Assembly (NCBI GenBank): GCA_900317055.1
Contig: ONFF01000002.1
Coordinates: forward strand, 150,224 to 214,223
Direction of reading: 5' to 3'
DNA length: 64,000 nucleotides
Origin: an uncultured Bacteroidales bacterium
GTDB taxonomy: Bacteria > Bacteroidota > Bacteroidia > Bacteroidales > F082
The position numbers were made by a program, and so were the translations under genes. Below the pieces are notes generated by a model that was not told the origin of the DNA, did no database searches, and saw nothing but the letters and a program-made list of their open reading frames with translations. Positions 1 through 64,000 of this stretch are shown piece by piece. Position 1 is the stretch's first letter, and the number at the start of each line of letters is the position of its first letter.

Positions 1-920
1 GGTCGGCCAGGGTCAATGCCACGAGCCTCGCCCAAGGCGTTCACAAAGCTGAAGACCTTCAACAGCAGGTCGATCGACGCTTGGGGCGTTTCCAATTCGG
101 TCTCAATATAGATTACCGGCACATCGGCTGGCATACAGGCCAAAGTCTTGTCGGCCAGCTCCTTCTCCACAGGAGTCACCAGTGCGATGATGCACGAGTT
201 ATTCTTGTTCTTGGCAAACCAATGATGCCGTCCATGGCCGAAGTTGCGGTAATCGCTCAGCAAGGCCGACCCCAAAGCCGCCTCGGTCAGCTTCGACTCG
301 ATATCCCACGCTACAGGCTCGCCCAAGGCTCCGAAGAGGACGAGAAAGTTACTTGGTTTAAGGTTCAAGGGTTCAAGGTTCAAGAGTTTGAAACTTGAAA
401 CTTGAAACTTGAAACCAACCGCAGCTTTGCAAATCAAAGTGAAGGTGGCCACGAGCGAGTTGGTGGCCAGGAAGCCGTCCTTCTCGGTGGGGATGTCCTC
501 GCACCAGTGTTGCACCTTGGAGTGCTGCTGGAGAAATTCCTCGGTGGGGTTGCCTTTGCGGAGCGTAAGGCTCATCATGCCCGCCTCGTTATATTTCACA
601 CCATATTTAATGGCGTTCAGAATGTCTTTATTTTTTCCACTGGCACTCAAAAACAGTAGTTTGCTGCCACGTATAATTTCCCTTCCTGAATACATCAACT
701 GCAAGGGAGTCATCGCCACAGCCACAACGCCGTTGCGCTGCCGCGACAGCATGGCCGCATAGTGGCAGGCACTGAGCGAGCCACCCGAACCAATGCACAC
801 CAGCGGGGTTTGCTTGTTCTCGCCAAACAGGAACTTCGACAACGAGGATACATCCTGCTGCGCGGCCCACTGGATGGTGGTGGGGATTTGATGTAATTCG
901 CTATTGAATGGCTTACCCAT
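1..920 (-). CDS. SIS-domain protein, 3' end cut by window edge
   Basis: At least 306 codons are open from ATG 918-920 to the left edge. The product has a SIS (sugar isomerase) type fold: IGSGGSLSACHYAAM at about residues 43-57 resembles the first phosphosugar loop, and SASGKNKD at about 92-99 the second. Proteins of this fold bind or isomerise phosphosugars, but the exact substrate cannot be told. An odd stretch at residues 171-190 (plus 351-410) is encoded by the oligomeric repeat aacttgaaacttgaaac and reads in frame as FQVSSFKLLNLEP followed by LNLKPS. After it the SIS-like sequence resumes (NFLVLFGALGEPVAWDIE). The gene follows the 994-2475 gene after 73 bp of repeat. Fold is fairly sure; role unknown. 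Confidence 0.7.
   Translation of the reverse strand, partial: MGKPFNSELHQIPTTIQWAAQQDVSSLSKFLFGENKQTPLVCIGSGGSLSACHYAAMLSRQRNGVVAVAMTPLQLMYSGREIIRGSKLLFLSASGKNKDILNAIKYGVKYNEAGMMSLTLRKGNPTEEFLQQHSKVQHWCEDIPTEKDGFLATNSLVATFTLICKAAVGFKFQVSSFKLLNLEPLNLKPSNFLVLFGALGEPVAWDIESKLTEAALGSALLSDYRNFGHGRHHWFAKNKNNSCIIALVTPVEKELADKTLACMPADVPVIYIETELETPQASIDLLLKVFSFVNALGEARGIDPGR
351..410 (-). repeat. oligomeric repeat inserted in frame in SIS gene
   Basis: Units of ttgaaac and ttcaagg type (aacttgaaacttgaaac, ggttcaagggttcaagg) fill 60 bp without breaking the reading frame. Related units lie in the intergenic gap at 925-1005. Confidence 0.7.
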
Positions 921-1005
921 TTTTAGTTTTTAGTTTAGAGCTTAAAGTTTAGAGACAGTTGAAAGTTGAGAATTTTAAGTTTTAAGTTCAAAGTTAAGGC
1001 TCAAG
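921..1005. repeat. intergenic oligomeric repeat
   Basis: Low-complexity units of the tttagagttgagagt family (gtttagagacagttgaaag, ttttaagttttaagttc) fill the gap between two minus-strand genes. The last residues of the upstream protein (LNLEP) are encoded inside the same repeat sequence. Confidence 0.6.
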
Positions 1006-2475
1006 GTTTAGATATTTCTTTCGAACGAACTTCAAGACCTTGGAGGCTTCATGCCATTTGGGCTCTTTGGTGAAGTCGGGGTTGCGGAAGTATTTGTTGA
1101 ACGAGGAGCCTGAGATGGGGAACTCTTCGTCATCGCTGTTTTCAACTATCGACAAAGCGGCGTACAACTTGTCACCGACGGGTCTGAGCTTCTTGAAGAG
1201 GTTCATCTCGGATGCCTCGCGCAGCAGATGCACATAGGCTTCCATTTTTATATTATCAAGACCGTCCTCCAACAGTTTCAACAGCTCCACCTGCGGTTCC
1301 CTCAGTGCGATATCAATCCTTGGCGAGAACCATTGGGCGAAGAGGCCGTTTAGGTCGGCAAGGGTCTTGCCTGTGGCCATGCAGGGCAACAAGCGTGCAT
1401 TGTAGGTTTCAATACGCTGAAGCACACGGCTGATGCGCTGCTGGATATCATCGGAATGGCGGGCGGTGTTATCGAAGCGGGTCTGCAAAGTGCCCTCAAG
1501 CTGACGGCACATGGCCTCCATCAACACGAAGAGGGTTTGAAGATGTTTCTCTTCGCCATCGCTCAAAATCACGTCCTTGCGCACGAGGAAGTCAACAATG
1601 CTGTCTTCGTCGAGCACCGGGAAATGTTGACCGACTTTGAGATTGACAAAGTTCAAAGCCTTGGAGAAAAGTTCGTTGTTTGCCCAGGGCTTCGCCTTGG
1701 CCGGTATCTGCTTAGGGGCGGGATTGATTTCGCCCTCCTCGAAGATGTTTTTTAATTGGTTAAGCAACTCGTGCTGCTCGCTCTCGGAAAGATCCAAATC
1801 GGAAAGCTCATCCTTGCCGACAAGGGTTTGAATGCGTTGCTTTAGGTAAAGGAGCTGACGGATAACCGAGGTGTTGCGTTTGGCGCTGCAATAATAAACG
1901 TAATCCTGTAGTTCGGCCTGGATGGATTCCTTCTTGGCCGCATTGTCAAGATATGCCCTAAGAGCCTTGCTACGCTTATCGGTTGATAGGTGCAACGGAA
2001 GCATGGCAAGGTTGCTGAGATTGGTTTTGAGCGAATCAAGAGCCATCTCCAACTCATCAATGGCCTGATGGTAAGGCTTGCGGGCGATACTATCGTAGGG
2101 ATGCTCCAGCTTGGCTTTGCCGTTGAGAGAGGCATTGCGGTCGCACAGCTTCTCCATGAGGATTTGCAGGCGGGTGGCACGTCCCTTGCCTATGGCCGTA
2201 TCGTGCTCCAACTGAAATTTAGGGTTGGACAGTTTCTCCTTCCAATTCTGGATTTTGCGCAACCATTCGTCGAATGGAAAACTAACGTAGAAACTGATAT
2301 CCAACCGCTCCTCCATGAGATGATACTGCGTAGTGACCCCCTCCGCTGCATTCTGGGCATACATCACAAAGAGGAGTATGTCGGTGTGGCGAAACAGGTC
2401 AGCAAGATTGGCTTGGGTCATCAGAAACTCAAGCACTTGCAGACGTGCAGTGATATGTTTTGTTTCTTCGTACAT
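994..2475 (-). CDS. unrecognised helical protein, 493 aa
   Basis: I do not recognise this family. The product is long, soluble-looking and mostly alpha-helical, with many Leu/Glu/Lys heptad-like stretches (for example around residues 150-240 and 330-370), no signal peptide and no membrane segment. A flexible Pro/Ala/Lys stretch (NPAPKQIPAKAKPW, about residues 256-269) divides it into two halves. It starts at ATG 2473-2475, facing away from the plus-strand M15 gene, and is followed after a 73 bp repeat by the SIS gene, so the two may be cotranscribed. The five C-terminal residues lie in repeat DNA. No function proposed. Confidence 0.65.
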   Translation of the reverse strand: MYEETKHITARLQVLEFLMTQANLADLFRHTDILLFVMYAQNAAEGVTTQYHLMEERLDISFYVSFPFDEWLRKIQNWKEKLSNPKFQLEHDTAIGKGRATRLQILMEKLCDRNASLNGKAKLEHPYDSIARKPYHQAIDELEMALDSLKTNLSNLAMLPLHLSTDKRSKALRAYLDNAAKKESIQAELQDYVYYCSAKRNTSVIRQLLYLKQRIQTLVGKDELSDLDLSESEQHELLNQLKNIFEEGEINPAPKQIPAKAKPWANNELFSKALNFVNLKVGQHFPVLDEDSIVDFLVRKDVILSDGEEKHLQTLFVLMEAMCRQLEGTLQTRFDNTARHSDDIQQRISRVLQRIETYNARLLPCMATGKTLADLNGLFAQWFSPRIDIALREPQVELLKLLEDGLDNIKMEAYVHLLREASEMNLFKKLRPVGDKLYAALSIVENSDDEEFPISGSSFNKYFRNPDFTKEPKWHEASKVLKFVRKKYLNLEP

Positions 2476-2759
2476 AACTATGAGTACAACAATTCCCGAG
2501 CTCTTTAGGTGATTGTTTTAGTGATTGTTTGTGCAAGATGGCTGTCTTAAAGTGATTACGAATCTCTTGTTTTTTTACTTGCTGTATATCAATAGGTTAA
2601 AAATACCATCCAAGATGATTAAAGAAGATTTTTAAGAGGGTTGGTCTTGCTCTACTATTGCAAATCGAAAACGGACGGGAAGTGCATCCCGGGTAAGTCA
2701 CAAGCCTTCCGCTTTCACGAGTAAACAACAAATTGTTTCACCTTTTAATAAGTACGCTT

Positions 2760-3278
2760 ATGAAAGACAACACACTGCTTTCGCCGCACTTTGCGCTTCG
2801 AGAGTTCATCAAGAGCGCAACGGCCATGAAGCATGGCATCGACAACCGGCCTACGCCTGAGGTGGTCGCGAACCTGAAGCGTCTCTGCATCAACACCCTC
2901 GAACCGCTACACGAGAAACTGGGGCTGCCCATCGTCATCACCAGCGGCTACCGCACCAAGGCCTTGAACAACATCATCGTACATGCGAGCCGTAAGAGCC
3001 AGCACATGACAGGACAGGCTGCAGACTTCTATGTTGCTTCAACTCCTTCGACAGGTTCGGGGACTGGCTCGACAACCAGTCATCGCGAACTGCTCATCAG
3101 GGCGTTTCGCCTAATTATCACTGAACCGGAGATTGACTTCGACCAGCTGATCATCTATCCCTCATTCATCCATGTGAGCTATGTCTCTAAGGATACCAAC
3201 CACCACAAAATCATGACTGCCCAAGGCGACGGCAAATACTGCCGCCTGACACGCGAGGACGCACTTATGCTCAATTAA
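2760..3278 (+). CDS. M15-family peptidase (D-Ala-D-Ala carboxypeptidase type)
   Basis: A 172-residue protein of the M15_3 peptidase type, expected to cut peptide cross-bridges in peptidoglycan. The zinc-site pattern is visible: SGYRTKALN (62-70), SQHMTGQAADF (80-90; His82 and Asp89) and FIHVSYV (136-142; His138). ATG at 2760 was chosen over an upstream TTG at 2733 because the family begins close to LSPHFALREF. Residues 94-108 (STPSTGSGTGSTTSHR region) are low-complexity and encoded by cttcgacaggttcggggac, a widespread small repeat, and look like an in-frame insertion between the zinc motif and the following helix. It opens a plus-strand module with a smalltalk peptide and an amidase-like protein, where a canonical amidase would be expected. 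No signal peptide is visible. Confidence 0.82.
   Translation: MKDNTLLSPHFALREFIKSATAMKHGIDNRPTPEVVANLKRLCINTLEPLHEKLGLPIVITSGYRTKALNNIIVHASRKSQHMTGQAADFYVASTPSTGSGTGSTTSHRELLIRAFRLIITEPEIDFDQLIIYPSFIHVSYVSKDTNHHKIMTAQGDGKYCRLTREDALMLN
3038..3087 (+). repeat. cgacaggttc-type small repeat in frame in M15 gene
   Basis: The segment ccttcgacaggttcgggga plus ggctcgacaaccagtc resembles the inverted small repeat gtcgacaggctcaagg found at about 54107-54125 inside the PIG-L gene. The frame is kept. Confidence 0.55.
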
Positions 3279-3312
3279 TTATCAATTTTCAATTATCAAT
3301 TATCAATTCTTA
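3279..3312. repeat. tatcaatt tandem repeat
   Basis: Tandem copies of ttatcaattttcaatta fill the 39 bp between the M15 gene and the next gene. The same vocabulary (aattgataattgatag) recurs at 7395-7425 and 12965-13000. Confidence 0.6.
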
Positions 3313-3317
3313 AAACC

Positions 3318-3887
3318 ATGGCACAAATCAAACAAGTCGGCATTGGCCGCAAAACTTCCGGTACCATCGATGGTATCACCTATGTAACTCGCAACGGTAA
3401 AACCTACGCCCGTTCAACTCCTACCATGCCCAAGAAGGCTTACAAGACTCCTGCGTCTCTGAAACGTCAGGCTGTCTTCAAAATGATCCAAATGCACTTG
3501 AAGTATCATCTTCGCACCATTCGTCAAACTTTCACTCCCAAGGGTAACGGTAGCCCCTCAAACCGCTACTATGCCGTAAACTGCAAGGCCCTACGCTTGG
3601 CTCTCGATGCCCTGGCCGACCACTATTTGGATGGGGCGGAAGTAAGCCTCACCGACGTGGAGGCAGCCATCAGCGCCTATGCTGTAGAGAATCCTACCTC
3701 GATTTGCATTGCCAAGCTGAGTGGCTATGGCGAGGTTTACCTCACTGGTGAATGGCCTGCTACCATCACCCTGAATGCCCTTGGTGGCGACAGCACCATT
3801 ATCATCATCGTAGCTGAAAACGGCACCACGACTACCATCAATGCCGATGGCACTACTAAAGCAAGTACCCCTAACGACAAAGTATGA
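3318..3887 (+). CDS. uncharacterised 189-aa protein of the smalltalk module
   Basis: Not assigned to a named family with confidence. The N-terminal 75 residues are strongly basic (GKTYARSTPTMPKKAYKT, then LKRQAVFKMIQMHLKYHL), which would suit nucleic-acid or cell-wall binding. Residues 60-125 look helical. The C-terminal part (about 130-180) is beta-rich with Thr/Ile repeats (TIIIIVAENGTTTTINADG). It occupies the slot often held by an HU-like DNA-binding gene in comparable Bacteroidales modules, but shows no clear HU signature. It sits 39 bp after the M15 gene and 32 bp before the smalltalk gene, so the four genes look like one operon. Confidence 0.65.
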   Translation: MAQIKQVGIGRKTSGTIDGITYVTRNGKTYARSTPTMPKKAYKTPASLKRQAVFKMIQMHLKYHLRTIRQTFTPKGNGSPSNRYYAVNCKALRLALDALADHYLDGAEVSLTDVEAAISAYAVENPTSICIAKLSGYGEVYLTGEWPATITLNALGGDSTIIIIVAENGTTTTINADGTTKASTPNDKV

Positions 3888-3919
3888 CCTTAATAATTCA
3901 CAATTAAAACTACAAAGCG

Positions 3920-4111
3920 ATGAAAAAGCTCATCAAATTCTTCTCAACTCTATTCGGATCAAAGAACACCGATGCAACACCTGAAAATCCTGAACCTAAC
4001 GAGAGCCCTAGAAAAGCCCTCTGGAAGTTCATCATCCAAACTCTCATCAGCATCCTCACCGCAATTCTAACCGCTTTGGGTGCTTCATCCTGCGTACATC
4101 ATCTGATGTAA
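3920..4111 (+). CDS. smalltalk-type membrane peptide
   Basis: A 63-residue peptide. The C-terminal half (KALWKFIIQTLISILTAIL, then TALGASSC) is one hydrophobic segment with the W-K-x-I-I-Q start and Ser-Ser-Cys end typical of the short Bacteroidales proteins named smalltalk. Unlike the usual roughly 30-residue form it has an extra N-terminal part of about 30 residues rich in Pro, Glu and Asn. Its role is unknown; one membrane span beside wall hydrolases is reminiscent of a holin-like partner, which is only inference. Confidence 0.75.
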   Translation: MKKLIKFFSTLFGSKNTDATPENPEPNESPRKALWKFIIQTLISILTAILTALGASSCVHHLM

Positions 4112-4119
4112 ATTTTCTT

Positions 4120-4172
4120 AGTCACACAGATTTCACGGATTTCACAGATCTGTGTTATCTGTGTGACTTCTT
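4120..4172. repeat. solo palindrome of tcacacaga units
   Basis: A long imperfect inverted repeat: agtcacacagatttcacgg on the left mirrors atctgtgttatctgtgtgac on the right, with no ORF between. The units match in style the arms around the GxxExxY gene at 21450-21945, so this looks like an empty version of that element. Confidence 0.7.
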
Positions 4173-4193
4173 TAACCCATAACCTTTATAACA

Positions 4194-4544
4194 ATGAGAC
4201 AGATTAATTATATCATTATCGATGACAGCGGGCTGAAGAACCGTGTGCATCATTACAGCATCAACAGCAAGGGCTTCGTAGTTGAGAATACTGACATCCG
4301 CAAGTCAGTGAAGGTCATCGACCGGAAGGTGGATCCCGATGGATATAACACGAGTTCCATTGTGATACGCTGCAAAGCGTTAAAAGAGGCTAGTTGCAGA
4401 GAAGGTCTAAAAGACTTGCTTGTGGAACTTCGCCATCACTTCCCAGAGGCCTTGATACTCGGAGCCAAAGAAATTGGGAACTATTTTATTCGAGTCTCTG
4501 ACGAAATGAACCAACTGAGGCTTGAACTATCAGATATGCCGTAA
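4194..4544 (+). CDS. degenerate N-acetylmuramoyl-L-alanine amidase-like protein
   Basis: The 116-residue product follows the layout of the amidase_2 proteins that normally end smalltalk modules: INYIIIDDSG where active members have an I-x-H-C-S/T-A-T stretch, HHYSINSKGFVVEN where they have a Y-H-Y-x-I-x-x-x-G stretch, NTSSIVIRC for the N-x-x-S-I-G-I-C strand, and LLVELRHHFPEALILGAKE for the LL-x-x-L-x-x-x-F-P-x-A-x-I-x-G-H-R-D region. The first zinc His and the final GHRD/Cys region are replaced (IDDSG, GAKEIGNYF), so zinc hydrolysis looks impossible. I read it as a pseudoenzyme that could still bind wall peptides or regulate its M15 neighbour. It ends 8 bp before the convergent tviB-like gene. 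Confidence 0.6.
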   Translation: MRQINYIIIDDSGLKNRVHHYSINSKGFVVENTDIRKSVKVIDRKVDPDGYNTSSIVIRCKALKEASCREGLKDLLVELRHHFPEALILGAKEIGNYFIRVSDEMNQLRLELSDMP

Positions 4545-4552
4545 AGGTGTAA

Positions 4553-5821
4553 TTACAGACGTCCGTCAACAATACTCCTATCCAGCGTACACTTCACATC
4601 AAACACCACATGCTTATCCTTCAGCAGACCAAGGATATCCAAACCTTCAAACTTCTGATGCGCCACGGCAGCAATGCAGGCGTCAAACTTCTGCTTGGGC
4701 AACTCGTTCACAACCTTAATTCCGTACTCATGTTCTACAATGGCAGGATTGGCCCATGGGTCATAGACAGTGATGTTGAGGTTGTACTCCTTCAAGGCCT
4801 TGTAGATGTCAATAACCTTGGTGTTGCGCACATCGGGGCAGTTCTCCTTGAAGGTGAAACCGAGGATAAGGATATCTGATTCAAGCACTTGAATGCCTTT
4901 CTTCAACATTAACTTGATGGTCTCTGTGGCCACATACTCGCCCATGCCATCGTTCATTCTACGGCCAGCAAGGATGATTTCGGGATTGTAGCCATAACGC
5001 TTGGCGCACTGAGCCAAATAGTAAGGATCCACGCCAATGCAGTGGCCACCTACCAGTCCTGGACGGAAAGGCAGAAAGTTCCACTTGGTGCCAGCGGCTT
5101 CCAATACATCGAGGGTGTCGATGCCCATCTTGTTGAAGATCTTGCTCAACTCGTTCACAAAGGCGATGTTGATGTCGCGCTGCGAGTTTTCAATCACCTT
5201 GGCAGCCTCGGCTACCTTAATGGTCGGGGCAAGATGCGTGCCTGCAGTGATGACACTGCTATACACCTCATTGATGTATTTGCCAATCTCAGGTGTTGAG
5301 CCGGAGGTCACTTTCTTGATATGCTCCACGGTATGCTGCTTGTCGCCCGGGTTGATACGCTCGGGGCTGTAGCCTCCGTAGAAGTCGACGTTCATCTTCA
5401 AGCCGCTGACCTTCTCCACCACAGGGATGCATTCGTCTTCGGTTACACCAGGATAGACGGTGGATTCATACACCACCACATCACCCTTACCGATGACCTT
5501 GCCAACGGTAGTGCTGGCACCAACGAGGGGTGTAAGGTCGGGGTTGTTGTCGCTGTCCACGGGTGTGGGGACGGCCACCACATAGAAGTTGCAGTCCTTG
5601 ATGTCTTCCAACTTGGTGGTGCACTTGAAGCTGTGGTTCTTGATAGCATCCTGAAGCAAATCGTCAGCCACTTCGAGGGTGGCATCATGGCCAGCCATCA
5701 GGGCATCCACACGGGCTTGGCTCATGTCGAAGCCAATGGTGGGGTATTTGGTTGAGAACAGGCGTGCCAAGGGCAGGCCGACATAACCTAGGCCGATTAC
5801 ACAGATTTTGGTGTCTTTCAT
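4553..5821 (-). CDS. tviB: nucleotide-sugar dehydrogenase, TviB/WbpA type
   Basis: Oxidises a UDP-N-acetylhexosamine to the uronic acid with two NAD+. The 422 residues contain the NAD-binding GLGYVG loop (10-15), YSPERINPGD (151-160), AEAAKVIENSQRD (204-216) and the catalytic cysteine in GGHCIGVDPYYL (Cys261). The length and the FTFKENCPDVRNTKV region fit the UDP-GlcNAc/GalNAc 6-dehydrogenase branch rather than UDP-glucose dehydrogenase. With the TviC-like epimerase upstream it should make UDP-GalNAcA or a related acid. A close paralogue of equal length lies at 56477-57745. Exact substrate uncertain. Confidence 0.88.
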   Translation of the reverse strand: MKDTKICVIGLGYVGLPLARLFSTKYPTIGFDMSQARVDALMAGHDATLEVADDLLQDAIKNHSFKCTTKLEDIKDCNFYVVAVPTPVDSDNNPDLTPLVGASTTVGKVIGKGDVVVYESTVYPGVTEDECIPVVEKVSGLKMNVDFYGGYSPERINPGDKQHTVEHIKKVTSGSTPEIGKYINEVYSSVITAGTHLAPTIKVAEAAKVIENSQRDINIAFVNELSKIFNKMGIDTLDVLEAAGTKWNFLPFRPGLVGGHCIGVDPYYLAQCAKRYGYNPEIILAGRRMNDGMGEYVATETIKLMLKKGIQVLESDILILGFTFKENCPDVRNTKVIDIYKALKEYNLNITVYDPWANPAIVEHEYGIKVVNELPKQKFDACIAAVAHQKFEGLDILGLLKDKHVVFDVKCTLDRSIVDGRL

Positions 5822-5839
5822 TGTATCTATTGCTTAAAT

Positions 5840-6417
5840 TATTGTTTTTCTTTTTATTGCGAAAACTTGCTAAAATCATTATTTGTTTGCGAAAAAGTGC
5901 GAAAACTATATCGTTTTTTCACAAAAAAAGACAAAAGTTCGTAAACTCACAGCGAAAAGAAGTTCAAACCAAATCATCTCACATTACTGTTCAAAATGCG
6001 AACTGGGGTTATATATTCTTCATTAAAGTTAACGAGGATACCCAACTTATAACCTGTGATGCCAAGGTAATTACGGACTTGGGCTTTGTGGGCATCAGTC
6101 AACTCTGAAACAGCTTTCAACTCAACGATAATCTTGTCATAGCATACGAAATCGGCAATATAAGAAGCATCCATCTTCTCACCTCGATAATACAACTCGT
6201 AGCGCTTTTCGCGTTCAAAAGCAATCTTTTGAACTTTTAGCTCTTTTTCCAACGCCTCCTAATAGACCCGCTCCAACAATCCTATCCCCAAACGCTTATG
6301 AACCTCAAATATGGCACCTACAATCTTATGAGACTCATTAGGGTAGACAAGATAATCCATATAGAAACACTATTTTTTCGTAGCTTTTCGCCGTTTTCGT
6401 CTATTTTCGCAATCTCA
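5840..6417. mobile_element. gcgaaaa-palindrome element carrying a broken GxxExxY gene
   Basis: The tviC-tviB gap is filled by arms made of gcgaaaa units: attgcgaaaacttgc and gtttgcgaaaaagtgcgaaa on the left (5858-5910), and ttcgccgttttcgtctattttcgcaat in reverse orientation on the right (6385-6413). The ORF lies between the inverted arms. The right arm directly abuts the tviC stop codon. Boundaries are judged by eye. Confidence 0.6.
5974..6360 (-). pseudogene. GxxExxY protein gene with in-frame TAG
   Basis: From ATG 6358-6360 the frame reads MDYLVYPNESHKIVGAIFEV, then GIGLLERVY, a TAG at 6259-6261, then EALEKEL and a normal family body (YIADFVCYDKIIVELKAV) to 5974. The stop falls where intact copies have Q or E (VYQEAL, VYEEAL), so it is a point nonsense mutation right after the signature. 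The GxxExxY family has a PDDEXK-like core (IVELKAV) and no settled function. An internal ATG two codons... downstream of the stop (MEKELKV region) could still give a 92-residue fragment lacking the signature. Confidence 0.75.
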
Positions 6418-7389
6418 TCAAAGATTTGCTTTATACCATTCAATCGCCTCATTCAACCCACGGGCAAAATCATACTCAGGATCATAGCCCAACAATTTCT
6501 TCGCCTTGCTGATATCGGCATTACTATGTTTGATGTCGCCTGGGCGGTCGGGGCCAAAGTGCGGTTCGATGTTCTTGTCCAAGGCTTTGGTCAAGCTATA
6601 ATAAATGTCAATGAGGTACTCCCTGCCGCCATAAGCCACATTGAACACCTCACCATTGGCCTCATCAGGAGCCAGACAAGCCTTCAAATTGGCCTCAATC
6701 ACATTTTCGATATAGGTGAAGTCGCGACTCTGCTTGCCATCACCGTTAATAGTGGGTTGTTCATTGTTCAACAGCATCTTGATGAACTTGGGAATCACAG
6801 CGGCATAAGCACCATTCGGATCCTGTCGTCTTCCAAAAACATTGAAATATCTTAAACCTATGGTCTTCAAGCCATAGTGTCTGGTATATTGCTTAGCCCA
6901 TTCTTCGTCACAACGTTTGCTCACAGCATAGGGAGACAATAAATTCCCCTCCACACCCTCTTGCTTGGGTAGATGAGCCTCATCGCCATAGACGGATGAA
7001 CTGGAAGCATAGACAAAGGTCTTCACATGGTTTTGTCTGGCGGCCTCCAACATGTTTAATGTGCCTTGTATGTTATTCAAACTGTAAAACAGAGGCATTT
7101 CGATGCTCCTAGGTACACTTCCCCATGCAGCCTCGTTCATTACATAATCCACTCCTTCGCAGGCTTTCATGCAGGTGTCTAAGTCTTTGATGTCGCCCTT
7201 GATGAACTCGTAGTTCGGGTTGTCGAGGAAGATATCCACGTTGGACTGCTTGCCCGTGCTCAAGTCATCCAAGCAACGGACTTTATGGCCTAATTTAAGA
7301 ATGGCCTCGCAGAGGTTGGAGCCGATGAAGCCGGCACCGCCCGTGACGAGGAATAAAGTGTCTTGGGGAAATTTGAGGTTTGTGTACAT
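6418..7389 (-). CDS. tviC: UDP-N-acetylhexosamine(uronate) 4-epimerase, TviC/WbpP type
   Basis: An extended short-chain dehydrogenase of 323 residues. It has the Rossmann motif [10 protein letters not shown] (16-25), a Ser/Tyr/Lys triad around ASSSSVYG (128-135) and SPYAVSK (Tyr154, Lys158), and FNVFGRRQDPNGAYAAVIPK typical of the WbpP/TviC branch. It interconverts gluco and galacto forms of UDP-GlcNAc or UDP-GlcNAcA. It would work with the dehydrogenase downstream, from which it is separated by a repeat element holding a dead GxxExxY gene. Confidence 0.88.
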   Translation of the reverse strand: MYTNLKFPQDTLFLVTGGAGFIGSNLCEAILKLGHKVRCLDDLSTGKQSNVDIFLDNPNYEFIKGDIKDLDTCMKACEGVDYVMNEAAWGSVPRSIEMPLFYSLNNIQGTLNMLEAARQNHVKTFVYASSSSVYGDEAHLPKQEGVEGNLLSPYAVSKRCDEEWAKQYTRHYGLKTIGLRYFNVFGRRQDPNGAYAAVIPKFIKMLLNNEQPTINGDGKQSRDFTYIENVIEANLKACLAPDEANGEVFNVAYGGREYLIDIYYSLTKALDKNIEPHFGPDRPGDIKHSNADISKAKKLLGYDPEYDFARGLNEAIEWYKANL

Positions 7390-7600
7390 TAACGTTTAAT
7401 TGAGAATTGACAATTGATAATTGATAGTTTGGAGTTGAGGTTTTAGAGTTTAGAGGCAGTTGTGAGTGTAGAGTTGTTAGTTGAGAGTAAATCCTTTTTA
7501 CGGCTTCGCCTTGTCAGTCACAGATTGTGGTGGCAAGGGGGGCTAAATTAGTTATGAACGGGACTTCACAACTTCTGATTGAAGCCTTCAGTTCGTATTT
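7390..7600. repeat. intergenic repeats upstream of tviC
   Basis: This 308 bp gap holds gaattgacaattgataattg, then gtttagaggcagttgtgagt, then cggcttcgccttgtcagtca. The second and third units recur at 8690-8860, 13000-13040 and 15340-15395. No ORF was seen. Confidence 0.6.
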
Positions 7601-7605
7601 GGTTG

Positions 7606-7613
7606 CAAAGATA
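7606..7613 (-). promoter_or_regulatory. possible -7 box for tviC
   Basis: TATCTTTG on the minus strand fits the Bacteroides TAnnTTTG -7 consensus, about 215 bp before tviC. No TTG -33 box is present at the usual 19-21 bp spacing, so support is weak. Confidence 0.3.
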
Positions 7614-7697
7614 AGGGATTTTTGGTTTTAGAATTCTGATCCTTGAATGACACTTCCTAGGGCTGCGAAGGGTTTGTTTTTGCTCGCACTTGGGTGT

Positions 7698-8537
7698 CTA
7701 ATCTTTCTTCTTCTTTTTACCCTTCAACATCTTCTTTTCCTCGCTGGCCAAGCGACGCTCTACTTTTTTGACATCTTCTGCAGGCGGGAAGCTTTCGGGT
7801 ATAATACCGCGCTCGGTAAGCATTTTACGCACAGCCGCGTTGTTTTCAACATGTTCCCTTGTGATGGAAGCTTCGCCCTGTAAGTCTTTTGCCTGCACGT
7901 TCACGCTGGTCATCTCTGCGGCAAAGTCCTTTGCTTTGATACTGATTGTAGGCAAAAAGTCGGCAAGAGGGCGCGACTGGGGTGCACCAAGACGGTGCTT
8001 CATCATATTGGTGCTTAGATGGAACAATGCTTGGTCTCCTTTTGAACGAATGATGGCAAAAGTCTGGTCGTTAACGCCTCGCTCATACAAAATGCCTGAC
8101 AACTTGCGCTCCGTTTCCTGCAATTTGGCACGAGCTTTAACGCGCTCTGTCTCAAGCAATCGCTGCTCTATCAGTTCAGCCTTGCGGGTCTGAACTGCAA
8201 AATAGGTTTGAGCAAAGGCTATTTGAGGCTTACGCGGATCGCCATTCTGCGCTATCAAGTAACAAGCATAACGAGTCAACATAATGTCATCTACCTCACG
8301 CTGAGCTCCTTTAGCAAGGTCTATCATTTTGCTGACGTCAGCAAAATGATCAGTTATCTCCTGTCCAGCATTTTGGCAAGCCTCTTTTGCCTTGTCTATC
8401 ACGTTGTTGAAGTTACGCCACTGCTGATAACCCAATAACGTGCATAGTTCTCGTGCACTCCAACATTCCGTCTCTTCTATCATGCATACCGCATCCTCAT
8501 AACTCTTGAAAAGTGCCAATACTTCTTCTTTTTTCAT
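7698..8537 (-). CDS. dinD: DNA-damage-inducible protein D (DinD)
   Basis: A 279-residue protein with an N-terminal BRO-N-like domain ([18 protein letters not shown], about 26-43, and [17 protein letters not shown]-like sequence near 110), followed by a helical region and the DinD body ([33 protein letters not shown]). It ends in a lysine-rich tail (KGKKKKK). In E. coli DinD is SOS-induced and inhibits RecA filaments; a similar role is inferred here. It stands alone between repeat-rich gaps in the accessory island. No LexA site was identified. Confidence 0.85.
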
Positions 8538-9025
8538 AACTTTGTTTGATTTCTGTTCTACGCTATCATAATCTCGTCAATATCTCCACAATCTATAAAT
8601 TTGCAACGCTAACCCACAAACGAAAACCATCTTAACCTCACCTATCTGTGGTTCAAACTTCGAGACGCATTACACTCCGCCTTGTCAGTCATTTTCATAA
8701 GTTTAGAGTTTAGTGTTTAGAGGCAGTTGTGAGTGTAGAGTTGTTAGTTGAGAGTAGATCCATTTAACGGCTTCGCCTTGTCAGTCATTTTCATGAGTTG
8801 AGTGTTTAGAGTTTAGAGGCAGTTGTGAGTGTAGAGTTTAGAGTTGAAAGTGTAATTCTCTTTTCGTTTCTTTCGGGTTTTCCGATGTTTAAAACTACAA
8901 CGCTATCGAACTCAAATAGTTCAAGAACTCTTTCACGTTTGCAAAGGAATTAAGTAAAACGCAGGGTTAGTTGGTCATCAAAGCGATAATTAACGAATCA
9001 ATTAAATAGGCGATTAATTACCCGA
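8538..9025. repeat. 488 bp gap with repeated gtttagaggcagttgtgagt units
   Basis: Two long near-identical direct repeats lie at about 8695-8785 and 8796-8850: gtttagaggcagttgtgagt followed by gtagagttg and, after the first, cggcttcgccttgtcagtca. A third copy of the latter is at about 8675. Nothing coding was seen. The AT-rich remainder (8860-9025) shows no recognisable feature. Confidence 0.6.
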
Positions 9026-9703
9026 CTATGCTTCTTCCAACTGTATTCTCAATTCACCCAACCGCATCAGTTCAGAATTCTTATCGCTTTCTATCTTCAA
9101 ATAAGCCATTTGTTTCCAAAACTCGCGCACCAACGGACTCGTCTGGATATGTCTCATGCAAATGTCAACAATCTGCTTGTTTAGTTTTACTATTTTGTCT
9201 ATCGTGCTCTTTTTCACATTACCATCAGCCAAGTCTTTTTCGATTTCTTGCACATCTGAACCAAGCAAAACACAGCTAAGCTCTTCAAGTCCATTCTTGT
9301 CATCTTCTGTAATGGTCGGCATAGCTTTAAATGTTGCTATGGCCGATAGCATACTTCTGATATAGTTTATGAAGCTGTCATGCCAATTGGCGAGGTATTG
9401 AGATTGTGCCTTGGTTGGCTTTCTTTGGTCATGGCAACAGTCAAGACTAGCTTCAGGACTGTAGATATAGCCACGCCCCTTTTCAGTAAGTCGAAGGCAT
9501 TGTGGCGTTCCTTCCTCGTATGTGAAATAACCGTTTTCAATAAGTTCGTTAAATACACCAACAAACAAGTCTCGCTCCTTAGGGTTCAACTCAAGAAGTC
9601 TGTTCTGGATAATACGGAACAAGACAATTTGCCCTGCACCTACATTGGCTTGTCTGAAAAAGTCAAGTATCCATTCCGCCATCTCGCTTTTCTTCGTCAT
9701 CAT
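9026..9703 (-). CDS. third gene of Septu-like operon, unknown
   Basis: A 225-residue protein of unrecognised family. Residues 1-90 look like a winged-helix or methylase-like helical start (MAEWILDFFRQANVGAGQIV, then a strand with LRLTEKGRGYIY). The rest is helical, with a conserved-looking NWHDSFINYIRSMLSAIATF. Its start overlaps the ptuB stop by 4 bp (ATGA type), so it is translationally coupled to ptuB and belongs to the operon. In a defence operon it could be a regulator or an additional effector; that is inference from position only. Confidence 0.65.
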   Translation of the reverse strand: MMTKKSEMAEWILDFFRQANVGAGQIVLFRIIQNRLLELNPKERDLFVGVFNELIENGYFTYEEGTPQCLRLTEKGRGYIYSPEASLDCCHDQRKPTKAQSQYLANWHDSFINYIRSMLSAIATFKAMPTITEDDKNGLEELSCVLLGSDVQEIEKDLADGNVKKSTIDKIVKLNKQIVDICMRHIQTSPLVREFWKQMAYLKIESDKNSELMRLGELRIQLEEA

Positions 9704-10323
9704 AATGCTTCCTTTTCTTCATTTACTCTTTCTTTCAACAGCTGTTCGACGACGCTGATGAAACCATTGGGTTGCAAGGCCTCCAATATTTCATGATTCG
9801 TCAAACCCTCAAAAGAGCTCAAATCCAAATTGAGAATAAACTTGCGACGTTCCATCAAACTGCCTTCGTTCAGGTTGAACGAGTCTATTGTATAATTAAC
9901 CCGTTCTTTTTCAGCATCTCCCAATCCATCCATAGGCACCATTTTCCCCGAAAGCTCATATTTGAAAAACTGTTGCGCATCTTCAACAACCGGGTTGATG
10001 AGTCTTTCATTGTCCGTTTGATTGCAAACAACATTGTCTTTGTATCTTGCTCCGTAAGTATCATCTTTACTGTCAACAACATAATTGTTTCACTCGAATA
10101 TAAGATTCGGATACAACGTCTGCTTCTTGAAATGGTCTATGTGTGAGTTTTCATATCTAATGGGAGCCTCTGTATAGCCACTCAAACCATGTTGTTCTTG
10201 GTTTAGAATATGTTCACGCCAAATGGGACTCGCCTCTTTCGCATCTTCCCATCTGTCATGGTGATTGTGACGGATAAAGTCAACAAAATGTTGAATAGGG
10301 GCACCTTTATCAAGCTTTCTCAT
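9700..10323 (-). pseudogene. ptuB: PtuB-like HNH nuclease with in-frame TGA
   Basis: Frame from ATG 10321-10323 reads MRKLDKGAPIQHFVDFIRHN and GLSGYTEAPIRYENSHIDHF, then NLIFE, a TGA at 10090-10092, then NNYVVDSKDDTYGARYKD and on to 9700 in the same frame, 207 codons in all. The TGA sits where Trp is expected (single-base TGG to TGA). The SHIDHF core matches the HNH nuclease of Septu systems, but the Cys pair of many relatives (CxYCE) is GYTE here. The gene overlaps ptuA by 14 bp and the next gene by 4 bp, so coupling remains intact around a broken nuclease. A sequencing error is possible. Confidence 0.7.
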
Positions 10324-11554
10324 AAGCTTTTCTCTTTTGGGCCAACTGCAAACGCATTTTGGCCGACTCTTCAAACTGAACACCAAGTTTGGCCAGTGTA
10401 TCCAAATTCCGCTCAACCAATTCTATATCCGTCTTTTCTTTTGCCAACTCGGAAGCAACTCCATCTATCATAGTTTGTACTTCTGGGTTACGTACTTCAT
10501 TCAAACTGAAAAAACGTTTCAAAATATAGTCTCCATTATCTCCGTATGGAATGTCAGACACCTCCAAACGTTTCCCATCTCGCAATACGACCAATTGTCC
10601 ACTGTCTCTCAAACTTGACAAAACAAGTGAAGAGTGAGATGTGATGAAGAATTGACAGTTAGGGAACTTCTTTTCTAGATTGCTGATGACATGGAGTTGC
10701 CACGAAGGATGCAAATGTAAATCCACTTCATCTATCATCACAATTTGTGAGCCCAATAAAGGAGAGTCACCGCCAACATTGCTTGTCGCCAAGCGTCTTG
10801 CAATGTCAAGAACAAGAGTGATATAACACTTCTCACCATCAGACAACTTGTCAAAACTAATCTTTTGGTTGTTTTTTTGAATCACCAGTTGTGTTGGCTT
10901 GTCTTCAATCCTAAGGTTCGAGTAGCCAGGAAACACATCCGATAAACAATCCCTAACAGCATCCAACGCTTCGTTATGGTATTTTGGATTGAACCAAACT
11001 TTCATGCGGTTTTCTTCGTTTTCACTTTCGTAAAACCAGTTGAAAAACGATTTCCAATTGGCAGATGCAGAACTATCAAAAATAGAAAGATCTTTTTTCT
11101 TTTTGGACAAAGACTTGTCGTAACGAACGGGATTTACATTCCGATTGACCCCATAATACGATAACAGAGGCTTCTCTTTCTCAAAAGACGACTGTATTTG
11201 TTCGACAAACCTATTCAATTGTTCCAAATCCGTTTGTTTTTGTGGTTCGGGATGAGAAGCTTGTTTGGATTTATAAAGAGTCCAACTCGCATGTATGCCA
11301 TCATGCTCAACCATAACAGACATAAAACAATACTGGGCTCCGAAACGGATGTCATCTTTATGGATAGATTTACCCTTGCCTTTTGTAGAGTCGAGTCTTG
11401 CGACAAGCCATGAGTAAAGAATGTTTATGGCATCCAACACTGTTGATTTTCCAGCTCCGTTGTCACCAATAAACACATTTACACTATTGGAACAATCTAA
11501 TTCCAAATACTCAATCGCACGAAAGTTTTCTATGACAAGATGCTTGATGATCAT
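10310..11554 (-). CDS. ptuA: AAA/ABC-type ATPase, PtuA-like (Septu defence)
   Basis: A 414-residue ATPase of the OLD/SMC-like class: Walker A GDNGAGKST (30-38), an ABC-like signature LSDGEKCYITLVLDIARRLA, Walker B VMIDEVDLHLHPSWQ and a switch histidine in FITSHSSLVLSSL. With an HNH gene directly downstream and overlapping, it matches the PtuA ATPase of Septu, which holds the PtuB nuclease in a complex and acts against phage. No reverse transcriptase gene lies upstream, so a retron-linked form is not supported. Family call is firm; defence role follows from gene pairing. Confidence 0.82.
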   Translation of the reverse strand: MIIKHLVIENFRAIEYLELDCSNSVNVFIGDNGAGKSTVLDAINILYSWLVARLDSTKGKGKSIHKDDIRFGAQYCFMSVMVEHDGIHASWTLYKSKQASHPEPQKQTDLEQLNRFVEQIQSSFEKEKPLLSYYGVNRNVNPVRYDKSLSKKKKDLSIFDSSASANWKSFFNWFYESENEENRMKVWFNPKYHNEALDAVRDCLSDVFPGYSNLRIEDKPTQLVIQKNNQKISFDKLSDGEKCYITLVLDIARRLATSNVGGDSPLLGSQIVMIDEVDLHLHPSWQLHVISNLEKKFPNCQFFITSHSSLVLSSLRDSGQLVVLRDGKRLEVSDIPYGDNGDYILKRFFSLNEVRNPEVQTMIDGVASELAKEKTDIELVERNLDTLAKLGVQFEESAKMRLQLAQKRKAYEKA

Positions 11555-11639
11555 AAAACAACAATTAAAGTCCGTTTATTATTATATGTAGGGTACTTGG
11601 TTCCGCACCACCTTCCACGGGGATGACACGCCTGCTGTA

Positions 11640-11695
11640 TGGATAGCTTCGCCCCGTCAGTCACATTCCGTGTTGACAAAGGGCTGGTTTTCAAC
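11640..11695. repeat. dispersed repeat gcttcgccccgtcagtcac
   Basis: The sequence gcttcgccccgtcagtcac followed by attccgtgttgacaaagg and gctggtt is repeated almost exactly at 52112-52163, 40 kb away. A shorter relative, cttcgccttgtcagtcac, is at 7503-7522, 8675-8690 and 8770-8787. Confidence 0.65.
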
Positions 11696-11758
11696 AATTT
11701 TACAAGTAAACCGAATGCAAGCTATATGCATCAATTTGCTTGCTTTTATTTTAGGGTA

Positions 11759-11766
11759 CAAAGATA
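11759..11766 (-). promoter_or_regulatory. possible -7 box for the Septu operon
   Basis: TATCTTTG on the minus strand fits TAnnTTTG, 205 bp before ptuA; the -33 TTG is missing. The leader would contain the dispersed repeat. Confidence 0.3.
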
Positions 11767-11837
11767 AAGGTTTTTCTTATAAATAACTCCTTTTTTAAGA
11801 TAATGAGGTATTATATCGAATTCCCCTGAAGAGGGGA

Positions 11838-11872
11838 CAAAAAACAAGCGGACTCGGTTGGATCGAATCCGC
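11838..11872 (-). terminator. intrinsic terminator after gene remnant
   Basis: On the minus strand GCGGATTCG pairs with CGAGTCCGC (9 bp with one G-T) around a 7-base loop, followed by TTGTTTTTTG. It lies just after the stop codon of the remnant at 11880 and insulates the Septu operon. Confidence 0.65.
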
Positions 11873-11879
11873 ATGCTAT

Positions 11880-12041
11880 TCAGACAAATTTATTTATGAA
11901 GTGAAAAGGTGTTTCCTTCGCTCTTGGAATACTGTTGGCATAGTCTAGCAAACTGTTTGAGTACGCCAACACCTTGGCATCACCATGCTCAGACATCACC
12001 AAGTTTTTACCAAAATGGTCCAAGATTTTAAGGATCTTGGT
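11880..12041 (-). pseudogene. C-terminal gene remnant, unidentified
   Basis: A 53-codon open stretch preceded in frame by TGA reads TKILKILDHFGKNLVMSEHG, then DAKVLAYSNSLLDYANS and ends HFINKFV with a stop at 11880-11882. It looks protein-like and is followed by a good terminator, as a real gene end would be. No start or upstream body is present in the 90 bp before the next gene. I cannot name the family. Confidence 0.45.
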
Positions 12042-12131
12042 TCAGACGTGTTATCACGACACAATGTCGCAAAAACTTGACAGGCATGGGACAAGCATCT
12101 GTAACGCGGTCACGGTGAGGGAATAAAATGC

Positions 12132-12356
12132 TCAGAACATGGCGGCGATACTGTGGCGGTGCTTTTTGCGATAGTTAGGATTGGGTATCATAAACCGTTG
12201 CTTTTCCTCATCGGAAAGATCAGCAATAGCAACACCCTTACTATCGGCATACGCCTTGATGGCCCGAATGTCAACAAGATAAGGCATCAACGACTCATCT
12301 ACAGGCTCGTATTCCTGCGACAAATAATCCTTATATTTCTTCTCCAGTATAAGCAT
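12132..12356 (-). CDS. small acidic-basic protein paired with GNAT gene
   Basis: A 74-residue product with helical sequence DESLMPYLVDIRAIKAYADS and LSDEEKQRFMIPNPNYRKKH. Family not recognised. It overlaps the end of the GNAT-like gene by 26 bp and so is coexpressed with it. A small protein tightly coupled to an acetyltransferase is a layout seen in toxin-antitoxin pairs, though usually the antitoxin comes first; here the order is reversed. Confidence 0.55.
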   Translation of the reverse strand: MLILEKKYKDYLSQEYEPVDESLMPYLVDIRAIKAYADSKGVAIADLSDEEKQRFMIPNPNYRKKHRHSIAAMF

Positions 12357-12900
12357 AGCTATAAGTTTTAATTATTTCTTGCATCTCTTTTTCAAACACA
12401 CAGAACTGATAAGGATGAAGTATGCCAACATGGGTGGCGTTCATCTTCTCCATATAGTGCTGCAGCACTTTCTGGTTGGCGGCATAGCCATAGACGGCGC
12501 CACCGAAGCCTGCTTTGGCCGATTCGCTTCCGGCAATGGCGAACAGATGGCCGCCAACCCCAGCATACTTTGGCATATCGTACATCTGAGGATTGTTCTG
12601 TGGAGCAGTGCACATCCAAGCGATGTACATGGCCTTTAACTCATCGTTACGTTTGAGAGCCACAAGCCCCTGAATATCAACTGTCCCTTCCAACACCAAG
12701 GCATACACCTCGTAATCCTCCACTATTTTTCCCCAGTTGACATACCAGCCGCTTTTGCGGTTAAATTTACCGAGGAAGCTCTTGCGCCGGATACGAATAA
12801 CCTCGGTATTCACCACCTCGCCCGTCAGATTATCCTTCAGGCAAGGGGTAAAATCATCAATCCACACATCAATTTCCCTTATCTTGCTTCCGTCACCCAT
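12331..12900 (-). CDS. GNAT-like acetyltransferase
   Basis: A 189-residue protein. The middle and C-terminal part has GNAT-like order: a strand with VQGLVALKR-like sequence, KAMYIAWMCTAPQNN (strand beta-4 region), the acyl-CoA-loop-like YAGVGGHLFAIAGSESAKAG (about 114-133), GAVYGYAANQKVLQHYMEKM and a final strand (ATHVGILHPYQFCVFE). It acetylates an unknown target with acetyl-CoA. Start ATG 12898-12900 has a good Bacteroides-type promoter about 20 bp upstream. With the overlapping 74-residue gene it forms a two-gene unit. Confidence 0.6.
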   Translation of the reverse strand: MGDGSKIREIDVWIDDFTPCLKDNLTGEVVNTEVIRIRRKSFLGKFNRKSGWYVNWGKIVEDYEVYALVLEGTVDIQGLVALKRNDELKAMYIAWMCTAPQNNPQMYDMPKYAGVGGHLFAIAGSESAKAGFGGAVYGYAANQKVLQHYMEKMNATHVGILHPYQFCVFEKEMQEIIKTYSYAYTGEEI

Positions 12901-12919
12901 ATCGTAGGTTGTTGATTTG

Positions 12920-12950
12920 CAAAAATACTAATTATTTCTATTCTCCGCAA
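12920..12950 (-). promoter_or_regulatory. Bacteroides-type promoter for GNAT pair
   Basis: On the minus strand TTG (12948-12950), 20 bp spacer, TATTTTTG (12920-12927) fits the -33 TTTG / -7 TAnnTTTG pattern and lies 20 bp before the GNAT start codon. Confidence 0.55.
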
Positions 12951-12962
12951 CCTGGACAATGC

Positions 12963-13042
12963 GTTGAGAATTGAGAATTGAGAATTTACAATTGATAGTT
13001 TAGTGTTTAGAGGCAGTGGATAGTGTAGAGTTGAGAGTTATT
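12963..13042. repeat. gagaattgagaattg and gtttagaggcagt repeats
   Basis: Tandem gagaattgagaattgagaa, then tttacaattgatag, then gtttagtgtttagaggcagt and gtagagttgagag. Same families as at 7390-7500 and 8690-8860. Confidence 0.6.
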
Positions 13043-13059
13043 TGCATCCAGAGCTATAC

Positions 13060-14313
13060 TCACCGAACGATGAGTTCCTTGATGGCTTCAACGATAAACC
13101 GAGCGTCATCCTCGGTCACATACGGACCGGATGGCAGGCACAAACCCACCTTGAACAAGGCTTCCGACACGCCATTGACGTAGGCGGGAGCGTTCTTGTA
13201 AACCGGTTGCTTGTGCATGGGCTTCCACAAAGGACGACTCTCAATGTTCAACGCATCCAATCCTACGCGCAACGCCTCCACATTGTCGTTAGGCTGGCAA
13301 TCGGTAGTAGGATTGTCGACAGCATGGATCACACTAGCAACTCCACCCACAACACCCGTGACGACCGTCTTATAGGCGTTCTCTTGCCCTTTTACCCTTA
13401 CTGAAGGGTCGATGGTGATGGTGTTCAACCAATAATTGGAGTCGTAGCGCTTGTCTGGATTGGCATGCAACCTTATACCCTCGACATCCTTAAACAGCTC
13501 CGCATATAGCGCGGCCAGTTTCTGATGATGTCGGATATGCTCATCGACAATGGTCATTTGACCTCGTCCTATCCCCGCACAAACATTGCTCATACGGTAG
13601 TTGTAACCGATGGCCTCGTGTTGGTAATAGGGATAAGCCTCGCGAGCTTGGGTAGCATACCAAAGGATCCTATCCTTCGATGCCTTGTCCTCGCAGATGA
13701 GCGCACCACCGCCAGAGGTGGTAATCATCTTGTTGCCATTGAAACTCAACACGCCATACTTGCCAAAGGTGCCCAACACACGCCCCTTCCATCTAGAGCC
13801 AAAGCCCTCAGCGGCATCTTCCATCACAGGAATGCCATATCGGTTGCCAATCTCCATGATGCGCTCGATGTCGTAAGGCATTCCATAGAGCGCCACGGGA
13901 ACGATTGCCTTGGGTGTCTTACCCGTTTTTGCAATACGGTCTTTGATGGCTTCTTCCAACAAGTCCGGATCTATATTCCAAGAGTCCTTCTCCGAGTCAA
14001 TAAAGACTGGCGTTGCACCTAAGTATGTAATAGGATTGGAAGAAGCGCAGAAAGTGAAGCTCTGGATCAAAACCTCATCACCGGGACCCACACCACAGGC
14101 AAGCAAACCAAGGTGAACGGCCGCCGTACCCGAGGAGAGCGCCACCACTTCCTTGCCTTCGCCTACAAACTTCTGTAGGTCGTCTTCAAAGCCATTCACA
14201 TTAGGACCCAGGGGTACCACCCAGTTGGTATCGAATGCCTCTTGAACATATTTTTGCTCATTGCCCGAAAGATGACAGAGGCAGAGCAGGATTTTTTCTT
14301 TTCTTTTCTCCAT
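13060..14313 (-). CDS. DegT/DnrJ/EryC1/StrS sugar aminotransferase (PglE-like)
   Basis: A PLP-dependent aminotransferase that converts a nucleotide 4-keto (or 3-keto) sugar to the amino sugar. The PLP lysine lies in SFNGNKMITTSGGGALI; SSGTAAVHLGL binds cofactor phosphate; EDAAEGFGSRW holds the Asp that contacts the pyridine ring. Start was set at ATG 14311-14313 (MEKRKEKILLCLCHLSGNE), as in relatives, not the upstream ATG at 14365. A segment of about 40 residues (VKGQENAYKTVVTGVVGG onward) precedes the substrate-binding RPLWKPMHKQPVY; I think it is usual in Bacteroidales members. It precedes no dehydratase directly; its keto-sugar donor is not certain. Confidence 0.85.
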   Translation of the reverse strand: MEKRKEKILLCLCHLSGNEQKYVQEAFDTNWVVPLGPNVNGFEDDLQKFVGEGKEVVALSSGTAAVHLGLLACGVGPGDEVLIQSFTFCASSNPITYLGATPVFIDSEKDSWNIDPDLLEEAIKDRIAKTGKTPKAIVPVALYGMPYDIERIMEIGNRYGIPVMEDAAEGFGSRWKGRVLGTFGKYGVLSFNGNKMITTSGGGALICEDKASKDRILWYATQAREAYPYYQHEAIGYNYRMSNVCAGIGRGQMTIVDEHIRHHQKLAALYAELFKDVEGIRLHANPDKRYDSNYWLNTITIDPSVRVKGQENAYKTVVTGVVGGVASVIHAVDNPTTDCQPNDNVEALRVGLDALNIESRPLWKPMHKQPVYKNAPAYVNGVSEALFKVGLCLPSGPYVTEDDARFIVEAIKELIVR

Positions 14314-14380
14314 ATATGATTTATTATTTTTTCTTTTTTCCTCGTGCTCAAAGTGAGGGACAAGCACCTACTTACAACTA

Positions 14381-15322
14381 TTACCTCTCCGCACGCATGG
14401 GGTTGTTCAAAAAGTCGTCGTAGGCCAAACGGATACCGTCTTTCAATTCGGTCTTGTAAGTCCAGCCGAGTTGGGTTGCCTTGCTCACATCCAACAGCTT
14501 TCTTGGTGTGCCGTTCGGACGGGTGGTGTCCCACTTGATTTCGCCTTCATAACCCACCACCTTGGCAACGAGTTCAGTCAAAGCCTTGATGGTCAATTCC
14601 TTGCCTGTTCCCGCATTGACGGTCTCATTGCCGCTATAGTTGTTCATCAGGAAGACGCATAGGTTGGCGAGGTCGTCCACATAAAGGAACTCACGCAAAG
14701 GCGAGCCATCGCCCCAGCAGATCACTTCCTTCAGGCCGTTGACCTTGGCCTCGTGGAAACGGCGAATCAAAGCCGGCAACACATGGCTGTGCTCGGGATG
14801 GTAGTTATCGTTGGGACCATAAAGATTGGTCGGCATCACCGAGATATAGTCTGTGCCATACTGACGGTTCAAAAACTCGCAATATTTCAGGCCGCTGATC
14901 TTGGCCAAGGCGTAGGCCTCGTTGGTCTTCTCCAACTCGCCTGTGAGCAGGCACGATTCCTTCATCGGCTGGGGTGCCATACGGGGATAGATACACGACG
15001 AGCCAAGGAACTCCAGCTTCTTGCAGCCGTTTTTCCATGCCGAATGGATGACGTTCATCTCAAGGATCATGTTGTCGTACATGAAGTCGGCCAAAGCCGA
15101 TTGGTTGGCGACGATACCTCCCACTTTCGCGGCGGCGAGGAACACATATTCAGGTTTTTCCTCAGCGAAGAATTTTTCCACTTCAATTTGACGGGTAAGG
15201 TCAAGCTCCTTATGGGTTCTCGTTACTATGTTTGTATACCCCTGGCGTTGCAGTTCGCGCACAATGGCCGAGCCCACCATACCACGGTGCCCAGCCACAT
15301 ATATTTTACTGTCTTTGTTCAT
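14381..15322 (-). CDS. fcl: GDP-L-fucose synthase
   Basis: Converts GDP-4-keto-6-deoxy-mannose to GDP-L-fucose by epimerisation and NADPH reduction. The 313 residues start with [17 protein letters not shown] (NADP loop) and include [16 protein letters not shown] (catalytic Ser/Cys region), [15 protein letters not shown] (Tyr/Lys of the SDR triad) and [19 protein letters not shown]. It is fed by gmd directly upstream; between the two lies an element with a four-helix-bundle gene. Confidence 0.92.
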
Positions 15323-15324
15323 GT

Positions 15325-15846
15325 TGAATTAGTTTAGAGTTGAGAGTTTAGAGTTGAGAGTCAGTTGTTAGTGTAGAGTTGAGAGTATAGAGTTATAAAG
15401 TAGAGCATTTTGGTATTATTGTTTGGCGTCAGAGGGTTGGTACGAATTAAGAAGGCCAGAAAGAAGTCGAGCGTCTTCTTCAATAAGAAGATCCATACTC
15501 ACGCGGTCGTCTGTTGTGATATAACCAAGATCCTCTGCTATCTCGAATTGAGAAGAGACTTCCATTAAAGAGCCATAGGCTATCTCTATGAAATGAGCCT
15601 TGTCTTTAACTGAAAAACGGTTTACGCCTTCGGCAATGTTTGAAGTTACGGAGACAGAAGCTCTTCTTAACTGGTCACACATTGCATAACGTTCCTCTAC
15701 CGGGAACTTCTTAAGAAGCTTGTACGTTCTCTTTACTACTTCCTTAGCTTTTTGATAAGCTATTAACTTACGATAACCAAATACTTCCATACTTTAAACT
15801 CTAAACTTTTTAACTACTCTAAACTCTACACTCTAAACTCTCAACT
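15325..15846. mobile_element. tttagagttgagag-palindrome element with four-helix-bundle gene
   Basis: Left arm 15330-15395: tttagagttgagagtttag, gttgagagtcagttgttag, gtgtagagttgagag. Right arm 15790-15846 is the reverse complement type: tttaaactctaaacttttt, ctctaaactctacactc, taaactctcaac. The arms are inverted around one small gene and together fill the space between gmd and fcl. The right arm touches the gmd stop codon. Confidence 0.65.
15416..15790 (-). CDS. four-helix-bundle (S23/IVS-type) protein
   Basis: A 124-residue protein with family hallmarks GYRKLIAYQKAKEVVK near the N-terminus, LRRASVSVTSNIAEGVNRFS in the middle (the SI-x-x-NIAEG motif) and FIEIAYGSLMEVSSQFEIA. Members are encoded in intervening sequences of 23S rRNA in some bacteria and scattered elsewhere; they form small pentamers and their role is unsettled. 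Here it lies between inverted repeat arms, separating gmd from fcl, and is transcribed with them. Confidence 0.85.
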   Translation of the reverse strand: MEVFGYRKLIAYQKAKEVVKRTYKLLKKFPVEERYAMCDQLRRASVSVTSNIAEGVNRFSVKDKAHFIEIAYGSLMEVSSQFEIAEDLGYITTDDRVSMDLLIEEDARLLSGLLNSYQPSDAKQ

Positions 15847-16923
15847 TTCTTCCAAATGAGCCTTCAAATAAAGCTTCTTCACAAACCTCATATCATGCTC
15901 AACCATGATTTTGACCAGTTCTTCGAACGAAGTCTTGCGCGGGTTCCAGCCGAGGAGCGTCTTGGCCTTGGTCGGGTCGCCAAGCAGCTGTTCCACCTCA
16001 GCGGGACGGAAGAAACGGGGATCGACCTCGACCAACGACTTGCCCGTAGCCACATCTATGCCCTTCTCATTCACACCCTCTCCTTCCCAACGCAACTCGA
16101 TACCGACATGCTTGAAAGCCAATGTGCAGAAATCGCGCACCGTATGGTACTCGCCCGTGGCGATGACGAAGTCCTCAGGCTTTTCCTGCTGCAGGATGAG
16201 CCACATGCATTCCACATAGTCCTTGGCATAGCCCCAGTCGCGGAGCGCATTAAGGTTGCCGAGATATAATTTGTCCTGATAACCCTGTTTGATGCGGGCG
16301 GCAGCGAGGGTAATCTTACGGGTAACGAAGGTCTCACCACGACGTTCGCTCTCATGGTTGAAGAGGATGCCGTTGACGGCGAACATGCCATAGCTCTCAC
16401 GATAGTTCTTCACAATCCAGAAGCCGTATTGCTTGGCCACGCCGTAGGGCGAACGCGGATAGAATGGTGTCGTCTCCTTTTGCGGCACTTCTTGCACCAG
16501 GCCAAAGAGTTCAGAAGTGGAGGCCTGATAAATCTTGCATTTCTTCTCTAGACCCAAGATGCGCACGGCCTCAAGGAGGCGCAATGTGCCTACGGCATCG
16601 GCTTCGGCAGTGTATTCGGGACAATCGAACGAAACCTTCACGTGGCTTTGGGCAGCCAGATTGTAGATTTCGTCGGGCTGCACCTTTTGGATGATGCGAA
16701 CCAAGGAAGACGAGTCGGTCATGTCGCCATAATGCAAGGTGAGGAGGCGTTTGTTCTTCATGTCGCGCACCCATTCGTCGAGATAGAGATGTTCGATGCG
16801 ACCCGTGTTGAACGAAGAAGAGCGACGAATGATGCCGTGCACTTCATAGCCTTTTTCCAAAAGGAACTCGGCAAGGAAAGAGCCGTCTTGGCCTGTGATA
16901 CCTGTGATTAAAGCGGTTTTCAT
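15841..16923 (-). CDS. gmd: GDP-mannose 4,6-dehydratase
   Basis: Makes GDP-4-keto-6-deoxy-mannose from GDP-mannose. The 360 residues carry [20 protein letters not shown] (NADP loop), [34 protein letters not shown] (catalytic Thr/Glu region), [17 protein letters not shown] (Tyr and Lys) and [17 protein letters not shown]. Length and motifs fit the family throughout. GDP-mannose would come from elsewhere. It is 6 bp downstream of the aminotransferase gene, so it belongs to the same transcription unit. Confidence 0.93.
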
Positions 16924-16929
16924 AATATA

Positions 16930-18201
16930 CTATAACTTATTTATTATATCGACATAATTTTCAATCACATACGCCACATCTTCATCACTCAAACGGGTAT
17001 GCAATGGCAATGTCACCTCATTCTCGAAAAGATGGAAGGCATTCGGGAAGTCCTTGATGTCGAAGCCAAGAGCTTTATAGGCCGTCATCATCGGCAGGGG
17101 CTTGTAGTGAACATTGCAGGCGATGCCTCGCTCGGCCATCTTCACGATGACCTCGCGGCGTTCCTGGTCTGTTCGACCGAGGAGACGGGTAAGATAAAGA
17201 TGACCGCTGCCGGAAAAGTCAGCACCATAATGCTTCAACACAGCCACGGGCAGGTTGGCCAAAACGGCATCGTAGGCCTCAATGATTTGACGGCGACGCG
17301 CCAGCAAGCCTTGATAGCGGCTCAGCTGTGCCAAGCCGATGCCTGCCATGATGTCGGTCATGTTGCATTTGTACCATGGACCAATGACATCATACTCCCA
17401 AGAGCCCAGTTGGGTCTTGGCCAAGGCATCCTTATTCTGTCCATGTAGCGAGAATAATTGTGCAATACGGTAAAGCAGCCCGTTCCAAGTTTCCCCTTCA
17501 ATATAAGGCACCGTTGGCATATAATCTCCCAACTCTCCATTCTCCACTCTCGACTCGCCAAAAGGCAGGTTCCACACCATGGCACCGCCCTCGGCAGTGG
17601 TGAGGTTCTTCACGGCATGGAAGCTGAACGAGGAGAAGTCGGCGATGGCGCCTGCCATCTTGCCGTGCCATTGCGCACCGAAGGCATGGGCGGCGTCGGC
17701 AGCCACGATGATGTGGCCTATCCGTTTCTGGATAGCATTTGCGGGACGGAAAAGCTGCCTCTTGGCTTCCACCACGGCATACACCTTGTCATAATCGCAG
17801 ACAATGCCTCCCAAATCCACGGGACAGATCACCTTGGTGTGCTCCGTGATGGCTTCGGCCAACTTGTCGTAGTCCATCTCCACGCAGTCGGGCTGGCTAT
17901 CCACCAACACGAGCTTGCAGCCCACATGTTGGGTGACAGATGCCGAAGCCGTGTAGGTATAGGCCGGCACGATGACCTCATCCTCAGGGCCTACGCCAAT
18001 CAGCCGCAGCACCATCTCCATGGCGGCGGTGGCAGAGCTAAGACAGACAGCCTTGGGCAAGCCTAAATAAGATGCTATCTGACGCTCAAATTCCTTGGTC
18101 TTAGGACCTGTGGTAATCCAGCCACTTAATATGGCCTCAGATGCTAGTTTGGCTTCCGCTTCCGACATATCCGGAGGGGAAAAAGAAATATTTCTTTGCA
18201 T
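16930..18201 (-). CDS. DegT-family sugar aminotransferase with repeat-derived insertion
   Basis: A PLP aminotransferase: PAYTYTASASVTQHVG, VVAADAAHAFGA-like IIVAADAAHAFGAQWHG (165-180) and PLP lysine 198 in SFHAVKNLTTAEGG. Likely forms an amino sugar from a keto nucleotide sugar, perhaps the dTDP-4-keto-6-deoxyglucose made by RfbA/RfbB. Start at ATG 18199-18201 was preferred over the ATG three codons earlier. Residues about 215-231 (GESRVENGELGDYMPTV) are encoded by cgagagtggagaatggagag followed by ttgggag, the same style as nearby intergenic repeats, and replace a short loop between the strand MVWNLP and WNGLLYRIAQLFSLHGQ. Confidence 0.83.
   Translation of the reverse strand: MQRNISFSPPDMSEAEAKLASEAILSGWITTGPKTKEFERQIASYLGLPKAVCLSSATAAMEMVLRLIGVGPEDEVIVPAYTYTASASVTQHVGCKLVLVDSQPDCVEMDYDKLAEAITEHTKVICPVDLGGIVCDYDKVYAVVEAKRQLFRPANAIQKRIGHIIVAADAAHAFGAQWHGKMAGAIADFSSFSFHAVKNLTTAEGGAMVWNLPFGESRVENGELGDYMPTVPYIEGETWNGLLYRIAQLFSLHGQNKDALAKTQLGSWEYDVIGPWYKCNMTDIMAGIGLAQLSRYQGLLARRRQIIEAYDAVLANLPVAVLKHYGADFSGSGHLYLTRLLGRTDQERREVIVKMAERGIACNVHYKPLPMMTAYKALGFDIKDFPNAFHLFENEVTLPLHTRLSDEDVAYVIENYVDIINKL
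17509..17559 (-). repeat. gagagtggagaatggagagt repeat in frame
   Basis: Minus strand units gagagtggagaatggagagt then tgggag lie inside the aminotransferase gene and keep the frame. Confidence 0.5.
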
Positions 18202-18231
18202 TATAGTCATGTTTATTACAATTATCAGATT

Positions 18232-18268
18232 TTTGGATTATTGAGTTACTTGGATTATTGAGTTACTT
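18232..18268. repeat. tandem ttggattattgagttac
   Basis: Two direct copies of ttggattattgagttac (after ttttggattattgagttac) lie between the aminotransferase start and the acyltransferase stop. Confidence 0.5.
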
Positions 18269-18705
18269 TATTCTTTTCTGCGACCATTATTAATAATTTT
18301 TCCCTCACGAACCTCAACATCTATCTTCACCACTTTTGCAGGATTCCCAACAACTATACAATTACTAGGGATGTCTTTAGTGACTATACTTCCAGCACCC
18401 ACAACTACTTGATTTCCAATATTTACACCTGGCATTATCATAGCATTTGTTCCTATGATACAATTCTCTCCGATAATAGGGGGAACAAAATAATCGCGGC
18501 AATTATCGTGTGCCAATATCATGGATCCGGCAAGTATTCGCGTACCATCGCCGATATGGATTCCACGAATTCCCTTATCCAATAATGCTTTATGAGAGAT
18601 TATCACATCGTTTCCTATGTTGTGATGATAAATATGCCTATACTTCCAAACTTCCCATTTTGAAGTTAAAAGCCAAATTTTCCTTCTAAATGCACCAAGT
18701 GTCAT
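18268..18705 (-). CDS. hexapeptide-repeat acyltransferase, 145 aa
   Basis: A left-handed beta-helix transferase of the maltose/serine acetyltransferase class: IHIGDGTRILAGSMILAHDN, GENCIIGTNAMIMPGVNIGN and VVVGAGSIVTKDIPSNCIV form the coils, ending in VGNPAKVVK. The His in LAHDN is the likely catalytic base. It should move an acetyl or other acyl group to a sugar. It follows the KASIII gene by 10 bp and ends the first acyl cassette, the same position as the larger LbH gene 41977-42762 in the second cassette. Confidence 0.8.
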   Translation of the reverse strand: MTLGAFRRKIWLLTSKWEVWKYRHIYHHNIGNDVIISHKALLDKGIRGIHIGDGTRILAGSMILAHDNCRDYFVPPIIGENCIIGTNAMIMPGVNIGNQVVVGAGSIVTKDIPSNCIVVGNPAKVVKIDVEVREGKIINNGRRKE

Positions 18706-18715
18706 ATTCTATATT

Positions 18716-19771
18716 TTATAAATGTTTCACATTTTCCACCACCATCTTCTGTGTCTTCAGTATCATCGTGCCCCAAGTAAGACCAAGACCGAAAGAAGAA
18801 CAGACTAATGTGAGCGGGCGGGATTGTAACTCTTCCCGGAGATTATAGGTCATCAACATGGGCACAGAAGCACCGCCCAAGTTGCCGAATTCCTGAAGGT
18901 CGTAAGGGGTCTTCTCCAATGGGAGTTTTAGCTTCTTCACGATTCTGTCCACAATCAGCTTGTTGGCCTGATGGATAAGGAAGAAGTCGACGTTCTCGGT
19001 ATTCAACCCATATTTTTCCATGAGGTTCTTAATGCTGATAGGTGGCCTCGAAATAGCGAAGGATAACACGCTCATGCCTTCTATCAGCGTATCTTTGGGC
19101 GCACGAATGATGCCATTGCCAAAGTCTTCCTCGATGAACGACTCTGCCGTGATGGGATGACGATAACCACCATGCGGCGTAATCAATGCTTGATAGCCAG
19201 AGCCTAAAGTATTGAACTCGATGATGATGTCTTCCGCAGTAGGGTCATACTCTAAGGCCATGGCCGTGCCGCTGTCGCCGAACAAAGGCACACGGCTCTT
19301 GTCCTTCAACGAACCCATGCGAAGTGCCGTATCGCCCACCAACAACAAAGCTCGTTTTACCGTTCCAGCACTCAACAGATTGCCCGCCACATTGATGGCA
19401 TACATACTACCACAACACCCCATCGGAATGTCCAATACGAAAGTACTAGTCGGCAAGCCCATACGATGCTGCAGGATACCTGCCGTTGGCGGGGTCTTGT
19501 AGTCGCCAGTCACCGAGCCGAACACCAGCACATCGATGCTTTCCTTTTCCCAACCCAAAGCAGCCAACAGGCGCTCGGCAGCATCTTGGCAGAGGTCGGA
19601 AGTGCAAAGGTCGTCGGGACCGATGTAACGGTTCTTGATGCCAACCGTGTTGTCAAAGATATCGGCTTCTTCTTGAGTGAAGATGTCGAAGTCGGCAGTC
19701 TTCACTGCATGGTTCGGGACGGTGCCCGTCACGCCGCGCACTGCCACATTCTTGATTTCCCAAAGTGCCAT
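18716..19771 (-). CDS. KASIII-type 3-oxoacyl-ACP synthase, cassette 1
   Basis: A thiolase-fold condensing enzyme of 351 residues. The triad is complete: Cys119 in DIPMGCCGSMYAI, His267 in LIHQAN and Asn297 in EFGNLGGAS. It should condense an acyl starter with an extender on the partner ACP, or transfer an acyl group, as KASIII-like enzymes in sugar-modifying clusters do. Its ATG overlaps the ACP stop (TAATG at 19769-19773), so the pair is made together. The paralogue 42775-43830 is collinear over the full length, with the same triad numbering. Confidence 0.87.
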   Translation of the reverse strand: MALWEIKNVAVRGVTGTVPNHAVKTADFDIFTQEEADIFDNTVGIKNRYIGPDDLCTSDLCQDAAERLLAALGWEKESIDVLVFGSVTGDYKTPPTAGILQHRMGLPTSTFVLDIPMGCCGSMYAINVAGNLLSAGTVKRALLLVGDTALRMGSLKDKSRVPLFGDSGTAMALEYDPTAEDIIIEFNTLGSGYQALITPHGGYRHPITAESFIEEDFGNGIIRAPKDTLIEGMSVLSFAISRPPISIKNLMEKYGLNTENVDFFLIHQANKLIVDRIVKKLKLPLEKTPYDLQEFGNLGGASVPMLMTYNLREELQSRPLTLVCSSFGLGLTWGTMILKTQKMVVENVKHL

Positions 19772-20010
19772 TACAATTCGATTTCGTATTTACCGAGGAT
19801 GGCCTTGGCATTGTCGTAAGAGGTAAACTCGAGGATGTCCTCAGGGTCGAGCATGATGTCGAAAGCGTCCTCAACAGCCGATGTGAGGCTCAATTGGCGA
19901 ACGCTGTCCCAACCATCGATGGCTTTGTTGTCGAAACCGGCACCTAAAGCCGAAACATCCACGGAAAACACTTCGCAGAAGATATTGTTCAGTTTTTCTA
20001 AATTGTTCAT
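19771..20010 (-). CDS. acyl carrier protein, cassette 1 (a)
   Basis: 79 residues, acidic, with the phosphopantetheine site GWDSVRQLSL (Ser36). Carries the acyl chain as a thioester between the AMP-forming ligase (24 bp upstream) and the KASIII it overlaps. The paralogue at 43830-44069 has the same GWDSVRQLSL site. Confidence 0.88.
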   Translation of the reverse strand: MNNLEKLNNIFCEVFSVDVSALGAGFDNKAIDGWDSVRQLSLTSAVEDAFDIMLDPEDILEFTSYDNAKAILGKYEIEL

Positions 20011-20033
20011 GATTAAACTTTTATATTGATTGT

Positions 20034-21413
20034 TTATTGATTTATCACTTTTCCAGCTTCGTTGCGCAGAATTGCGTCAACAAATTGTATCTCTATATTC
20101 TTGTGGAACAGATGGGTCTTCTCTTCGATGAACGCAGGCAACACATCAACAAGCTCGGGCTTCGTGACAAGGACAATCAGTTTCTCATCATTGCCCTTGC
20201 AGTAGCAGTCGGCCTTATATTCCGACTTGATGAGATTCTCCACCTCATCCAAACCGATGCGCAAGCCGAAGATCTTCAGGAAACGTTTCAAACGTCCCAC
20301 GATGAAATAGCAACCGTCGGCATCACGATGCGCCAAGTCGCCCGTGTGCATCACGCCATGGTTCTCATCACCTTTGAGTAGGTCTTCCCTACTATTGGCA
20401 TAGCCCATTGTGACATTCTCGCCTCGATACACCATCTCTCCTGTTGCTTCGCCCTCGAAGGTCTCGTTGCCATTTTCATCAACGATGGACAACTGCCCTC
20501 CTGGCTCAGCCATTCCAATGCTACAAGTTTTTTCCATAGCCAGTTCAGCAGGAAGATACGCCATACGTGCAGTACATTCTGACTGTCCGTAGGTGGCAAT
20601 GAACTTCTTACCCTTGTCATGGGCATATTGCGCCAAGGCCTTGAACATCTCCTCGGTCAACTTGCCACCACCTTGCGTGATGATTTGCAGGTTGGGTAAG
20701 TCCATTCTCGTGAAGCGCATCTTCATCAGCAGATCGTAGCTGTATGGCACACCTGTGAAACTGGTGGCCTCTTTCAACATGGTCCAGAAGCCCCTGTCTA
20801 ACAAAGAACGGCCTGAGAGCAACAAAGTTGCGCCTGCCAACAAGTGGCTCGCGATGACAGAGAGCCCCATGGTATAGTGCATAGGCAGGATGGCCATGGC
20901 CTTTTCGGTGCCGTCCATTTGAAACATTCGCCTCACGTTATCGGCATTGGACTCGATATTGTGCAGGCTGTGACGCACCAACTTAGGACTTCCTGTAGAA
21001 CCCGAGGTGGGTAGAAGCAAGGCAAGGTCGGGATGCATGGCTACAGGGGCATTTCCTGTTTTCAATAAGGAGTAACCATGTGACGAAAACACCTTTTCAT
21101 AGCCCAGTTTCTCGACCATCCCATCAGGAACCCAAAGGTATTCGGGCTGATAGAGATTGTATAAGGCGGTGAAAAGAGTCTCTTCCGTCTTGGCACTCAA
21201 AATGAGTGGTACAATGCCATTGGAAAGCGAACCCAGATAGCCCAGCAGAGAACCGTTGCAGTTCTCGGCCATCAGGAATATCAACGACCGCTTTGGCAGA
21301 TGTTGCTTGAGCTCTTCTGAAAAGTCGCACAAGTCACCGTAGGTCAGCTGTTCTCCGCTATCGTCAATGACAGCTATCTTATCTTTTGGCTTTTTATCTA
21401 AATCTAAAAACAT
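20034..21413 (-). CDS. AMP-forming acyl-ACP/CoA ligase, cassette 1
   Basis: A 459-residue ANL-superfamily enzyme, shorter than most acyl-CoA ligases. Core motifs: PTSGSTGSPK (135-144), TYGQSECTARM, HTGDLAHRDADGCYF, GRLKRFLKIFGLRIGLDEVE and a C-terminal catalytic Lys455 in NEAGKVINQ. It should adenylate a carboxylic acid and load it on the ACP encoded next. In the second cassette the equivalent gene starts 5 bp after the SDR; here 529 bp containing a GxxExxY element intervene. Confidence 0.87.
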   Translation of the reverse strand: MFLDLDKKPKDKIAVIDDSGEQLTYGDLCDFSEELKQHLPKRSLIFLMAENCNGSLLGYLGSLSNGIVPLILSAKTEETLFTALYNLYQPEYLWVPDGMVEKLGYEKVFSSHGYSLLKTGNAPVAMHPDLALLLPTSGSTGSPKLVRHSLHNIESNADNVRRMFQMDGTEKAMAILPMHYTMGLSVIASHLLAGATLLLSGRSLLDRGFWTMLKEATSFTGVPYSYDLLMKMRFTRMDLPNLQIITQGGGKLTEEMFKALAQYAHDKGKKFIATYGQSECTARMAYLPAELAMEKTCSIGMAEPGGQLSIVDENGNETFEGEATGEMVYRGENVTMGYANSREDLLKGDENHGVMHTGDLAHRDADGCYFIVGRLKRFLKIFGLRIGLDEVENLIKSEYKADCYCKGNDEKLIVLVTKPELVDVLPAFIEEKTHLFHKNIEIQFVDAILRNEAGKVINQ

Positions 21414-21439
21414 TGTTTTCTCACCGAAATGATAGTATT

Positions 21440-21946
21440 AGTTTCACACAGAAATCACAGAAATCACGGAAATTTGCTTGCCTGCGGCAAGCGGACGTTT
21501 GGGGTCAATTCACAATTCGCTTCATCGATGACAAGATGTCTTCGGTGTTGAAGTTTACAAGAAGACCTACTCTCTTATTCATCAGTCGGAGGTAAGTAAG
21601 CAATTGTTTATAAAACACATTCTTCATTTCCTCTACTGATTTAAGTTCGATTATGACCTGATTCTCTACGAGAAGATCAAGTCTGAGCTCTGTTTTCAAC
21701 ACAATGCCTTTGTATTTGATTGGCACTTGCACTTGACGCTCTACCGTCAGACCTCGTTTCTCTAATTCAAAACATAAAGCTTCCTCATAAACCGACTCCA
21801 GCAAACCCGGACCCAGTTCTTTGTACACATCATAGACAGCACCCCGAATCTCATATGTTATTTCGTTGTCCGTCATTTTGCGTCAGCAAAACTTTTCTGT
21901 GCTTTCCGTGTTTTCTGTGTGACTATTATATTTTCTGTGTGACTAA
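21440..21946. mobile_element. cacagaaat-palindrome element with GxxExxY gene
   Basis: Left arm 21449-21475: ttcacacagaaatcacagaa then atcacggaaa, followed by hairpin gcttgcctgcggcaagc. Right arm 21890-21945, reversed: ttttctgtgctttccgtgtt then ttctgtgtgac, with a partial second copy. The arms are inverted around the gene. The right arm begins at the SDR stop codon. The parallel cassette at 45457-45461 has only 5 bp here. Confidence 0.72.
21505..21876 (-). CDS. GxxExxY protein
   Basis: A 123-residue intact member. The N-terminal signature is ELGPGLLESVYEEAL (G-L-L-E-S-V-Y), followed by a PDDEXK-like core, LRLDLLVENQVIIELKSVEE (Asp ... Glu-x-Lys), then LLTYLRLMNKRVGLLVNFN. The core suggests a nuclease-like fold; the function of the family is not established. 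It is encoded between inverted repeat arms inside the acyl cassette and has no counterpart in cassette 2. Confidence 0.88.
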   Translation of the reverse strand: MTDNEITYEIRGAVYDVYKELGPGLLESVYEEALCFELEKRGLTVERQVQVPIKYKGIVLKTELRLDLLVENQVIIELKSVEEMKNVFYKQLLTYLRLMNKRVGLLVNFNTEDILSSMKRIVN

Positions 21947-22701
21947 ATAGAAGCACAGCCATCCACACCCAAGATATGCCCACTGATGTAGGATGCCCTA
22001 TCAGAGGCAAGAAAAGCCACTGCGTTGGCCACATCCTGAGGCGTGCCAAGGCGCCCGAGGGCGATGCGGCTGATGCGTTGGTCAATCTTGTCGCCCGAGG
22101 CTTCATAAAGCTCCTCAAAGCGTTCCGTCTTGATGATACCTGGAGCCACAGCATTCACCCTGATTTGCATGGGTGAAAGTTCCTTGGCGGCACTCTTGGT
22201 GGCAGCGATGACCGCACCTTTGGTAGAGCTATAAGCCACTTGTCCAGGTGAACCAACTACACCAGTAATCGAGGCAATGTTAACAATACTGCCGCCACCC
22301 GTGCGGGCCATCAAGCGCGAGGCAATCTGCATCATATCGATGACGGCGAACACGTTGACGGCATACATCTTTTCAAGCAACGGCTTGGTCACCATGCCCA
22401 ATTTCTGGTTTTGGATGATAGCGGCATTGTTCACCACCACATCTATCCGTCCTTCGGCCTTGTGGATGGACATCAAGCCGTTCTTGAGTGCGGCACTGTC
22501 GGTTACGTCCATCACCATGGGTACGATTTTGGTGCCGTATTCTGCGGCTTTTTCTGTTGCCCATGGCTCCATATCGCCTATGGCTAAATCGGCACAATAC
22601 ACCACCGCACCATCGGAAGCCAGTTGATTGGCAATCACACGGCCTATGCCACGACCTGCGCCAGTGACAAGGCAAATCTTTTTTTCAAGTAGTCTTTCCA
22701 T
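21943..22701 (-). CDS. SDR, FabG-like reductase, cassette 1 (a)
   Basis: Classical short-chain dehydrogenase of 252 residues: TGAGRGIG cofactor loop (14-21), NNAAI, and the catalytic Tyr/Lys in YSSTKGAVIAATKSAAKEL. It probably reduces a 3-oxoacyl-ACP to the 3-hydroxy form, or a keto sugar. The full-length paralogue is at 45462-46217. The stop codon directly meets the repeat element. Confidence 0.86.
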   Translation of the reverse strand: MERLLEKKICLVTGAGRGIGRVIANQLASDGAVVYCADLAIGDMEPWATEKAAEYGTKIVPMVMDVTDSAALKNGLMSIHKAEGRIDVVVNNAAIIQNQKLGMVTKPLLEKMYAVNVFAVIDMMQIASRLMARTGGGSIVNIASITGVVGSPGQVAYSSTKGAVIAATKSAAKELSPMQIRVNAVAPGIIKTERFEELYEASGDKIDQRISRIALGRLGTPQDVANAVAFLASDRASYISGHILGVDGCASI

Positions 22702-22716
22702 ACTATTCCTATGTTA

Positions 22717-23469
22717 TTATCCCAAGGTCATACCTCCGTCTATCTTCAAAGCAGTGCCCGTCACAAAAGATGAAGCATCCGATAGCAAATAAGCTACTCC
22801 TAATGCGATGTCAACAGGTTTGGCAAACCTTCTCAAGGGATAATTCTGCATCTCCTTTTGTTTTTCCTCCTCCGTAAAACCACCTATCAAAGCCGTCTCA
22901 ACCATTCCTGGGTTCACACTGTTGCAGCGGATTCCCTTGGGTCCCATCTCCAATGCCACCGTGCGCATGAAAGCATCGATACCGCATTTCGTGGTGGCAT
23001 AAATGGCATTCCCGATAGACACTCGATAAACCCCTGCCGCGCTGGCGGTAAACACAATAGAACCTCCTTTGTTGATTTTTTTCTTTTTCAACAACGCCTT
23101 GGTCAGAAGTATGGGTGCGTTCAGGTTGATACTTTGGATTCGCTGGAGTTCTTCATTGGTGATGAAAGGAACGGGTATAAGCCTCATTACGCCTGCGTTG
23201 CATACCAAACCATCCAAAGAGGGGCAATTTTCAACCAGAGCCTTGAGACTCGTTTCGTCTGTCAAATCAGAGGGAATGGCTATATGATTACCATTTGAAA
23301 CTGGGGGCAACGATTCTAACACATTTTGCAAAGGCTCCTCACGGATATCGGTCAGCACCACACGGGCTCCAAGACCGACAAGCACCCTTGCTGTTTCGCT
23401 ACCGATGCCTCCGGCGGCGCCTGTAATAAGAATGGTTTTACCTTCCAAAGAAAAAGGGTTACAACTCAT
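22717..23469 (-). CDS. SDR, FabG-like reductase, cassette 1 (b)
   Basis: A 250-residue short-chain dehydrogenase with TGAAGGIGSETARVL, CNAGVM, FTASAAGVYRVS and catalytic YATTKCGIDAFMRTVALEM. Start overlaps the upstream ACP stop by 4 bp. It is the intact relative of the decayed gene at 46225-46962, so it may serve both cassettes. Substrate not known; its neighbours suggest an ACP-bound oxoacyl chain. Confidence 0.85.
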   Translation of the reverse strand: MSCNPFSLEGKTILITGAAGGIGSETARVLVGLGARVVLTDIREEPLQNVLESLPPVSNGNHIAIPSDLTDETSLKALVENCPSLDGLVCNAGVMRLIPVPFITNEELQRIQSINLNAPILLTKALLKKKKINKGGSIVFTASAAGVYRVSIGNAIYATTKCGIDAFMRTVALEMGPKGIRCNSVNPGMVETALIGGFTEEEKQKEMQNYPLRRFAKPVDIALGVAYLLSDASSFVTGTALKIDGGMTLG

Positions 23470-23702
23470 TTCTCCGCCTTACTTTGCACGAGGTTGAACA
23501 AATCTTGAATGGTGACACACGCTTTCATATCGTTACCATCGATGGTAACGCTGTATTCCTCATCAACCATCAAAATGATGGAGAGCGCAATTAAGGAAGT
23601 GTATTCCTCCAAGTCGTGGAACACGGTTTCGGGCTTGAATTCGCTGATGTCGGTCTCGTCGAACTGTTCAGCGAAATGTTCGATAAATTTATTGATTTCC
23701 AT
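23466..23702 (-). CDS. acyl carrier protein, cassette 1 (b), variant site
   Basis: 78 residues with the ACP helix layout. The attachment region is LEEYTSLIAL (Ser36), Thr-Ser-Leu instead of Asp-Ser-Leu. It begins the first acyl cassette and overlaps the SDR downstream by 4 bp. Paralogue at 46987-47223 has WSSL. Confidence 0.78.
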   Translation of the reverse strand: MEINKFIEHFAEQFDETDISEFKPETVFHDLEEYTSLIALSIILMVDEEYSVTIDGNDMKACVTIQDLFNLVQSKAEK

Positions 23703-23722
23703 AGTTTTTTTGTTAATTATTC

Positions 23723-24361
23723 TTATTCGACTTTAATTAGTTTGCTACTTGTTGACATATATTTTCCTGGTTCTTTCAGATTCTTTGCAACAATGCATCC
23801 AATGCCTATCCATACATCGTTACAAACGGTGATATGATCAGCAATACAGACACTTAATCCAACAAACGACCTTTCACCTATCTCGCAAAAGCCCGCCATA
23901 TAATCTCTACCAGAAAAATATGAATGACTATGAACATGTGAATCATGACCGATAAGACAATTGCCATGAACAAACACATTGTCGTCAATAACTGTATGGG
24001 CGGCAATGGTTGTGTGAGGTCCAACATACACCCCTTCTCCTAATTTGGCACTGTCACTTATTTCAGCTGATTTCGAAATAATGTTAGCAAAAGGAACTTT
24101 CCCTTTTAACTGATTATAGAACAATTCTCTTAAATCAAATCTGGTATAACCTACAGCAATAAAAATACAGTCAAACAGATTATTATTATAATCAGCTATC
24201 GCATCAAGCACTGTACCCAGAACAGGTCTACCAAACACTATGCTTCCTCGGGGTTCAATATTATCATAGTAACCCACCACTTCAAAGTCATTTGTTTGAA
24301 TTGCAAAATCCGTAATCTGTTCTGCAAATTCCTTTGTTCCGACAATCGTTAGTCTCTTCAT
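23723..24361 (-). CDS. PglD/NeuD-type sugar acyltransferase
   Basis: 212 residues with an N-terminal Rossmann-like domain (LTIVGTKEFAEQITDFAI) and a C-terminal left-handed beta-helix (AKLGEGVYVGPHTTIAAHTV, IDDNVFVHGNCLIGHDSHVH, GERSFVGLSVCIADHITV). This two-domain form acetylates an amino sugar or O-acetylates sialic acid-like sugars. The His in IGHDSHVH is a likely base. It sits between the phosphoglycosyltransferase gene and cassette 1, so it could finish an N-acylated amino sugar used by that transferase. Confidence 0.82.
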   Translation of the reverse strand: MKRLTIVGTKEFAEQITDFAIQTNDFEVVGYYDNIEPRGSIVFGRPVLGTVLDAIADYNNNLFDCIFIAVGYTRFDLRELFYNQLKGKVPFANIISKSAEISDSAKLGEGVYVGPHTTIAAHTVIDDNVFVHGNCLIGHDSHVHSHSYFSGRDYMAGFCEIGERSFVGLSVCIADHITVCNDVWIGIGCIVAKNLKEPGKYMSTSSKLIKVE

Positions 24362-24377
24362 ATTTTGGATAATTTTT

Positions 24378-24995
24378 TCATTTTGTAGTATGATAACTTT
24401 GTTCAGTATTTATGTTTTTATGACCCACAACTGAAATCAATGTCTGCCACAGGATTTTCAAATCCATCCACATACTGATATGATCTGCATAATAGGCATC
24501 CCAGTGAAACTTTTCATCTTGGGTAATACTATTTCGATAATACGCTTGTGCGTAACCTGTAATACCCGGATTTACGGTAAAGCTTTTTTTATACTCATCT
24601 GAAAAACCCTCATATACTTCTTTTCCAACAAATAATTTAGGACGAGGTCCAACAAAACTCATCTGCCCAAACAAAACATTAAGAAGTTGTGGGAACTCAT
24701 CCAGGGATGTTTTTCGCAATAACCTCCCAATAGGTGTCACTCGAGGATCGTCGTCACTATTGAAGGTACTACCATCAGGATTTTTTAAGTCAGGTGAATT
24801 CACATACATTGATCGCAATTTGAACATTTTGTATGGTTTATAATCTTTCCCTGCTCTAGTTGCATTATAAAACACAGGCCCTTTATCTGTTAACCAAATA
24901 AATGGAGCTATGAGGATAATTTCCATGAGGACAAAAGGCAGCAAAACCAAGCTACCAATAATATCGAAGAAACGTTTAAAGAAATGGTTATACAT
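24378..24995 (-). CDS. initiating phosphoglycosyltransferase (WcaJ/PglC type)
   Basis: Transfers a sugar-1-phosphate to undecaprenyl phosphate and so starts the repeat unit at the inner membrane. About 205 residues from ATG 24993-24995 (MYNHFFKRFFDIIGS); an upstream alternative start is less likely. A hydrophobic re-entrant segment SLVLLPFVLMEIILIAPFI, then FKLRSMY, the acidic pair in LRKTSLDEFPQLLNVLFGQM, SFVGPRPK and NPGITGYAQ are all present. The short form (no extra N-terminal membrane region) resembles PglC. Confidence 0.9.
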   Translation of the reverse strand: MYNHFFKRFFDIIGSLVLLPFVLMEIILIAPFIWLTDKGPVFYNATRAGKDYKPYKMFKLRSMYVNSPDLKNPDGSTFNSDDDPRVTPIGRLLRKTSLDEFPQLLNVLFGQMSFVGPRPKLFVGKEVYEGFSDEYKKSFTVNPGITGYAQAYYRNSITQDEKFHWDAYYADHISMWMDLKILWQTLISVVGHKNINTEQSYHTTK

Positions 24996-25043
24996 TATAA
25001 TTATAAGATTAATAGAAAAGCTTACTACAAAACTAACTGGCAA

Positions 25044-26225
25044 TTATTTTACTTCAATTCTTATCCTTTCCACCATCTGTTCACAAATGCTCACCGCCTC
25101 GTCAACCGTTGGAGCTTGGGCAATAACCGACCCAATTCTATCATTACTACAATGAATGGGTGTTGACCTGTCACCCACTGATTTAGTCATAATGACATCT
25201 TTGCTTCCTGGTATTTGTTTGGCTTCATCAATGCCACTGATAGAACTAATAATCCCCTCTGGAGCTTTTAGATAACGAATAGCTGCACCAAAATTCAAAC
25301 ATGGTGAAATATTCGGCGTATTACCTAAAGCAATATCAATGGTCGCTCTGACCATATCAATACCTGTTGATAAAGGAACCAACGCCGTCGTTATGTTATC
25401 ACCACCCATTCGAGCTCCTAATTCTATCATAACAGGGCCTCGTTTTGTAACCATCATTTCAACATGAGCAGGTCCTTTATTAATGCCGACTGCATAGCAT
25501 GCTTGTGAAGCCAATTCGGTAATGGATTGCTGTACTTTTATCGAATGTCGTGAAGGTTGACTATGCCCCATTTCAACGAAATACGGTGCGCCTGTTGTCA
25601 GCTTATCGGTAATTTGTAAAATGTTAACTTTGTTATCAACTACCATTACCTCAACACTTACTTCATCACCTTGTAGGTATTCTTCAATGATGACTTTCCC
25701 TTGCCTAGCGGAAGCAAGGCTATATTCATAAGAAAGCAACAAATCTTCAAAACTCCGTGCCAATACCACTCCGTGACTGCCAGCATTATCCGTTGGCTTC
25801 ATAATACATGGGTATGACAATGTTTTCTCAAGACTTTTCAACTCTCCTAAAGAATCAACGACATAATACCAAGGACATGCAACATTATGTGCCTTGAAAG
25901 CCTTTATCATTTCATACTTGTCTGTTGCCTTAATAGCAGTATCGTATGGTATGCCACACAATCCAAGCTTTTCAGCAACTTTCGCGACTCCACGCATTGG
26001 CATATCTGTGGCCAATGTCATAATACCGTCAGGTTTGAACTTAAGAGCCGCTGCCAACACCGCATCCTCGTCCATGGTAGAAGCATTGAAAAACTCATCA
26101 GCATACGGAATACCTATGGCTTGTGGGTTGTAATCGGCAACACCGACATACAAACCCATTTCTTTTGCTTTCAAGATGGCTGGCAACTGCAACACAGAAG
26201 CACCAACTATCATCAACTTTTTCAT
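25044..26225 (-). CDS. ATP-grasp ligase, carbamoyl-phosphate-synthase-like
   Basis: 393 residues. N-terminal pre-ATP-grasp domain (MKKLMIVGASVLQLPAILKA), then the ATP-grasp fold: YPCIMKPTDNAGSHGVVLA (Lys and Gly-rich loop), VIIEEYLQGDEVSVEVMV, HVEMMVTKRGPVMIELGARM and GGDNIT (metal-binding Glu and Asn). It forms an amide or thioester from an acyl phosphate. It differs from the three other ATP-grasp proteins nearby and is likelier to modify a small molecule such as an amino sugar or amino acid. Confidence 0.85.
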   Translation of the reverse strand: MKKLMIVGASVLQLPAILKAKEMGLYVGVADYNPQAIGIPYADEFFNASTMDEDAVLAAALKFKPDGIMTLATDMPMRGVAKVAEKLGLCGIPYDTAIKATDKYEMIKAFKAHNVACPWYYVVDSLGELKSLEKTLSYPCIMKPTDNAGSHGVVLARSFEDLLLSYEYSLASARQGKVIIEEYLQGDEVSVEVMVVDNKVNILQITDKLTTGAPYFVEMGHSQPSRHSIKVQQSITELASQACYAVGINKGPAHVEMMVTKRGPVMIELGARMGGDNITTALVPLSTGIDMVRATIDIALGNTPNISPCLNFGAAIRYLKAPEGIISSISGIDEAKQIPGSKDVIMTKSVGDRSTPIHCSNDRIGSVIAQAPTVDEAVSICEQMVERIRIEVK

Positions 26226-26237
26226 GTTTTCGCAAAG

Positions 26238-27266
26238 TTAATCTCGCTTTTTAGGCGAAGTGAATACATCTTTTATTCTGAATATGGAATATGCTATCCT
26301 TGTTGGAAACAACAGTAGGATTAAGCTGTAAAAAAAATCTTTATTGATATGACGAAAGTCACATACCGTTTCAGACAGCAAACGGTGATAGACATCATCT
26401 CTTTTGATTTTTTTTAATAACCCACCTATTGCCTTGTTATGTTTCGAACGCGACGAATACTTAAGAATGCCAAAACTATTGACTAAAGCCAAAGTACCTA
26501 CTCGATATGAGTTCTTTTCTTTCAGTATGGGCATTAAATCATTGGCACATACATCTATCCTATGCAATGTGGTAATGATTTGCAAGTCTTTATCTGGTTT
26601 AAGTGTACTAACTGCGCTGTTTTGTCTTTGAACATAATTCATCGTACGCTTCTCCGAAAAAGATACTGTCTTTGAACAACAAAGAGCGTGCACAAAAAAC
26701 GCATACACTTCTCCGACTTTCAATTCTTTATCGAAAACTATTTTATGATGGAAAAGCACATCTCTTTTATATGCCTTAAATGATGTCGGTAGTTTTGCTA
26801 CTTGGCTAATATACTCGGATGTCGGATAACAGCCTGTTTTCAATGGTTGGCAATGATTCCATTCTCTAACCTTTTGAGGAGCATTTTCATATACGATGAA
26901 TGCGTTTGTAATAACTATATCAGCCTCACCATTATTACTTGCTTCATATACAATCTCGCTTGCATTGTCGGTCAAATAATCGTCGCCATCGAGAAAATAA
27001 ACATACTCTCCCGTTGCAGCACGCAAGCCGTTGTTGCGTGCTGCGGAAACGCCTTGGTTTTCTTGGTCTATGACGACAACTCTATCATCCCTTTCTGCAA
27101 ATTGCCGTAAAAGAGATAGGGTGTCGTCGGTAGACCCATCATTCACCATAACAAATTGCACTTCCTTGTCAAAAAGCCTTTGTTTTTCAAGGCTTTCAAT
27201 GCACTTTGGAAGATATGTCTGGACATTATAGCAAGGAACAACGTAAGAAATAAAAAAATTTGACAT
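26238..27266 (-). CDS. GT2 glycosyltransferase
   Basis: A cytosolic GT-A fold transferase, 342 residues from ATG 27264-27266. Motifs: SYVVPCYNVQTYLPKCIESL, VNDGSTDDT, NQGVSAARNNGLRAATGEY and the DxD-like LDGDDYLTD. It adds one sugar to the lipid-linked unit. It is the only classical glycosyltransferase gene that I could find in the window. It lies downstream of the Wzy-like gene by about 100 bp. Confidence 0.9.
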   Translation of the reverse strand: MSNFFISYVVPCYNVQTYLPKCIESLEKQRLFDKEVQFVMVNDGSTDDTLSLLRQFAERDDRVVVIDQENQGVSAARNNGLRAATGEYVYFLDGDDYLTDNASEIVYEASNNGEADIVITNAFIVYENAPQKVREWNHCQPLKTGCYPTSEYISQVAKLPTSFKAYKRDVLFHHKIVFDKELKVGEVYAFFVHALCCSKTVSFSEKRTMNYVQRQNSAVSTLKPDKDLQIITTLHRIDVCANDLMPILKEKNSYRVGTLALVNSFGILKYSSRSKHNKAIGGLLKKIKRDDVYHRLLSETVCDFRHINKDFFYSLILLLFPTRIAYSIFRIKDVFTSPKKRD

Positions 27267-27363
27267 AATCGCTGGATTTCTGTTTTTCAACCTTACCCAA
27301 TCGTATCGGAAAAGGAACAATAACAATGCTAGGATTCTAATCGGCTAACTAGTAATATTTAAT

Positions 27364-28515
27364 TCAATATCGTTGCCAAAAGAACAGATACTGAGAGAGC
27401 GTGCTTGGATTTGAAATGGTATTAAAAAACAAAAGTATATAAAGAAGCATTAACAATAATCCCAACACTTGATACTGAGCCTTCTTTGTGTCAAAGCAAT
27501 AATAAACAAACAAACTATAGATGATGATTTGGAAGAAATCGAAATAATACGTAACCCTGTTCAAGATGACGGATTTTCCAAAAACCAATGCACATAATAC
27601 ACCTATAAAATAGAGTGTGTAGAGCATATTAAAGTGACTGGAATTGTAATAGGCTTTTAAATTCTTACTCAGCAGTATGATTGGAATTGTCCTAAACATA
27701 TTAATCCAAATACCCAAACCTGTATTTCTTCCAAATTGTGACCTATCAAACCTATCGCTTGTAAGATCTTCATAATCGTAATAATCATCATATTCCAACA
27801 AACCAGAAAGCCATTCAAATGGTGCCTCGATCCACTCTAATACATATTCACCATTGAAATAAAAGAAAACTGCTATAAAATAAATAACCAACTGAAGACC
27901 GATACTCTTAAACCAATCATCGCTCAATCGTAGCAAAGGATAAAAAACAAACAGAATTAGAGCAAGACGATGGAAAAGAACTGCAATAATAGTACATAAG
28001 ACAAATGCTATTGGTCTCTTGTTATCAATATAAGAAATGGATACTAGGAAAAAAAGAGCGGAAATACCTTGTCTGATAGCATTCATCATGTTCAAGTAAT
28101 GTGAACCGAATATTAGGAAGAATGCAATATAGGGAAAAACAAACTTGTAATTGCGAAAAGCATAATACAACAAAAAAACATCCAAAAATGCCCAGATACC
28201 AAAATAAACTGAAAAATGAACGTCCGCTCCTTTCAATAATATTATTATACTTCGGAAAAGGTATTCGTACCTTTCATAAGTTCCATATGTATATGCTTCC
28301 AAATATCTAAAGTAATCACGACCAACACCCCACCTACATCCAAAAATAAATGTAAATGACAAAACCAAAACAACCATCTCTGGTGAAAAGAAACGATTCT
28401 CTTCAGGATACTCACCACTTTCTCCAATATATTTATCACTTTTGTCGGCCTTTAGTCGCCCACACAAAGCCATAACAAAATATAGGAAAAAGTATACTAA
28501 TACTGATTCTAACAT
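27364..28515 (-). CDS. wzy: EpsG/Wzy-like polysaccharide polymerase
   Basis: 383 residues with about ten to twelve hydrophobic segments (for example LVLSFTFIFGCRWG, AFFLIFGSHYLNMMN, VLCTIIAVLFHRLALILFVF, VLGLLLMLLYILLF). The R-W-G-V-G-R-D-Y sequence after the second segment and the AIRQGISALFFLVS segment are typical of EpsG-type polymerases. It would join lipid-linked repeat units on the periplasmic side. The gene is AT-rich compared with the locus edges. Confidence 0.85.
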   Translation of the reverse strand: MLESVLVYFFLYFVMALCGRLKADKSDKYIGESGEYPEENRFFSPEMVVLVLSFTFIFGCRWGVGRDYFRYLEAYTYGTYERYEYLFRSIIILLKGADVHFSVYFGIWAFLDVFLLYYAFRNYKFVFPYIAFFLIFGSHYLNMMNAIRQGISALFFLVSISYIDNKRPIAFVLCTIIAVLFHRLALILFVFYPLLRLSDDWFKSIGLQLVIYFIAVFFYFNGEYVLEWIEAPFEWLSGLLEYDDYYDYEDLTSDRFDRSQFGRNTGLGIWINMFRTIPIILLSKNLKAYYNSSHFNMLYTLYFIGVLCALVFGKSVILNRVTYYFDFFQIIIYSLFVYYCFDTKKAQYQVLGLLLMLLYILLFFNTISNPSTLSQYLFFWQRY

Positions 28516-28554
28516 AAAAAGAATTATCAGAAACTATAATACAATGAAAACAAA

Positions 28555-29364
28555 TCAAACAGAAAAAAATCCAGACAAATGAGGCTTTCTTTCTTTTTCG
28601 GGAGGCAATTTGGAATAATCGCCAAACATTTTCGTCAAATAGGAATGAGGGGTATGCATAATGCTCAACTCTTTCCCTTCAAACATTGTTTTAGTCGTTG
28701 GGAACAGATCTACATTTTCAAAAAAATACATTTTCTGTTGTGACATTCTCCAACAAAAACATGTCCAAGTATTTGTGTTTTTTGAATTGTATTTAGAGCA
28801 GAACCTATCATAGAATTTATGAAGCCTGTTAACAGCTTTATCCGGCAATTTCTTCAATAACCTGGCGACAATTTGCTGTGAACGCTTAGTTCCAGGAAAG
28901 TCCCTCCTACTATACACCGAAAAATAGTACCAGTATCTTGACTGCTTGACTCGCCTAACCGCTTTTCGGGAATTGTCAGGAAGTCTATCAAATGGAAAAA
29001 CATCCATGTATATGCCTTGATACTTCATTTTCCTTACATCAACAGCCGCTTCAGGAAAAAACGTATCACCAAGCCGAATTTTTGCAAAAGGCATCATGTA
29101 TGCTGGATCATTTTTGTAAGTCTGCACAAAAAGATTATCCGGCAGACCTTTTTCGCCTAATTCCAACAATCGGTTGTAATCCTCTCGAGGCATCCCCACA
29201 TCCACATCGTCATCCCAAGGAATGAAACCATGATGGCGGACCGCCCCCAACGCTGTGCCACTATCCAAAAAATAGGTCAAACCATTTTCTTCGCAAATCT
29301 TATCGAACTTGACCAACATGTCAAGCTGGATGGAATGTAACAATTCTATTGAGTCTGATTCCAT
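28555..29364 (-). CDS. LicD-family phosphotransferase
   Basis: 269 residues with the LicD signature FLDSGTALGAVRHHGFIPWD and DDVDVGMPREDY (35-70 region). LicD proteins transfer phospho-alcohols such as phosphocholine, phosphoribitol or phosphoglycerol from a CDP donor onto sugars. The TagD-like cytidylyltransferase at 48725-49141 could provide CDP-glycerol. It lies between the first ATP-grasp gene and the polymerase. Confidence 0.87.
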   Translation of the reverse strand: MESDSIELLHSIQLDMLVKFDKICEENGLTYFLDSGTALGAVRHHGFIPWDDDVDVGMPREDYNRLLELGEKGLPDNLFVQTYKNDPAYMMPFAKIRLGDTFFPEAAVDVRKMKYQGIYMDVFPFDRLPDNSRKAVRRVKQSRYWYYFSVYSRRDFPGTKRSQQIVARLLKKLPDKAVNRLHKFYDRFCSKYNSKNTNTWTCFCWRMSQQKMYFFENVDLFPTTKTMFEGKELSIMHTPHSYLTKMFGDYSKLPPEKERKPHLSGFFSV

Positions 29365-29379
29365 AACGATTTTATTTGT

Positions 29380-30588
29380 TTATAGTTTTCCAAGACATCT
29401 TTTCGCAAAGCGTTTCATGCCCATAGCACGAACCATTTTTTTATACATCCGGCCAGGTAATGCATCCTCGTCATCTGTAACGAAACTGATGTCACTTTCA
29501 CGCAACAGGGAATTATACTCACCTTTTGAAATGTATCCAAAATACCAATCTTCCAAACACATGCGTTCATTAACAAATGTTGCGCTTTTGGTTATTAATG
29601 TCTTCTCGTTTATCGGGGCTTCTTCTGTCATCATCCGCACAAACATCGCTGGAAGGTTCACCCCCATGGCTGTATAGGCATAACCAGAACCCCCATAGCG
29701 GAAATTCATCTCACAGAAATAATAACGACCCTCGCTTTTATAGAAATCAATATCAAAGATGCCAACAAAACCAGTTTGAAGCACAAACTGTTTGAAACGC
29801 TCCACCAAATCTTCAAAACCTGTTATGGGAATGATCTTGCCTTGCTTGGCAACACCGAAATGTCCGCCACAAGCTAAAGATGAGGTGTGTATTATTCCCG
29901 GAATAACTACATTCTTTCCGTCTGAAAGGCCAAGTAAAGCGTGTTCGGCTTCGATTTTTTTGTATTCTTCCACCAAGATTGAAATGGTGGAAGATCTTTT
30001 AATCAACAAATCAATTGCTTTACGCAAGTCTTTTTCAGAATCACATTTTCCCAATCCTGTTTTTGCTCCCACCAAGGTAGCCAACGGTTTCGGAAAACAT
30101 GGATACCTCAAATCCAAAGGAATAGTATAGATGCCATCTTTAACTTGAATCAGCCAACCCTTAGCGACATCCAACCCTACCCTATCAGCGGTCTCCTTTT
30201 GGCGTATCTTATCCATCCACTCCACAATTGCCCCTTGCTCATGATTAATGTGAGGAAACAGAAAATGATCTTTCAAACGGTCTTGGTTCAAATCAATTGT
30301 GGCTGCAGAAAAATCACTGTCAGGAATAACGACAACCTTTTGTTGCTTATCAATACATTTGTCCAACAATAATTGTATCAATTTCTCTTCATCGGTGACA
30401 CAATAAAACACCTGACTGACGAATTTGCTATAGCAGTCTATAGGTTTCGACACATTGGCTTCCTTACCATCCTTTTTCAAAAATGTCATCACGATGACGA
30501 TCACCTCATAGCCCGCCCTACCCAAAGCACGAATAACACCCAATCGGGATGTGTACCCGTGACCGATGACAACGACTTTTTGTTTCAT
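29380..30588 (-). CDS. ATP-grasp ligase, polymer-locus family (copy 1)
   Basis: 402 residues. N-terminal nucleotide-binding-like domain (VVVIGHGYTSRLGVIRALGR), then ATP-grasp elements: YPCFPKPLATLVGAKTGLGK, ILVEEYKKIEAEHALLGL, FVGIFDIDFYKSEGRYYFCE and MNFRYGGSGYAYTAMGVNLP (metal ligands Glu and Asn). It shares the whole layout, including a fixed PIDCYSKFVSQ segment and the C-terminal CLEDWYFGYIS, with 30616-31818 and 33011-34222. Such enzymes join a carboxylate to an amine; the substrate is not known. Confidence 0.83.
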   Translation of the reverse strand: MKQKVVVIGHGYTSRLGVIRALGRAGYEVIVIVMTFLKKDGKEANVSKPIDCYSKFVSQVFYCVTDEEKLIQLLLDKCIDKQQKVVVIPDSDFSAATIDLNQDRLKDHFLFPHINHEQGAIVEWMDKIRQKETADRVGLDVAKGWLIQVKDGIYTIPLDLRYPCFPKPLATLVGAKTGLGKCDSEKDLRKAIDLLIKRSSTISILVEEYKKIEAEHALLGLSDGKNVVIPGIIHTSSLACGGHFGVAKQGKIIPITGFEDLVERFKQFVLQTGFVGIFDIDFYKSEGRYYFCEMNFRYGGSGYAYTAMGVNLPAMFVRMMTEEAPINEKTLITKSATFVNERMCLEDWYFGYISKGEYNSLLRESDISFVTDDEDALPGRMYKKMVRAMGMKRFAKRCLGKL

Positions 30589-30615
30589 AATTGAACCTTC
30601 TAAAAAATTAGGCCT

Positions 30616-31818
30616 TTACTTCCCAATTATTCTTTTTAATGTATTAAATGGCAATCTTCTCATAATCACCCTATTATATACTTTCTCAGGCAAAGTGTCT
30701 TTCGCGTCAGGAATAAAACGGATGTCTGCTGTTTTTATATATTTCCGATATTCCTTGTAGGAGATATATCCATAATCCCAATCATCCAAACACATCCTCT
30801 CATTCACATAAACGGCTTCTCCGGCAAAAGTCTTGTTCATGGCTTCAATGGACTCACCATAAAAGTGTTTCACCATCATGGCTGGAAGATTTACTCCCAT
30901 CTTTGTAATGGCATACCCTGAACCTCCATACCGCAAATTCAACTCGCAGAAATAGTACTTGCCCTCGCTCTTATAGAAATCCACATCAAAAACGCCTACG
31001 AATCCAATAGCCAAAACCAATTGTTTGAATTTTTCCAATAAGTCTTCAATTCCAGTAACAGGGATAACCTTACCTTGCAAGGCGATTCCCATGTTTTTCC
31101 TTGAAACTTTTATAAACTCCAGTATTCCAGGGATAACCACCTCTTTTCCATCCGAAAAGCCTAATAAGGCATATTCTGTATCAATTTCTTTATAATCCTC
31201 AATCAATACTTTGGTGTCCCGAGTCCTGAAATTGATGATAAAATCCAAAGCTTCCGACAGATCCTTCGCATTGTCACAGCGTCTCATGCCACCCTTGCCT
31301 CCATTCATGGTAGCCAAAGGCTTGGGAAAGACAGGGTATTGCAAATCGGACGGGATGGTGTATTGTCCATCCTTAATCTCAACAATAGTGGCGTTGGTTA
31401 CATTCAAGCCAATCTCTTTTGCCAACTGTTTCTGATGTGTTTTCTCCATCCAATACTCCATCGAAGACGGCTCTTTGGCGATATGAGGAAACAGGAAATG
31501 CTCTTTTAAAATATCCTTGTTATTGTCGATATTGGCCACCACATCGTCACCATCGGGTATCAGCACAACCTTCTGATTTGGGTCAACACATTTTTCGAGC
31601 AACAGCGGAACCAGCGAATCGCGCTCACGACGAACGCAATAGTAAAAACGGCTGACGTATTTGCTGTAGCAGTCAATCGGTTTAACAGGTGTCGATTTCT
31701 TGTCTTTCGATTGCGCCATCACCACGACTGTGACTTCACATCCGATTTGTGCCACGGCACGAATGAGACTCAACCGCGATGAATAGCTATGCCCTATGAT
31801 GACTACTTTTGGTTTCAT
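30616..31818 (-). CDS. ATP-grasp ligase, polymer-locus family (copy 2)
   Basis: 400 residues, collinear with its two paralogues: VVIIGHSYSSRLSLIRAVAQ, PIDCYSKYVSRFYYC, YPVFPKPLATMNGGKGGMRR, VGVFDVDFYKSEGKYYFCEL and NLRYGGSGYAITKMGVNLP. The loop after PKPLA (NGGKGGMRR) differs from the GAKxGL loop of the other two, so specificity may differ. It is followed 27 bp later by copy 1 and preceded by a CapA-like gene 9 bp upstream. Confidence 0.83.
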   Translation of the reverse strand: MKPKVVIIGHSYSSRLSLIRAVAQIGCEVTVVVMAQSKDKKSTPVKPIDCYSKYVSRFYYCVRRERDSLVPLLLEKCVDPNQKVVLIPDGDDVVANIDNNKDILKEHFLFPHIAKEPSSMEYWMEKTHQKQLAKEIGLNVTNATIVEIKDGQYTIPSDLQYPVFPKPLATMNGGKGGMRRCDNAKDLSEALDFIINFRTRDTKVLIEDYKEIDTEYALLGFSDGKEVVIPGILEFIKVSRKNMGIALQGKVIPVTGIEDLLEKFKQLVLAIGFVGVFDVDFYKSEGKYYFCELNLRYGGSGYAITKMGVNLPAMMVKHFYGESIEAMNKTFAGEAVYVNERMCLDDWDYGYISYKEYRKYIKTADIRFIPDAKDTLPEKVYNRVIMRRLPFNTLKRIIGK

Positions 31819-31827
31819 TAATAAAAA

Positions 31828-32955
31828 CTATATATGCAACAAATGCTCTATTCCCACAATGGCTGTTTCTCGGTTCTGCTCGGAACGCAGCGTATGGAGC
31901 GCAAACATCAAATCTCTTTCGTTGTATTTATACAACCACTTTTTGTAAGCAGCAGGGAAAAATCTTTTGAATTTCAACCTCAATTTTGACGGGCTTTTGA
32001 AAGCAGTAAGATATAAACGCAACTCTTTGTCGCAGAACTTCTGCAATTCTTGATACACATAATCCTCGTCTCCAACCTTATTCGAACATGCATTGAATTC
32101 CGACAAATCCTGTTGTTCGTCATAGCGCACAAAGAGGTTGTCAACAGACTTAACCTTGTGTTTCTTGATCTGAACTTGCCCGTTCTCAATGACTAATTCC
32201 ACAATCAACCCTGTATCAGTTAGTCCTGGCGCAAAGTTCTTGAGCAAGAAATCACCTTGACCATAAAGTAGAAACGATCCATTGTAATATTCCTCACATC
32301 CAATGCAATGCGTATGCTGAGCAAGAATCATATCCGCACCGCAATCAGCCATGCGATGAAAGCGTTTTCTCGTCTCAGGCGATGGATAGTGGAATTTTTC
32401 AATTCCACCATGATATAATACCACTAAATAATCGCATTGTTTCTTCAACTGTTCCAATTCTCGGCAAACCACAAATTCGTCATACAACCAAGCTCCAGCC
32501 GTATCGTTTGTAGGCTTATTATACATCGTTTCACTGACATTGTAGAAACCGATGTTTATTCCACCAACTTCCTTAACAAACGAACGGACTATTTCATCTT
32601 CATTTTTGCCAGCCCCAATATGCTTGATTCCGGCATTATCCAAAGTGTGCATCGTATCTATCATGCCTTGGTGTCCGCCATCTGTGGCATGGTTGTTTGC
32701 CAAAAGACACAAGTCTATTCCCAATTTCTTGTAAGCTTCAACGGCCGAGGTTGCTGCCACTTTAACTGGGCCAGTTTTTCTGCATTTGTCAGGATGGTCG
32801 GTCAATGCGCCTTCGAGATTGCAAATGGTGAAATCAGCACTAGAAAACAATTGTGTTATTTCTTTGCCGAACAATGAGTCCGTGTCACCCTTTGAAAAGA
32901 ATGAAACATTTTGTTCGGTAGGGAACAGATCGCCGACAATAAGAATAGTATTCAT
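31828..32955 (-). CDS. CapA-like metallophosphatase-fold protein (copy 1)
   Basis: About 375 residues from ATG 32953-32955. The CapA (PgsA) fold is shown by VGDLFPTEQNVSFF, FTICNLEGALTD, CLLANNHATDGGHQGMIDT, VLYHGGIEKFHYPSPETRK and AQHTHCIGCEEYYNGSFLLY. CapA proteins take part in poly-gamma-glutamate synthesis; related ones occur with ATP-grasp ligases. No signal peptide is evident from this start, so it may be cytoplasmic, unlike classical CapA. It sits between two ATP-grasp genes. Confidence 0.85.
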   Translation of the reverse strand: MNTILIVGDLFPTEQNVSFFSKGDTDSLFGKEITQLFSSADFTICNLEGALTDHPDKCRKTGPVKVAATSAVEAYKKLGIDLCLLANNHATDGGHQGMIDTMHTLDNAGIKHIGAGKNEDEIVRSFVKEVGGINIGFYNVSETMYNKPTNDTAGAWLYDEFVVCRELEQLKKQCDYLVVLYHGGIEKFHYPSPETRKRFHRMADCGADMILAQHTHCIGCEEYYNGSFLLYGQGDFLLKNFAPGLTDTGLIVELVIENGQVQIKKHKVKSVDNLFVRYDEQQDLSEFNACSNKVGDEDYVYQELQKFCDKELRLYLTAFKSPSKLRLKFKRFFPAAYKKWLYKYNERDLMFALHTLRSEQNRETAIVGIEHLLHI

Positions 32956-33010
32956 TTTACTTGTTCTATGGATACAACTGAATATTAATAATGGAAGAAA
33001 AAAAACTCCT

Positions 33011-34222
33011 TTACTTGCCAAACAATTGTTTGACGGTTCTCTTAAAGAACTTTTTTCTAAAATCCCTCATAAAAACTTTTTGAGGCTGAGTATCGTTTTC
33101 GTCATCAATAAAATTAATCTGAGAAGTCTTTTTTAGATGTAAAAAGGCCTTGGTACTCATATATCCATTATACCAATCGTCAAAAGCCATCCTTTCGTTG
33201 AAAAATGTTGCACTTTGAACAATCTTCTTATTCAGGTCATCAATGTTTTCACCTAAAAATGATTTAATCATCATTACCGGCAGGTTGACTCCTGTTTTGG
33301 TATAAGCATATCCCGAGCCTCCAAAGCGCATATTAATCTCAGCAAAATAGATCAAGCCTTCGCTTTCATAAAAATCAATGTCAAAAACGCCAGCAAAACC
33401 AATCTTTTTAATAAGCTTCGAAAATTTATCTATGAGGTCATTGTCGTCAGCGGGATAAACCTTGCCTTGCACAGCTACGCCGAAATGCGTGCCGTGAGCC
33501 AATTGTAAGATTTCGATGATTCCAGGAATTACAACCTCTTGTCCGTCAGAAAAACCCAGCAAAGCAAATTCCCTGTCAATCTTCTTAAAATCCTCAACTA
33601 AAAGTTTTATGCTTCTATACCTTTCATTCAAAGTGGGCAATTGAGTCAGATGTTTTTCCAACTCCATTCTATTATTGCATTTTTTCAAGCCCAACTTTGC
33701 TCCTACCAAAGAAACTAACGGCTTTGCAAAGCATGGATACGAAATGGTGTCAGGGATGATGTATTTCCCATCCTTAATTTCGATGACCAAAGAATTCGGC
33801 ACATGTAGTCCAACTTCTTGGGCCAATTGTTTTTGACGCTCTTTATTCATCCATTCCACAACAGCACCTTGTTTCCAATTGATATTTGGACAATAAAAAT
33901 GATCTTTCAAGACATCCAATGACTGGTCGATGGCTGCCGCAGAAAAATCGTTATCAGGAAAAATGAAAGTCTTTTGGTTAGGATCAACACATTGAGTAAG
34001 AAGCAAATCAATAAGCATTTCCTTATTGTATGTCTCACAATACAATGTACGATTCACATATTTGCTATATGCGTCTATCGGCTTGTCCTCTATCAAACCG
34101 CCATTGGTCTTGTTGCGATGTGTTAACACAATAAGAGTAATGTCACATCCTATTTGTGCGACGGAGCGGACAATACTTAACCTTCCTGTGAATCCTTGAC
34201 CAATAACAATAACCTTCTTCAT
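33011..34222 (-). CDS. ATP-grasp ligase, polymer-locus family (copy 3)
   Basis: 403 residues: VIVIGQGFTGRLSIVRSVAQ, PIDAYSKYVNRTLYC, YPCFAKPLVSLVGAKLGLKK, AGVFDIDFYESEGLIYFAEI and NMRFGGSGYAYTKTGVNLP. Metal-binding Glu/Asn and the GSGYAYT loop are kept. It lies 20 bp downstream of a GNAT gene and upstream of CapA copy 1, so the order CapA, GNAT, ATP-grasp, CapA, ATP-grasp, ATP-grasp looks like a partly duplicated module. Confidence 0.83.
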   Translation of the reverse strand: MKKVIVIGQGFTGRLSIVRSVAQIGCDITLIVLTHRNKTNGGLIEDKPIDAYSKYVNRTLYCETYNKEMLIDLLLTQCVDPNQKTFIFPDNDFSAAAIDQSLDVLKDHFYCPNINWKQGAVVEWMNKERQKQLAQEVGLHVPNSLVIEIKDGKYIIPDTISYPCFAKPLVSLVGAKLGLKKCNNRMELEKHLTQLPTLNERYRSIKLLVEDFKKIDREFALLGFSDGQEVVIPGIIEILQLAHGTHFGVAVQGKVYPADDNDLIDKFSKLIKKIGFAGVFDIDFYESEGLIYFAEINMRFGGSGYAYTKTGVNLPVMMIKSFLGENIDDLNKKIVQSATFFNERMAFDDWYNGYMSTKAFLHLKKTSQINFIDDENDTQPQKVFMRDFRKKFFKRTVKQLFGK

Positions 34223-34242
34223 AATATGTATTAAAAAAACAA

Positions 34243-34890
34243 CTAATCTATATTTAACTTGCTTCTTATCATTTTACAAATGGAAGAAAGTATTCGTGAT
34301 CTTTCAACTTTTCCTGGTTTATATTGAATTTTTGTCAATATTTTTGAAATAGTAAAGTATCTTTTTATATATTTATCGGAGAACGGGCATCCTTCTAACC
34401 ATTTTACAAAATATACAGAAAAATGGTTTTGTTGGGAAGCAGGAAAATATCGTACTTCTTTAAAACCGTTTCTTGCCACGAATTTTCGCACTACCATGTT
34501 TTCTTCTGGCGTATCACCTTCCATTACTTGAACTCCTTTTTCCACGATGTACGCATCACGAAGTTCATTCATCTCTTCAAGTATTCCCATACCTTGAAAT
34601 TTAGGTAGAATTGCCGACATGGCTCCTTTTGAAACAATTTTGTTTTTGTCAAACCATTTCTTCCCAACCGAAATTGATACAGAAGTAGTACCCACAAGTT
34701 TATCACCACAGAAAGCGACAAAACAACGACCTTCTTCTCCCAAATGTTTCTTGAGATCCTCACCTGACATGGTCGTGGTGTTCATGGTAATTCCTTTTTC
34801 AATATTCCTTTTATGCGCCGCCATAAGCAACTCGTGAATATCATCCCAAGAAACCCAATCGGGCTTAGGCATTACTTTTATTTCTTCCAT
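34243..34890 (-). CDS. GNAT-like acyltransferase in ATP-grasp/CapA module
   Basis: 215 residues. GNAT features: GRCFVAFCGDKLVGTTSVSI (strand pair), SKGAMSAILPKFQGMGILEE (acyl-CoA loop, Q-G-x-G) and GVQVMEGDTPEENMVVRKFV followed by ARNGFKEVRYF. The C-terminal 60 residues are basic. It would acylate an amine of the polymer precursor. Family is fairly clear; substrate is not. Confidence 0.75.
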   Translation of the reverse strand: MEEIKVMPKPDWVSWDDIHELLMAAHKRNIEKGITMNTTTMSGEDLKKHLGEEGRCFVAFCGDKLVGTTSVSISVGKKWFDKNKIVSKGAMSAILPKFQGMGILEEMNELRDAYIVEKGVQVMEGDTPEENMVVRKFVARNGFKEVRYFPASQQNHFSVYFVKWLEGCPFSDKYIKRYFTISKILTKIQYKPGKVERSRILSSICKMIRSKLNID

Positions 34891-34911
34891 TCCCCATATT
34901 TATTATTTGTT

Positions 34912-36069
34912 CTACTTATTGTTTTCCATCATATATTGAACACATGCAAACATATTCTCAGCATAGCGTTCGCTTTCCATGCACTTTGAGATACGCATTA
35001 ACTGTTCCCTATTATATTTCTCCAAAAGGTGCTTTTTATAAAGTTTTCCAGGCAATTTCTTTACTAATCGATAATATAAAGAATCACCGCGGAACGAGTT
35101 CAAAAACCTGTCTTTAATAATAGCTGCATTATAACAGAACTGATAATATTTTTTTTGGATTATCACTTCATTTTTAAGTTCGTCGCTCCGTTTATAAAAT
35201 AAAGAAAGGTCTTGTAGTTCATCATATCTAACTAAATCATCTGAAGAAACACTTACTGCGTGTTGTATGATATCTACACCACTTTCCGAGAGCACTATTT
35301 CTGTTATCAACCCGTGTTTGGTCATATCATTTTTCATCCGAGAAAAGAGGAAATTCCCTTGACCATATAGCAAATAAGCATTTTTGTAGTTTTCGAAACA
35401 ACCTATGCAATGCGTATGTTGAGCGGTGATGAAATCAGCGCCACAATCTGCCATACGATGAAAGTGTTGTCTCAATAATGGCGAGGGATAGGGGAATTCC
35501 TCAGTACCACCATGATAAATGACAATAAGATAATCGTGGGATTGTTTCAGTTCTTTAATGTCATTGCATACCACATATTCATCATATATATTTGCACCTG
35601 CAGTTGAAACAGAAGGAATATTATAAAACATCTCTGAGACATTGTATATGCAAATTTTCTTATTGCCAAGTAATAAACTGATACTCTTTTTGATATTGCC
35701 CAAATTCTCTCCAGCACCGAGATGGTCAATTCCATTGTCATCCAACAACTTCACTGTATCTTTAAATCCATCTTCCTGATAATCTGTAATATGATTATTG
35801 GCTAAGGCAACCGCTTTCACTCCTAACCCTTTGATACCTTTTATACAATCTTTTGACGCTTTGATTACTGGACCTGTTTTTTCCATGGCCTTATTGGAAT
35901 CCGTCAAAGGGCCTTCAAGGTTGAATATAGAAAAATCAGCGTTGTTGAACAAGTCTATGATTTTCTCTCCAAAGATCGCTTTGGCGTTCCCTTCTTCAAA
36001 CAGCTTCTGGTTTTTACCAGAAGGAAGAAGATCGCCGGCAATGACAATTTGATTAAGGTGGTTATTCAT
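34912..36069 (-). CDS. CapA-like metallophosphatase-fold protein (copy 2)
   Basis: 385 residues, collinear with copy 1: IAGDLLPSGKNQKLF, FSIFNLEGPLTD, AVALANNHITDYQEDGF, VIYHGGTEEFPYPSPLLRQ and AQHTHCIGCFENYKNAYLLY. It also lacks a clear signal peptide. It is followed 21 bp later by the GNAT gene and preceded by a 124 bp gap with a strong hairpin. Confidence 0.85.
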   Translation of the reverse strand: MNNHLNQIVIAGDLLPSGKNQKLFEEGNAKAIFGEKIIDLFNNADFSIFNLEGPLTDSNKAMEKTGPVIKASKDCIKGIKGLGVKAVALANNHITDYQEDGFKDTVKLLDDNGIDHLGAGENLGNIKKSISLLLGNKKICIYNVSEMFYNIPSVSTAGANIYDEYVVCNDIKELKQSHDYLIVIYHGGTEEFPYPSPLLRQHFHRMADCGADFITAQHTHCIGCFENYKNAYLLYGQGNFLFSRMKNDMTKHGLITEIVLSESGVDIIQHAVSVSSDDLVRYDELQDLSLFYKRSDELKNEVIIQKKYYQFCYNAAIIKDRFLNSFRGDSLYYRLVKKLPGKLYKKHLLEKYNREQLMRISKCMESERYAENMFACVQYMMENNK

Positions 36070-36124
36070 TCTGTATTAAACTGACTGCATATGATACAAT
36101 TCTGACTCAACAAAAACAATTCCC

Positions 36125-36169
36125 GTTGCATTCACATCGAATGCTACGCATGTTCAATGTGAATGCAAC
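36125..36169. promoter_or_regulatory. strong hairpin between ACP and CapA genes
   Basis: gttgcattcacat pairs exactly with atgtgaatgcaac (13 bp) and, beyond one mismatch, gaa pairs with ttc. On the minus strand the stem is followed by GGGAATTGTTTTTG. It may attenuate or terminate transcription between the two halves of the core operon, or protect a processed end. Confidence 0.5.
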
Positions 36170-36193
36170 TTTGATGATTTGTCTATTAAGGAA

Positions 36194-36412
36194 TTAACCC
36201 ATAAAATCAAGAATATCCTTCACGGTTTTGAAGCATTGAATATCTTCTCCCGTCAGTTTTTTCCCAATTTCTTCGTCCATCATAACTATGAGAGACAATT
36301 TCGCCATCGAATCGTACTCGGGAATCTCACTAAGAATCATTTCAGGCTTCAGAGAGCCACCATTCAGCTCAAGCATTTCCTCGAGCATTTCAATTTTCTT
36401 TTCTTGTGTCAT
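36194..36412 (-). CDS. acyl carrier protein (third)
   Basis: 72 residues with attachment site PEYDSMAKLS (Ser35). It follows the membrane acyltransferase-3 gene and is unlike the cassette ACPs in sequence, so it probably serves the adenylating enzyme/KASIII group at 37505-41967. Confidence 0.83.
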   Translation of the reverse strand: MTQEKKIEMLEEMLELNGGSLKPEMILSEIPEYDSMAKLSLIVMMDEEIGKKLTGEDIQCFKTVKDILDFMG

Positions 36413-36490
36413 TTTTCTAGTTTTTAGTATTACAAAACTTGATTATTACAATTACAATATTTAAAAACCAAAACTCATATTTGCTTCTAC

Positions 36491-37483
36491 CTATAAGCCT
36501 TGCTTTTTTATTGACTTAATATAATCAGAAAACAATATTTTTTTCATAAACCTGTCAATTGGTGAACTAAAAAACAAGGTACATAGTAACGGCACACCAA
36601 CAAACAATGTCAATAATCCATACCATTCGTAACGATAATTATATAAACAACCCCAGCATATTGTGAAAATAGGAATAGCGTGAAGAAGATATACATTCAT
36701 TGTCCTTGAACCATATTTGGTAAACCAACACTCTTTGTCGGGAATTAAAATAATTAAGCAAGTACACGCAACAACTCTCATTATAATCATCATCCATTTT
36801 GCTAATGCAACTTTCATATTTAGACCATAATATGCAGTCATCGAAACATGCATTTTTGGCGCTATTCGGATAATGACTAAATTAAGAAGAATACATAATA
36901 CAATTATCATTACACATAACACACGCACCTTTGTACTTTGCTTCCATATAATTAATTTGTTTTCAAACACATTCCTTAAAAAAACACCAAAAGCAAAACA
37001 GGGAAACAAAGAACTTATACGTTGTATGTCAAAATAACGGTTATCAATAGGGAAAAAGCCTACTGCAACCCCAAAAATCATTACAAGTATTAGATAGCCA
37101 GTAATTCCGATGCGTTTCCTTATCCAATTTGTTGCCAAAGAAAACAAAAACAATGCCATCAGATACCACATCGCATACCCAGGTTTGAACAAAAACCTTT
37201 CAAAATAGTCAGGAAAATGCGAATAATAACCTATTACATTGTTAATAATAGAGAAGAGAAAACACGGCCAAAGAAACACATACAACAACTCCTTAAACGA
37301 CCTTTTCTTATACCAATAGCCAGAAATGATGGCAAATAAAGTCATGGGATACCAATTGATGAAAGGATGAATATATTTAATCACACGCACCCCATCTATT
37401 GCATAAGGCATTGTAGAATGCAACAACACAATGCATAACATAGCAAAGAATTTCAAATTATCCCAATAATAGACCCTTCTCAT
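36491..37483 (-). CDS. acyltransferase family 3 membrane protein
   Basis: 330 residues with about ten membrane segments. It begins RVYYWDNLKFFAMLCIVLLH (the family R-x-x-x-x-D-x-x-K/R and H pattern) and has YWYKKRSFKELL, FPCFAFGVFLR and NVYLLHAIPIFTICW. Family members O-acetylate or otherwise acylate surface sugars using a cytosolic acyl donor. It is placed between an SDR and an ACP gene, which suggests a carrier-bound acyl group might be its donor; that is inference. Confidence 0.85.
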   Translation of the reverse strand: MRRVYYWDNLKFFAMLCIVLLHSTMPYAIDGVRVIKYIHPFINWYPMTLFAIISGYWYKKRSFKELLYVFLWPCFLFSIINNVIGYYSHFPDYFERFLFKPGYAMWYLMALFLFSLATNWIRKRIGITGYLILVMIFGVAVGFFPIDNRYFDIQRISSLFPCFAFGVFLRNVFENKLIIWKQSTKVRVLCVMIIVLCILLNLVIIRIAPKMHVSMTAYYGLNMKVALAKWMMIIMRVVACTCLIILIPDKECWFTKYGSRTMNVYLLHAIPIFTICWGCLYNYRYEWYGLLTLFVGVPLLCTLFFSSPIDRFMKKILFSDYIKSIKKQGL

Positions 37484-37504
37484 CGCAAAAACTCTAATAA
37501 CAAA

Positions 37505-38248
37505 TTAGAACAACCGAGGCATCAACATAGGAATGGCAGTACCGCTAATAGAGGGGGCGGCATTACTCAAAAGGAAAGCTATTGTATTTGCTACTTCAAC
37601 TGGTTGCACCAATGCTGATCCATTGATTTCTGAAGATCCAACACCATCCGATATTTCTGCTGCCCGCCGCCCCATAGGTGTATCAACACCCACTGGCATA
37701 ATAGAATTAACCCGGATTCCTTGAGGAGCTAGTTCTTGAGCCATGCAACGAACAAAAGCGTCCACAGCAGCCTTGCTCACGCAATATTCACTCTTGGCCT
37801 TATAACCCACAATACTTGAAATACTTGACATCACTACAATACTACCACCAGTATTGAAATGCTTTTTCTTGGCACATTGTTTCACCAATTCTACAAAAGA
37901 GAAGAAGTTTACATCCATCACCTTTGAGAAGCCTTCTTTACTGAGCACGTTAAGTGGTTTACGACTGCTTATACCAGCACAATGCACTAGACCGTCCAGT
38001 TTACCATATTCTGCAACTATCTTTGCAACAGCTACAGAAATAGAATTGCAATCCGTTAAATCAATAGCCAATGAATGACAGTTTCCTCCACATAGTTTCT
38101 GTGTTTCTTCTAATCCTTCTGTAGAAATGTCCAACATCACCACTATGGCACCTTCGCCAGCTAAAACGCGAGTCGTTTCCCTTCCTATTCCAGAACCAGC
38201 TCCTGTAACAACAACAACCTTGTTATTTAAGTCAATAATGCTACCCAT
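37505..38248 (-). CDS. SDR, FabG-like reductase (third type)
   Basis: 247 residues: TGAGSGIGRETTRVLAG, HCAGISSRKP, MSSISSIVGYKAKSEY and catalytic YCVSKAAVDAFVRCMAQEL. Immediately follows an ACP gene (6 bp). Likely reduces an ACP-bound oxo group made by the KASIII at 40846-41967. It is not a close copy of the cassette SDRs. Confidence 0.85.
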   Translation of the reverse strand: MGSIIDLNNKVVVVTGAGSGIGRETTRVLAGEGAIVVMLDISTEGLEETQKLCGGNCHSLAIDLTDCNSISVAVAKIVAEYGKLDGLVHCAGISSRKPLNVLSKEGFSKVMDVNFFSFVELVKQCAKKKHFNTGGSIVVMSSISSIVGYKAKSEYCVSKAAVDAFVRCMAQELAPQGIRVNSIMPVGVDTPMGRRAAEISDGVGSSEINGSALVQPVEVANTIAFLLSNAAPSISGTAIPMLMPRLF

Positions 38249-38254
38249 TGTCAG

Positions 38255-38482
38255 TTACTTCTGTTTAAGTTCCTGCACCAATTTCCAAATAGCTTCAGCC
38301 GAGTTGAAGTTCTCGGGGTCAAGTTCATTGATACGAACTTGTACACCATAAGCATCATCCAGTTCCGAAATGATGCTCACCACATCGAATGAATCGAGAA
38401 TACCGTCGTCAATTAATGCGGTTTCATTGGCAAAGTCCACATCGGGGCGAATGCCTTTTAGGATTTCCAACAGTTTTTCCAT
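38255..38482 (-). CDS. acyl/peptidyl carrier protein (DltC-like)
   Basis: 75 residues with attachment site DDGILDSFDVVSIISEL (Ser31). The sequence style (LLEILKGIRPDVDF) resembles carrier proteins that partner amino-acid adenylating enzymes. It lies 18 bp downstream of the GNAT gene in the same run as the adenylating enzyme. Confidence 0.85.
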   Translation of the reverse strand: MEKLLEILKGIRPDVDFANETALIDDGILDSFDVVSIISELDDAYGVQVRINELDPENFNSAEAIWKLVQELKQK

Positions 38483-38500
38483 TAATATTTGATTTAAAAA

Positions 38501-39298
38501 TTATTTCTTTTTCCTTATCATAGAAATACAATTCCGTCCAATGGTTTTGAATCCCGTGGTTTCATACATTTTTACAGCTGCAACATTATCTATGGTACAC
38601 CAAAGCATGAAACGGGTTGCACCTTGGGCATGATATCTTTCTACAAAATCATAAAGCAAATCTTTACCTACAGAACGTCCCCTATATTCTCCTTTCACAG
38701 CCAAATGCCTGCCCCAAGCTACATTTTTCATACAATCATGCTGGTAGGCACCAGCCATTCTGCCATTTTCATCAATGGCAACTGTAATAGCCTTACCAGA
38801 AAGAAGATCCATATACTCGTCAGATGTTATATAATCTCCACTAATATTATCAAATGTAGCATTAAACAACAGACATGCTTCTTTTACCTCTTCGATACTA
38901 TTTGCAAATCGTATCGCGCAACCGCTACGCATGGCATAAGGTGTTGCTTCTTTATACATTAATTGATAGATTGAGCGAACTGCGTTGTTTTCAAACCCCA
39001 TCCTCCGTAAATATTCCAATTCCAATTCCGGCACTTTTTCACCTCTATAGATTACTTCACACAGATAGTCTTTGTCATCAGCCAGTTCAATTATAGAATC
39101 AAAGTCATTGATGAAATAGTAAAAGCGACAGCATGTGGCTTTATCCTGGAGAAGTATTATATTACTACCCGATTGATAACGATGCATATTACCGCTTTGA
39201 AGCAACTTCTCAACCTCTAAAGGATGTAAATAACAATTCGTTACCTCACCATTTTGTTTTGAACCTTCAATTTGATTAGTCATTTTGTTAGTATCCAT
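38501..39298 (-). CDS. GNAT acetyltransferase with N-terminal extension
   Basis: 265 residues. The C-terminal half is a GNAT domain: IRFANSIEEVKEACLLFN, AITVAIDENGRMAGAYQHD, GRHLAVKGEYRGRSVGKDLL (acetyl-CoA loop, R-G-R-S-V-G-K) and NVAAVKMYETTGFKTIGRN. The N-terminal 130 residues are probably a second, degenerate GNAT-like half. Sits 6 bp after the adenylating enzyme; it might acylate the carrier-bound amino acid. Confidence 0.8.
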   Translation of the reverse strand: MDTNKMTNQIEGSKQNGEVTNCYLHPLEVEKLLQSGNMHRYQSGSNIILLQDKATCCRFYYFINDFDSIIELADDKDYLCEVIYRGEKVPELELEYLRRMGFENNAVRSIYQLMYKEATPYAMRSGCAIRFANSIEEVKEACLLFNATFDNISGDYITSDEYMDLLSGKAITVAIDENGRMAGAYQHDCMKNVAWGRHLAVKGEYRGRSVGKDLLYDFVERYHAQGATRFMLWCTIDNVAAVKMYETTGFKTIGRNCISMIRKKK

Positions 39299-39304
39299 AA
39301 AACT

Positions 39305-40834
39305 CTACGACAATGTGAAATCATACATTCTTTTCAATTCTATCCTGTCAATCTTACCATTTAGGTTATACGGCATCTGGGCTAAGTGGTTCACCACCTC
39401 AGGGAACATATACACAGGGATACGCTCCTTCACGAGGTTGATGATGTCCAAAGGTTGACCATCGGCAGTAGTATAGTAAAGCACCAATTTGTCTTGCTCT
39501 TGATCGAAGATGCAGGCTGCATTGGTTACTCCCTCAATGGCGTTCACCGCCACTTCAATTTCGCCTAACTCAATGCGATTGCCCTTGTGTTTCACCTGAA
39601 AGTCCTTGCGCGAGACAAACACTAAATTGCCATCGGCTTCAGGTTTCACCAAGTCGCCCGTGCGATAAACAATGTCGTTGTAAAGCGGATTAAGCGGGTT
39701 CTGCACAAACACCTCATCGGTCTTAGTGCGGTTGTCATAGTAGCCCAATGCCACGCCACTGCCCCGTACACAAAGCTCACCCACCTCGCCAACTGCGGCT
39801 TCGGTGTCATCGTCTTTCAACACCAATATTTGCATATTGCGGCAAGCCTTGCCAATGGGGATATACTCATTGTCGGCATACTGGCGTGTCACATCAAACC
39901 AAGTGCAATCCACCGTGATTTCCGTCGGGCCATAAAGATTCACAAAGCGCACGTTGGGTAGTTTTTCCTGCCATGTGCGGAGTTGTTTAGCAGGCATGGC
40001 CTCGCCAGCAAAGGTTACGAGGCGCAAATGCTCTGGCAGGGCAATGTTCAGGATGTCGCTGTTGCCCACCAGTACTATGGCAGAGGTTGCCCACAATATG
40101 GCAGTAATGTTACGCTCGTTGAGGAAAGGCATTAAATGCTTGGTAAAAGTGAAATATTTCTTGCCAATAACATTGAGTGTGGCACCGCTCTTCAGACAAA
40201 TGCAGATATCCTTGACCGATCCGTCGAAATAAAACGGCGTTTGGTTGCCCAATGCGTCTTGATCGGTAAACTCAAACGTTTCCACCAACCAGTCTGCCAA
40301 GTCAATCATACCCCGATGGCTAATCACCACGCCCTTAGGAACTCCTGTTGAGCCGCTCGTAAATATGCTATAAACAGGGTCAAGGTCAATAATCTGCTCC
40401 CGAATATCTTTAAGTAGTGTACTATCCGCGGCGTGTTCTTTCACCTCGTTATACAAATACTTCGGTCCTTCAAATGCAATTTGTTCAAGTATTTTTAAAT
40501 CCGCATCAGTCGTCGCCACTGCAGCTATTGGTTTACAAACATCGGCAATGAGACGAACCCGTTCATACGGCATCTTGCAATCAATGGGAACATAGAAATT
40601 ACCACTTTCCACTACTCCCATCGCCCCTACAAGACCCTCAACCCGACGGTCAACAAACACCAATACGGCTTGACGCACTGCTTTATTTGTATTTTGTGCT
40701 ATTACAGTGCCTATACTTTCAGCCTGCCTACGCCATTGCATAAAAGTAATTTGCGTCTTATCATCAGCAAGAGCTACTTTGTCTGGAAATAGTGTTGCAG
40801 ACCGCTCAAGATATTCAAGAATATTGATTACCAT
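39305..40834 (-). CDS. amino-acid adenylating enzyme (DltA/NRPS A-domain-like)
   Basis: A stand-alone 509-residue adenylation protein: FTSGSTGVPKGVVISHRG (158-175), FYFDGSVKDI, NLYGPTEITVDCTW, YRTGDLVKP, GNRIELGEIEVAV and the C-terminal Lys in NLNGKIDRIEL. The features match amino-acid adenylation domains more than fatty-acid ligases; the FDGS/A4-like site should hold the amino group. It would charge the carrier at 38255-38482. The particular amino acid cannot be read reliably by eye. Confidence 0.87.
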   Translation of the reverse strand: MVINILEYLERSATLFPDKVALADDKTQITFMQWRRQAESIGTVIAQNTNKAVRQAVLVFVDRRVEGLVGAMGVVESGNFYVPIDCKMPYERVRLIADVCKPIAAVATTDADLKILEQIAFEGPKYLYNEVKEHAADSTLLKDIREQIIDLDPVYSIFTSGSTGVPKGVVISHRGMIDLADWLVETFEFTDQDALGNQTPFYFDGSVKDICICLKSGATLNVIGKKYFTFTKHLMPFLNERNITAILWATSAIVLVGNSDILNIALPEHLRLVTFAGEAMPAKQLRTWQEKLPNVRFVNLYGPTEITVDCTWFDVTRQYADNEYIPIGKACRNMQILVLKDDDTEAAVGEVGELCVRGSGVALGYYDNRTKTDEVFVQNPLNPLYNDIVYRTGDLVKPEADGNLVFVSRKDFQVKHKGNRIELGEIEVAVNAIEGVTNAACIFDQEQDKLVLYYTTADGQPLDIINLVKERIPVYMFPEVVNHLAQMPYNLNGKIDRIELKRMYDFTLS

Positions 40835-40845
40835 AATCGCTTATA

Positions 40846-41967
40846 TTAGAGTCCTCTCATGTCCTTGAACAACTCATTAGGATCGTTGATTATGCCTTCT
40901 TCGAATACGGTGTCGTCAAAGATAACAGGGTAGATATCAGCAGTATTGATGCGGAAAGATGTCACGCCCCATGAAAGACCAATACCAAATCCGCAAAGCA
41001 TAACATTAATATCTCTGTTCTCCTTATCATCACCATATCGATCACACAATGAAACCACTGGAGATGCACCACTTGTGTTACCATACTTGGGAAGAGTAAT
41101 CGGCATCTTCTCTGTTGGTATTTTTGCTTTCTTTGCTATTTGCTGCAATATATACAAATTGGCTTGATGCAAAGCAAAACAGTCGTAGTCATCCATTGTA
41201 GTATTAGTCTGAGCCAAAAAATCCTTAATGAGACGAGGAACATCGAATACAGTGAAGGTAAACACTGACGTCCCGCGCATGAACGAATCATATAAGGAGC
41301 GTTCTATTCCGTCTTCACACATAACCTCTTCATGCGGAGGATTCATGTTGCGACAACCGCCTCCTGGCACAATCAAATAACGATAGCCATCGCCATCCGA
41401 GCGTACCAAGGAGTGTATCTCATCTTTGATGTTTTCTGTTTTTTCTATGAGTATGCAAACTCCCACATCACCGCCAAGCATCACTTTCGATTTATCCCGA
41501 GAATTGACTGTCTTGCTTCCGGTATCACCAGAAATAAGCAGTGCCTTGCTAATATTGGAATTCATCATCATCGAGGCGACTACTTGAATGCCATACACCA
41601 CGGCAGAACAACCCAGTGAAATATCAAAGCAGGCACATTCTTTACTTAAGCCTAAACGTTTTTGAACAATGAAAGCAGTAGCGGGACGAGGATAGTCTGG
41701 ACTATGAGTCGCCACCACAAGAGCACCTATATCTTCTTTGTTGATATTCTTTTCACTTATGAGTTTCTCAGCTGCTGCATAACCCAAATCGCCAGTGGTC
41801 TGATGATAAGATGCCTTGCGAGAAGAAATCACGCCTGTCATTTTCTTGAACTTTTCGACCTCTTCCTCACCAAATTGGTTTTTGAAATCATCAGGTCTAA
41901 TTTCATTGCTCGGCATGGCAGTGGCCATAGCCGTTATTTTGATACCTTTAAAATCAAATATTGCCAT
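40846..41967 (-). CDS. KASIII-type synthase (third, divergent)
   Basis: 373 residues with a full triad: Cys120 in FDISLGCSAVVYG, His267 in FALHQANLYIL and Asn297 in KYGNTSGASPVV. Longer and divergent from the two cassette KASIIIs, with an extra C-terminal stretch after FGIGLSWGV. It starts the group KASIII, adenylating enzyme, GNAT, ACP, SDR, acyltransferase-3, ACP. Condensation or acyl transfer on the local ACP is likely. Confidence 0.87.
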   Translation of the reverse strand: MAIFDFKGIKITAMATAMPSNEIRPDDFKNQFGEEEVEKFKKMTGVISSRKASYHQTTGDLGYAAAEKLISEKNINKEDIGALVVATHSPDYPRPATAFIVQKRLGLSKECACFDISLGCSAVVYGIQVVASMMMNSNISKALLISGDTGSKTVNSRDKSKVMLGGDVGVCILIEKTENIKDEIHSLVRSDGDGYRYLIVPGGGCRNMNPPHEEVMCEDGIERSLYDSFMRGTSVFTFTVFDVPRLIKDFLAQTNTTMDDYDCFALHQANLYILQQIAKKAKIPTEKMPITLPKYGNTSGASPVVSLCDRYGDDKENRDINVMLCGFGIGLSWGVTSFRINTADIYPVIFDDTVFEEGIINDPNELFKDMRGL

Positions 41968-41976
41968 ATTGAGGAT

Positions 41977-42762
41977 TTAATGTTTGGTTCTATTAACAAC
42001 TGCAGGAATCTTACGGACAACTGTTGCTGGATTCCCAGCAACAATAACATTCGGCGGCACTGGTCTGCTCACAATAGCTCCTGCTGAAATAATAGAATTC
42101 TCACCGATTTCACCTACTCCAGGAAGAATTACAGCATGAGCACAAATTGATACATTATTACCTATTTTCAAGTTGGTCTTATATGCCCTTTTTGAAAGTT
42201 TCAACTCGGAATCTGCTATGAAATGATAAGAATCATGTGCATGTGTCAAAATCTTCGCACCTTCTAAAACCCCTACATTATCTCCTATCTCAATATCTCC
42301 AGTAATATCAATGTCACAATTACGGGCAAACAAACAATAATCCCCAATTTTCACACTTCCATAACTATAATGTTCAGCAATAAAAGTCACCCCGTTTTGT
42401 ATTTGACAATGTGGTCCCATATTATACCTCTTAATATAAGCCCAAGATCTTTCTTTTCTTTTTTTCGAAGATGTTTGCCACTCTAAACCTGAATATTTTG
42501 TCAAAAACTTCCAATTCTCATAGTAAAAACCAAGCCATTGATGCTTAAGTTTCAAATCGGCTATGGCCTTTTTTCTTTCTTCATCAACCTTAACTCCTAT
42601 TCCTTGGTCTAAATACTCGGACGGTCTTATACCGAATTTCTTGTATAGTGCCAACATATCTTTTCTGATAATGCTAATAGACCGTTCGTCACCCTTTTCC
42701 TTCGACTGTTTAGCATATTGAGTTGAGTGTAATAACAATCGAAACAAATAACTAACTTTCAT
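41977..42762 (-). CDS. hexapeptide-repeat acyltransferase, 261 aa
   Basis: C-terminal half is a left-handed beta-helix: GDYCLFARNCDIDITGDIEI, GDNVGVLEGAKILTHAHDSY, IGNNVSICAHAVILPGVGEI, SAGAIVSRPVPPNVIVAGNP. The N-terminal 110 residues are helical and unrecognised. It takes the same place after a cassette KASIII as the shorter 18268-18705 gene. Likely O- or N-acyltransferase for a sugar. Confidence 0.8.
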   Translation of the reverse strand: MKVSYLFRLLLHSTQYAKQSKEKGDERSISIIRKDMLALYKKFGIRPSEYLDQGIGVKVDEERKKAIADLKLKHQWLGFYYENWKFLTKYSGLEWQTSSKKRKERSWAYIKRYNMGPHCQIQNGVTFIAEHYSYGSVKIGDYCLFARNCDIDITGDIEIGDNVGVLEGAKILTHAHDSYHFIADSELKLSKRAYKTNLKIGNNVSICAHAVILPGVGEIGENSIISAGAIVSRPVPPNVIVAGNPATVVRKIPAVVNRTKH

Positions 42763-42774
42763 AATATTACAATT

Positions 42775-43830
42775 TTAGTATTTATTAATAGGCAGAACCA
42801 ACATAGGCTGGGTTTTCAACAACATCGTTCCCCAAGTTAAACCCAAGCCAAATGACGAACACAACAAGGTTAAAGGTTTATTCGGTAAAACCTCACCTAA
42901 ATTATATGTCATCAACATAGGAATCGAAGCGCCACCCAAATTACCAAATTCCTGGAGATCGTACGGGACTTTTTCCAATGGCAACTTAAGTTTTTTGACA
43001 ATTCGGTCCACAATCAACTTATTGGCTTGATGGATAAGGAAATAGTCCACATCCTCAATGGTCAAATGATAATTCTCCATCATCTTTTTTATACTAATAG
43101 GAGGTTTGGTGATAGCGAATGAAAACACATCCATCCCATTAATGAGTGTATCCTTAGGTGCTCGGACAATGCCATTCCCAAAATCATGTTCGATAAAGGA
43201 ATCTTTGGTGATGGGATGACGGAATCCACCATGAGGTGTCATCAATGCCTCATAGCCAGAACCCATGGTGTTGAAATCAATGATGATATCTTCTGCGTTA
43301 GGATCAAATTCCAAAGCCATCGCTGTACCACAATCACCAAACAATGGCACGCGGCTCTTGTCTTTCATAGACCCCATCCTAAGCGCAGTATCACCAACCA
43401 AAAGTAAAGCACGCTTCACATTCCCAGAACTAAGCAAATGCCCAGCCACATTGATAGCATACATGTTACCGCAACAACCCATGGGTATATCAAGAACAAA
43501 AGTACTGGCAGGCAATCCTAACCGATGTTGAAGGATACCAGATGTAGGGGGGGTCTTATAATCACCTGTCACCGAACCAAAGATCAGTACATCAACACTA
43601 TCCATTTCCCATCCCAAGGCCCCCATCAGACGTTCAGCGGCATCATAACAAAGGTCAGAAGCACAAATGTTATCTGGACCAATATAGCGATTCTTAATGC
43701 CAACTGTATTATCAAATATATCTGCTTCTTCTTGCGTGAGCACCTCGAAATCCGCAGTTTTAACTGCATGGTTTGGAACCGTACCCGTCACACCACGAAT
43801 TACAACATTTTTAATCTCCCAAAGTGCCAT
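42775..43830 (-). CDS. KASIII-type 3-oxoacyl-ACP synthase, cassette 2
   Basis: 351 residues, collinear with 18716-19771 with Cys119, His267 and Asn297 in the same positions (DIPMGCCGNMYAI, LIHQAN, EFGNLGGAS). Most of the protein is unchanged between copies, yet the DNA is visibly more AT-rich, so most differences are at silent sites. It overlaps the preceding ACP stop by one base (TAATG), as in cassette 1. Confidence 0.87.
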   Translation of the reverse strand: MALWEIKNVVIRGVTGTVPNHAVKTADFEVLTQEEADIFDNTVGIKNRYIGPDNICASDLCYDAAERLMGALGWEMDSVDVLIFGSVTGDYKTPPTSGILQHRLGLPASTFVLDIPMGCCGNMYAINVAGHLLSSGNVKRALLLVGDTALRMGSMKDKSRVPLFGDCGTAMALEFDPNAEDIIIDFNTMGSGYEALMTPHGGFRHPITKDSFIEHDFGNGIVRAPKDTLINGMDVFSFAITKPPISIKKMMENYHLTIEDVDYFLIHQANKLIVDRIVKKLKLPLEKVPYDLQEFGNLGGASIPMLMTYNLGEVLPNKPLTLLCSSFGLGLTWGTMLLKTQPMLVLPINKY

Positions 43831-44069
43831 TATAATTCAATTTGATATTTACACAAAATGTTCTTTGCATTCTCATAGGAAGTGAAATCCAAAATGTCTT
43901 CAGCATCAAGCATGATGTCAAATTCGTCTTCAACAGCCGTTGTTAAACTCAACTGGCGGACAGAATCCCATCCCTCTACATTACAATTGCTGAAGTTCTC
44001 ATTCAATGCCGATTCTTCTACTGAAAACACTTCGCAAAAAATCTTGTTTAGCTTTTCAATGTTTGTCAT
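43830..44069 (-). CDS. acyl carrier protein, cassette 2 (a)
   Basis: 79 residues with GWDSVRQLSL (Ser36), as in the cassette 1 copy. The region before the site (FSNCNVE against FDNKAID) is the most changed part. One-base overlap with the KASIII start. Confidence 0.88.
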   Translation of the reverse strand: MTNIEKLNKIFCEVFSVEESALNENFSNCNVEGWDSVRQLSLTTAVEDEFDIMLDAEDILDFTSYENAKNILCKYQIEL

Positions 44070-44076
44070 AACTTTT

Positions 44077-45456
44077 TTATTGATTGATTACTTTTCCTGC
44101 TTCGTTTCTAAGTATTTCTTTCACTACTTGAATCTCTATCCTTTGATGGAACAGATGCGTCTTTTCTTCGATAAATGATGGTAATACTTCCTTGAGTTTT
44201 GCATCGATTACCAAAACAATCAGTTTTTCATCATTACCTTTGCAATAGCAATCGGTGTTGAATTCCGTTTTGATCAGCCCCTCCACTTCATCCAATCCGA
44301 TACGCAAGCCATAAATCTTCAGAAAACGCTTAAGCCGACCGATGATAAAATAGCAACCGTCTGCATCCCTTCGGGCAAGATCGCCAGTATGCATGATACC
44401 ATGATTTTCGTCGCCTTTCAGCAAGTCTTCTTGTGAATTAGCATAACCAAGGGTAACATTCTCGCCTCTATACAACATTTCGCCCTGTGCTTCACCTTCA
44501 AAAGTCTCATTTCCATTTTCATCCACAATGGAAAGTTGTCCTCCTGGCTCAGCAAAACCAATGCTGCAGATCTTCTCCAATGCCAATTCCGCTGGCAAAT
44601 AGGCCATACGCGCTGTGCATTCACTCTGTCCGTAAGTGGCAATGAATTTCTTTCCGTTGTCATGGGCATATTGAGCCAACATTTTGAAAATCTCCTCTGT
44701 CAATTTGCCCCCACCTTGAGTAATCACCTTAAGGTTAGGCAAGTCCATCCGAGTGAACCGCATTTTGGTCAATATTTCATAACTGTAAGGTACTCCCGTG
44801 AAACTGGTCGCTTCTTTAAGCATAGCCCAAAACCCCTTGTCCAACAGTGACTTTCCAGAAAGCAACAAGATGGATCCAGCAAGCAAATGCGAGGCAATGA
44901 CAGAAAGGCCCATAGTATAATGCATGGGCAAGATAGCCATGGCTCTTTCCGTGCCATCCAACTCAAACAAACATCTTACATTAGCAGCATTCACTTCAAT
45001 GTTGCGATAGCTGTGGCGCACCAGTTTTGGACTACCCGTCGAACCACTAGTCGGCAACAATAGTGACAAATCTTCAAACATTGGAACCCTTGGATACCCT
45101 GTCTTTACCAAAGAATAATCCCAAGCAGAAAACACAGAGGAGAATCCTTTTTTCTCTGCAAGATGGTTGGGCAACCAAAGAAATTCAGGCCTGTAAACTT
45201 CAAGCAAGTGTTCATAAAGGCTTTCTTCCGTAGCTGCACTTAGCACCAATGGTACAATTCTATTGGTCAACGAAGCCGTATAGCCCAACAAGGATCCAAT
45301 CTTGTTTTCCGAAAGAATGAAGATTAGTGTACGATATGGTAATTGGGTAGCGAACATTTTGGAGAAGTCACAGATTTCTCCATAGGTCACACGTCTACCA
45401 CTGTCATCGATGACGGCAACTTTATATCGATCTTTCTTATCTAAATCTAAGAACAT
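44077..45456 (-). CDS. AMP-forming acyl-ACP/CoA ligase, cassette 2
   Basis: 459 residues, same length as its counterpart and with the same motifs: PTSGSTGSPKLVRHS, TYGQSECTARM, HTGDLARRDADGCYF, GRLKRFLKIYGLRIGLDEVE and NEAGKVINQ. It starts 5 bp after the SDR stop codon, which shows the unbroken order of the cassette. Confidence 0.87.
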   Translation of the reverse strand: MFLDLDKKDRYKVAVIDDSGRRVTYGEICDFSKMFATQLPYRTLIFILSENKIGSLLGYTASLTNRIVPLVLSAATEESLYEHLLEVYRPEFLWLPNHLAEKKGFSSVFSAWDYSLVKTGYPRVPMFEDLSLLLPTSGSTGSPKLVRHSYRNIEVNAANVRCLFELDGTERAMAILPMHYTMGLSVIASHLLAGSILLLSGKSLLDKGFWAMLKEATSFTGVPYSYEILTKMRFTRMDLPNLKVITQGGGKLTEEIFKMLAQYAHDNGKKFIATYGQSECTARMAYLPAELALEKICSIGFAEPGGQLSIVDENGNETFEGEAQGEMLYRGENVTLGYANSQEDLLKGDENHGIMHTGDLARRDADGCYFIIGRLKRFLKIYGLRIGLDEVEGLIKTEFNTDCYCKGNDEKLIVLVIDAKLKEVLPSFIEEKTHLFHQRIEIQVVKEILRNEAGKVINQ

Positions 45457-45461
45457 AACAA

Positions 45462-46217
45462 TTAAATTGAGGCACAGCCATCAACACCAAGTATTTGTCC
45501 ACTGATATAAGATGCACGATCGGAAGCGAGGAAGGAAACAGCATTGGCAACATCCTGAGGAGTGCCAAGTCGTCCTAAAGCAATACGACTAATGCGTTGG
45601 TCAATCTTGTTGCCGTCAGCTTCATAAAGTTCCTCAAAACGCTCAGTTTTAACAATGCCTGGAGCAACGGCATTAACACGGACTTGCAACGGTGACAATT
45701 CTTTTGCAGCAGATTTCGTCAAAGCAATCACCGCACCTTTTGTTGATGAATAAGCCACTTGTCCAGGAGAGCCCACAACACCTGTAATGGATGCGATATT
45801 GACAATACTACCCCCTCCGTTTCGTGCCATCAATCGGGAAACCAATTGAATCATGTCAATGACCGCAAAAACATTCACACTATACATTTTTTTCAAAAGA
45901 GGCTTGGTAACCATTCCCAGCTTTTGATTAAAAATAATGGCTGCGTTGTTGACCACACAATCTATGCGACCTTCGGCCTTATATACCTGCATCAAGCCAG
46001 CCTTGAGTGCAGCAGAGTCGGTCACATCAAAACAAACTGGAGCGATTTTGGCGTTGTATTGCGATGCACAATCCATAATCCATGTGTCCATGTCACCCAA
46101 TTGCAAATCGTTAACATAAACAACAGCACCGTCTTGCGCACATTGCTCAGCTATAACCCTGCCTATTCCTCGTCCGCCACCTGTTACAATCACAACCTTG
46201 TTTTCCAACAATTCCAT
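45462..46217 (-). CDS. SDR, FabG-like reductase, cassette 2 (a)
   Basis: 251 residues with TGGGRGIGRVIAEQCA, NNAAIIFNQKLGM, and catalytic YSSTKGAVIALTKSAAKEL. Ends GVDGCASI like the cassette 1 copy. Substrate probably the same as that copy. Confidence 0.86.
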   Translation of the reverse strand: MELLENKVVIVTGGGRGIGRVIAEQCAQDGAVVYVNDLQLGDMDTWIMDCASQYNAKIAPVCFDVTDSAALKAGLMQVYKAEGRIDCVVNNAAIIFNQKLGMVTKPLLKKMYSVNVFAVIDMIQLVSRLMARNGGGSIVNIASITGVVGSPGQVAYSSTKGAVIALTKSAAKELSPLQVRVNAVAPGIVKTERFEELYEADGNKIDQRISRIALGRLGTPQDVANAVSFLASDRASYISGQILGVDGCASI

Positions 46218-46224
46218 AATAATA

Positions 46225-46962
46225 CTAGCTTAATGTCATTCCACCATCAATTTTCAAAGCGGTACCCGTTGGATACATCAAAAAGAAGATATGCGATACC
46301 TAAAGCTATATCTTCTGGTTTTGCAAATCTTCTTAAAGGATAATTTAACTTTTCCTTTTCTTTTTCTTCTTCTGTAAAGTCGCCAATTAATGCAGTTTCC
46401 ACCATACCCTGATTTACGCTATTGCACCGAATCCCTTTAGGACCATATTCCAAAGCAACCGTCCGCATAAAAGCATCTATTCCACATTTAGTAGTAGCAT
46501 AAATGGCATTCCCAATCGATACCCTGTACACACCATCAGCAGATGCTGTGAAAACTATTAAACCACTTTTTTTTCTTTTTTAGTAAAGCTTTAGTGAGAA
46601 GGATTGGGGGTGTTGAGATTGATTTTCTGAATTCGAGTCAGTTCTTCTTCGGTAATGAATTGTGTCAATACCAATTTCATAATACCTGCATTACATACAA
46701 AACCGTCAATTTCAGGAATCTGTTCAACCAAATCGTTTAATTCATCCAAATTGGTCAAATCAGTTTTAATCGCAATATGTTCCTTGGCTTCAAAGGCGGT
46801 TAGTGAGAATAGTACTGTCTATAGAACATCTTCTCTGATATCAGTCAACACGATTCGAGCACCTAATTATGAGCAAACACGAGCCACCTCACTACCAATA
46901 CCTCCTGCGCCTCCCGTAATGAGAATAGTTTTGTTTTCAAATGAAAAGGGGTTATAATTCAT
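46225..46962 (-). pseudogene. decayed SDR gene, cassette 2 (b)
   Basis: Counterpart of 22717-23469. From ATG 46960-46962 it reads MNYNPFSFENKTILITGGAG, then TAA at 46867-46869 (in place of a residue before LGARIVLTDI) and TAG at 46819-46821. At least two frameshifts follow, one near 46560-46612 in a run of T/A, and one near 46270 that breaks the C-terminal TGTALKIDGGMTLS. The catalytic stretch YATTKCGIDAFMRTVALE is still recognisable at 46440-46510. Clearly dead; the intact copy in cassette 1 may compensate. Confidence 0.85.
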
Positions 46963-46986
46963 ATTGGCAAATGATAAATAGAATGG

Positions 46987-47223
46987 TTAATGTAGTTTTT
47001 CCAAAACGATTTGATATAAATCGGAAATGGTAGAGACTTGTCGAAAATCATTCGTTTTTAACGCGACACCAAATTCCTCGTCAACCATTGCAACAACAGA
47101 AAGACCAATTAATGAAGACCACTCGTCCAATTCACGAAAAACGGTTTCTGGAGTGAAATGGCTTGCATCGGTTTCATCAAACAAATCTGCAAATAAAGTT
47201 ACAAATTCTTCAAGTGTTTTCAT
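46987..47223 (-). CDS. acyl carrier protein, cassette 2 (b), variant site
   Basis: 78 residues; attachment region LDEWSSLIGLS (Ser37), with Ser instead of Asp before the modified serine. Begins cassette 2, 24 bp before the dead SDR gene. Same unusual replacement type as the cassette 1 copy (Thr-Ser-Leu). Confidence 0.78.
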   Translation of the reverse strand: MKTLEEFVTLFADLFDETDASHFTPETVFRELDEWSSLIGLSVVAMVDEEFGVALKTNDFRQVSTISDLYQIVLEKLH

Positions 47224-47238
47224 AATAATAGGATTATA

Positions 47239-48723
47239 CTAATTAGACTTTTGATTTTTATGTAGTTTACTTTTGATTTTTTTCAACGGAATAATTGAAA
47301 TTGTATATTTATACGCTTCAGGCTTAAAAATAAACGACCAGCCCAAATATATCAACAAATAGACCAAAAACTTCACAATACCATCTGGATATAGCTTTAG
47401 TTTTAACAGATAACCACATCCAAAGCTTACAAGAGCTGCGACTACCGAAGCAATACCAACAGGGAGAAGGTCTTGTATCTGCTTATACCATTTATAACCA
47501 ATGTGTTTTGAGACAAGACCTATATTAACAAATAAAACAAACCACGTTCCGATAACATGTCCCGCCAACAGTCCTTTCATTCCATACAAGGCCAAGCCGC
47601 CAACAATTATGATAATAATAACACATTGTTTTATAAAAGTCCACAAAAACATTGTTTTGCTCTTTCCAATTGCTGAAATAGTCTGTAAATTAACAGATTG
47701 AAGACAATAAGCCAATCCCGAAATACATAATACTTGAAAATAAGGAATGCTCTGTAACCACCTATCTGAATATAACAAAACAAAAATTGGCTTGGCACAC
47801 AAAAGCAAAACAAACATCAATGGAAATGTAATGTAAGATATTGTCATAGTCAATCGTTTAATCATGTTTTGCATAGCCATTTTATTATCTTGAACTTCTG
47901 CATAAAGTGGATAGGTTACTTGTGTCATGACCTGGGAAATGCTGTTTGATGCCAGCTTTTCGGTACTATGTGCCTTTGAATAGTAGCCCATCGTTGAGGC
48001 ATTATAAAACTTTCCAATTAGCAATCCCTGTATTTGTTGAGTAAATCGATTGACCAAATGCGTTAGGAACATATAAAACCCAAAACTAAACAACTCTTTA
48101 AATGAAGGCCAAGAGAAAGTCCATTTTGGTCTCCACTTCACATAGAACCAAAAAACCAAAGAAGGAATTGCAGCAACAATGAGGTTTTGCGTCACCAATG
48201 CCCAAACGCCACAACCTTTATAAGCCATAATAATAGTAACGGTCAACGCTATGATAGATGTGCTTACAGAAACTATGGATAATAACTTGAAATTCAGTTT
48301 TTTCTTAAGCTGATTTCTTTGAATGACATTTAATGCATAAATGAAAAGCACCAAGCCTTGCACACGGAGCACATCACAAAGCAAAGGAATATTATAAAAC
48401 TTAGATATGGCTGGAGCACATAAAAAAAGAATAGCATACATCAAAAACGACATACCAACATTCCACCAAAAAATAGTGGAATAGTCTTCTTGTGTAGGAT
48501 GTTTCTTTTGAATTAAAGCAGAACCAAAACCGCCATCAATGAAAGCCTCCGCCAAAACCATGAAAATGGACAACATGCCTATGCATCCATAATCAAAAGG
48601 TGTAAGCAGACGCGCCAAGATGATACCCGAGATGAATTGAATAACCATCTTGGAATATTTCTGCAAGGCAGTCCAAACCATGCCAGAAGCGGCTTTCTGT
48701 TTTAAGCTTTTTTGTTTTGCCAT
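47239..48723 (-). CDS. wzx: Wzx-type oligosaccharide flippase
   Basis: 494 residues of the MOP exporter class with about twelve to fourteen membrane segments. N-terminal KQKAASGMVWTALQKYSKMV and RLLTPFDYGCIGMLSIFMVL, and later GYYSKAHSTEKLASNSISQV, resemble the WzxC/lipopolysaccharide flippase branch. It turns lipid-linked repeat units across the inner membrane. It sits between the cytidylyltransferase and cassette 2. Confidence 0.9.
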   Translation of the reverse strand: MAKQKSLKQKAASGMVWTALQKYSKMVIQFISGIILARLLTPFDYGCIGMLSIFMVLAEAFIDGGFGSALIQKKHPTQEDYSTIFWWNVGMSFLMYAILFLCAPAISKFYNIPLLCDVLRVQGLVLFIYALNVIQRNQLKKKLNFKLLSIVSVSTSIIALTVTIIMAYKGCGVWALVTQNLIVAAIPSLVFWFYVKWRPKWTFSWPSFKELFSFGFYMFLTHLVNRFTQQIQGLLIGKFYNASTMGYYSKAHSTEKLASNSISQVMTQVTYPLYAEVQDNKMAMQNMIKRLTMTISYITFPLMFVLLLCAKPIFVLLYSDRWLQSIPYFQVLCISGLAYCLQSVNLQTISAIGKSKTMFLWTFIKQCVIIIIIVGGLALYGMKGLLAGHVIGTWFVLFVNIGLVSKHIGYKWYKQIQDLLPVGIASVVAALVSFGCGYLLKLKLYPDGIVKFLVYLLIYLGWSFIFKPEAYKYTISIIPLKKIKSKLHKNQKSN

Positions 48724-48724
48724 T

Positions 48725-49141
48725 TTACTTGATCTTACTATATTCCCTCAACATCGTTGAAGAAATCCCCTCTGTCCTAGGAATGGTCACTACTTGCTTG
48801 CCATTGGCCTCACACCAAGCTACAGCTCTTTGGAACCCTGCATGTTGCTGGTCAGGACCTTTGGCGAAAACATCGAAATCTATCTTTTGGATGTCCACAT
48901 CTACATCACAATAGGTCACCACCTCATCCACCCAACGCACCGCACTTACCATGAACATACGTTCCTCTGTGGAATAGACCATCTTGGTGCCTGGCTTGTA
49001 TTTCAAAATACAATCACTGTCTTGCACGGCCACAATAAGTTTGCATTCCTGATCTGGAAAATGTTCTTTGATATGTTTGAAGAGCAGGATGTGTCCGATA
49101 TGGAGCATATCATAAACACCAAAAGTAAGTATTTTTAGCAT
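48725..49141 (-). CDS. glycerol-3-phosphate cytidylyltransferase-like (TagD type)
   Basis: 138 residues with the nucleotidyltransferase motif GVYDMLHIGHILLFKHIK (8-25) and RTEGISSTMLREY at the C-terminus. Makes CDP-glycerol or a related CDP-alcohol from CTP. Length fits TagD. Together with the LicD protein at 28555-29364 it suggests a phosphoglycerol-like group on the polymer. ADP-heptose-type activity is less likely because of the short length. Confidence 0.85.
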   Translation of the reverse strand: MLKILTFGVYDMLHIGHILLFKHIKEHFPDQECKLIVAVQDSDCILKYKPGTKMVYSTEERMFMVSAVRWVDEVVTYCDVDVDIQKIDFDVFAKGPDQQHAGFQRAVAWCEANGKQVVTIPRTEGISSTMLREYSKIK

Positions 49142-49215
49142 AGAAACAATCTTTTCTTTGATTAAGGTTTTGCCCCCTCAATCACATTACTTGTGATGAC
49201 AAAGAGAAGCCAAGT

Positions 49216-50358
49216 TTATCGGTTAGAGTACATATCCTCATAGTACTTAAGGTAGTCTCCACTTGTCACATTATCCATCCATTCCTGATTGTCCAAATAC
49301 CAACGGACGGTCTTTTCGATACCTTCCTCGAACTGCAGGGATGGCTCCCAACCCAATTCTTTCTGAAGCTTGGTCGAGTCAATGGCATAGCGCAAATCGT
49401 GGCCGGCACGATCGGTGACATAGGTGATGAGATCCATGTCAGCACCCTCTGGGCGACCCAACAGTCTGTCTACGGTATTGATGAGTACCTTTATCAGGTC
49501 TATGTTTTTCCATTCGTTGAAGCCACCAATGTTGTATGTCTCAGCGACTTTGCCCTCATGGAAAATCAAATCAATGGCTCTGGCATGGTCTTCCACATAG
49601 AGCCAATCACGCACATTCTCGCCCTTTCCATACACCGGCAACGGCTTGCGATGGCGTATATTGTTGATGAACAGCGGAATCAACTTCTCTGGAAACTGGT
49701 AAGGGCCGTAGTTGTTGGAGCAGTTGGTCACCACCGTAGGCATTCCATAAGTGTCATGGAAAGCGCGGACAAAATGGTCACTGGCGGCCTTGGCGGCACT
49801 ATAAGGACTATGTGGCTGGTATTTCAAATCCTCGGTGAAGAACTTGCTTCCGTATGCCAAATGATGCTTCCCACTGCTGGCCTTGGTAGTGAAAGGCGGA
49901 ATAATGCCTTCAGGATCTGTCAACTCAAGAGCACCATAGACTTCGTCAGTACTAATATGGTAAAAGCGTTTGCCCTCCCATTTCTCAGACAAGCTCTCCC
50001 AGTATAATTTAGCAGCTTGCAACAACGACAATGTTCCCATCACATTGGTCTGTGCAAAAGTGAATGGGTCCTTGATGGAGCGGTCCACATGACTCTCGGC
50101 AGCAAGGTGGATGATGCCGTCGACATGCTCGTCCTGCATCAGTTTGTAAACACCTTCAAAGTCACAGATGTCCATCTTGACGAAGCGGTAGTTGGGCTTA
50201 TCCTCGATGTCCTTAAGGTTGGCGAGGTTACCCGCGTAGGTCAACTTGTCGAGGTTGATGATTTTATAGTCGGGATATTTGTTCACGAACAAGCGAACAA
50301 CATGGCTGCCGATGAAGCCAGCGCCGCCAGTAATGATGATATTTCTTTTATAACACAT
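49216..50358 (-). CDS. rfbB: dTDP-glucose 4,6-dehydratase
   Basis: 380 residues: [37 protein letters not shown] (catalytic Asp/Glu), YSAAKAASDHFVRAFHDTYG (Tyr, Lys) and NCSNNYGPYQFPEKLIP. Produces dTDP-4-keto-6-deoxy-glucose from the product of rfbA. No rfbC or rfbD was seen, so the keto sugar may be drawn off by an aminotransferase. A GxxExxY element separates it from rfbA. Confidence 0.93.
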   Translation of the reverse strand: MCYKRNIIITGGAGFIGSHVVRLFVNKYPDYKIINLDKLTYAGNLANLKDIEDKPNYRFVKMDICDFEGVYKLMQDEHVDGIIHLAAESHVDRSIKDPFTFAQTNVMGTLSLLQAAKLYWESLSEKWEGKRFYHISTDEVYGALELTDPEGIIPPFTTKASSGKHHLAYGSKFFTEDLKYQPHSPYSAAKAASDHFVRAFHDTYGMPTVVTNCSNNYGPYQFPEKLIPLFINNIRHRKPLPVYGKGENVRDWLYVEDHARAIDLIFHEGKVAETYNIGGFNEWKNIDLIKVLINTVDRLLGRPEGADMDLITYVTDRAGHDLRYAIDSTKLQKELGWEPSLQFEEGIEKTVRWYLDNQEWMDNVTSGDYLKYYEDMYSNR

Positions 50359-50385
50359 ATTATTGTCGTTTTTTTTATCCTTTTT

Positions 50386-51055
50386 CGAACACGGATTTAT
50401 CAGATTGACACGGACACCATTTCGGGTCTAATACAAGGTCTTCGTTTGAAAAATTTTGGATTGACACGGATTTTTGCGACTCGTCGCAAAAACATCCGTG
50501 AAATCTGTCTCAATCCGTGTTCAATATTATTATTTATCCGTGTTTATTGATTATAATACTTTTCTTTCTATTTGTAGTTCATCATATTTTCCGAAATTAA
50601 TCAGAAAACCTAATTTGAATCCTGTTGCTTTTAAATAGTTGTATATTTGACTTCTATGTGAGTCATCTAATTCTTTTACAGCTTTTAATTCAATAATGAT
50701 TTTATCATAACACACAAAATCAGCAACATACTTTTTACCTAGTCTTATGCCATCATAGTAAACATCCAGTTCTTTTTCCTTTTCATAAGGAACATGTCGC
50801 TTGTCTAGCTCTATTTCCAATGCTTCTTGATACACTGCCTCAAGGAAACCAGATCCCAACAAATTATAAACTCTCATAGCAGCACCTCTTATAGCGTAGC
50901 TCTCATTTTGATAAATCAATGGCATTTAAATAGACTATTGATTGAAAACACTATTGAACTCTTTTTTTTCGAACACGGATTAAACAGATTTACACGGAAC
51001 TTTGCAACAAGTTGAGAAAAAATCCGAAAAAACCGTGCTATCCGTGTTCAAAATA
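50386..51055. mobile_element. cgaacacggatt-palindrome element with GxxExxY gene
   Basis: Two flanks start alike: cgaacacggatttatcagat (50387) and cgaacacggattaaacagat (50970), both followed by tacacgga or gacacgga. Each flank also ends with the mirror atccgtgttcaa, so each is itself a palindrome; the left one contains hairpin tttttgcgactcgtcgcaaa. The GxxExxY gene lies between the two palindromes. The element fills the rfbA-rfbB gap. Confidence 0.7.
50551..50925 (-). CDS. GxxExxY protein
   Basis: 124 residues, intact. Signature LLGSGFLEAVYQEALEIEL (G-F-L-E-A-V-Y), then KYVADFVCYDKIIIELKAVK (PDDEXK-like core) and IYNYLKATGFKLGFLINFG. More similar to the dead copy at 5974-6360 (same YIADFVCYDKIIVELKAV stretch) than to the copy at 21505-21876. 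Confidence 0.88.
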   Translation of the reverse strand: MPLIYQNESYAIRGAAMRVYNLLGSGFLEAVYQEALEIELDKRHVPYEKEKELDVYYDGIRLGKKYVADFVCYDKIIIELKAVKELDDSHRSQIYNYLKATGFKLGFLINFGKYDELQIERKVL

Positions 51056-51074
51056 ACACATGTCCTCTTAAATA

Positions 51075-51998
51075 TTAGTTTATTTTAGGATGGGTCAATG
51101 TATCGGAAGTAATCTCCGACTTGTATTCATCGATGACCTTCAGCAAATATTGTCCGTACTGGTTCTTAAGCATCGGTTTGGCCAATTCACGCATCTTCTC
51201 TTCCGAAATCCAGCCGTTACGATAAGCAATACCCTCCAAACAGGCAATCTTCAATCCTTGGCGTTTTTCTATCACCTCAACAAATGTAGAGGCCTCAGAC
51301 AAAGAGTCATGAGTACCTGTGTCAAGCCATGCGAAACCACGGCCGAACACCTGCACTTTCAGTTCACCGTCTTTCAAGAACTCTTGGTTCACCGTTGTGA
51401 TTTCCAACTCACCACGGGCAGACGGTTTAATGCTCTTGGCCACATTCACCACCTTATTGGGATAGAAATACAAGCCCACCACGGCATAGTTGCTCTTAGG
51501 TTCTTTAGGCTTTTCTTCAATGCTCAGGCAGTTGCCTTGTCTGTCAAACTCAGCCACCCCATAGCGTTCTGGGTCACTCACCCAATAACCGAAGACTGTG
51601 GCTTTCTTGTTCTCTTCCGCATCTTTGACAGCATTCCTAAGAAGGTTTGTGAAGCCACTGCCATAGAAGATGTTATCACCCAACACCAAGCAAGCGCAAT
51701 CATCGCCAATGAACTTTTCGCCAATGATAAAAGCCTGTGCCAAACCGTCGGGACTCGGTTGCTCGGCATACTCAAAATGCACACCGTAGTCAGAACCATC
51801 ACCTAACAGACGCTTGAAGCCTGGCAAATCGTATGGAGTACTAATAATCAAGATGTCTCTGATGCCAGCAAGCATCAAAGCCGAAATGGGATAATACACC
51901 ATCGGTTTGTCGTAGATGGGCAGCAACTGTTTGCTCACACCCTTAGTGATAGGATACAATCTTGTGCCGGAGCCTCCAGCGAGTACGATGCCTTTCAT
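51075..51998 (-). CDS. rfbA: glucose-1-phosphate thymidylyltransferase
   Basis: 307 residues. [20 protein letters not shown] is the nucleotide-binding signature, followed by [40 protein letters not shown] and [15 protein letters not shown]. Makes dTDP-glucose. It heads the run rfbA, rfbB, tagD-like, wzx, cassette 2, and a good promoter lies 230 bp upstream. Confidence 0.94.
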
Positions 51999-52006
51999 AT
52001 TTTAAG

Positions 52007-52060
52007 ATGTTTGATGTAAGATGTTTTGATTTAAGAAGTTTGATGTTTAATTGGGAAAAG
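52007..52060. repeat. aagatgtttgatgt direct repeats
   Basis: Units aagatgtttgatgtaagatg, ttttgatttaag and aagtttgatgtttaa follow the rfbA start codon and are part of its leader. Confidence 0.5.
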
Positions 52061-52111
52061 ATTAGTTTATATTGTTGTTTTCTTCCAGTTTTTACAACGA
52101 TGGACGAGTAC

Positions 52112-52163
52112 TTTCATAGCTTCGCCCCGTCAGTCACATTCCGTGGTGACAAAGGGCTGGTTC
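52112..52163. repeat. second copy of gcttcgccccgtcagtcac repeat
   Basis: Matches 11640-11695 with few changes (gcttcgccccgtcagtcac, attccgtggtgacaaagg). Lies in the leader between the promoter and rfbA. Confidence 0.65.
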
Positions 52164-52229
52164 ACTTTATCTTATGGCATTTCGAAAAGCATCAAGATGC
52201 TTGCCTTTTGCCAATTACAAATTTGGGTA

Positions 52230-52262
52230 CAAAAGTATGAATAATTGTTTGTGTTTTCAAAA
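52230..52262 (-). promoter_or_regulatory. Bacteroides-type promoter for rfbA operon
   Basis: On the minus strand TTTTG (52258-52262), 20 bp spacer, TACTTTTG (52230-52237) matches TTTG/TAnnTTTG with standard spacing. It lies between the pnuC stop and rfbA and would drive the polymer operon with a leader of about 225 nt. Confidence 0.65.
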
Positions 52263-52278
52263 GAAGTCAAAGAATAAA

Positions 52279-52860
52279 TCAAACTATGCTGGTTTTCATC
52301 ATTTTCTTCCACTTGAAATAGCCAAACACGGCGATGACGACATACAAGGCATAAAGGCTGGCCTTGAAGGGGATGTCCTTGTAGAAATACAGGACACTGG
52401 TGACGATATCCACCACAATCCAGACGAACCATTGCTCCAAGTACTTGCGCGCCAAGGCCCAGATGCCCACGATGCTTAATGCTGTGGTGAAGGCATCGGC
52501 TACAGGGACATTGGAGTTGGTGAAACGGCTCAGCACGAAATAGATGAAGGCCCAGATGGCCAGGCCTACTCCGACCCAGATGAAGGCCATCTTCTTTGGC
52601 ATGTGCCGGATGGGGAGGTCCTTGGCCTTCTGCTTGTGCCGAATCCAGGCGATGAAGCCGTAGACGGTCATGGCCAGGTAGTAGAACTCCATGCCGCAGT
52701 CGGCGTAGAGGCCTTTCTGGTAATAGAGCACGATGCCCAAGGACTGCATCACGAAGCCCACGACCCACATCCATACGCTAGCTTTGTATTCCAGGAGGAT
52801 ATAGGCGAGGCCTAGAGCTGTGGTGGTGATGTCGAGCCAATGATGTGCTAGGAAATCCAT
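52279..52860 (-). CDS. pnuC: nicotinamide riboside/mononucleotide transporter PnuC
   Basis: 193 residues with about seven membrane segments and the family stretches LAYILLEYKASVWMWVVGFV, YYQKGLYADCGMEFYYLAM, YGFIAWIRHK and KYLEQWFVWIVVDIVTSVLY (W-x-x-x-D). Facilitates uptake of nicotinamide riboside in the inner membrane. It is unrelated to the polymer genes and lies between them and the GIY-YIG repeat region. Confidence 0.9.
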   Translation of the reverse strand: MDFLAHHWLDITTTALGLAYILLEYKASVWMWVVGFVMQSLGIVLYYQKGLYADCGMEFYYLAMTVYGFIAWIRHKQKAKDLPIRHMPKKMAFIWVGVGLAIWAFIYFVLSRFTNSNVPVADAFTTALSIVGIWALARKYLEQWFVWIVVDIVTSVLYFYKDIPFKASLYALYVVIAVFGYFKWKKMMKTSIV

Positions 52861-52878
52861 GGTAAGTCTATAATGATC

Positions 52879-53592
52879 GAGTGAGTCGTTTAGTGTCGGA
52901 GATAGCGGGTCTGGCGCCCGCTATGAGGGGTTTGGATGAGGGTGTGTCGTTTAGGGTGGGGTTTAGGGAAAGGGATACCCGAAGCCATCTCTCACGCTTA
53001 GGGTGTCTCCGTATCATAATACCCATTTTCATACGCCTCTTTTACAGATTGTATATACTCTTCATTCAATCCTATCGAATCTGCCAAGTCTTCCCATGTA
53101 GGATTGAAGTCGCTGATTAGCTTTTCTTTCCATTCCCTCCGCCATTTTTTCAATTGTTTTTCTCTGTGGATACCGTCAATAAGAAGATCATGGACTTCGT
53201 AATACACTAGTTTCTCTGTATTGTATCGGTCAGAAAAACCTGTATTGATACGGAGTTTATGTTCAGCCAACCTCCGTCTGAGGTTTCTGGTCACGCCTGT
53301 GTATAGGGTTGTGTTGTTTTTATTTGTGAGGATGTATACGATTCCTTGGAGAGGCATGAGGTATGAGTGTGTCGTTTAGTGTCGGAGATAGCGGGTCTGG
53401 CGCCCGCTATGAGGGGTTTGGATGAGGGTGTGTCGTTTAGGGTGGGGTTTAGGGAAAGGGATACCCGAAAGGGTGTGTCGTTTAGGGTGGGGTTTAGGGA
53501 AAGGGATACCCGAAAACAGCGCTTTATTTGAGTGACCCTAAGCGGGAGACCCTCATGGCGGGCTTGACCCGCCATCCCTCACGCTTAGGGCC
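52879..53592. mobile_element. REP-like hairpin repeats enclosing a GIY-YIG gene
   Basis: Repeat unit: cgtttagtgtcggagatagc, hairpin gatagcgggtctggcgcccg plus ctat, ggggtttggatgagggtg, cgtttagggtggggtttagg and gaaagggatacccgaa. One copy lies on the 3' side of the GIY-YIG gene (52888-52990) and another, with the second half doubled, on its 5' side (53367-53515). A second hairpin, tggcgggcttgacccgcca, closes the region at 53554-53572, inside the PIG-L gene end. Confidence 0.7.
52998..53357 (-). CDS. GIY-YIG nuclease, repeat-associated
   Basis: 119 residues: GIVYILTNKNNTTLYTGVTR (4-23; the paired I-V-Y and L-Y-T-G of the family), RRRLAEHK with catalytic Arg, and a later Glu (YYEVHD). Then IHREKQLKKWRREWKEKLI. 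The tail SIGLNEEYIQSVKEAYENGY is also found in the remnant at 58069-58188. Single-domain members could nick DNA at hairpins; target unknown. Its stop codon is inside the repeat (cgcttaggg). Confidence 0.87.
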   Translation of the reverse strand: MPLQGIVYILTNKNNTTLYTGVTRNLRRRLAEHKLRINTGFSDRYNTEKLVYYEVHDLLIDGIHREKQLKKWRREWKEKLISDFNPTWEDLADSIGLNEEYIQSVKEAYENGYYDTETP

Positions 53593-54980
53593 ATTCTCTC
53601 TGCCAAAGCCACAAACTCCTTCGCCGTCATTTCCTTCAAGAAAATCAGTCCATGGGTAGCGCGGATGAGCGGGTGGGCGTTTTCGTAGAAGAAATCCTTC
53701 CCAAGGATGAACTGCACGTCTTTGTAATTCTTCACCCAGATTGTCTCTGCTAATTCGCTGAAAGGACCATCAAAATCTGGATTGGGAAACTCCGCCTTGA
53801 CCTGTGTGAGATAGCTGTCCTTGAAGGCCTTCTCGAAGACGGCAAAGGCGTTGAGCGAGACGGGCACGTAGACATTGGCCTCGGCAGGATGGAAAGTCGA
53901 CCAGACATTGCGGTAGCCAAAGATCCTCAACTTGCTGAGGTCTGCTTCCTCACCCCACAGTCTGACAGCCTCGGCAATGCTTTGCATGACCTTGTAGTGC
54001 GTGTTGGGACCTTGACCCTCCGAGTCGATGGCGACGCTGATGACGGTGGGCTTCAATTCTCGGAATTGGTTGAGGATGGGCTCAACATCGCGGGAAAAAA
54101 CAGGTCCTTGAGCCTGTCGACACGCCAGTCCATTATTAGTCGGCCCTTCGGCCCTTCGACCCTGCTCAGGAACCGCGGGCTCAGGGTCCTCTGTCCTACT
54201 CTCATACAGTCCCAGCCGTAAGTGATGGATATGGTCCAAGGCGGTACCGGTATAGGCCCACACAAGCTCCTCTTCAAATTCGCGGATCTCGCCTTTGAGC
54301 TTCTGAATCTCATGGCTGTTGGGCTTGCCCTCCTTGAGGTTCCCAATCTCCATCTTGAAACGCGTCTCGACATCGTCGACGCTCTTCAATCCCCAAAGAC
54401 CTACGGCATCGCGGAGAATGCGGTGACAAAAGCCACGGCGCATCTCGTCGGGGTTGCGACGGGCGACATTGTCGAGGTAATGGTGGATGTCTTTCTCCTG
54501 CTTGAACCGATAGCCCTGCTCGAAGAAATCGGGGTAGCGCACCATTTGGATGCGGCCTTGATGCAAGTAGTCCAAGGTGTCTTCCATGGCCTTCTGCAAG
54601 AAGGCATCGGTGACGCTGTGGTAGCCCGAAGTCATGATGGCAAAATGCACCTGGTTCTTGGGTGAGCGCAGCTGCCTGTTGATGAAGGGCATGATGCCAA
54701 GCATAATGTCGTCGTGATGCGGACCCGTGTGGTAGATCACCTCATTCTCAAAGGACTGTGCACCACGCCAGAGCTTGGCTTCCACATCGGCGATGACTTC
54801 CTGCACTCTTTCCAGACTGAGGTCGGGAATGCGAGAGCAGCGCGGGTCGTTCTGCAGGTCTTCGAGCGTCAGCCTATGGGCGTAACGGTCTAGGGTCTTG
54901 CAGAGGCCGAGCACAGCATGTTCGGTCTTCTCAAAAGTCCAAGTGCCGTCGAAGTATGATGGATCGGTTTTAGGGAACAT
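53553..54980 (-). CDS. PIG-L-family deacetylase-like protein with two repeat-derived parts
   Basis: 475 residues. PIG-L signature HTGPHHDDIMLGI (84-96) with metal-binding His/Asp pair, and RLWGEEADLSKLRIFGYR later. The sequence resembles the C-terminal half of Bacteroidales NagB-like fusion proteins, so it may remove an N-acetyl group from an amino sugar. Residues 261-296 (SRTEDPEPAVPEQGRRAEGP onward) come from gtcgacaggctcaagg-type repeats in frame. The last ten residues (SVRDGGSSPP) and the stop codon lie in hairpin ggcgggtcaagcccgcc. The rest is normal. Confidence 0.75.
   Translation of the reverse strand: MFPKTDPSYFDGTWTFEKTEHAVLGLCKTLDRYAHRLTLEDLQNDPRCSRIPDLSLERVQEVIADVEAKLWRGAQSFENEVIYHTGPHHDDIMLGIMPFINRQLRSPKNQVHFAIMTSGYHSVTDAFLQKAMEDTLDYLHQGRIQMVRYPDFFEQGYRFKQEKDIHHYLDNVARRNPDEMRRGFCHRILRDAVGLWGLKSVDDVETRFKMEIGNLKEGKPNSHEIQKLKGEIREFEEELVWAYTGTALDHIHHLRLGLYESRTEDPEPAVPEQGRRAEGPTNNGLACRQAQGPVFSRDVEPILNQFRELKPTVISVAIDSEGQGPNTHYKVMQSIAEAVRLWGEEADLSKLRIFGYRNVWSTFHPAEANVYVPVSLNAFAVFEKAFKDSYLTQVKAEFPNPDFDGPFSELAETIWVKNYKDVQFILGKDFFYENAHPLIRATHGLIFLKEMTAKEFVALAERMALSVRDGGSSPP
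54093..54200 (-). repeat. gtcgacaggctcaagg-type repeat in frame in PIG-L gene
   Basis: Minus strand contains ggaccctgagcccgcggttc, cagggtcgaagggccgaagg and gtcgacaggctcaaggacc. The frame is kept over 36 codons. Confidence 0.6.
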
Positions 54981-54986
54981 GATTAT

Positions 54987-56285
54987 TTAATCCCGCTTAA
55001 AGATATCCCTTGTATACACTTTCTCCTTCACGTCGTCCAACACGCTATCGTAACGGTTGGCGATGATCGCCTGACTCATGGCCTTGAACTTGGCCATGTC
55101 GTTGACCACCAGGCTGCCGAAGAAGGTAGTGCCATCCTCCAAGGTCGGCTCATAGATGATGACCTCCGCGCCCTTGGCCTTGATGCGCTTCATCACGCCT
55201 TGTATGCTGCTCTGACGGAAGTTGTCGCTGTTCGACTTCATCGTCAGGCGGTACACGCCGATGATGCAACGGTGCTCATGGGCAGCATTGTATTGACCTT
55301 GGTCGTAGTAGTCATAATACCCTGCTTTTTTCAGCACTTGGTCAGCAATGAAATCCTTGCGGGTGCGGTTGCTCTCCACGATGGCGCGGATAAGATCCTC
55401 TGGCACATCTTCGTAATTGGCCAACAATTGCTTGGTGTCCTTGGGCAAGCAGTAACCGCCATAACCAAAACTGGGGTTATTGTAGTGACTGCCAATGCGT
55501 GGGTCGAGACAAATGCCATCGATAATGGCTTGGGTATCAAGACCTTTCACCTCGGCGTAGGTGTCCAGTTCATTGAAATAGCTTACGCGTAATGCAAGAT
55601 AAGTATTGGCGAAAAGCTTCACGGCCTCGGCTTCTTTCATGCCCATGAAAAGAATTGGCACATCCTGCTTGATGGCACCCTGCTGAAGCAACATCGCAAA
55701 TTGATGCGCCTTTTCTTCAAGATCAGAACAAGCCAATCGCTTTATGGCTTCGTTCTCCAAATCAAAACCCTCGATAGGTTTCGGATAACCCACAATGATA
55801 CGGCTGGGATAGAGGTTGTCATACAACGCCTTGCTTTCGCGCAAAAACTCGGGTGAGAACAAGAGGTTAAACTTCTTCACACCCTTGGCTGCATACTTCA
55901 CATAAAGGCTACGAGTGTAACCCACCGGGATGGTGCTCTTGATCACCATTACAGCATCAGGGTTGACCGACAGCACTAAATCTATGACCTCTTCCACATG
56001 GCTTGTGTCAAAGAAGTTCTTCTGCGGGTCGTAGTTGGTCGGAGCGGCAATGACGACAAACTCGGCATCCTTGTAGGCCGATGCACCGTCAAGAGTAGCG
56101 GTCAGGTCAAGATCCTTTTCAGCCAGATATTTTTCGATGTATTCATCCTGAATAGGTGACTTCCTTTGGTTGATAAGTTCGACCTTTTGAGGGATGACAT
56201 CCACTGCCACCACATGGTTGTGTTGCGCCAACAAGGTGGCGATGCTCAGGCCGACATAGCCTGTGCCTGCTACTGCGATGTTCAT
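54987..56285 (-). CDS. ugd: UDP-glucose 6-dehydrogenase
   Basis: 432 residues. NAD loop [63 protein letters not shown] and catalytic Cys279 in [14 protein letters not shown]. The SPEFLRE and [11 protein letters not shown] forms mark the UDP-glucose type. Makes UDP-glucuronic acid. 6 bp upstream of the PIG-L gene. Confidence 0.93.
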
Positions 56286-56476
56286 TGTTTGTTATTTTAC
56301 AGTTTGAACAGGCTTTTGAAGGCATGTCATCCCTGCGGTTGGCAGTGCGCGAGCATGGGATCTATGGCTTCAAAAGCCGTCTGGTTTTTTATTTATTCGA
56401 GCCGCCTCCCATAGATTCCCTCCTTCCCCACCAGCCTCTGTTGGAATGACATGGGAGTCTAGCATTAACCTAAAAA

Positions 56477-57745
56477 CTACAATCTACCGTCAATAATATC
56501 CCTAGGCAGAATGCCCTTCACGTCATAAATGACACCATTGTCCTTCACAAAGGCCTTCACATCCATGTTAAGGAACTCCTTATGAGCCACAGCGAGGATG
56601 ACCGCGTCGAATTGGGCTTTCGGGACTTCGTTGGTCACCGTCACGCCATACTCCTGGAACACATGCTCAGCATTGGCCCAAGGGTCATAGACCGTGATGT
56701 TGGGGGTGTATTCGCGCAATGTGTGGTAGATGTCAACCACCTTGGTGTTGCGGATGTCGGGGCAGTTCTCCTTGAAAGTGATGCCCAAGATTAGGATCTT
56801 GGCGTTCTTCACCATCACACCCTTCTTGTTCATGCACTTGATGGTTTGGTTGGCCACATAAGCACCCATGCCGTCGTTCAGTCTTCTTGAGGCATGCATG
56901 ATGCGGGGCAACACGCCATAAACCTGAGCCTTCTGGATGAGATAGTATGGGTCGACGCTGATGCAGTGGCCACCGACGAGACCAGGACTCAGCTTGATGA
57001 AGTTCCATTTGCTGCTGGCGGCTTCAATCACATCGTGCGTGTCGATACCCATGGCATTGAAAATCTTCGCCAATTCGTTCATGAAGGCGATGTTGACGTC
57101 ACGCTGTGAATTCTCTATAATCTTGCTAGCCTCAGCCACCTTGATGCTCGGGGCCTTGTGCGTGCCATTGACGAGGACGCTGTTGTAGACTTCGTCCACA
57201 TAATCGGCAATTTCCGGTGTGGAACCAGAGGTCACTTTCTTAATCTTTTCAACAGTGTGCTGCTTGTCGCCGGGGTTGATGCGCTCGGGGCTATAGCCAG
57301 CATAGAAGTCGACATTGAACCTCAGTCCGCTGACACGCTCCACCACGGGCAGGCATTCCTCTTCGGTCACGCCAGGATAGACAGTGCTTTCGTACACCAC
57401 CACATCACCCTTGCTGATGACCTTGCCGACGGTCTCGGAGGCTCCCCATAAGGGACGCAAGTCGGGGCGGTTGTCGCTGTCGACAGGAGTGGGCACGGCC
57501 ACCACATAGAAGTTGCACTTTTTGATTTCCTCAAGGTTGGTGGTGCAAAGGAAGCCGTGGTTCTTGATGGCATCTTGAAGCAGCTCGTCGCTGACTTCAA
57601 GGGTAGCGTCGTGACCCGTCATCAGGGCATCCACACGACGCTGGTTCATGTCGAATCCGATGGTTTCGAACTTCGTTGAAAACAGGCGGGCAAGGGGCAG
57701 ACCCACATAGCCGAGGCCTATCACACAGATTTTTGTGTCTTTCAT
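56477..57745 (-). CDS. nucleotide-sugar dehydrogenase, TviB/WbpA type (second copy)
   Basis: 422 residues, collinear with 4553-5821: GLGYVGLPLARLF, YSPERINPGDKQHTVE, AEASKIIENSQRDVNIAF and catalytic cysteine in GGHCISVDPYYLIQKA (about residue 261). The loop SSKWNFIKLSPGLVGG and the DPYYLIQKAQVYG stretch differ from the first copy, so substrates may differ, for example UDP-GlcNAc against UDP-GalNAc or UDP-ManNAc. The Gfo/Idh gene upstream would act on UDP-GlcNAcA, which favours the UDP-GlcNAc reaction here. Confidence 0.87.
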   Translation of the reverse strand: MKDTKICVIGLGYVGLPLARLFSTKFETIGFDMNQRRVDALMTGHDATLEVSDELLQDAIKNHGFLCTTNLEEIKKCNFYVVAVPTPVDSDNRPDLRPLWGASETVGKVISKGDVVVYESTVYPGVTEEECLPVVERVSGLRFNVDFYAGYSPERINPGDKQHTVEKIKKVTSGSTPEIADYVDEVYNSVLVNGTHKAPSIKVAEASKIIENSQRDVNIAFMNELAKIFNAMGIDTHDVIEAASSKWNFIKLSPGLVGGHCISVDPYYLIQKAQVYGVLPRIMHASRRLNDGMGAYVANQTIKCMNKKGVMVKNAKILILGITFKENCPDIRNTKVVDIYHTLREYTPNITVYDPWANAEHVFQEYGVTVTNEVPKAQFDAVILAVAHKEFLNMDVKAFVKDNGVIYDVKGILPRDIIDGRL

Positions 57746-57787
57746 TATATTTATTTATTTGCTATGACTATAAAAAGCTAGAAGTAG

Positions 57788-58068
57788 TTGGTTCGTGTCA
57801 GGGATAGCGGGTCAAGCCCGCTATGAGGGGTTTGGGGGTGAGATAGTCGTTTGGGTTGAGTTTTGGTTAAGTACTTGGAAATGGCTATCAGAGGTTGTCG
57901 GTTCGTGTCAGGGATAGCGGGTCAAGCCCGCTATGAGGGGTTTGGGGGAAAGACAGTCGTTTGGGTTGAGTTTTGGTTAAGTACTTGGAAATGGCTATCA
58001 GAAAAACAGGGCTTTATTGAGGAACCCAGAGCGGGAGACCCTCATGGCGGGCAAGGACCCGCCATCCC
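57788..58068. repeat. 110-bp tandem repeat with hairpins
   Basis: Two copies with a 110 bp period (gttcgtgtcagggatagcgg at 57791 and 57901). Each has hairpin atagcgggtcaagcccgcta plus t, then tttgggttgagttttggtta and gtacttggaaatggctatca. They are followed by acagggctttattgaggaac and hairpin tggcgggcaaggacccgcca (58045-58064). The same block recurs at 63694-63977. Confidence 0.75.
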
Positions 58069-58188
58069 TCACGCTTTGGGACTTCCTGCTACTAATGCTC
58101 CTGTATCGTATGTTTCTTTTACGCTTTGTATATACTCTTCATCCACGCCAATGTCTTCTGTCAAGTCCTTCCACTCCGGATAAAAGAC
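58069..58188 (-). pseudogene. C-terminal remnant of a GIY-YIG nuclease gene
   Basis: Forty codons read VFYPEWKDLTEDIGVDEEYI, then QSVKETYDTG and a stop at 58069-58071. This aligns with the end of the intact GIY-YIG protein at 52998-53357 (FNPTWEDLADSIGLNEEYIQ, SVKEAYENG). The N-terminal catalytic part is missing; the Gfo/Idh stop codon lies 26 bp upstream. As in the intact copy, the stop lies within ccctcacgcttnggg at the repeat edge. Confidence 0.75.
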
Positions 58189-58214
58189 ATATTATCTTGC
58201 CTAAGGCAGCCACA

Positions 58215-59297
<1,083 letters not shown>

Positions 59298-60089
59298 TTA
59301 CAAATTATTCTTTTCGATATCCTTAAAGTACTTCACCGTACCGTAGGTCATTTCATCGCAGGCGGCGTCATCGCAGACAATGATGCCTTTCGGATGCATT
59401 TGCAGCACGCTGACGGTCCACATTTGACTAACGGAACCCTCTATGGCATGGGCCAAAGCACGGGCTTTGCCGTGACCATTGGCCAAAATCATCACTTCAC
59501 GGCTGTCCATGACAGTACCTACACCCACGGTGAGGGCAGTCTTCGGCACTTTATTGATATCGTTGTCGAAGAAGCGGGAATTGGCGATGATTGTATCAGA
59601 AGTGAGGGTCTTCACGCGAGTGCGAGAAGTCAAAGAGCTGCCGGGCTCGTTGAAGGCGATGTGGCCATCAGGACCAATGCCGCCCATAAAGAGGTCGATG
59701 CCGCCGTAGCTCTTGATCTTTTCCTCATAGCGGGCACACTCGGCCTCAAGGTCTTCAGCGTTGCCGTTCAAGATGTTGACATTCTCCTTCTTGATGTCGA
59801 TGTGCTTGAAGAAGTTGTTCCACATGAAGCTGTGGTAGCTCTCGGGATGGTCCTCAGGGATGCGGACATATTCATCCATGTTGAAGGTGACCACATTCTT
59901 GAAGGAGACTTGACCTTTCTTGTAAAGCTTTACCAGTTCCTTATAGGTACCGATAGGCGTGGAGCCTGTAGGCAAACCCAGAATGAAGGGTTTCTTAGCG
60001 GTTGGCTTGAAGGCATTGATGCGTTCAACGATATGGTTAGCAGCCCAACGCGACATGGCGTCGTAGTTTTTTTCGATAATGACTCTCAT
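59298..60089 (-). CDS. nagB: glucosamine-6-phosphate deaminase
   Basis: 263 residues: [72 protein letters not shown] and [17 protein letters not shown]. Converts glucosamine-6-phosphate to fructose-6-phosphate and ammonia, linking amino-sugar supply with central metabolism. Standard length. It lies between two solo palindromes. Confidence 0.95.
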
Positions 60090-60099
60090 TGTATATAGT

Positions 60100-60242
60100 T
60101 TTTAGTTGTTCAGTTATTCAGTTGTTCAGTTATTTGGTGGCTTCTGGCTTCTGGCCTCTGGCTATTGGCAACATCACGAAAAGTTTGTGAGTTTACATCT
60201 ATCGTGGAGCGGCCAATAGCCAGTAGCCAATGGCCAGTAGCC
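60100..60242. repeat. gttcagttatt repeats and second ggcttctgg palindrome
   Basis: First gttcagttattcagttgttc units (60108-60136), then ggcttctggcttctggcctc and tggctattgg, mirrored by ccaatagccagtagccaatg and gccagtagcc. About 50 bp in the centre, no ORF. Confidence 0.62.
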
Positions 60243-62450
60243 TCAATGGCTTTTTCTGTATTTTTGAATTAATGCAATGAATTCCTCGGTTTCCTTGCGA
60301 ATCTGTTTGACGAAACTGACGTCGTCGATGCTGCCGACAACGGCCAGTTTCTCATCCTCGTTACGGAAGGTGGCGTTACGGAATTCGTTCTCGTAGTCTT
60401 TCTTGCGGCTTTCGTACACTTGGTCGCAGATGAAATGCTGGATACGGATGGCTTCATCCAAATTCTCATGCCACATCTCTTCGGTGAGCACATCCGTCTC
60501 ATCCTTGTAAAGGAACATCAACGCAAAGTAGGCATGATGCAGCTTCTCAGCCTGATAGTTTTCCCAAAGCTCATCATAGCGGTGATGGATTTCATCCCAA
60601 GTGTTGAGCACACCATCACGAATGTCAGCGCGCAACTGGTCGGCATATTCCACAGGCATAGTCTGGCCACCGAGGTTGATCCACTTGCGGAGGCGTTTGC
60701 CTTTCATGTGGTTCACGATGGTCTCCATATCGATGTCGGGATGGCTTTCCAAGTAATGCATCAAGGTCTTGACGGCGTAGTAAATGATCATGTCGCCATA
60801 GGCATGGTAAGCCTCCAAAGGCTTGAGGATGCGTACTTTACGTTTGCCTTTTTCCATGTGTTCACCGAAAACCTCCAAGGACTTCACCGTATCGGGTTCG
60901 TTGTCAAGAAGGTTCTTACCGCATTCGCGCAAGTCGTAATACTCGTATTTCTCAGGATCTTCGCCCTTAGTGCGAAGATAAGCCTTGGCTACCCAAACTT
61001 CGAGCAACTTGCGCCCTTCGATGATTTCTTCAACGGTGTCGGGGGCAAGGGTTTCGAACTCGATGTTTTGGATCTTGCGTTTGCGCTTATCGCGACTGAT
61101 GTATTTCGATGTGTTGCGCGCAATGGCGTACATGTTGTACATCCACCAATAGGCGGGCATGACCTCCAGCTCGTTCTTGGTCGTGTTGTTGTTGACCAAG
61201 CAGAAAGGCAACATGATGTTGAGTTCGCTGGGATAGTCGGCCTTCGACAGCAAGGTGAATGAGGCGAACTTCGACGAGTGCTTCACGCTGGAGCAGAGCC
61301 CAGGCCAGAAGCCACGCGAGGCCACAATCTCGCCATCGGTAGCGCGGCTGTTGTGGTTGGAACCCATGGTGGCACCGGCAGCCATATTGCTCTGTCCCAT
61401 CACGCAAGCCGAGATGAGGAAGGAGTTGTTATGATGCTGCTCGTGCGAGGGGAAGATGAGGTTGTTCAGCACCTCGCAGCACGAGATAGTGGAGTTGTCG
61501 CCCAAGACAGAGTGAATGAGGCGTGCACCATATTTCAGGTTGCAGTTGTCGCCCAACACGAAACGGGTGGCCACTACGGAATAGAAAATACGGCAACCAT
61601 ACCCGGTCACACCATTCACCAAGATGACCCCTTCACCGATTTGCGAAGGCTCCTCTTCCGAAGAGTTGATGGTGATATTTTTCAGTTTGCTGGCCCCTTT
61701 GATATAACAATGCGGTCCAACCTTGGCATCTTTCAGAATCCAGCAGTTCTTGATGACGCACGATTCGCCAATAGTGCCGTAATATCCACGGTGGAAGTCG
61801 ACGCTGGCCTGGGTGATTTCCTTGAGGCGTTCCTGCAACTTGGTGTCGTCGGTATATTTCGCCCAAAGGTAGGCATCGGCCGTGATCATGCCATCAAAAG
61901 GCAAGATTTTACGGCTCCCGATTTCGTTCATCACCTCAAGCCACACACGCACATCTTCGGGCTCGCCTTCCTTGATGGTGCCGTTGCCGAATTTGGAGTG
62001 GTCGGTGGTAGAGATTTCCTGAATGTTGAAGAGGATACTTCTATCGCCAATGATGTAGTTGGCCATGTAATGCACATCGTGGATGGCCACATCATCGCCG
62101 ATGTCGCACGAAATGATGCTGCTGTTGGAAATACCGACCGGCACACGAAGGTCGTGATATTGCAACACCTTACGGTTGATGCGACCGATGCGCACCATGC
62201 CGAAGAAATGGTTGTTGTGCACCATGTTGGTATCGAACTCGTCCGTCACCCAAATGTCGTCCCAATTGGTGGCTGAGTTGCTGTTTTTCACCAAGCGTTC
62301 TATCTCATCGGTATGCAAGTGCCGCCAACCACCTTGCGGTTTTTTCACCTGTTGGTTGCGGTAGTAGTATTCGTCGTGACCATGCAAGTACTTCTCATCA
62401 ATGAAGTTCTTGTAAATCCGGTCGTAGTCAATGATAGTTACTTTATCCAT
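60243..62450 (-). CDS. DUF4954-type protein with beta-helix domain
   Basis: 735 residues. The N-terminal 400 residues contain a left-handed beta-helix (for example IGESCVIKNCWILKDAKVGP, NCNLKYGARLIHSVLGDNST, ACVMGQSNMAAGATMGSNHN) resembling sugar-phosphate acyl- or nucleotidyltransferases. The C-terminal part is helical. It matches the large Bacteroidetes family annotated DUF4954, whose biochemical role is not known; position next to nagB and galE suggests sugar metabolism. A few residues before the stop (KYRKSH) end in a repeat. Confidence 0.8.
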   Translation of the reverse strand: MDKVTIIDYDRIYKNFIDEKYLHGHDEYYYRNQQVKKPQGGWRHLHTDEIERLVKNSNSATNWDDIWVTDEFDTNMVHNNHFFGMVRIGRINRKVLQYHDLRVPVGISNSSIISCDIGDDVAIHDVHYMANYIIGDRSILFNIQEISTTDHSKFGNGTIKEGEPEDVRVWLEVMNEIGSRKILPFDGMITADAYLWAKYTDDTKLQERLKEITQASVDFHRGYYGTIGESCVIKNCWILKDAKVGPHCYIKGASKLKNITINSSEEEPSQIGEGVILVNGVTGYGCRIFYSVVATRFVLGDNCNLKYGARLIHSVLGDNSTISCCEVLNNLIFPSHEQHHNNSFLISACVMGQSNMAAGATMGSNHNSRATDGEIVASRGFWPGLCSSVKHSSKFASFTLLSKADYPSELNIMLPFCLVNNNTTKNELEVMPAYWWMYNMYAIARNTSKYISRDKRKRKIQNIEFETLAPDTVEEIIEGRKLLEVWVAKAYLRTKGEDPEKYEYYDLRECGKNLLDNEPDTVKSLEVFGEHMEKGKRKVRILKPLEAYHAYGDMIIYYAVKTLMHYLESHPDIDMETIVNHMKGKRLRKWINLGGQTMPVEYADQLRADIRDGVLNTWDEIHHRYDELWENYQAEKLHHAYFALMFLYKDETDVLTEEMWHENLDEAIRIQHFICDQVYESRKKDYENEFRNATFRNEDEKLAVVGSIDDVSFVKQIRKETEEFIALIQKYRKSH

Positions 62451-62641
62451 TTATGTTTGTTAGTATTTATTTATTTAGTTTTCAATTCGTTAGCTATTCC
62501 TTTATCCTTTTGACTAGGGTTGGGGGTAGACCCGTCATCCCTGTTAAGAATTACGGAAATGGACTGACAACGACACCATAGCGTTTGCCGTTATGCTTGA
62601 AAACCGATGGATAAAAAATCATGAGCATATGAGTGAATGTA

Positions 62642-63652
62642 TCAATACCCATAGGGGTTGTTTTTCTGCCAGTTCCATGAGTCGCGGCACATTTCTTCGA
62701 GGCCGTATTGCGCTTTCCAGCCCAGTTCCTTCTCCGCCTTGGCGGGATTGGAATAACAGGTGGCAATGTCGCCCGCCCTGCGTGGCTTGATGCTGTAAGG
62801 AATCTTGACGCCATTGACCTTCTCGAAGGTCTTCACCACTTGAAGCACTGAGTATCCTTGTCCCGTGCCAAGGTTGTAGATGGCACAGCCACAGTTTCTC
62901 TCGATGGCTTGTAAGGCTGCCACATGACCACGGGCCAAATCTACGACATGGATGTAGTCACGAACGCCGGTGCCATCGGGGGTGTCATAGTCGTCACCAA
63001 AGACACCCAACTCGGGACGCTTGCCCACTGCCACCTGGGTGACATAAGGCATCAGGTTGTTGGGGATGCCGTTGGGGTTCTCCCCTATCCTACCGCTTGG
63101 ATGCGCACCGATGGGGTTGAAGTAGCGCAACAACACGATATTCCACTCCTTGTCAGCCTTTTGCATGTCCATCATGATTTCCTCGAGCATGCTCTTGGTC
63201 TGGCCATATGGGTTGGTGCAGTGTCCCTTGGGGCATTCCTCTGTGATAGGAATGATGGCTGGATCACCGTAGACGGTGGCTGACGAGGAGAAGATGATGT
63301 TTTTGCAGCCGTGCTGGCGCATCACATCCAAAAGGGTCAGCGTACCACTAATGTTGTTTTCGTAATACTCCCAAGGCTTCTCCACGCTCTCGCCCACGGC
63401 TTTTAAACCAGCGAAGTGGATGCAGGCATCGAAATGATGGGCTTCCATCACACGGTTGAGACCTTCGCGGTCGCGGATGTCGACTTCATAAAACGGGATT
63501 TCTTTGCCCGTCAGCTCTGCCACGCGCTTCAATGACTTGCGGTTGGAGTTGCAGAGGTTATCGACGACCACGGTCTCGTGTCCAGCAGTGTTGAGTTCCA
63601 CTAAAGTATGTGAGCCGATGAATCCGGCACCGCCGGTGACTAGGATGTTCAT
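62642..63652 (-). CDS. galE: UDP-glucose 4-epimerase
   Basis: 336 residues: [45 protein letters not shown] and catalytic Tyr/Lys in [13 protein letters not shown], with [16 protein letters not shown] and [14 protein letters not shown]. Interconverts UDP-Glc and UDP-Gal. Standard full-length GalE. Confidence 0.95.
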
Positions 63653-63693
63653 TTTGTTTTTTGTAATTTGCTATTGGCTAATAGAGCTTGGAG

Positions 63694-63977
63694 TAGTCGG
63701 TTCGTGTCAGGGATAGCGGGTCAAGCCCGCTATGAGGGGTTTGGGGGTGAGATAGTCGTTTGGGTTGAGTTTTGGTTAAGTACTTGGAAAAAGCTATCAG
63801 AGGTTGTCGGTTCGTGTCAGGGATAGCGGGTCAAGCCCGCTATGAGGGGTTTAGGGGTGAGATAGTCGTTTGGGTTGAGTTTAGGTTAAGTACTAGGAAA
63901 TGGCTATCAGAAAAACAGGGCTTTATTGATAAACCCAGAGCGGGAGACCCTCATGGCGGGCAAGGACCCGCCATCCC
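63694..63977. repeat. second 110-bp tandem repeat block
   Basis: gttcgtgtcagggatagcgg at 63700 and 63810 (110 bp period), hairpins atagcgggtcaagcccgcta at 63713 and 63823, then acagggctttattgataaac and hairpin tggcgggcaaggacccgcca. Nearly identical to 57788-58068. It occupies the whole gap from galE to the window end, and no other ORF was seen. Confidence 0.75.
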
Positions 63978-64000
63978 TCACGCTTTGGGACTTCCTGCTA
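63978..64000 (-). pseudogene. start of another GIY-YIG remnant at window edge
   Basis: The last 23 bases (tcacgctttgggacttcctg then cta) are identical to 58069-58091, the 3' end of the GIY-YIG remnant. Whether an intact gene follows is outside the window. Confidence 0.5.

Follow-up and report, generated by a model that had tools for sequence, protein, structure and literature searches.

Four small elements in a 64,000-nucleotide stretch of an uncultured Bacteroidales genome (the whole stretch analysed, referred to as the window) led to the description of a class of small, apparently mobile elements comprising two families, which carry unrelated proteins on one common plan. We consider it somewhat probable that in this class the encoded protein reads the repeat words of its own element and aids their copying. 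The mobility of the class is well supported by sequence comparison, because mirrored repeats border most of the homologous genes examined and none of the junctions compared is occupied in all relatives. The elements and their reading frames are as follows.

5840-6417, minus strand: decayed GxxExxY element with GCGAAAA words; ORF 5974-6360 with an in-frame TAG
15325-15850, minus strand: four-helix-bundle (PF05635) element between gmd and fcl, with heptamer arms
15416-15790, minus strand: ORF of the 15325 element, 124 aa, PF05635/TIGR02436 four-helix bundle, above curated cut-offs
21440-21946, minus strand: GxxExxY element between the SDR and AMP-ligase genes, with CACAGAAAT 9-mer arms
21505-21876, minus strand: ORF of the 21440 element, 123 aa, PF13366/TIGR04256 GxxExxY, above curated cut-offs
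50381-51056, minus strand: GxxExxY element between rfbA and rfbB, with CACGGATT arms on both sides
50551-50925, minus strand: ORF of that element (50386-51055), 124 aa, PF13366/TIGR04256 GxxExxY, above curated cut-offs

A preliminary description of this DNA had assigned GxxExxY proteins to three elements and a four-helix-bundle protein to one, and this was confirmed by the profiles: PF13366 was found in three ORFs (one of them broken) and PF05635 in one. In the broken ORF, the 92-aa remainder (5974-6252) still matched PF13366/TIGR04256. The mirrored-arm plan proposed for all four elements could be recovered for three of them. A repeat search of the window gave arms of 66 nt each, 74% complementary, for the 15325 element (15331-15396 and 15781-15846), and of 42 nt each, 76% complementary, for the 21440 element (21431-21472 and 21894-21935). 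The stop codon of gmd (15841-15843) lies inside an arm, so that in the host genome (G000) gmd ends within the first repeat of the 15325 element. In the 50381-51056 element, CACGGATT-type words and hairpins were located on either side of the ORF, each side being partly self-complementary. The inverted-match scores of these three elements (35.5, 27.5 and 27.0 for 15325, 21440 and 50386, respectively) exceeded the control maximum of 21.0, and none of 153 control ORFs scored as high. For the 5840-6417 element the plan did not hold: its best inverted-match score was 19.0, equalled by 2% of the controls and obtained outside the GCGAAAA arrays, and its near-ORF score was 15.5. GCGAAAA is clustered at 5859-6410, where seven copies lie, including one within the ORF, but its total over the window was not above chance (16 against 13.3 expected). 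This element is eroded, with weak arms and the in-frame TAG. The words differ from element to element, as stated earlier, and the two families, while sharing the plan, follow a different repeat grammar.

The host genome (3.5 Mb) contains 11 such genes, with seven PF13366 and four PF05635 matches. By eye, most of the 11 are flanked by mirrored arrays of short words, and the word differs each time (examples are GCAGAATTC, CACAGAAAT, CACGGATTT, ACAAAACCG, TTAGCTG, TTTAGAG/TTGAGAG and GCTGAAT). Compared with mispaired flanks, eight of the 11 reached p < 0.05, the exceptions being L004 (0.066), L005 (0.074) and L011 (0.64). Four of the 11 genes lie inside this polysaccharide-gene window, which is 1.8% of the genome, and several element genes on one contig were also seen in some other genomes. 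Among the neighbouring genes, gmd, rfbA, rfbB and SDR passed the curated cut-offs under the names given to them earlier, and fcl fell just under (481.8 bits against 500). For the genes resembling tviB, tviC and the AMP-ligase, scores stayed below the cut-offs of the models they matched, though consistently with the earlier names. The window also holds repeats of other kinds: near-alike units of 110 bp, long and not of the short-word type, repeated in tandem about twice at 57790-58002 and again at 63696-63911, and an exact tandem duplication of 45 bp at 53425-53515.

Among genomes sampled from the host's family, all 60 examined for PF05635 contained it, and 35 of 41 contained PF13366. From loci retrieved for part of the listed matches, 184 profile matches were obtained; after removal of duplicates and of matches that covered less than 80% of the profile or lay too close to a contig end, 156 elements remained (83 GxxExxY and 73 four-helix), L005 with its stop being left out. 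Each upstream flank was scored against its own downstream flank, with 3864 mismatched pairs as the null. The 95% point of this null was reached by 63 of 83 GxxExxY and 56 of 73 four-helix elements, and the 99% point by 34 and 33, respectively. A GTDB contig scan with the GxxExxY alignment extended the comparison to the best 80 of at least 578 relatives (at least 592 candidate stretches listed), among which were Acidobacteria, Armatimonadetes, Chloroflexi, Planctomycetes, Nitrospinota, Proteobacteria, Ignavibacteria and the archaeon Methanothrix. For the 75 usable of these 80, the null 95% point was exceeded in 34 of the 49 from Bacteroidota and in 15 of the 26 from other groups, and the 99% point in 22 and 12. 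PF05635 was found in 18 of the 24 genomes behind 24 loci picked from other phyla; 30 four-helix loci from other phyla gave 27 with 28 usable elements, 22 of which exceeded the 95% point and 20 the 99% point.

With a fixed arm score of at least 18, 57/83 GxxExxY and 50/73 four-helix elements were positive in the host family, and 50/75 and 22/28 in the wider GxxExxY (GTDB scan) and four-helix (other phyla) sets, against 4/153 controls, which are ORFs of at least 150 aa and hence not small genes. In a smaller control of 37 genes the 95% point of the score was 15 and the maximum 16. Altogether 178 of 257 distinct copies scored 18 or higher, two elements common to both GxxExxY sets being counted once. 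The inverted repeats expected earlier in the flanks of homologous genes are thus present in the majority of cases tested. Scores below 18 were obtained for 26/83 and 25/75 GxxExxY and for 23/73 and 6/28 four-helix elements, so that about 30% are without demonstrated arms; some of these low-scoring elements have an alternative layout with hairpins mostly upstream (one GxxExxY clade). Hairpins chiefly upstream were seen in a GxxExxY sub-clade formed by L073, L074, L077, L078 and L089, with an additional outer GGCTAAAT/ATTTAGCC pair in L074 and L089. When hairpins were sought within single flanks, the excess was no more than moderate, with one or other flank exceeding the control 95% point in 24/83 and 15/75 GxxExxY and in 17/73 and 1/28 four-helix elements.

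Alignment of relatives at unrelated sites gave no exact element ends, which are not definable by this approach because the arms vary. Of 78 TRF array pairs in loci fetched around these two protein families, 11 enclosed neither family; eight of these intervals were read, four being without an ORF above 45 aa, three containing host genes and one having ambiguous content. At one locus, L119 (G055:C53), two four-helix genes with an identical score are separated by 805 bp and may have arisen by a recent duplication of the element in tandem.

The repeat grammar was determined for arms scoring at least 16, with 60-base segments about 0.9 kb upstream as control. For four-helix elements the best lag was 7 or 8 in 52 of 56 cases in the host family and in 23 of 24 from other phyla, while GxxExxY elements had their best lag at 8-10 (50/63 and 43/59). 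The control segments were flat, with no preferred period. Periodicity was weaker in GxxExxY, with a mean excess at the best lag of 0.03-0.05 versus 0.19-0.28 for four-helix. Four-helix arms consist mostly of tandem 7-mers with some 8-mers, and GxxExxY arms mostly of units of 8-10, among which the k-mers CGCAAA, CGCAGA and CACAGA stand out. Forty-six clean heptamer arrays shared a weak consensus, YNNKRRY, with an information of 3.11, compared to a mean of 2.67 (sd 0.13, maximum 3.01) in 60 permuted sets. The periods by family and this weak consensus indicate, at the level of sequence, that the length of the word is tied to the protein family and that the word itself is free within limits.

Chance repeats were rejected by the mispaired-arm, control-gene and period tests. 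The arms could in principle be slippage products, simple tandem repeats that arose by chance beside small genes, and their short units and variable copy number are what this would give. However, own-pair arms scored above mispaired ones and above those of the control genes, which have at least 150 aa, the word period tracks the protein family across phyla, and the information of YNNKRRY lies above the null maximum, so that we regard slippage as very improbable.

Because the grammar differs between the families (7/8-mers for four-helix, 8-10-mers for GxxExxY), the earlier suggestion that all four elements form one class stands in the sense of a shared architecture and not of a demonstrated common descent. 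Two separate families that converged on one look and work by different mechanisms are a serious alternative, although one that we place below even likelihood. Apart from word length, the families differ in strand symmetry, likeness between arms being found on the same strand only for four-helix and on both strands for GxxExxY, and their proteins are of unrelated fold. Against convergence, size, mirrored plan and the gene-junction niche are all the same, and there is a junction at which some congeners have sequence of the GxxExxY type while another has heptamers of the four-helix type (see below).

The words tend to be inherited with the protein, as judged from sequence similarity. In elements with an arm score of at least 18, protein identity correlated with arm similarity for GxxExxY (Mantel rho 0.359, p 0.001, n=57), and there was a weak signal for four-helix (rho 0.125, p 0.017, n=50). 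In four pairs (L138/L144, L086/L126, L090/L132 and L151/L157) the proteins are 78-82% identical, the arms are shared and both outer flanks are unrelated, which is expected if gene and arms move together. Exceptions with dissimilar arms are L079/L089 (78% identical) and L019/L104 (69%). The arms of L007/L101 are only partly similar at 95% protein identity, and L077/L078, with proteins 93% identical and unrelated flanks, are without strong mirrored arms.

Comparison of gene junctions between related genomes gave direct cases of presence and absence. In the sister species G028, whose fcl is 94% identical to that of the host, gmd and fcl are separated by a gap of a few bases with no element, at the place of the 15325 element in the host, an empty junction in keeping with the view that this pair is normally adjacent. 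A different four-helix element with TTGGCTG words is located in G028 on the opposite side of fcl. The same view on rfbA-rfbB was correct for G028 and G051, in which the two genes are at most about 50 bases apart with no element between them, and does not apply to G014 and G041, where another gene follows rfbA. The third junction compared precedes a gene which we take, from its sequence, to be fucP-like, and it differs in all four congeners read. In the host and G028 it contains related GxxExxY elements with proteins 95% identical, accompanied in G028 by two extra ORF-less hairpins in tandem; in G014 there is a hairpin without ORF whose words are of the CACGGATT type, and in G041 four GTAAAC-type heptamers, the vocabulary of the nearby four-helix element L104, lie directly between the two genes. 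Elements are thus not fixed in relatives at the gmd-fcl, rfbA-rfbB and fucP-like junctions. No target-site duplication or transposition intermediate was seen; at these three junctions the flanks of empty and filled sites are too diverged to show a duplication. In G041, mirrored TTTAGAG/TTGAGAG-type arrays (L213:1914-1944 and 2855-2888) enclose the whole fucP-like host gene, the first of them apparently lying within the upstream gene.

Arrays and hairpins of the same kinds also occur without an ORF. In the window these are, without assigned strand:

355-416: ORF-less hairpin of GGTTCAA / TTGAAAC heptamers, fold z -4.0
4119-4170: ORF-less hairpin of CACAGATTT vocabulary, fold z -7.7
7397-7488: solo array without ORF, resembling the arm of the 15325 element (TTTAGAG/TTGAGAG)
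8696-8757: solo array of the 15325-arm type, query of the genome BLAST
8792-8851: solo array of the 15325-arm type, in tandem with the 8696-8757 array as a 96-bp unit
12964-13041: solo array of the 15325-arm type, from repeat search and BLAST
60104-60242: TGGCTTC/GCCAATA heptamers forming a hairpin without ORF, loop about 45 nt; z -8.5 for the fold of 60136-60242

BLAST with the 15325-type arm gave 48 matches in the host genome (E ≤1), 17 of them with E < 1e-7, in a count that includes the query, the own arm of the ORF element and several matches at one place; only one ORF copy with these words is present. Thirty of the 48 were read, six of which lie inside ORFs according to simple-script calls, and short matches to heptamer runs may be due to chance. 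At the 23 solo places read outside ORFs, the inverted-partner score was 7-12 versus 23 for the ORF element, so the solo arms of this family are single arrays and not hairpins, since there is no inverted partner nearby. The L001-type arm had 25 matches in the genome (E ≤0.01, self included). An ORF-less array of units of about 50 bp at L010:1036-1215 is built of the words of L001, another element of the same genome.

Hairpin sequence of the L007 type was found at five other places in G000 and two others in G028, both of which have the L007 protein, and at one place in G051, where the protein search gave no match. None was found in G014 and G041, whose best L007 homologues are 36-37% identical. 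Of these places, G000:C24, G051:C9 and the tandem pair of hairpins next to the element of G028 were read; the others are matches 26-65 bases long. On the basis of five related genomes, this distribution is compatible with a spread that would depend on the protein.

Orientation was analysed for elements with an arm score of at least 16 and both neighbours within 900 bp (56 GxxExxY and 49 four-helix). Of these, 41 and 40, respectively, lie between two co-directional genes, and 15 and nine between genes of opposite direction. Within co-directional pairs the ORF followed the direction of the operon in 37/41 GxxExxY and 40/40 four-helix cases (77/81 together), compared with a baseline of 81/108 for same-strand neighbours in these loci. 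The predicted RNA folds were more stable than shuffled sequences for the 15325 (z -4.7), 21440 (z -6.4) and 50386 (z -6.9, 20 shuffles) elements and likewise for three ORF-less hairpins of the window; for the 5840-6417 element, the upstream stretch folded no better than shuffles (z +0.35). Co-orientation and folds fit a dependence on read-through transcription and are not by themselves proof of movement at the RNA level.

A location between operon genes, together with stable predicted RNA hairpins, is also what one would see if nothing moved, that is, if these were intercistronic regulatory or mRNA-stabilising hairpins next to ordinary small genes. This we find improbable in view of the presence and absence at the gmd-fcl, rfbA-rfbB and fucP-like junctions, the dispersal of ORF-less copies and the unrelated surroundings in which similar proteins recur together with their words.

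The encoded proteins appear to be maintained under strong purifying selection, because dN/dS in 91 close, partly overlapping pairs was low (median 0.060, maximum 0.160), as a rough estimate, dS being set to 3 in cases of saturation at synonymous sites. The GxxExxY alignment contains the invariant residues G22, G24, E27, Y30, D67, E77, K79, Q91 and Y95, among others; E27, D67, E77, K79, Q91 and Y95 were read by us as a presumable PD-(D/E)XK site with QxxxY. A sequence search of the PDB found no solved relative. With the AlphaFold2 model (pLDDT 96.4), the closest PDB structures in Foldseek were SSO0001 (which we take to be a Cas4), lambda exonuclease and LHK-Exo, all of them remote, with two hits at E ≤0.001. 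GxxExxY is thus predicted to fold like Cas4 and lambda exonuclease and can be considered a putative nuclease; it has the E, D, ExK, QxxxY and core fold of that branch, the matches being remote and the fold predicted, but it differs from these enzymes in its length of only about 123 aa and its position inside its own repeat arms. No transposase family was matched by the four element ORFs in Pfam and NCBIfam.

The four-helix alignment matched PDB entries 2gsc and 2rld. According to PMC4990558, S23p of Xanthomonas is a homopentamer of four-helix bundles, and PF05635 is described as related to Avd in PMC10053308. The 15416-15790 protein scored 29.3 bits with the Avd equivalog NF033474 (cut-off 80) and 27.8 with bAvd (cut-off 40), under the cut-offs of both models, a distant similarity that suggests a remote relative of Avd and bAvd.

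The nearest known counterpart of the four-helix elements is the intervening sequence (IVS) of 23S rRNA, in which a terminal inverted repeat encloses a PF05635-type ORF as its loop, with tandem heptamers ahead of the ORF. For Coxiella, a 28-bp terminal stem, excision by RNase III and tandem GACAGAT heptamers before the S23p ORF have been described (PMC4990558). The 15325 element likewise has a PF05635 ORF and mirrored ends that can form a stem, while the three GxxExxY elements are without PF05635. It is not an rRNA IVS, because it is located outside rRNA, between the protein genes gmd and fcl; in a crude test with 11 short 23S words, none of 369 element loci contained more than one of them. Further differences are that each element here has its own heptamer and that related ORF-less arrays are dispersed. 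By hand, GACAGAT was found incompatible with YNNKRRY in every rotation and on either strand. By analogy, the four-helix family looks like the 23S rRNA IVS living outside rRNA, and the Coxiella rRNA element, since its anatomy is the same, may belong to this class and have come to lie in rRNA by insertion.

This likeness raises the explanation that the elements act at the RNA level, with arms that pair in the transcript, the ORF in the loop as in the IVS, and spread by reverse transcription of the RNA; the enzyme would belong to the host or be otherwise resident, and the four-helix protein would be an Avd-like helper. The 77/81 co-orientation with the operon, transcript folds of z -4.7 to -6.9, the distant relation of the four-helix protein to Avd and bAvd, and the excised Coxiella element with its stem, heptamers and same kind of ORF all agree with it. 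The predicted fold of GxxExxY, however, is of DNase type, co-orientation is equally expected if the ORF just needs read-through from the operon, and the ORF-less hairpins could act as DNA just as well. We therefore consider an RNA-level route unlikely, though clearly ahead of immobile hairpins or slippage.

For the class as a whole, the proposed protein-aided copying of arrays finds a parallel in REPIN-RAYT systems, in which intergenic REP doublets occur with a matching RAYT that has been proposed to aid REPIN copying (PMC3116915). Shared features are intergenic repeats and hairpins, and repeat classes matched to a resident protein. The matching of a repeat class to a specific protein was seen here in the Mantel tests, with exceptions, and weakly in the L007 family in five genomes. 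In REPIN-RAYT systems, ORF-less copies outnumber the protein gene; here the arm sequences gave many matches, and some of those read are hairpins, yet the 15325-family solo arms read are unpaired. The elements differ in their tandem word arrays and in the occurrence of gene and arms together at different sites, and they are not RAYT systems because the partner protein is not a Y1/HUH transposase. A resident RAYT as the mover was also considered: PF01797 (Y1 transposase, RAYT family) had at least one match in four of five congeners, where it could serve, but none in G014 (99% complete), which nevertheless has elements and a solo hairpin. A population structure like that of REPIN/RAYT without an HUH transposase is the best reading of the sequences.

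Other known repeats resemble the elements in part. With MITEs and insertion sequences they share terminal inverted repeats and presence or absence at sites, but their ends are variable arrays instead of fixed termini, and no target duplication was seen in the diverged flanks. TAACTGA heptamer arrays are reported from Beggiatoaceae, cyanobacteria and Bacteroidetes as mostly intergenic direct repeats whose mechanism is not known (PMC4679880); they are likewise mostly intergenic tandem heptamers, and TAACTGA when rotated fits YNNKRRY by hand, but they are described as direct repeats. Searches of that text found no mention of 23S, S23, four helix or intervening. In open-licence PMC literature, preprints excluded, no link of PF13366 or PF05635 outside rRNA to mirrored arrays was found, and the mirrored-array design around a small gene was found described only for rRNA-gene inserts. 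The nuclease (GxxExxY) half could be categorically new.

In the mechanism we propose, each protein would recognise the words of its own element, most probably once the arms have formed a hairpin as single-stranded DNA or within the operon transcript, and would help this array to be copied to new junctions, either alone or together with the gene, in a division of labour like that of RAYT and REPIN. The working part of GxxExxY would be a minimal nuclease of the Cas4/lambda-exonuclease type, and the four-helix protein would be a nucleic-acid-binding ring with subunits contacting successive 7-nt units. More tentatively, and with somewhat less than even confidence, these elements could represent a pan-prokaryotic class without a conventional transposase, in which a minimal Cas4-like nuclease or an Avd-like ring reads a word that is specific to the protein and of fixed period, and drives the copying of the mirrored arrays, gene included or not, into operon junctions; this would also explain many so far unexplained heptamer and octamer arrays of bacterial genomes, and rRNA IVSs would be members that landed in rRNA.

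PF05635 and PF13366, which are widespread in the sampled genomes of the host's family without an assigned role, would gain a context and a testable function by these results. The origin of rRNA IVSs, the role of S23p and the nature of dispersed heptamer arrays would become directly testable. If a nuclease or a ring protein drives the copying, this would be a route of transposition without DDE, HUH or serine enzymes.
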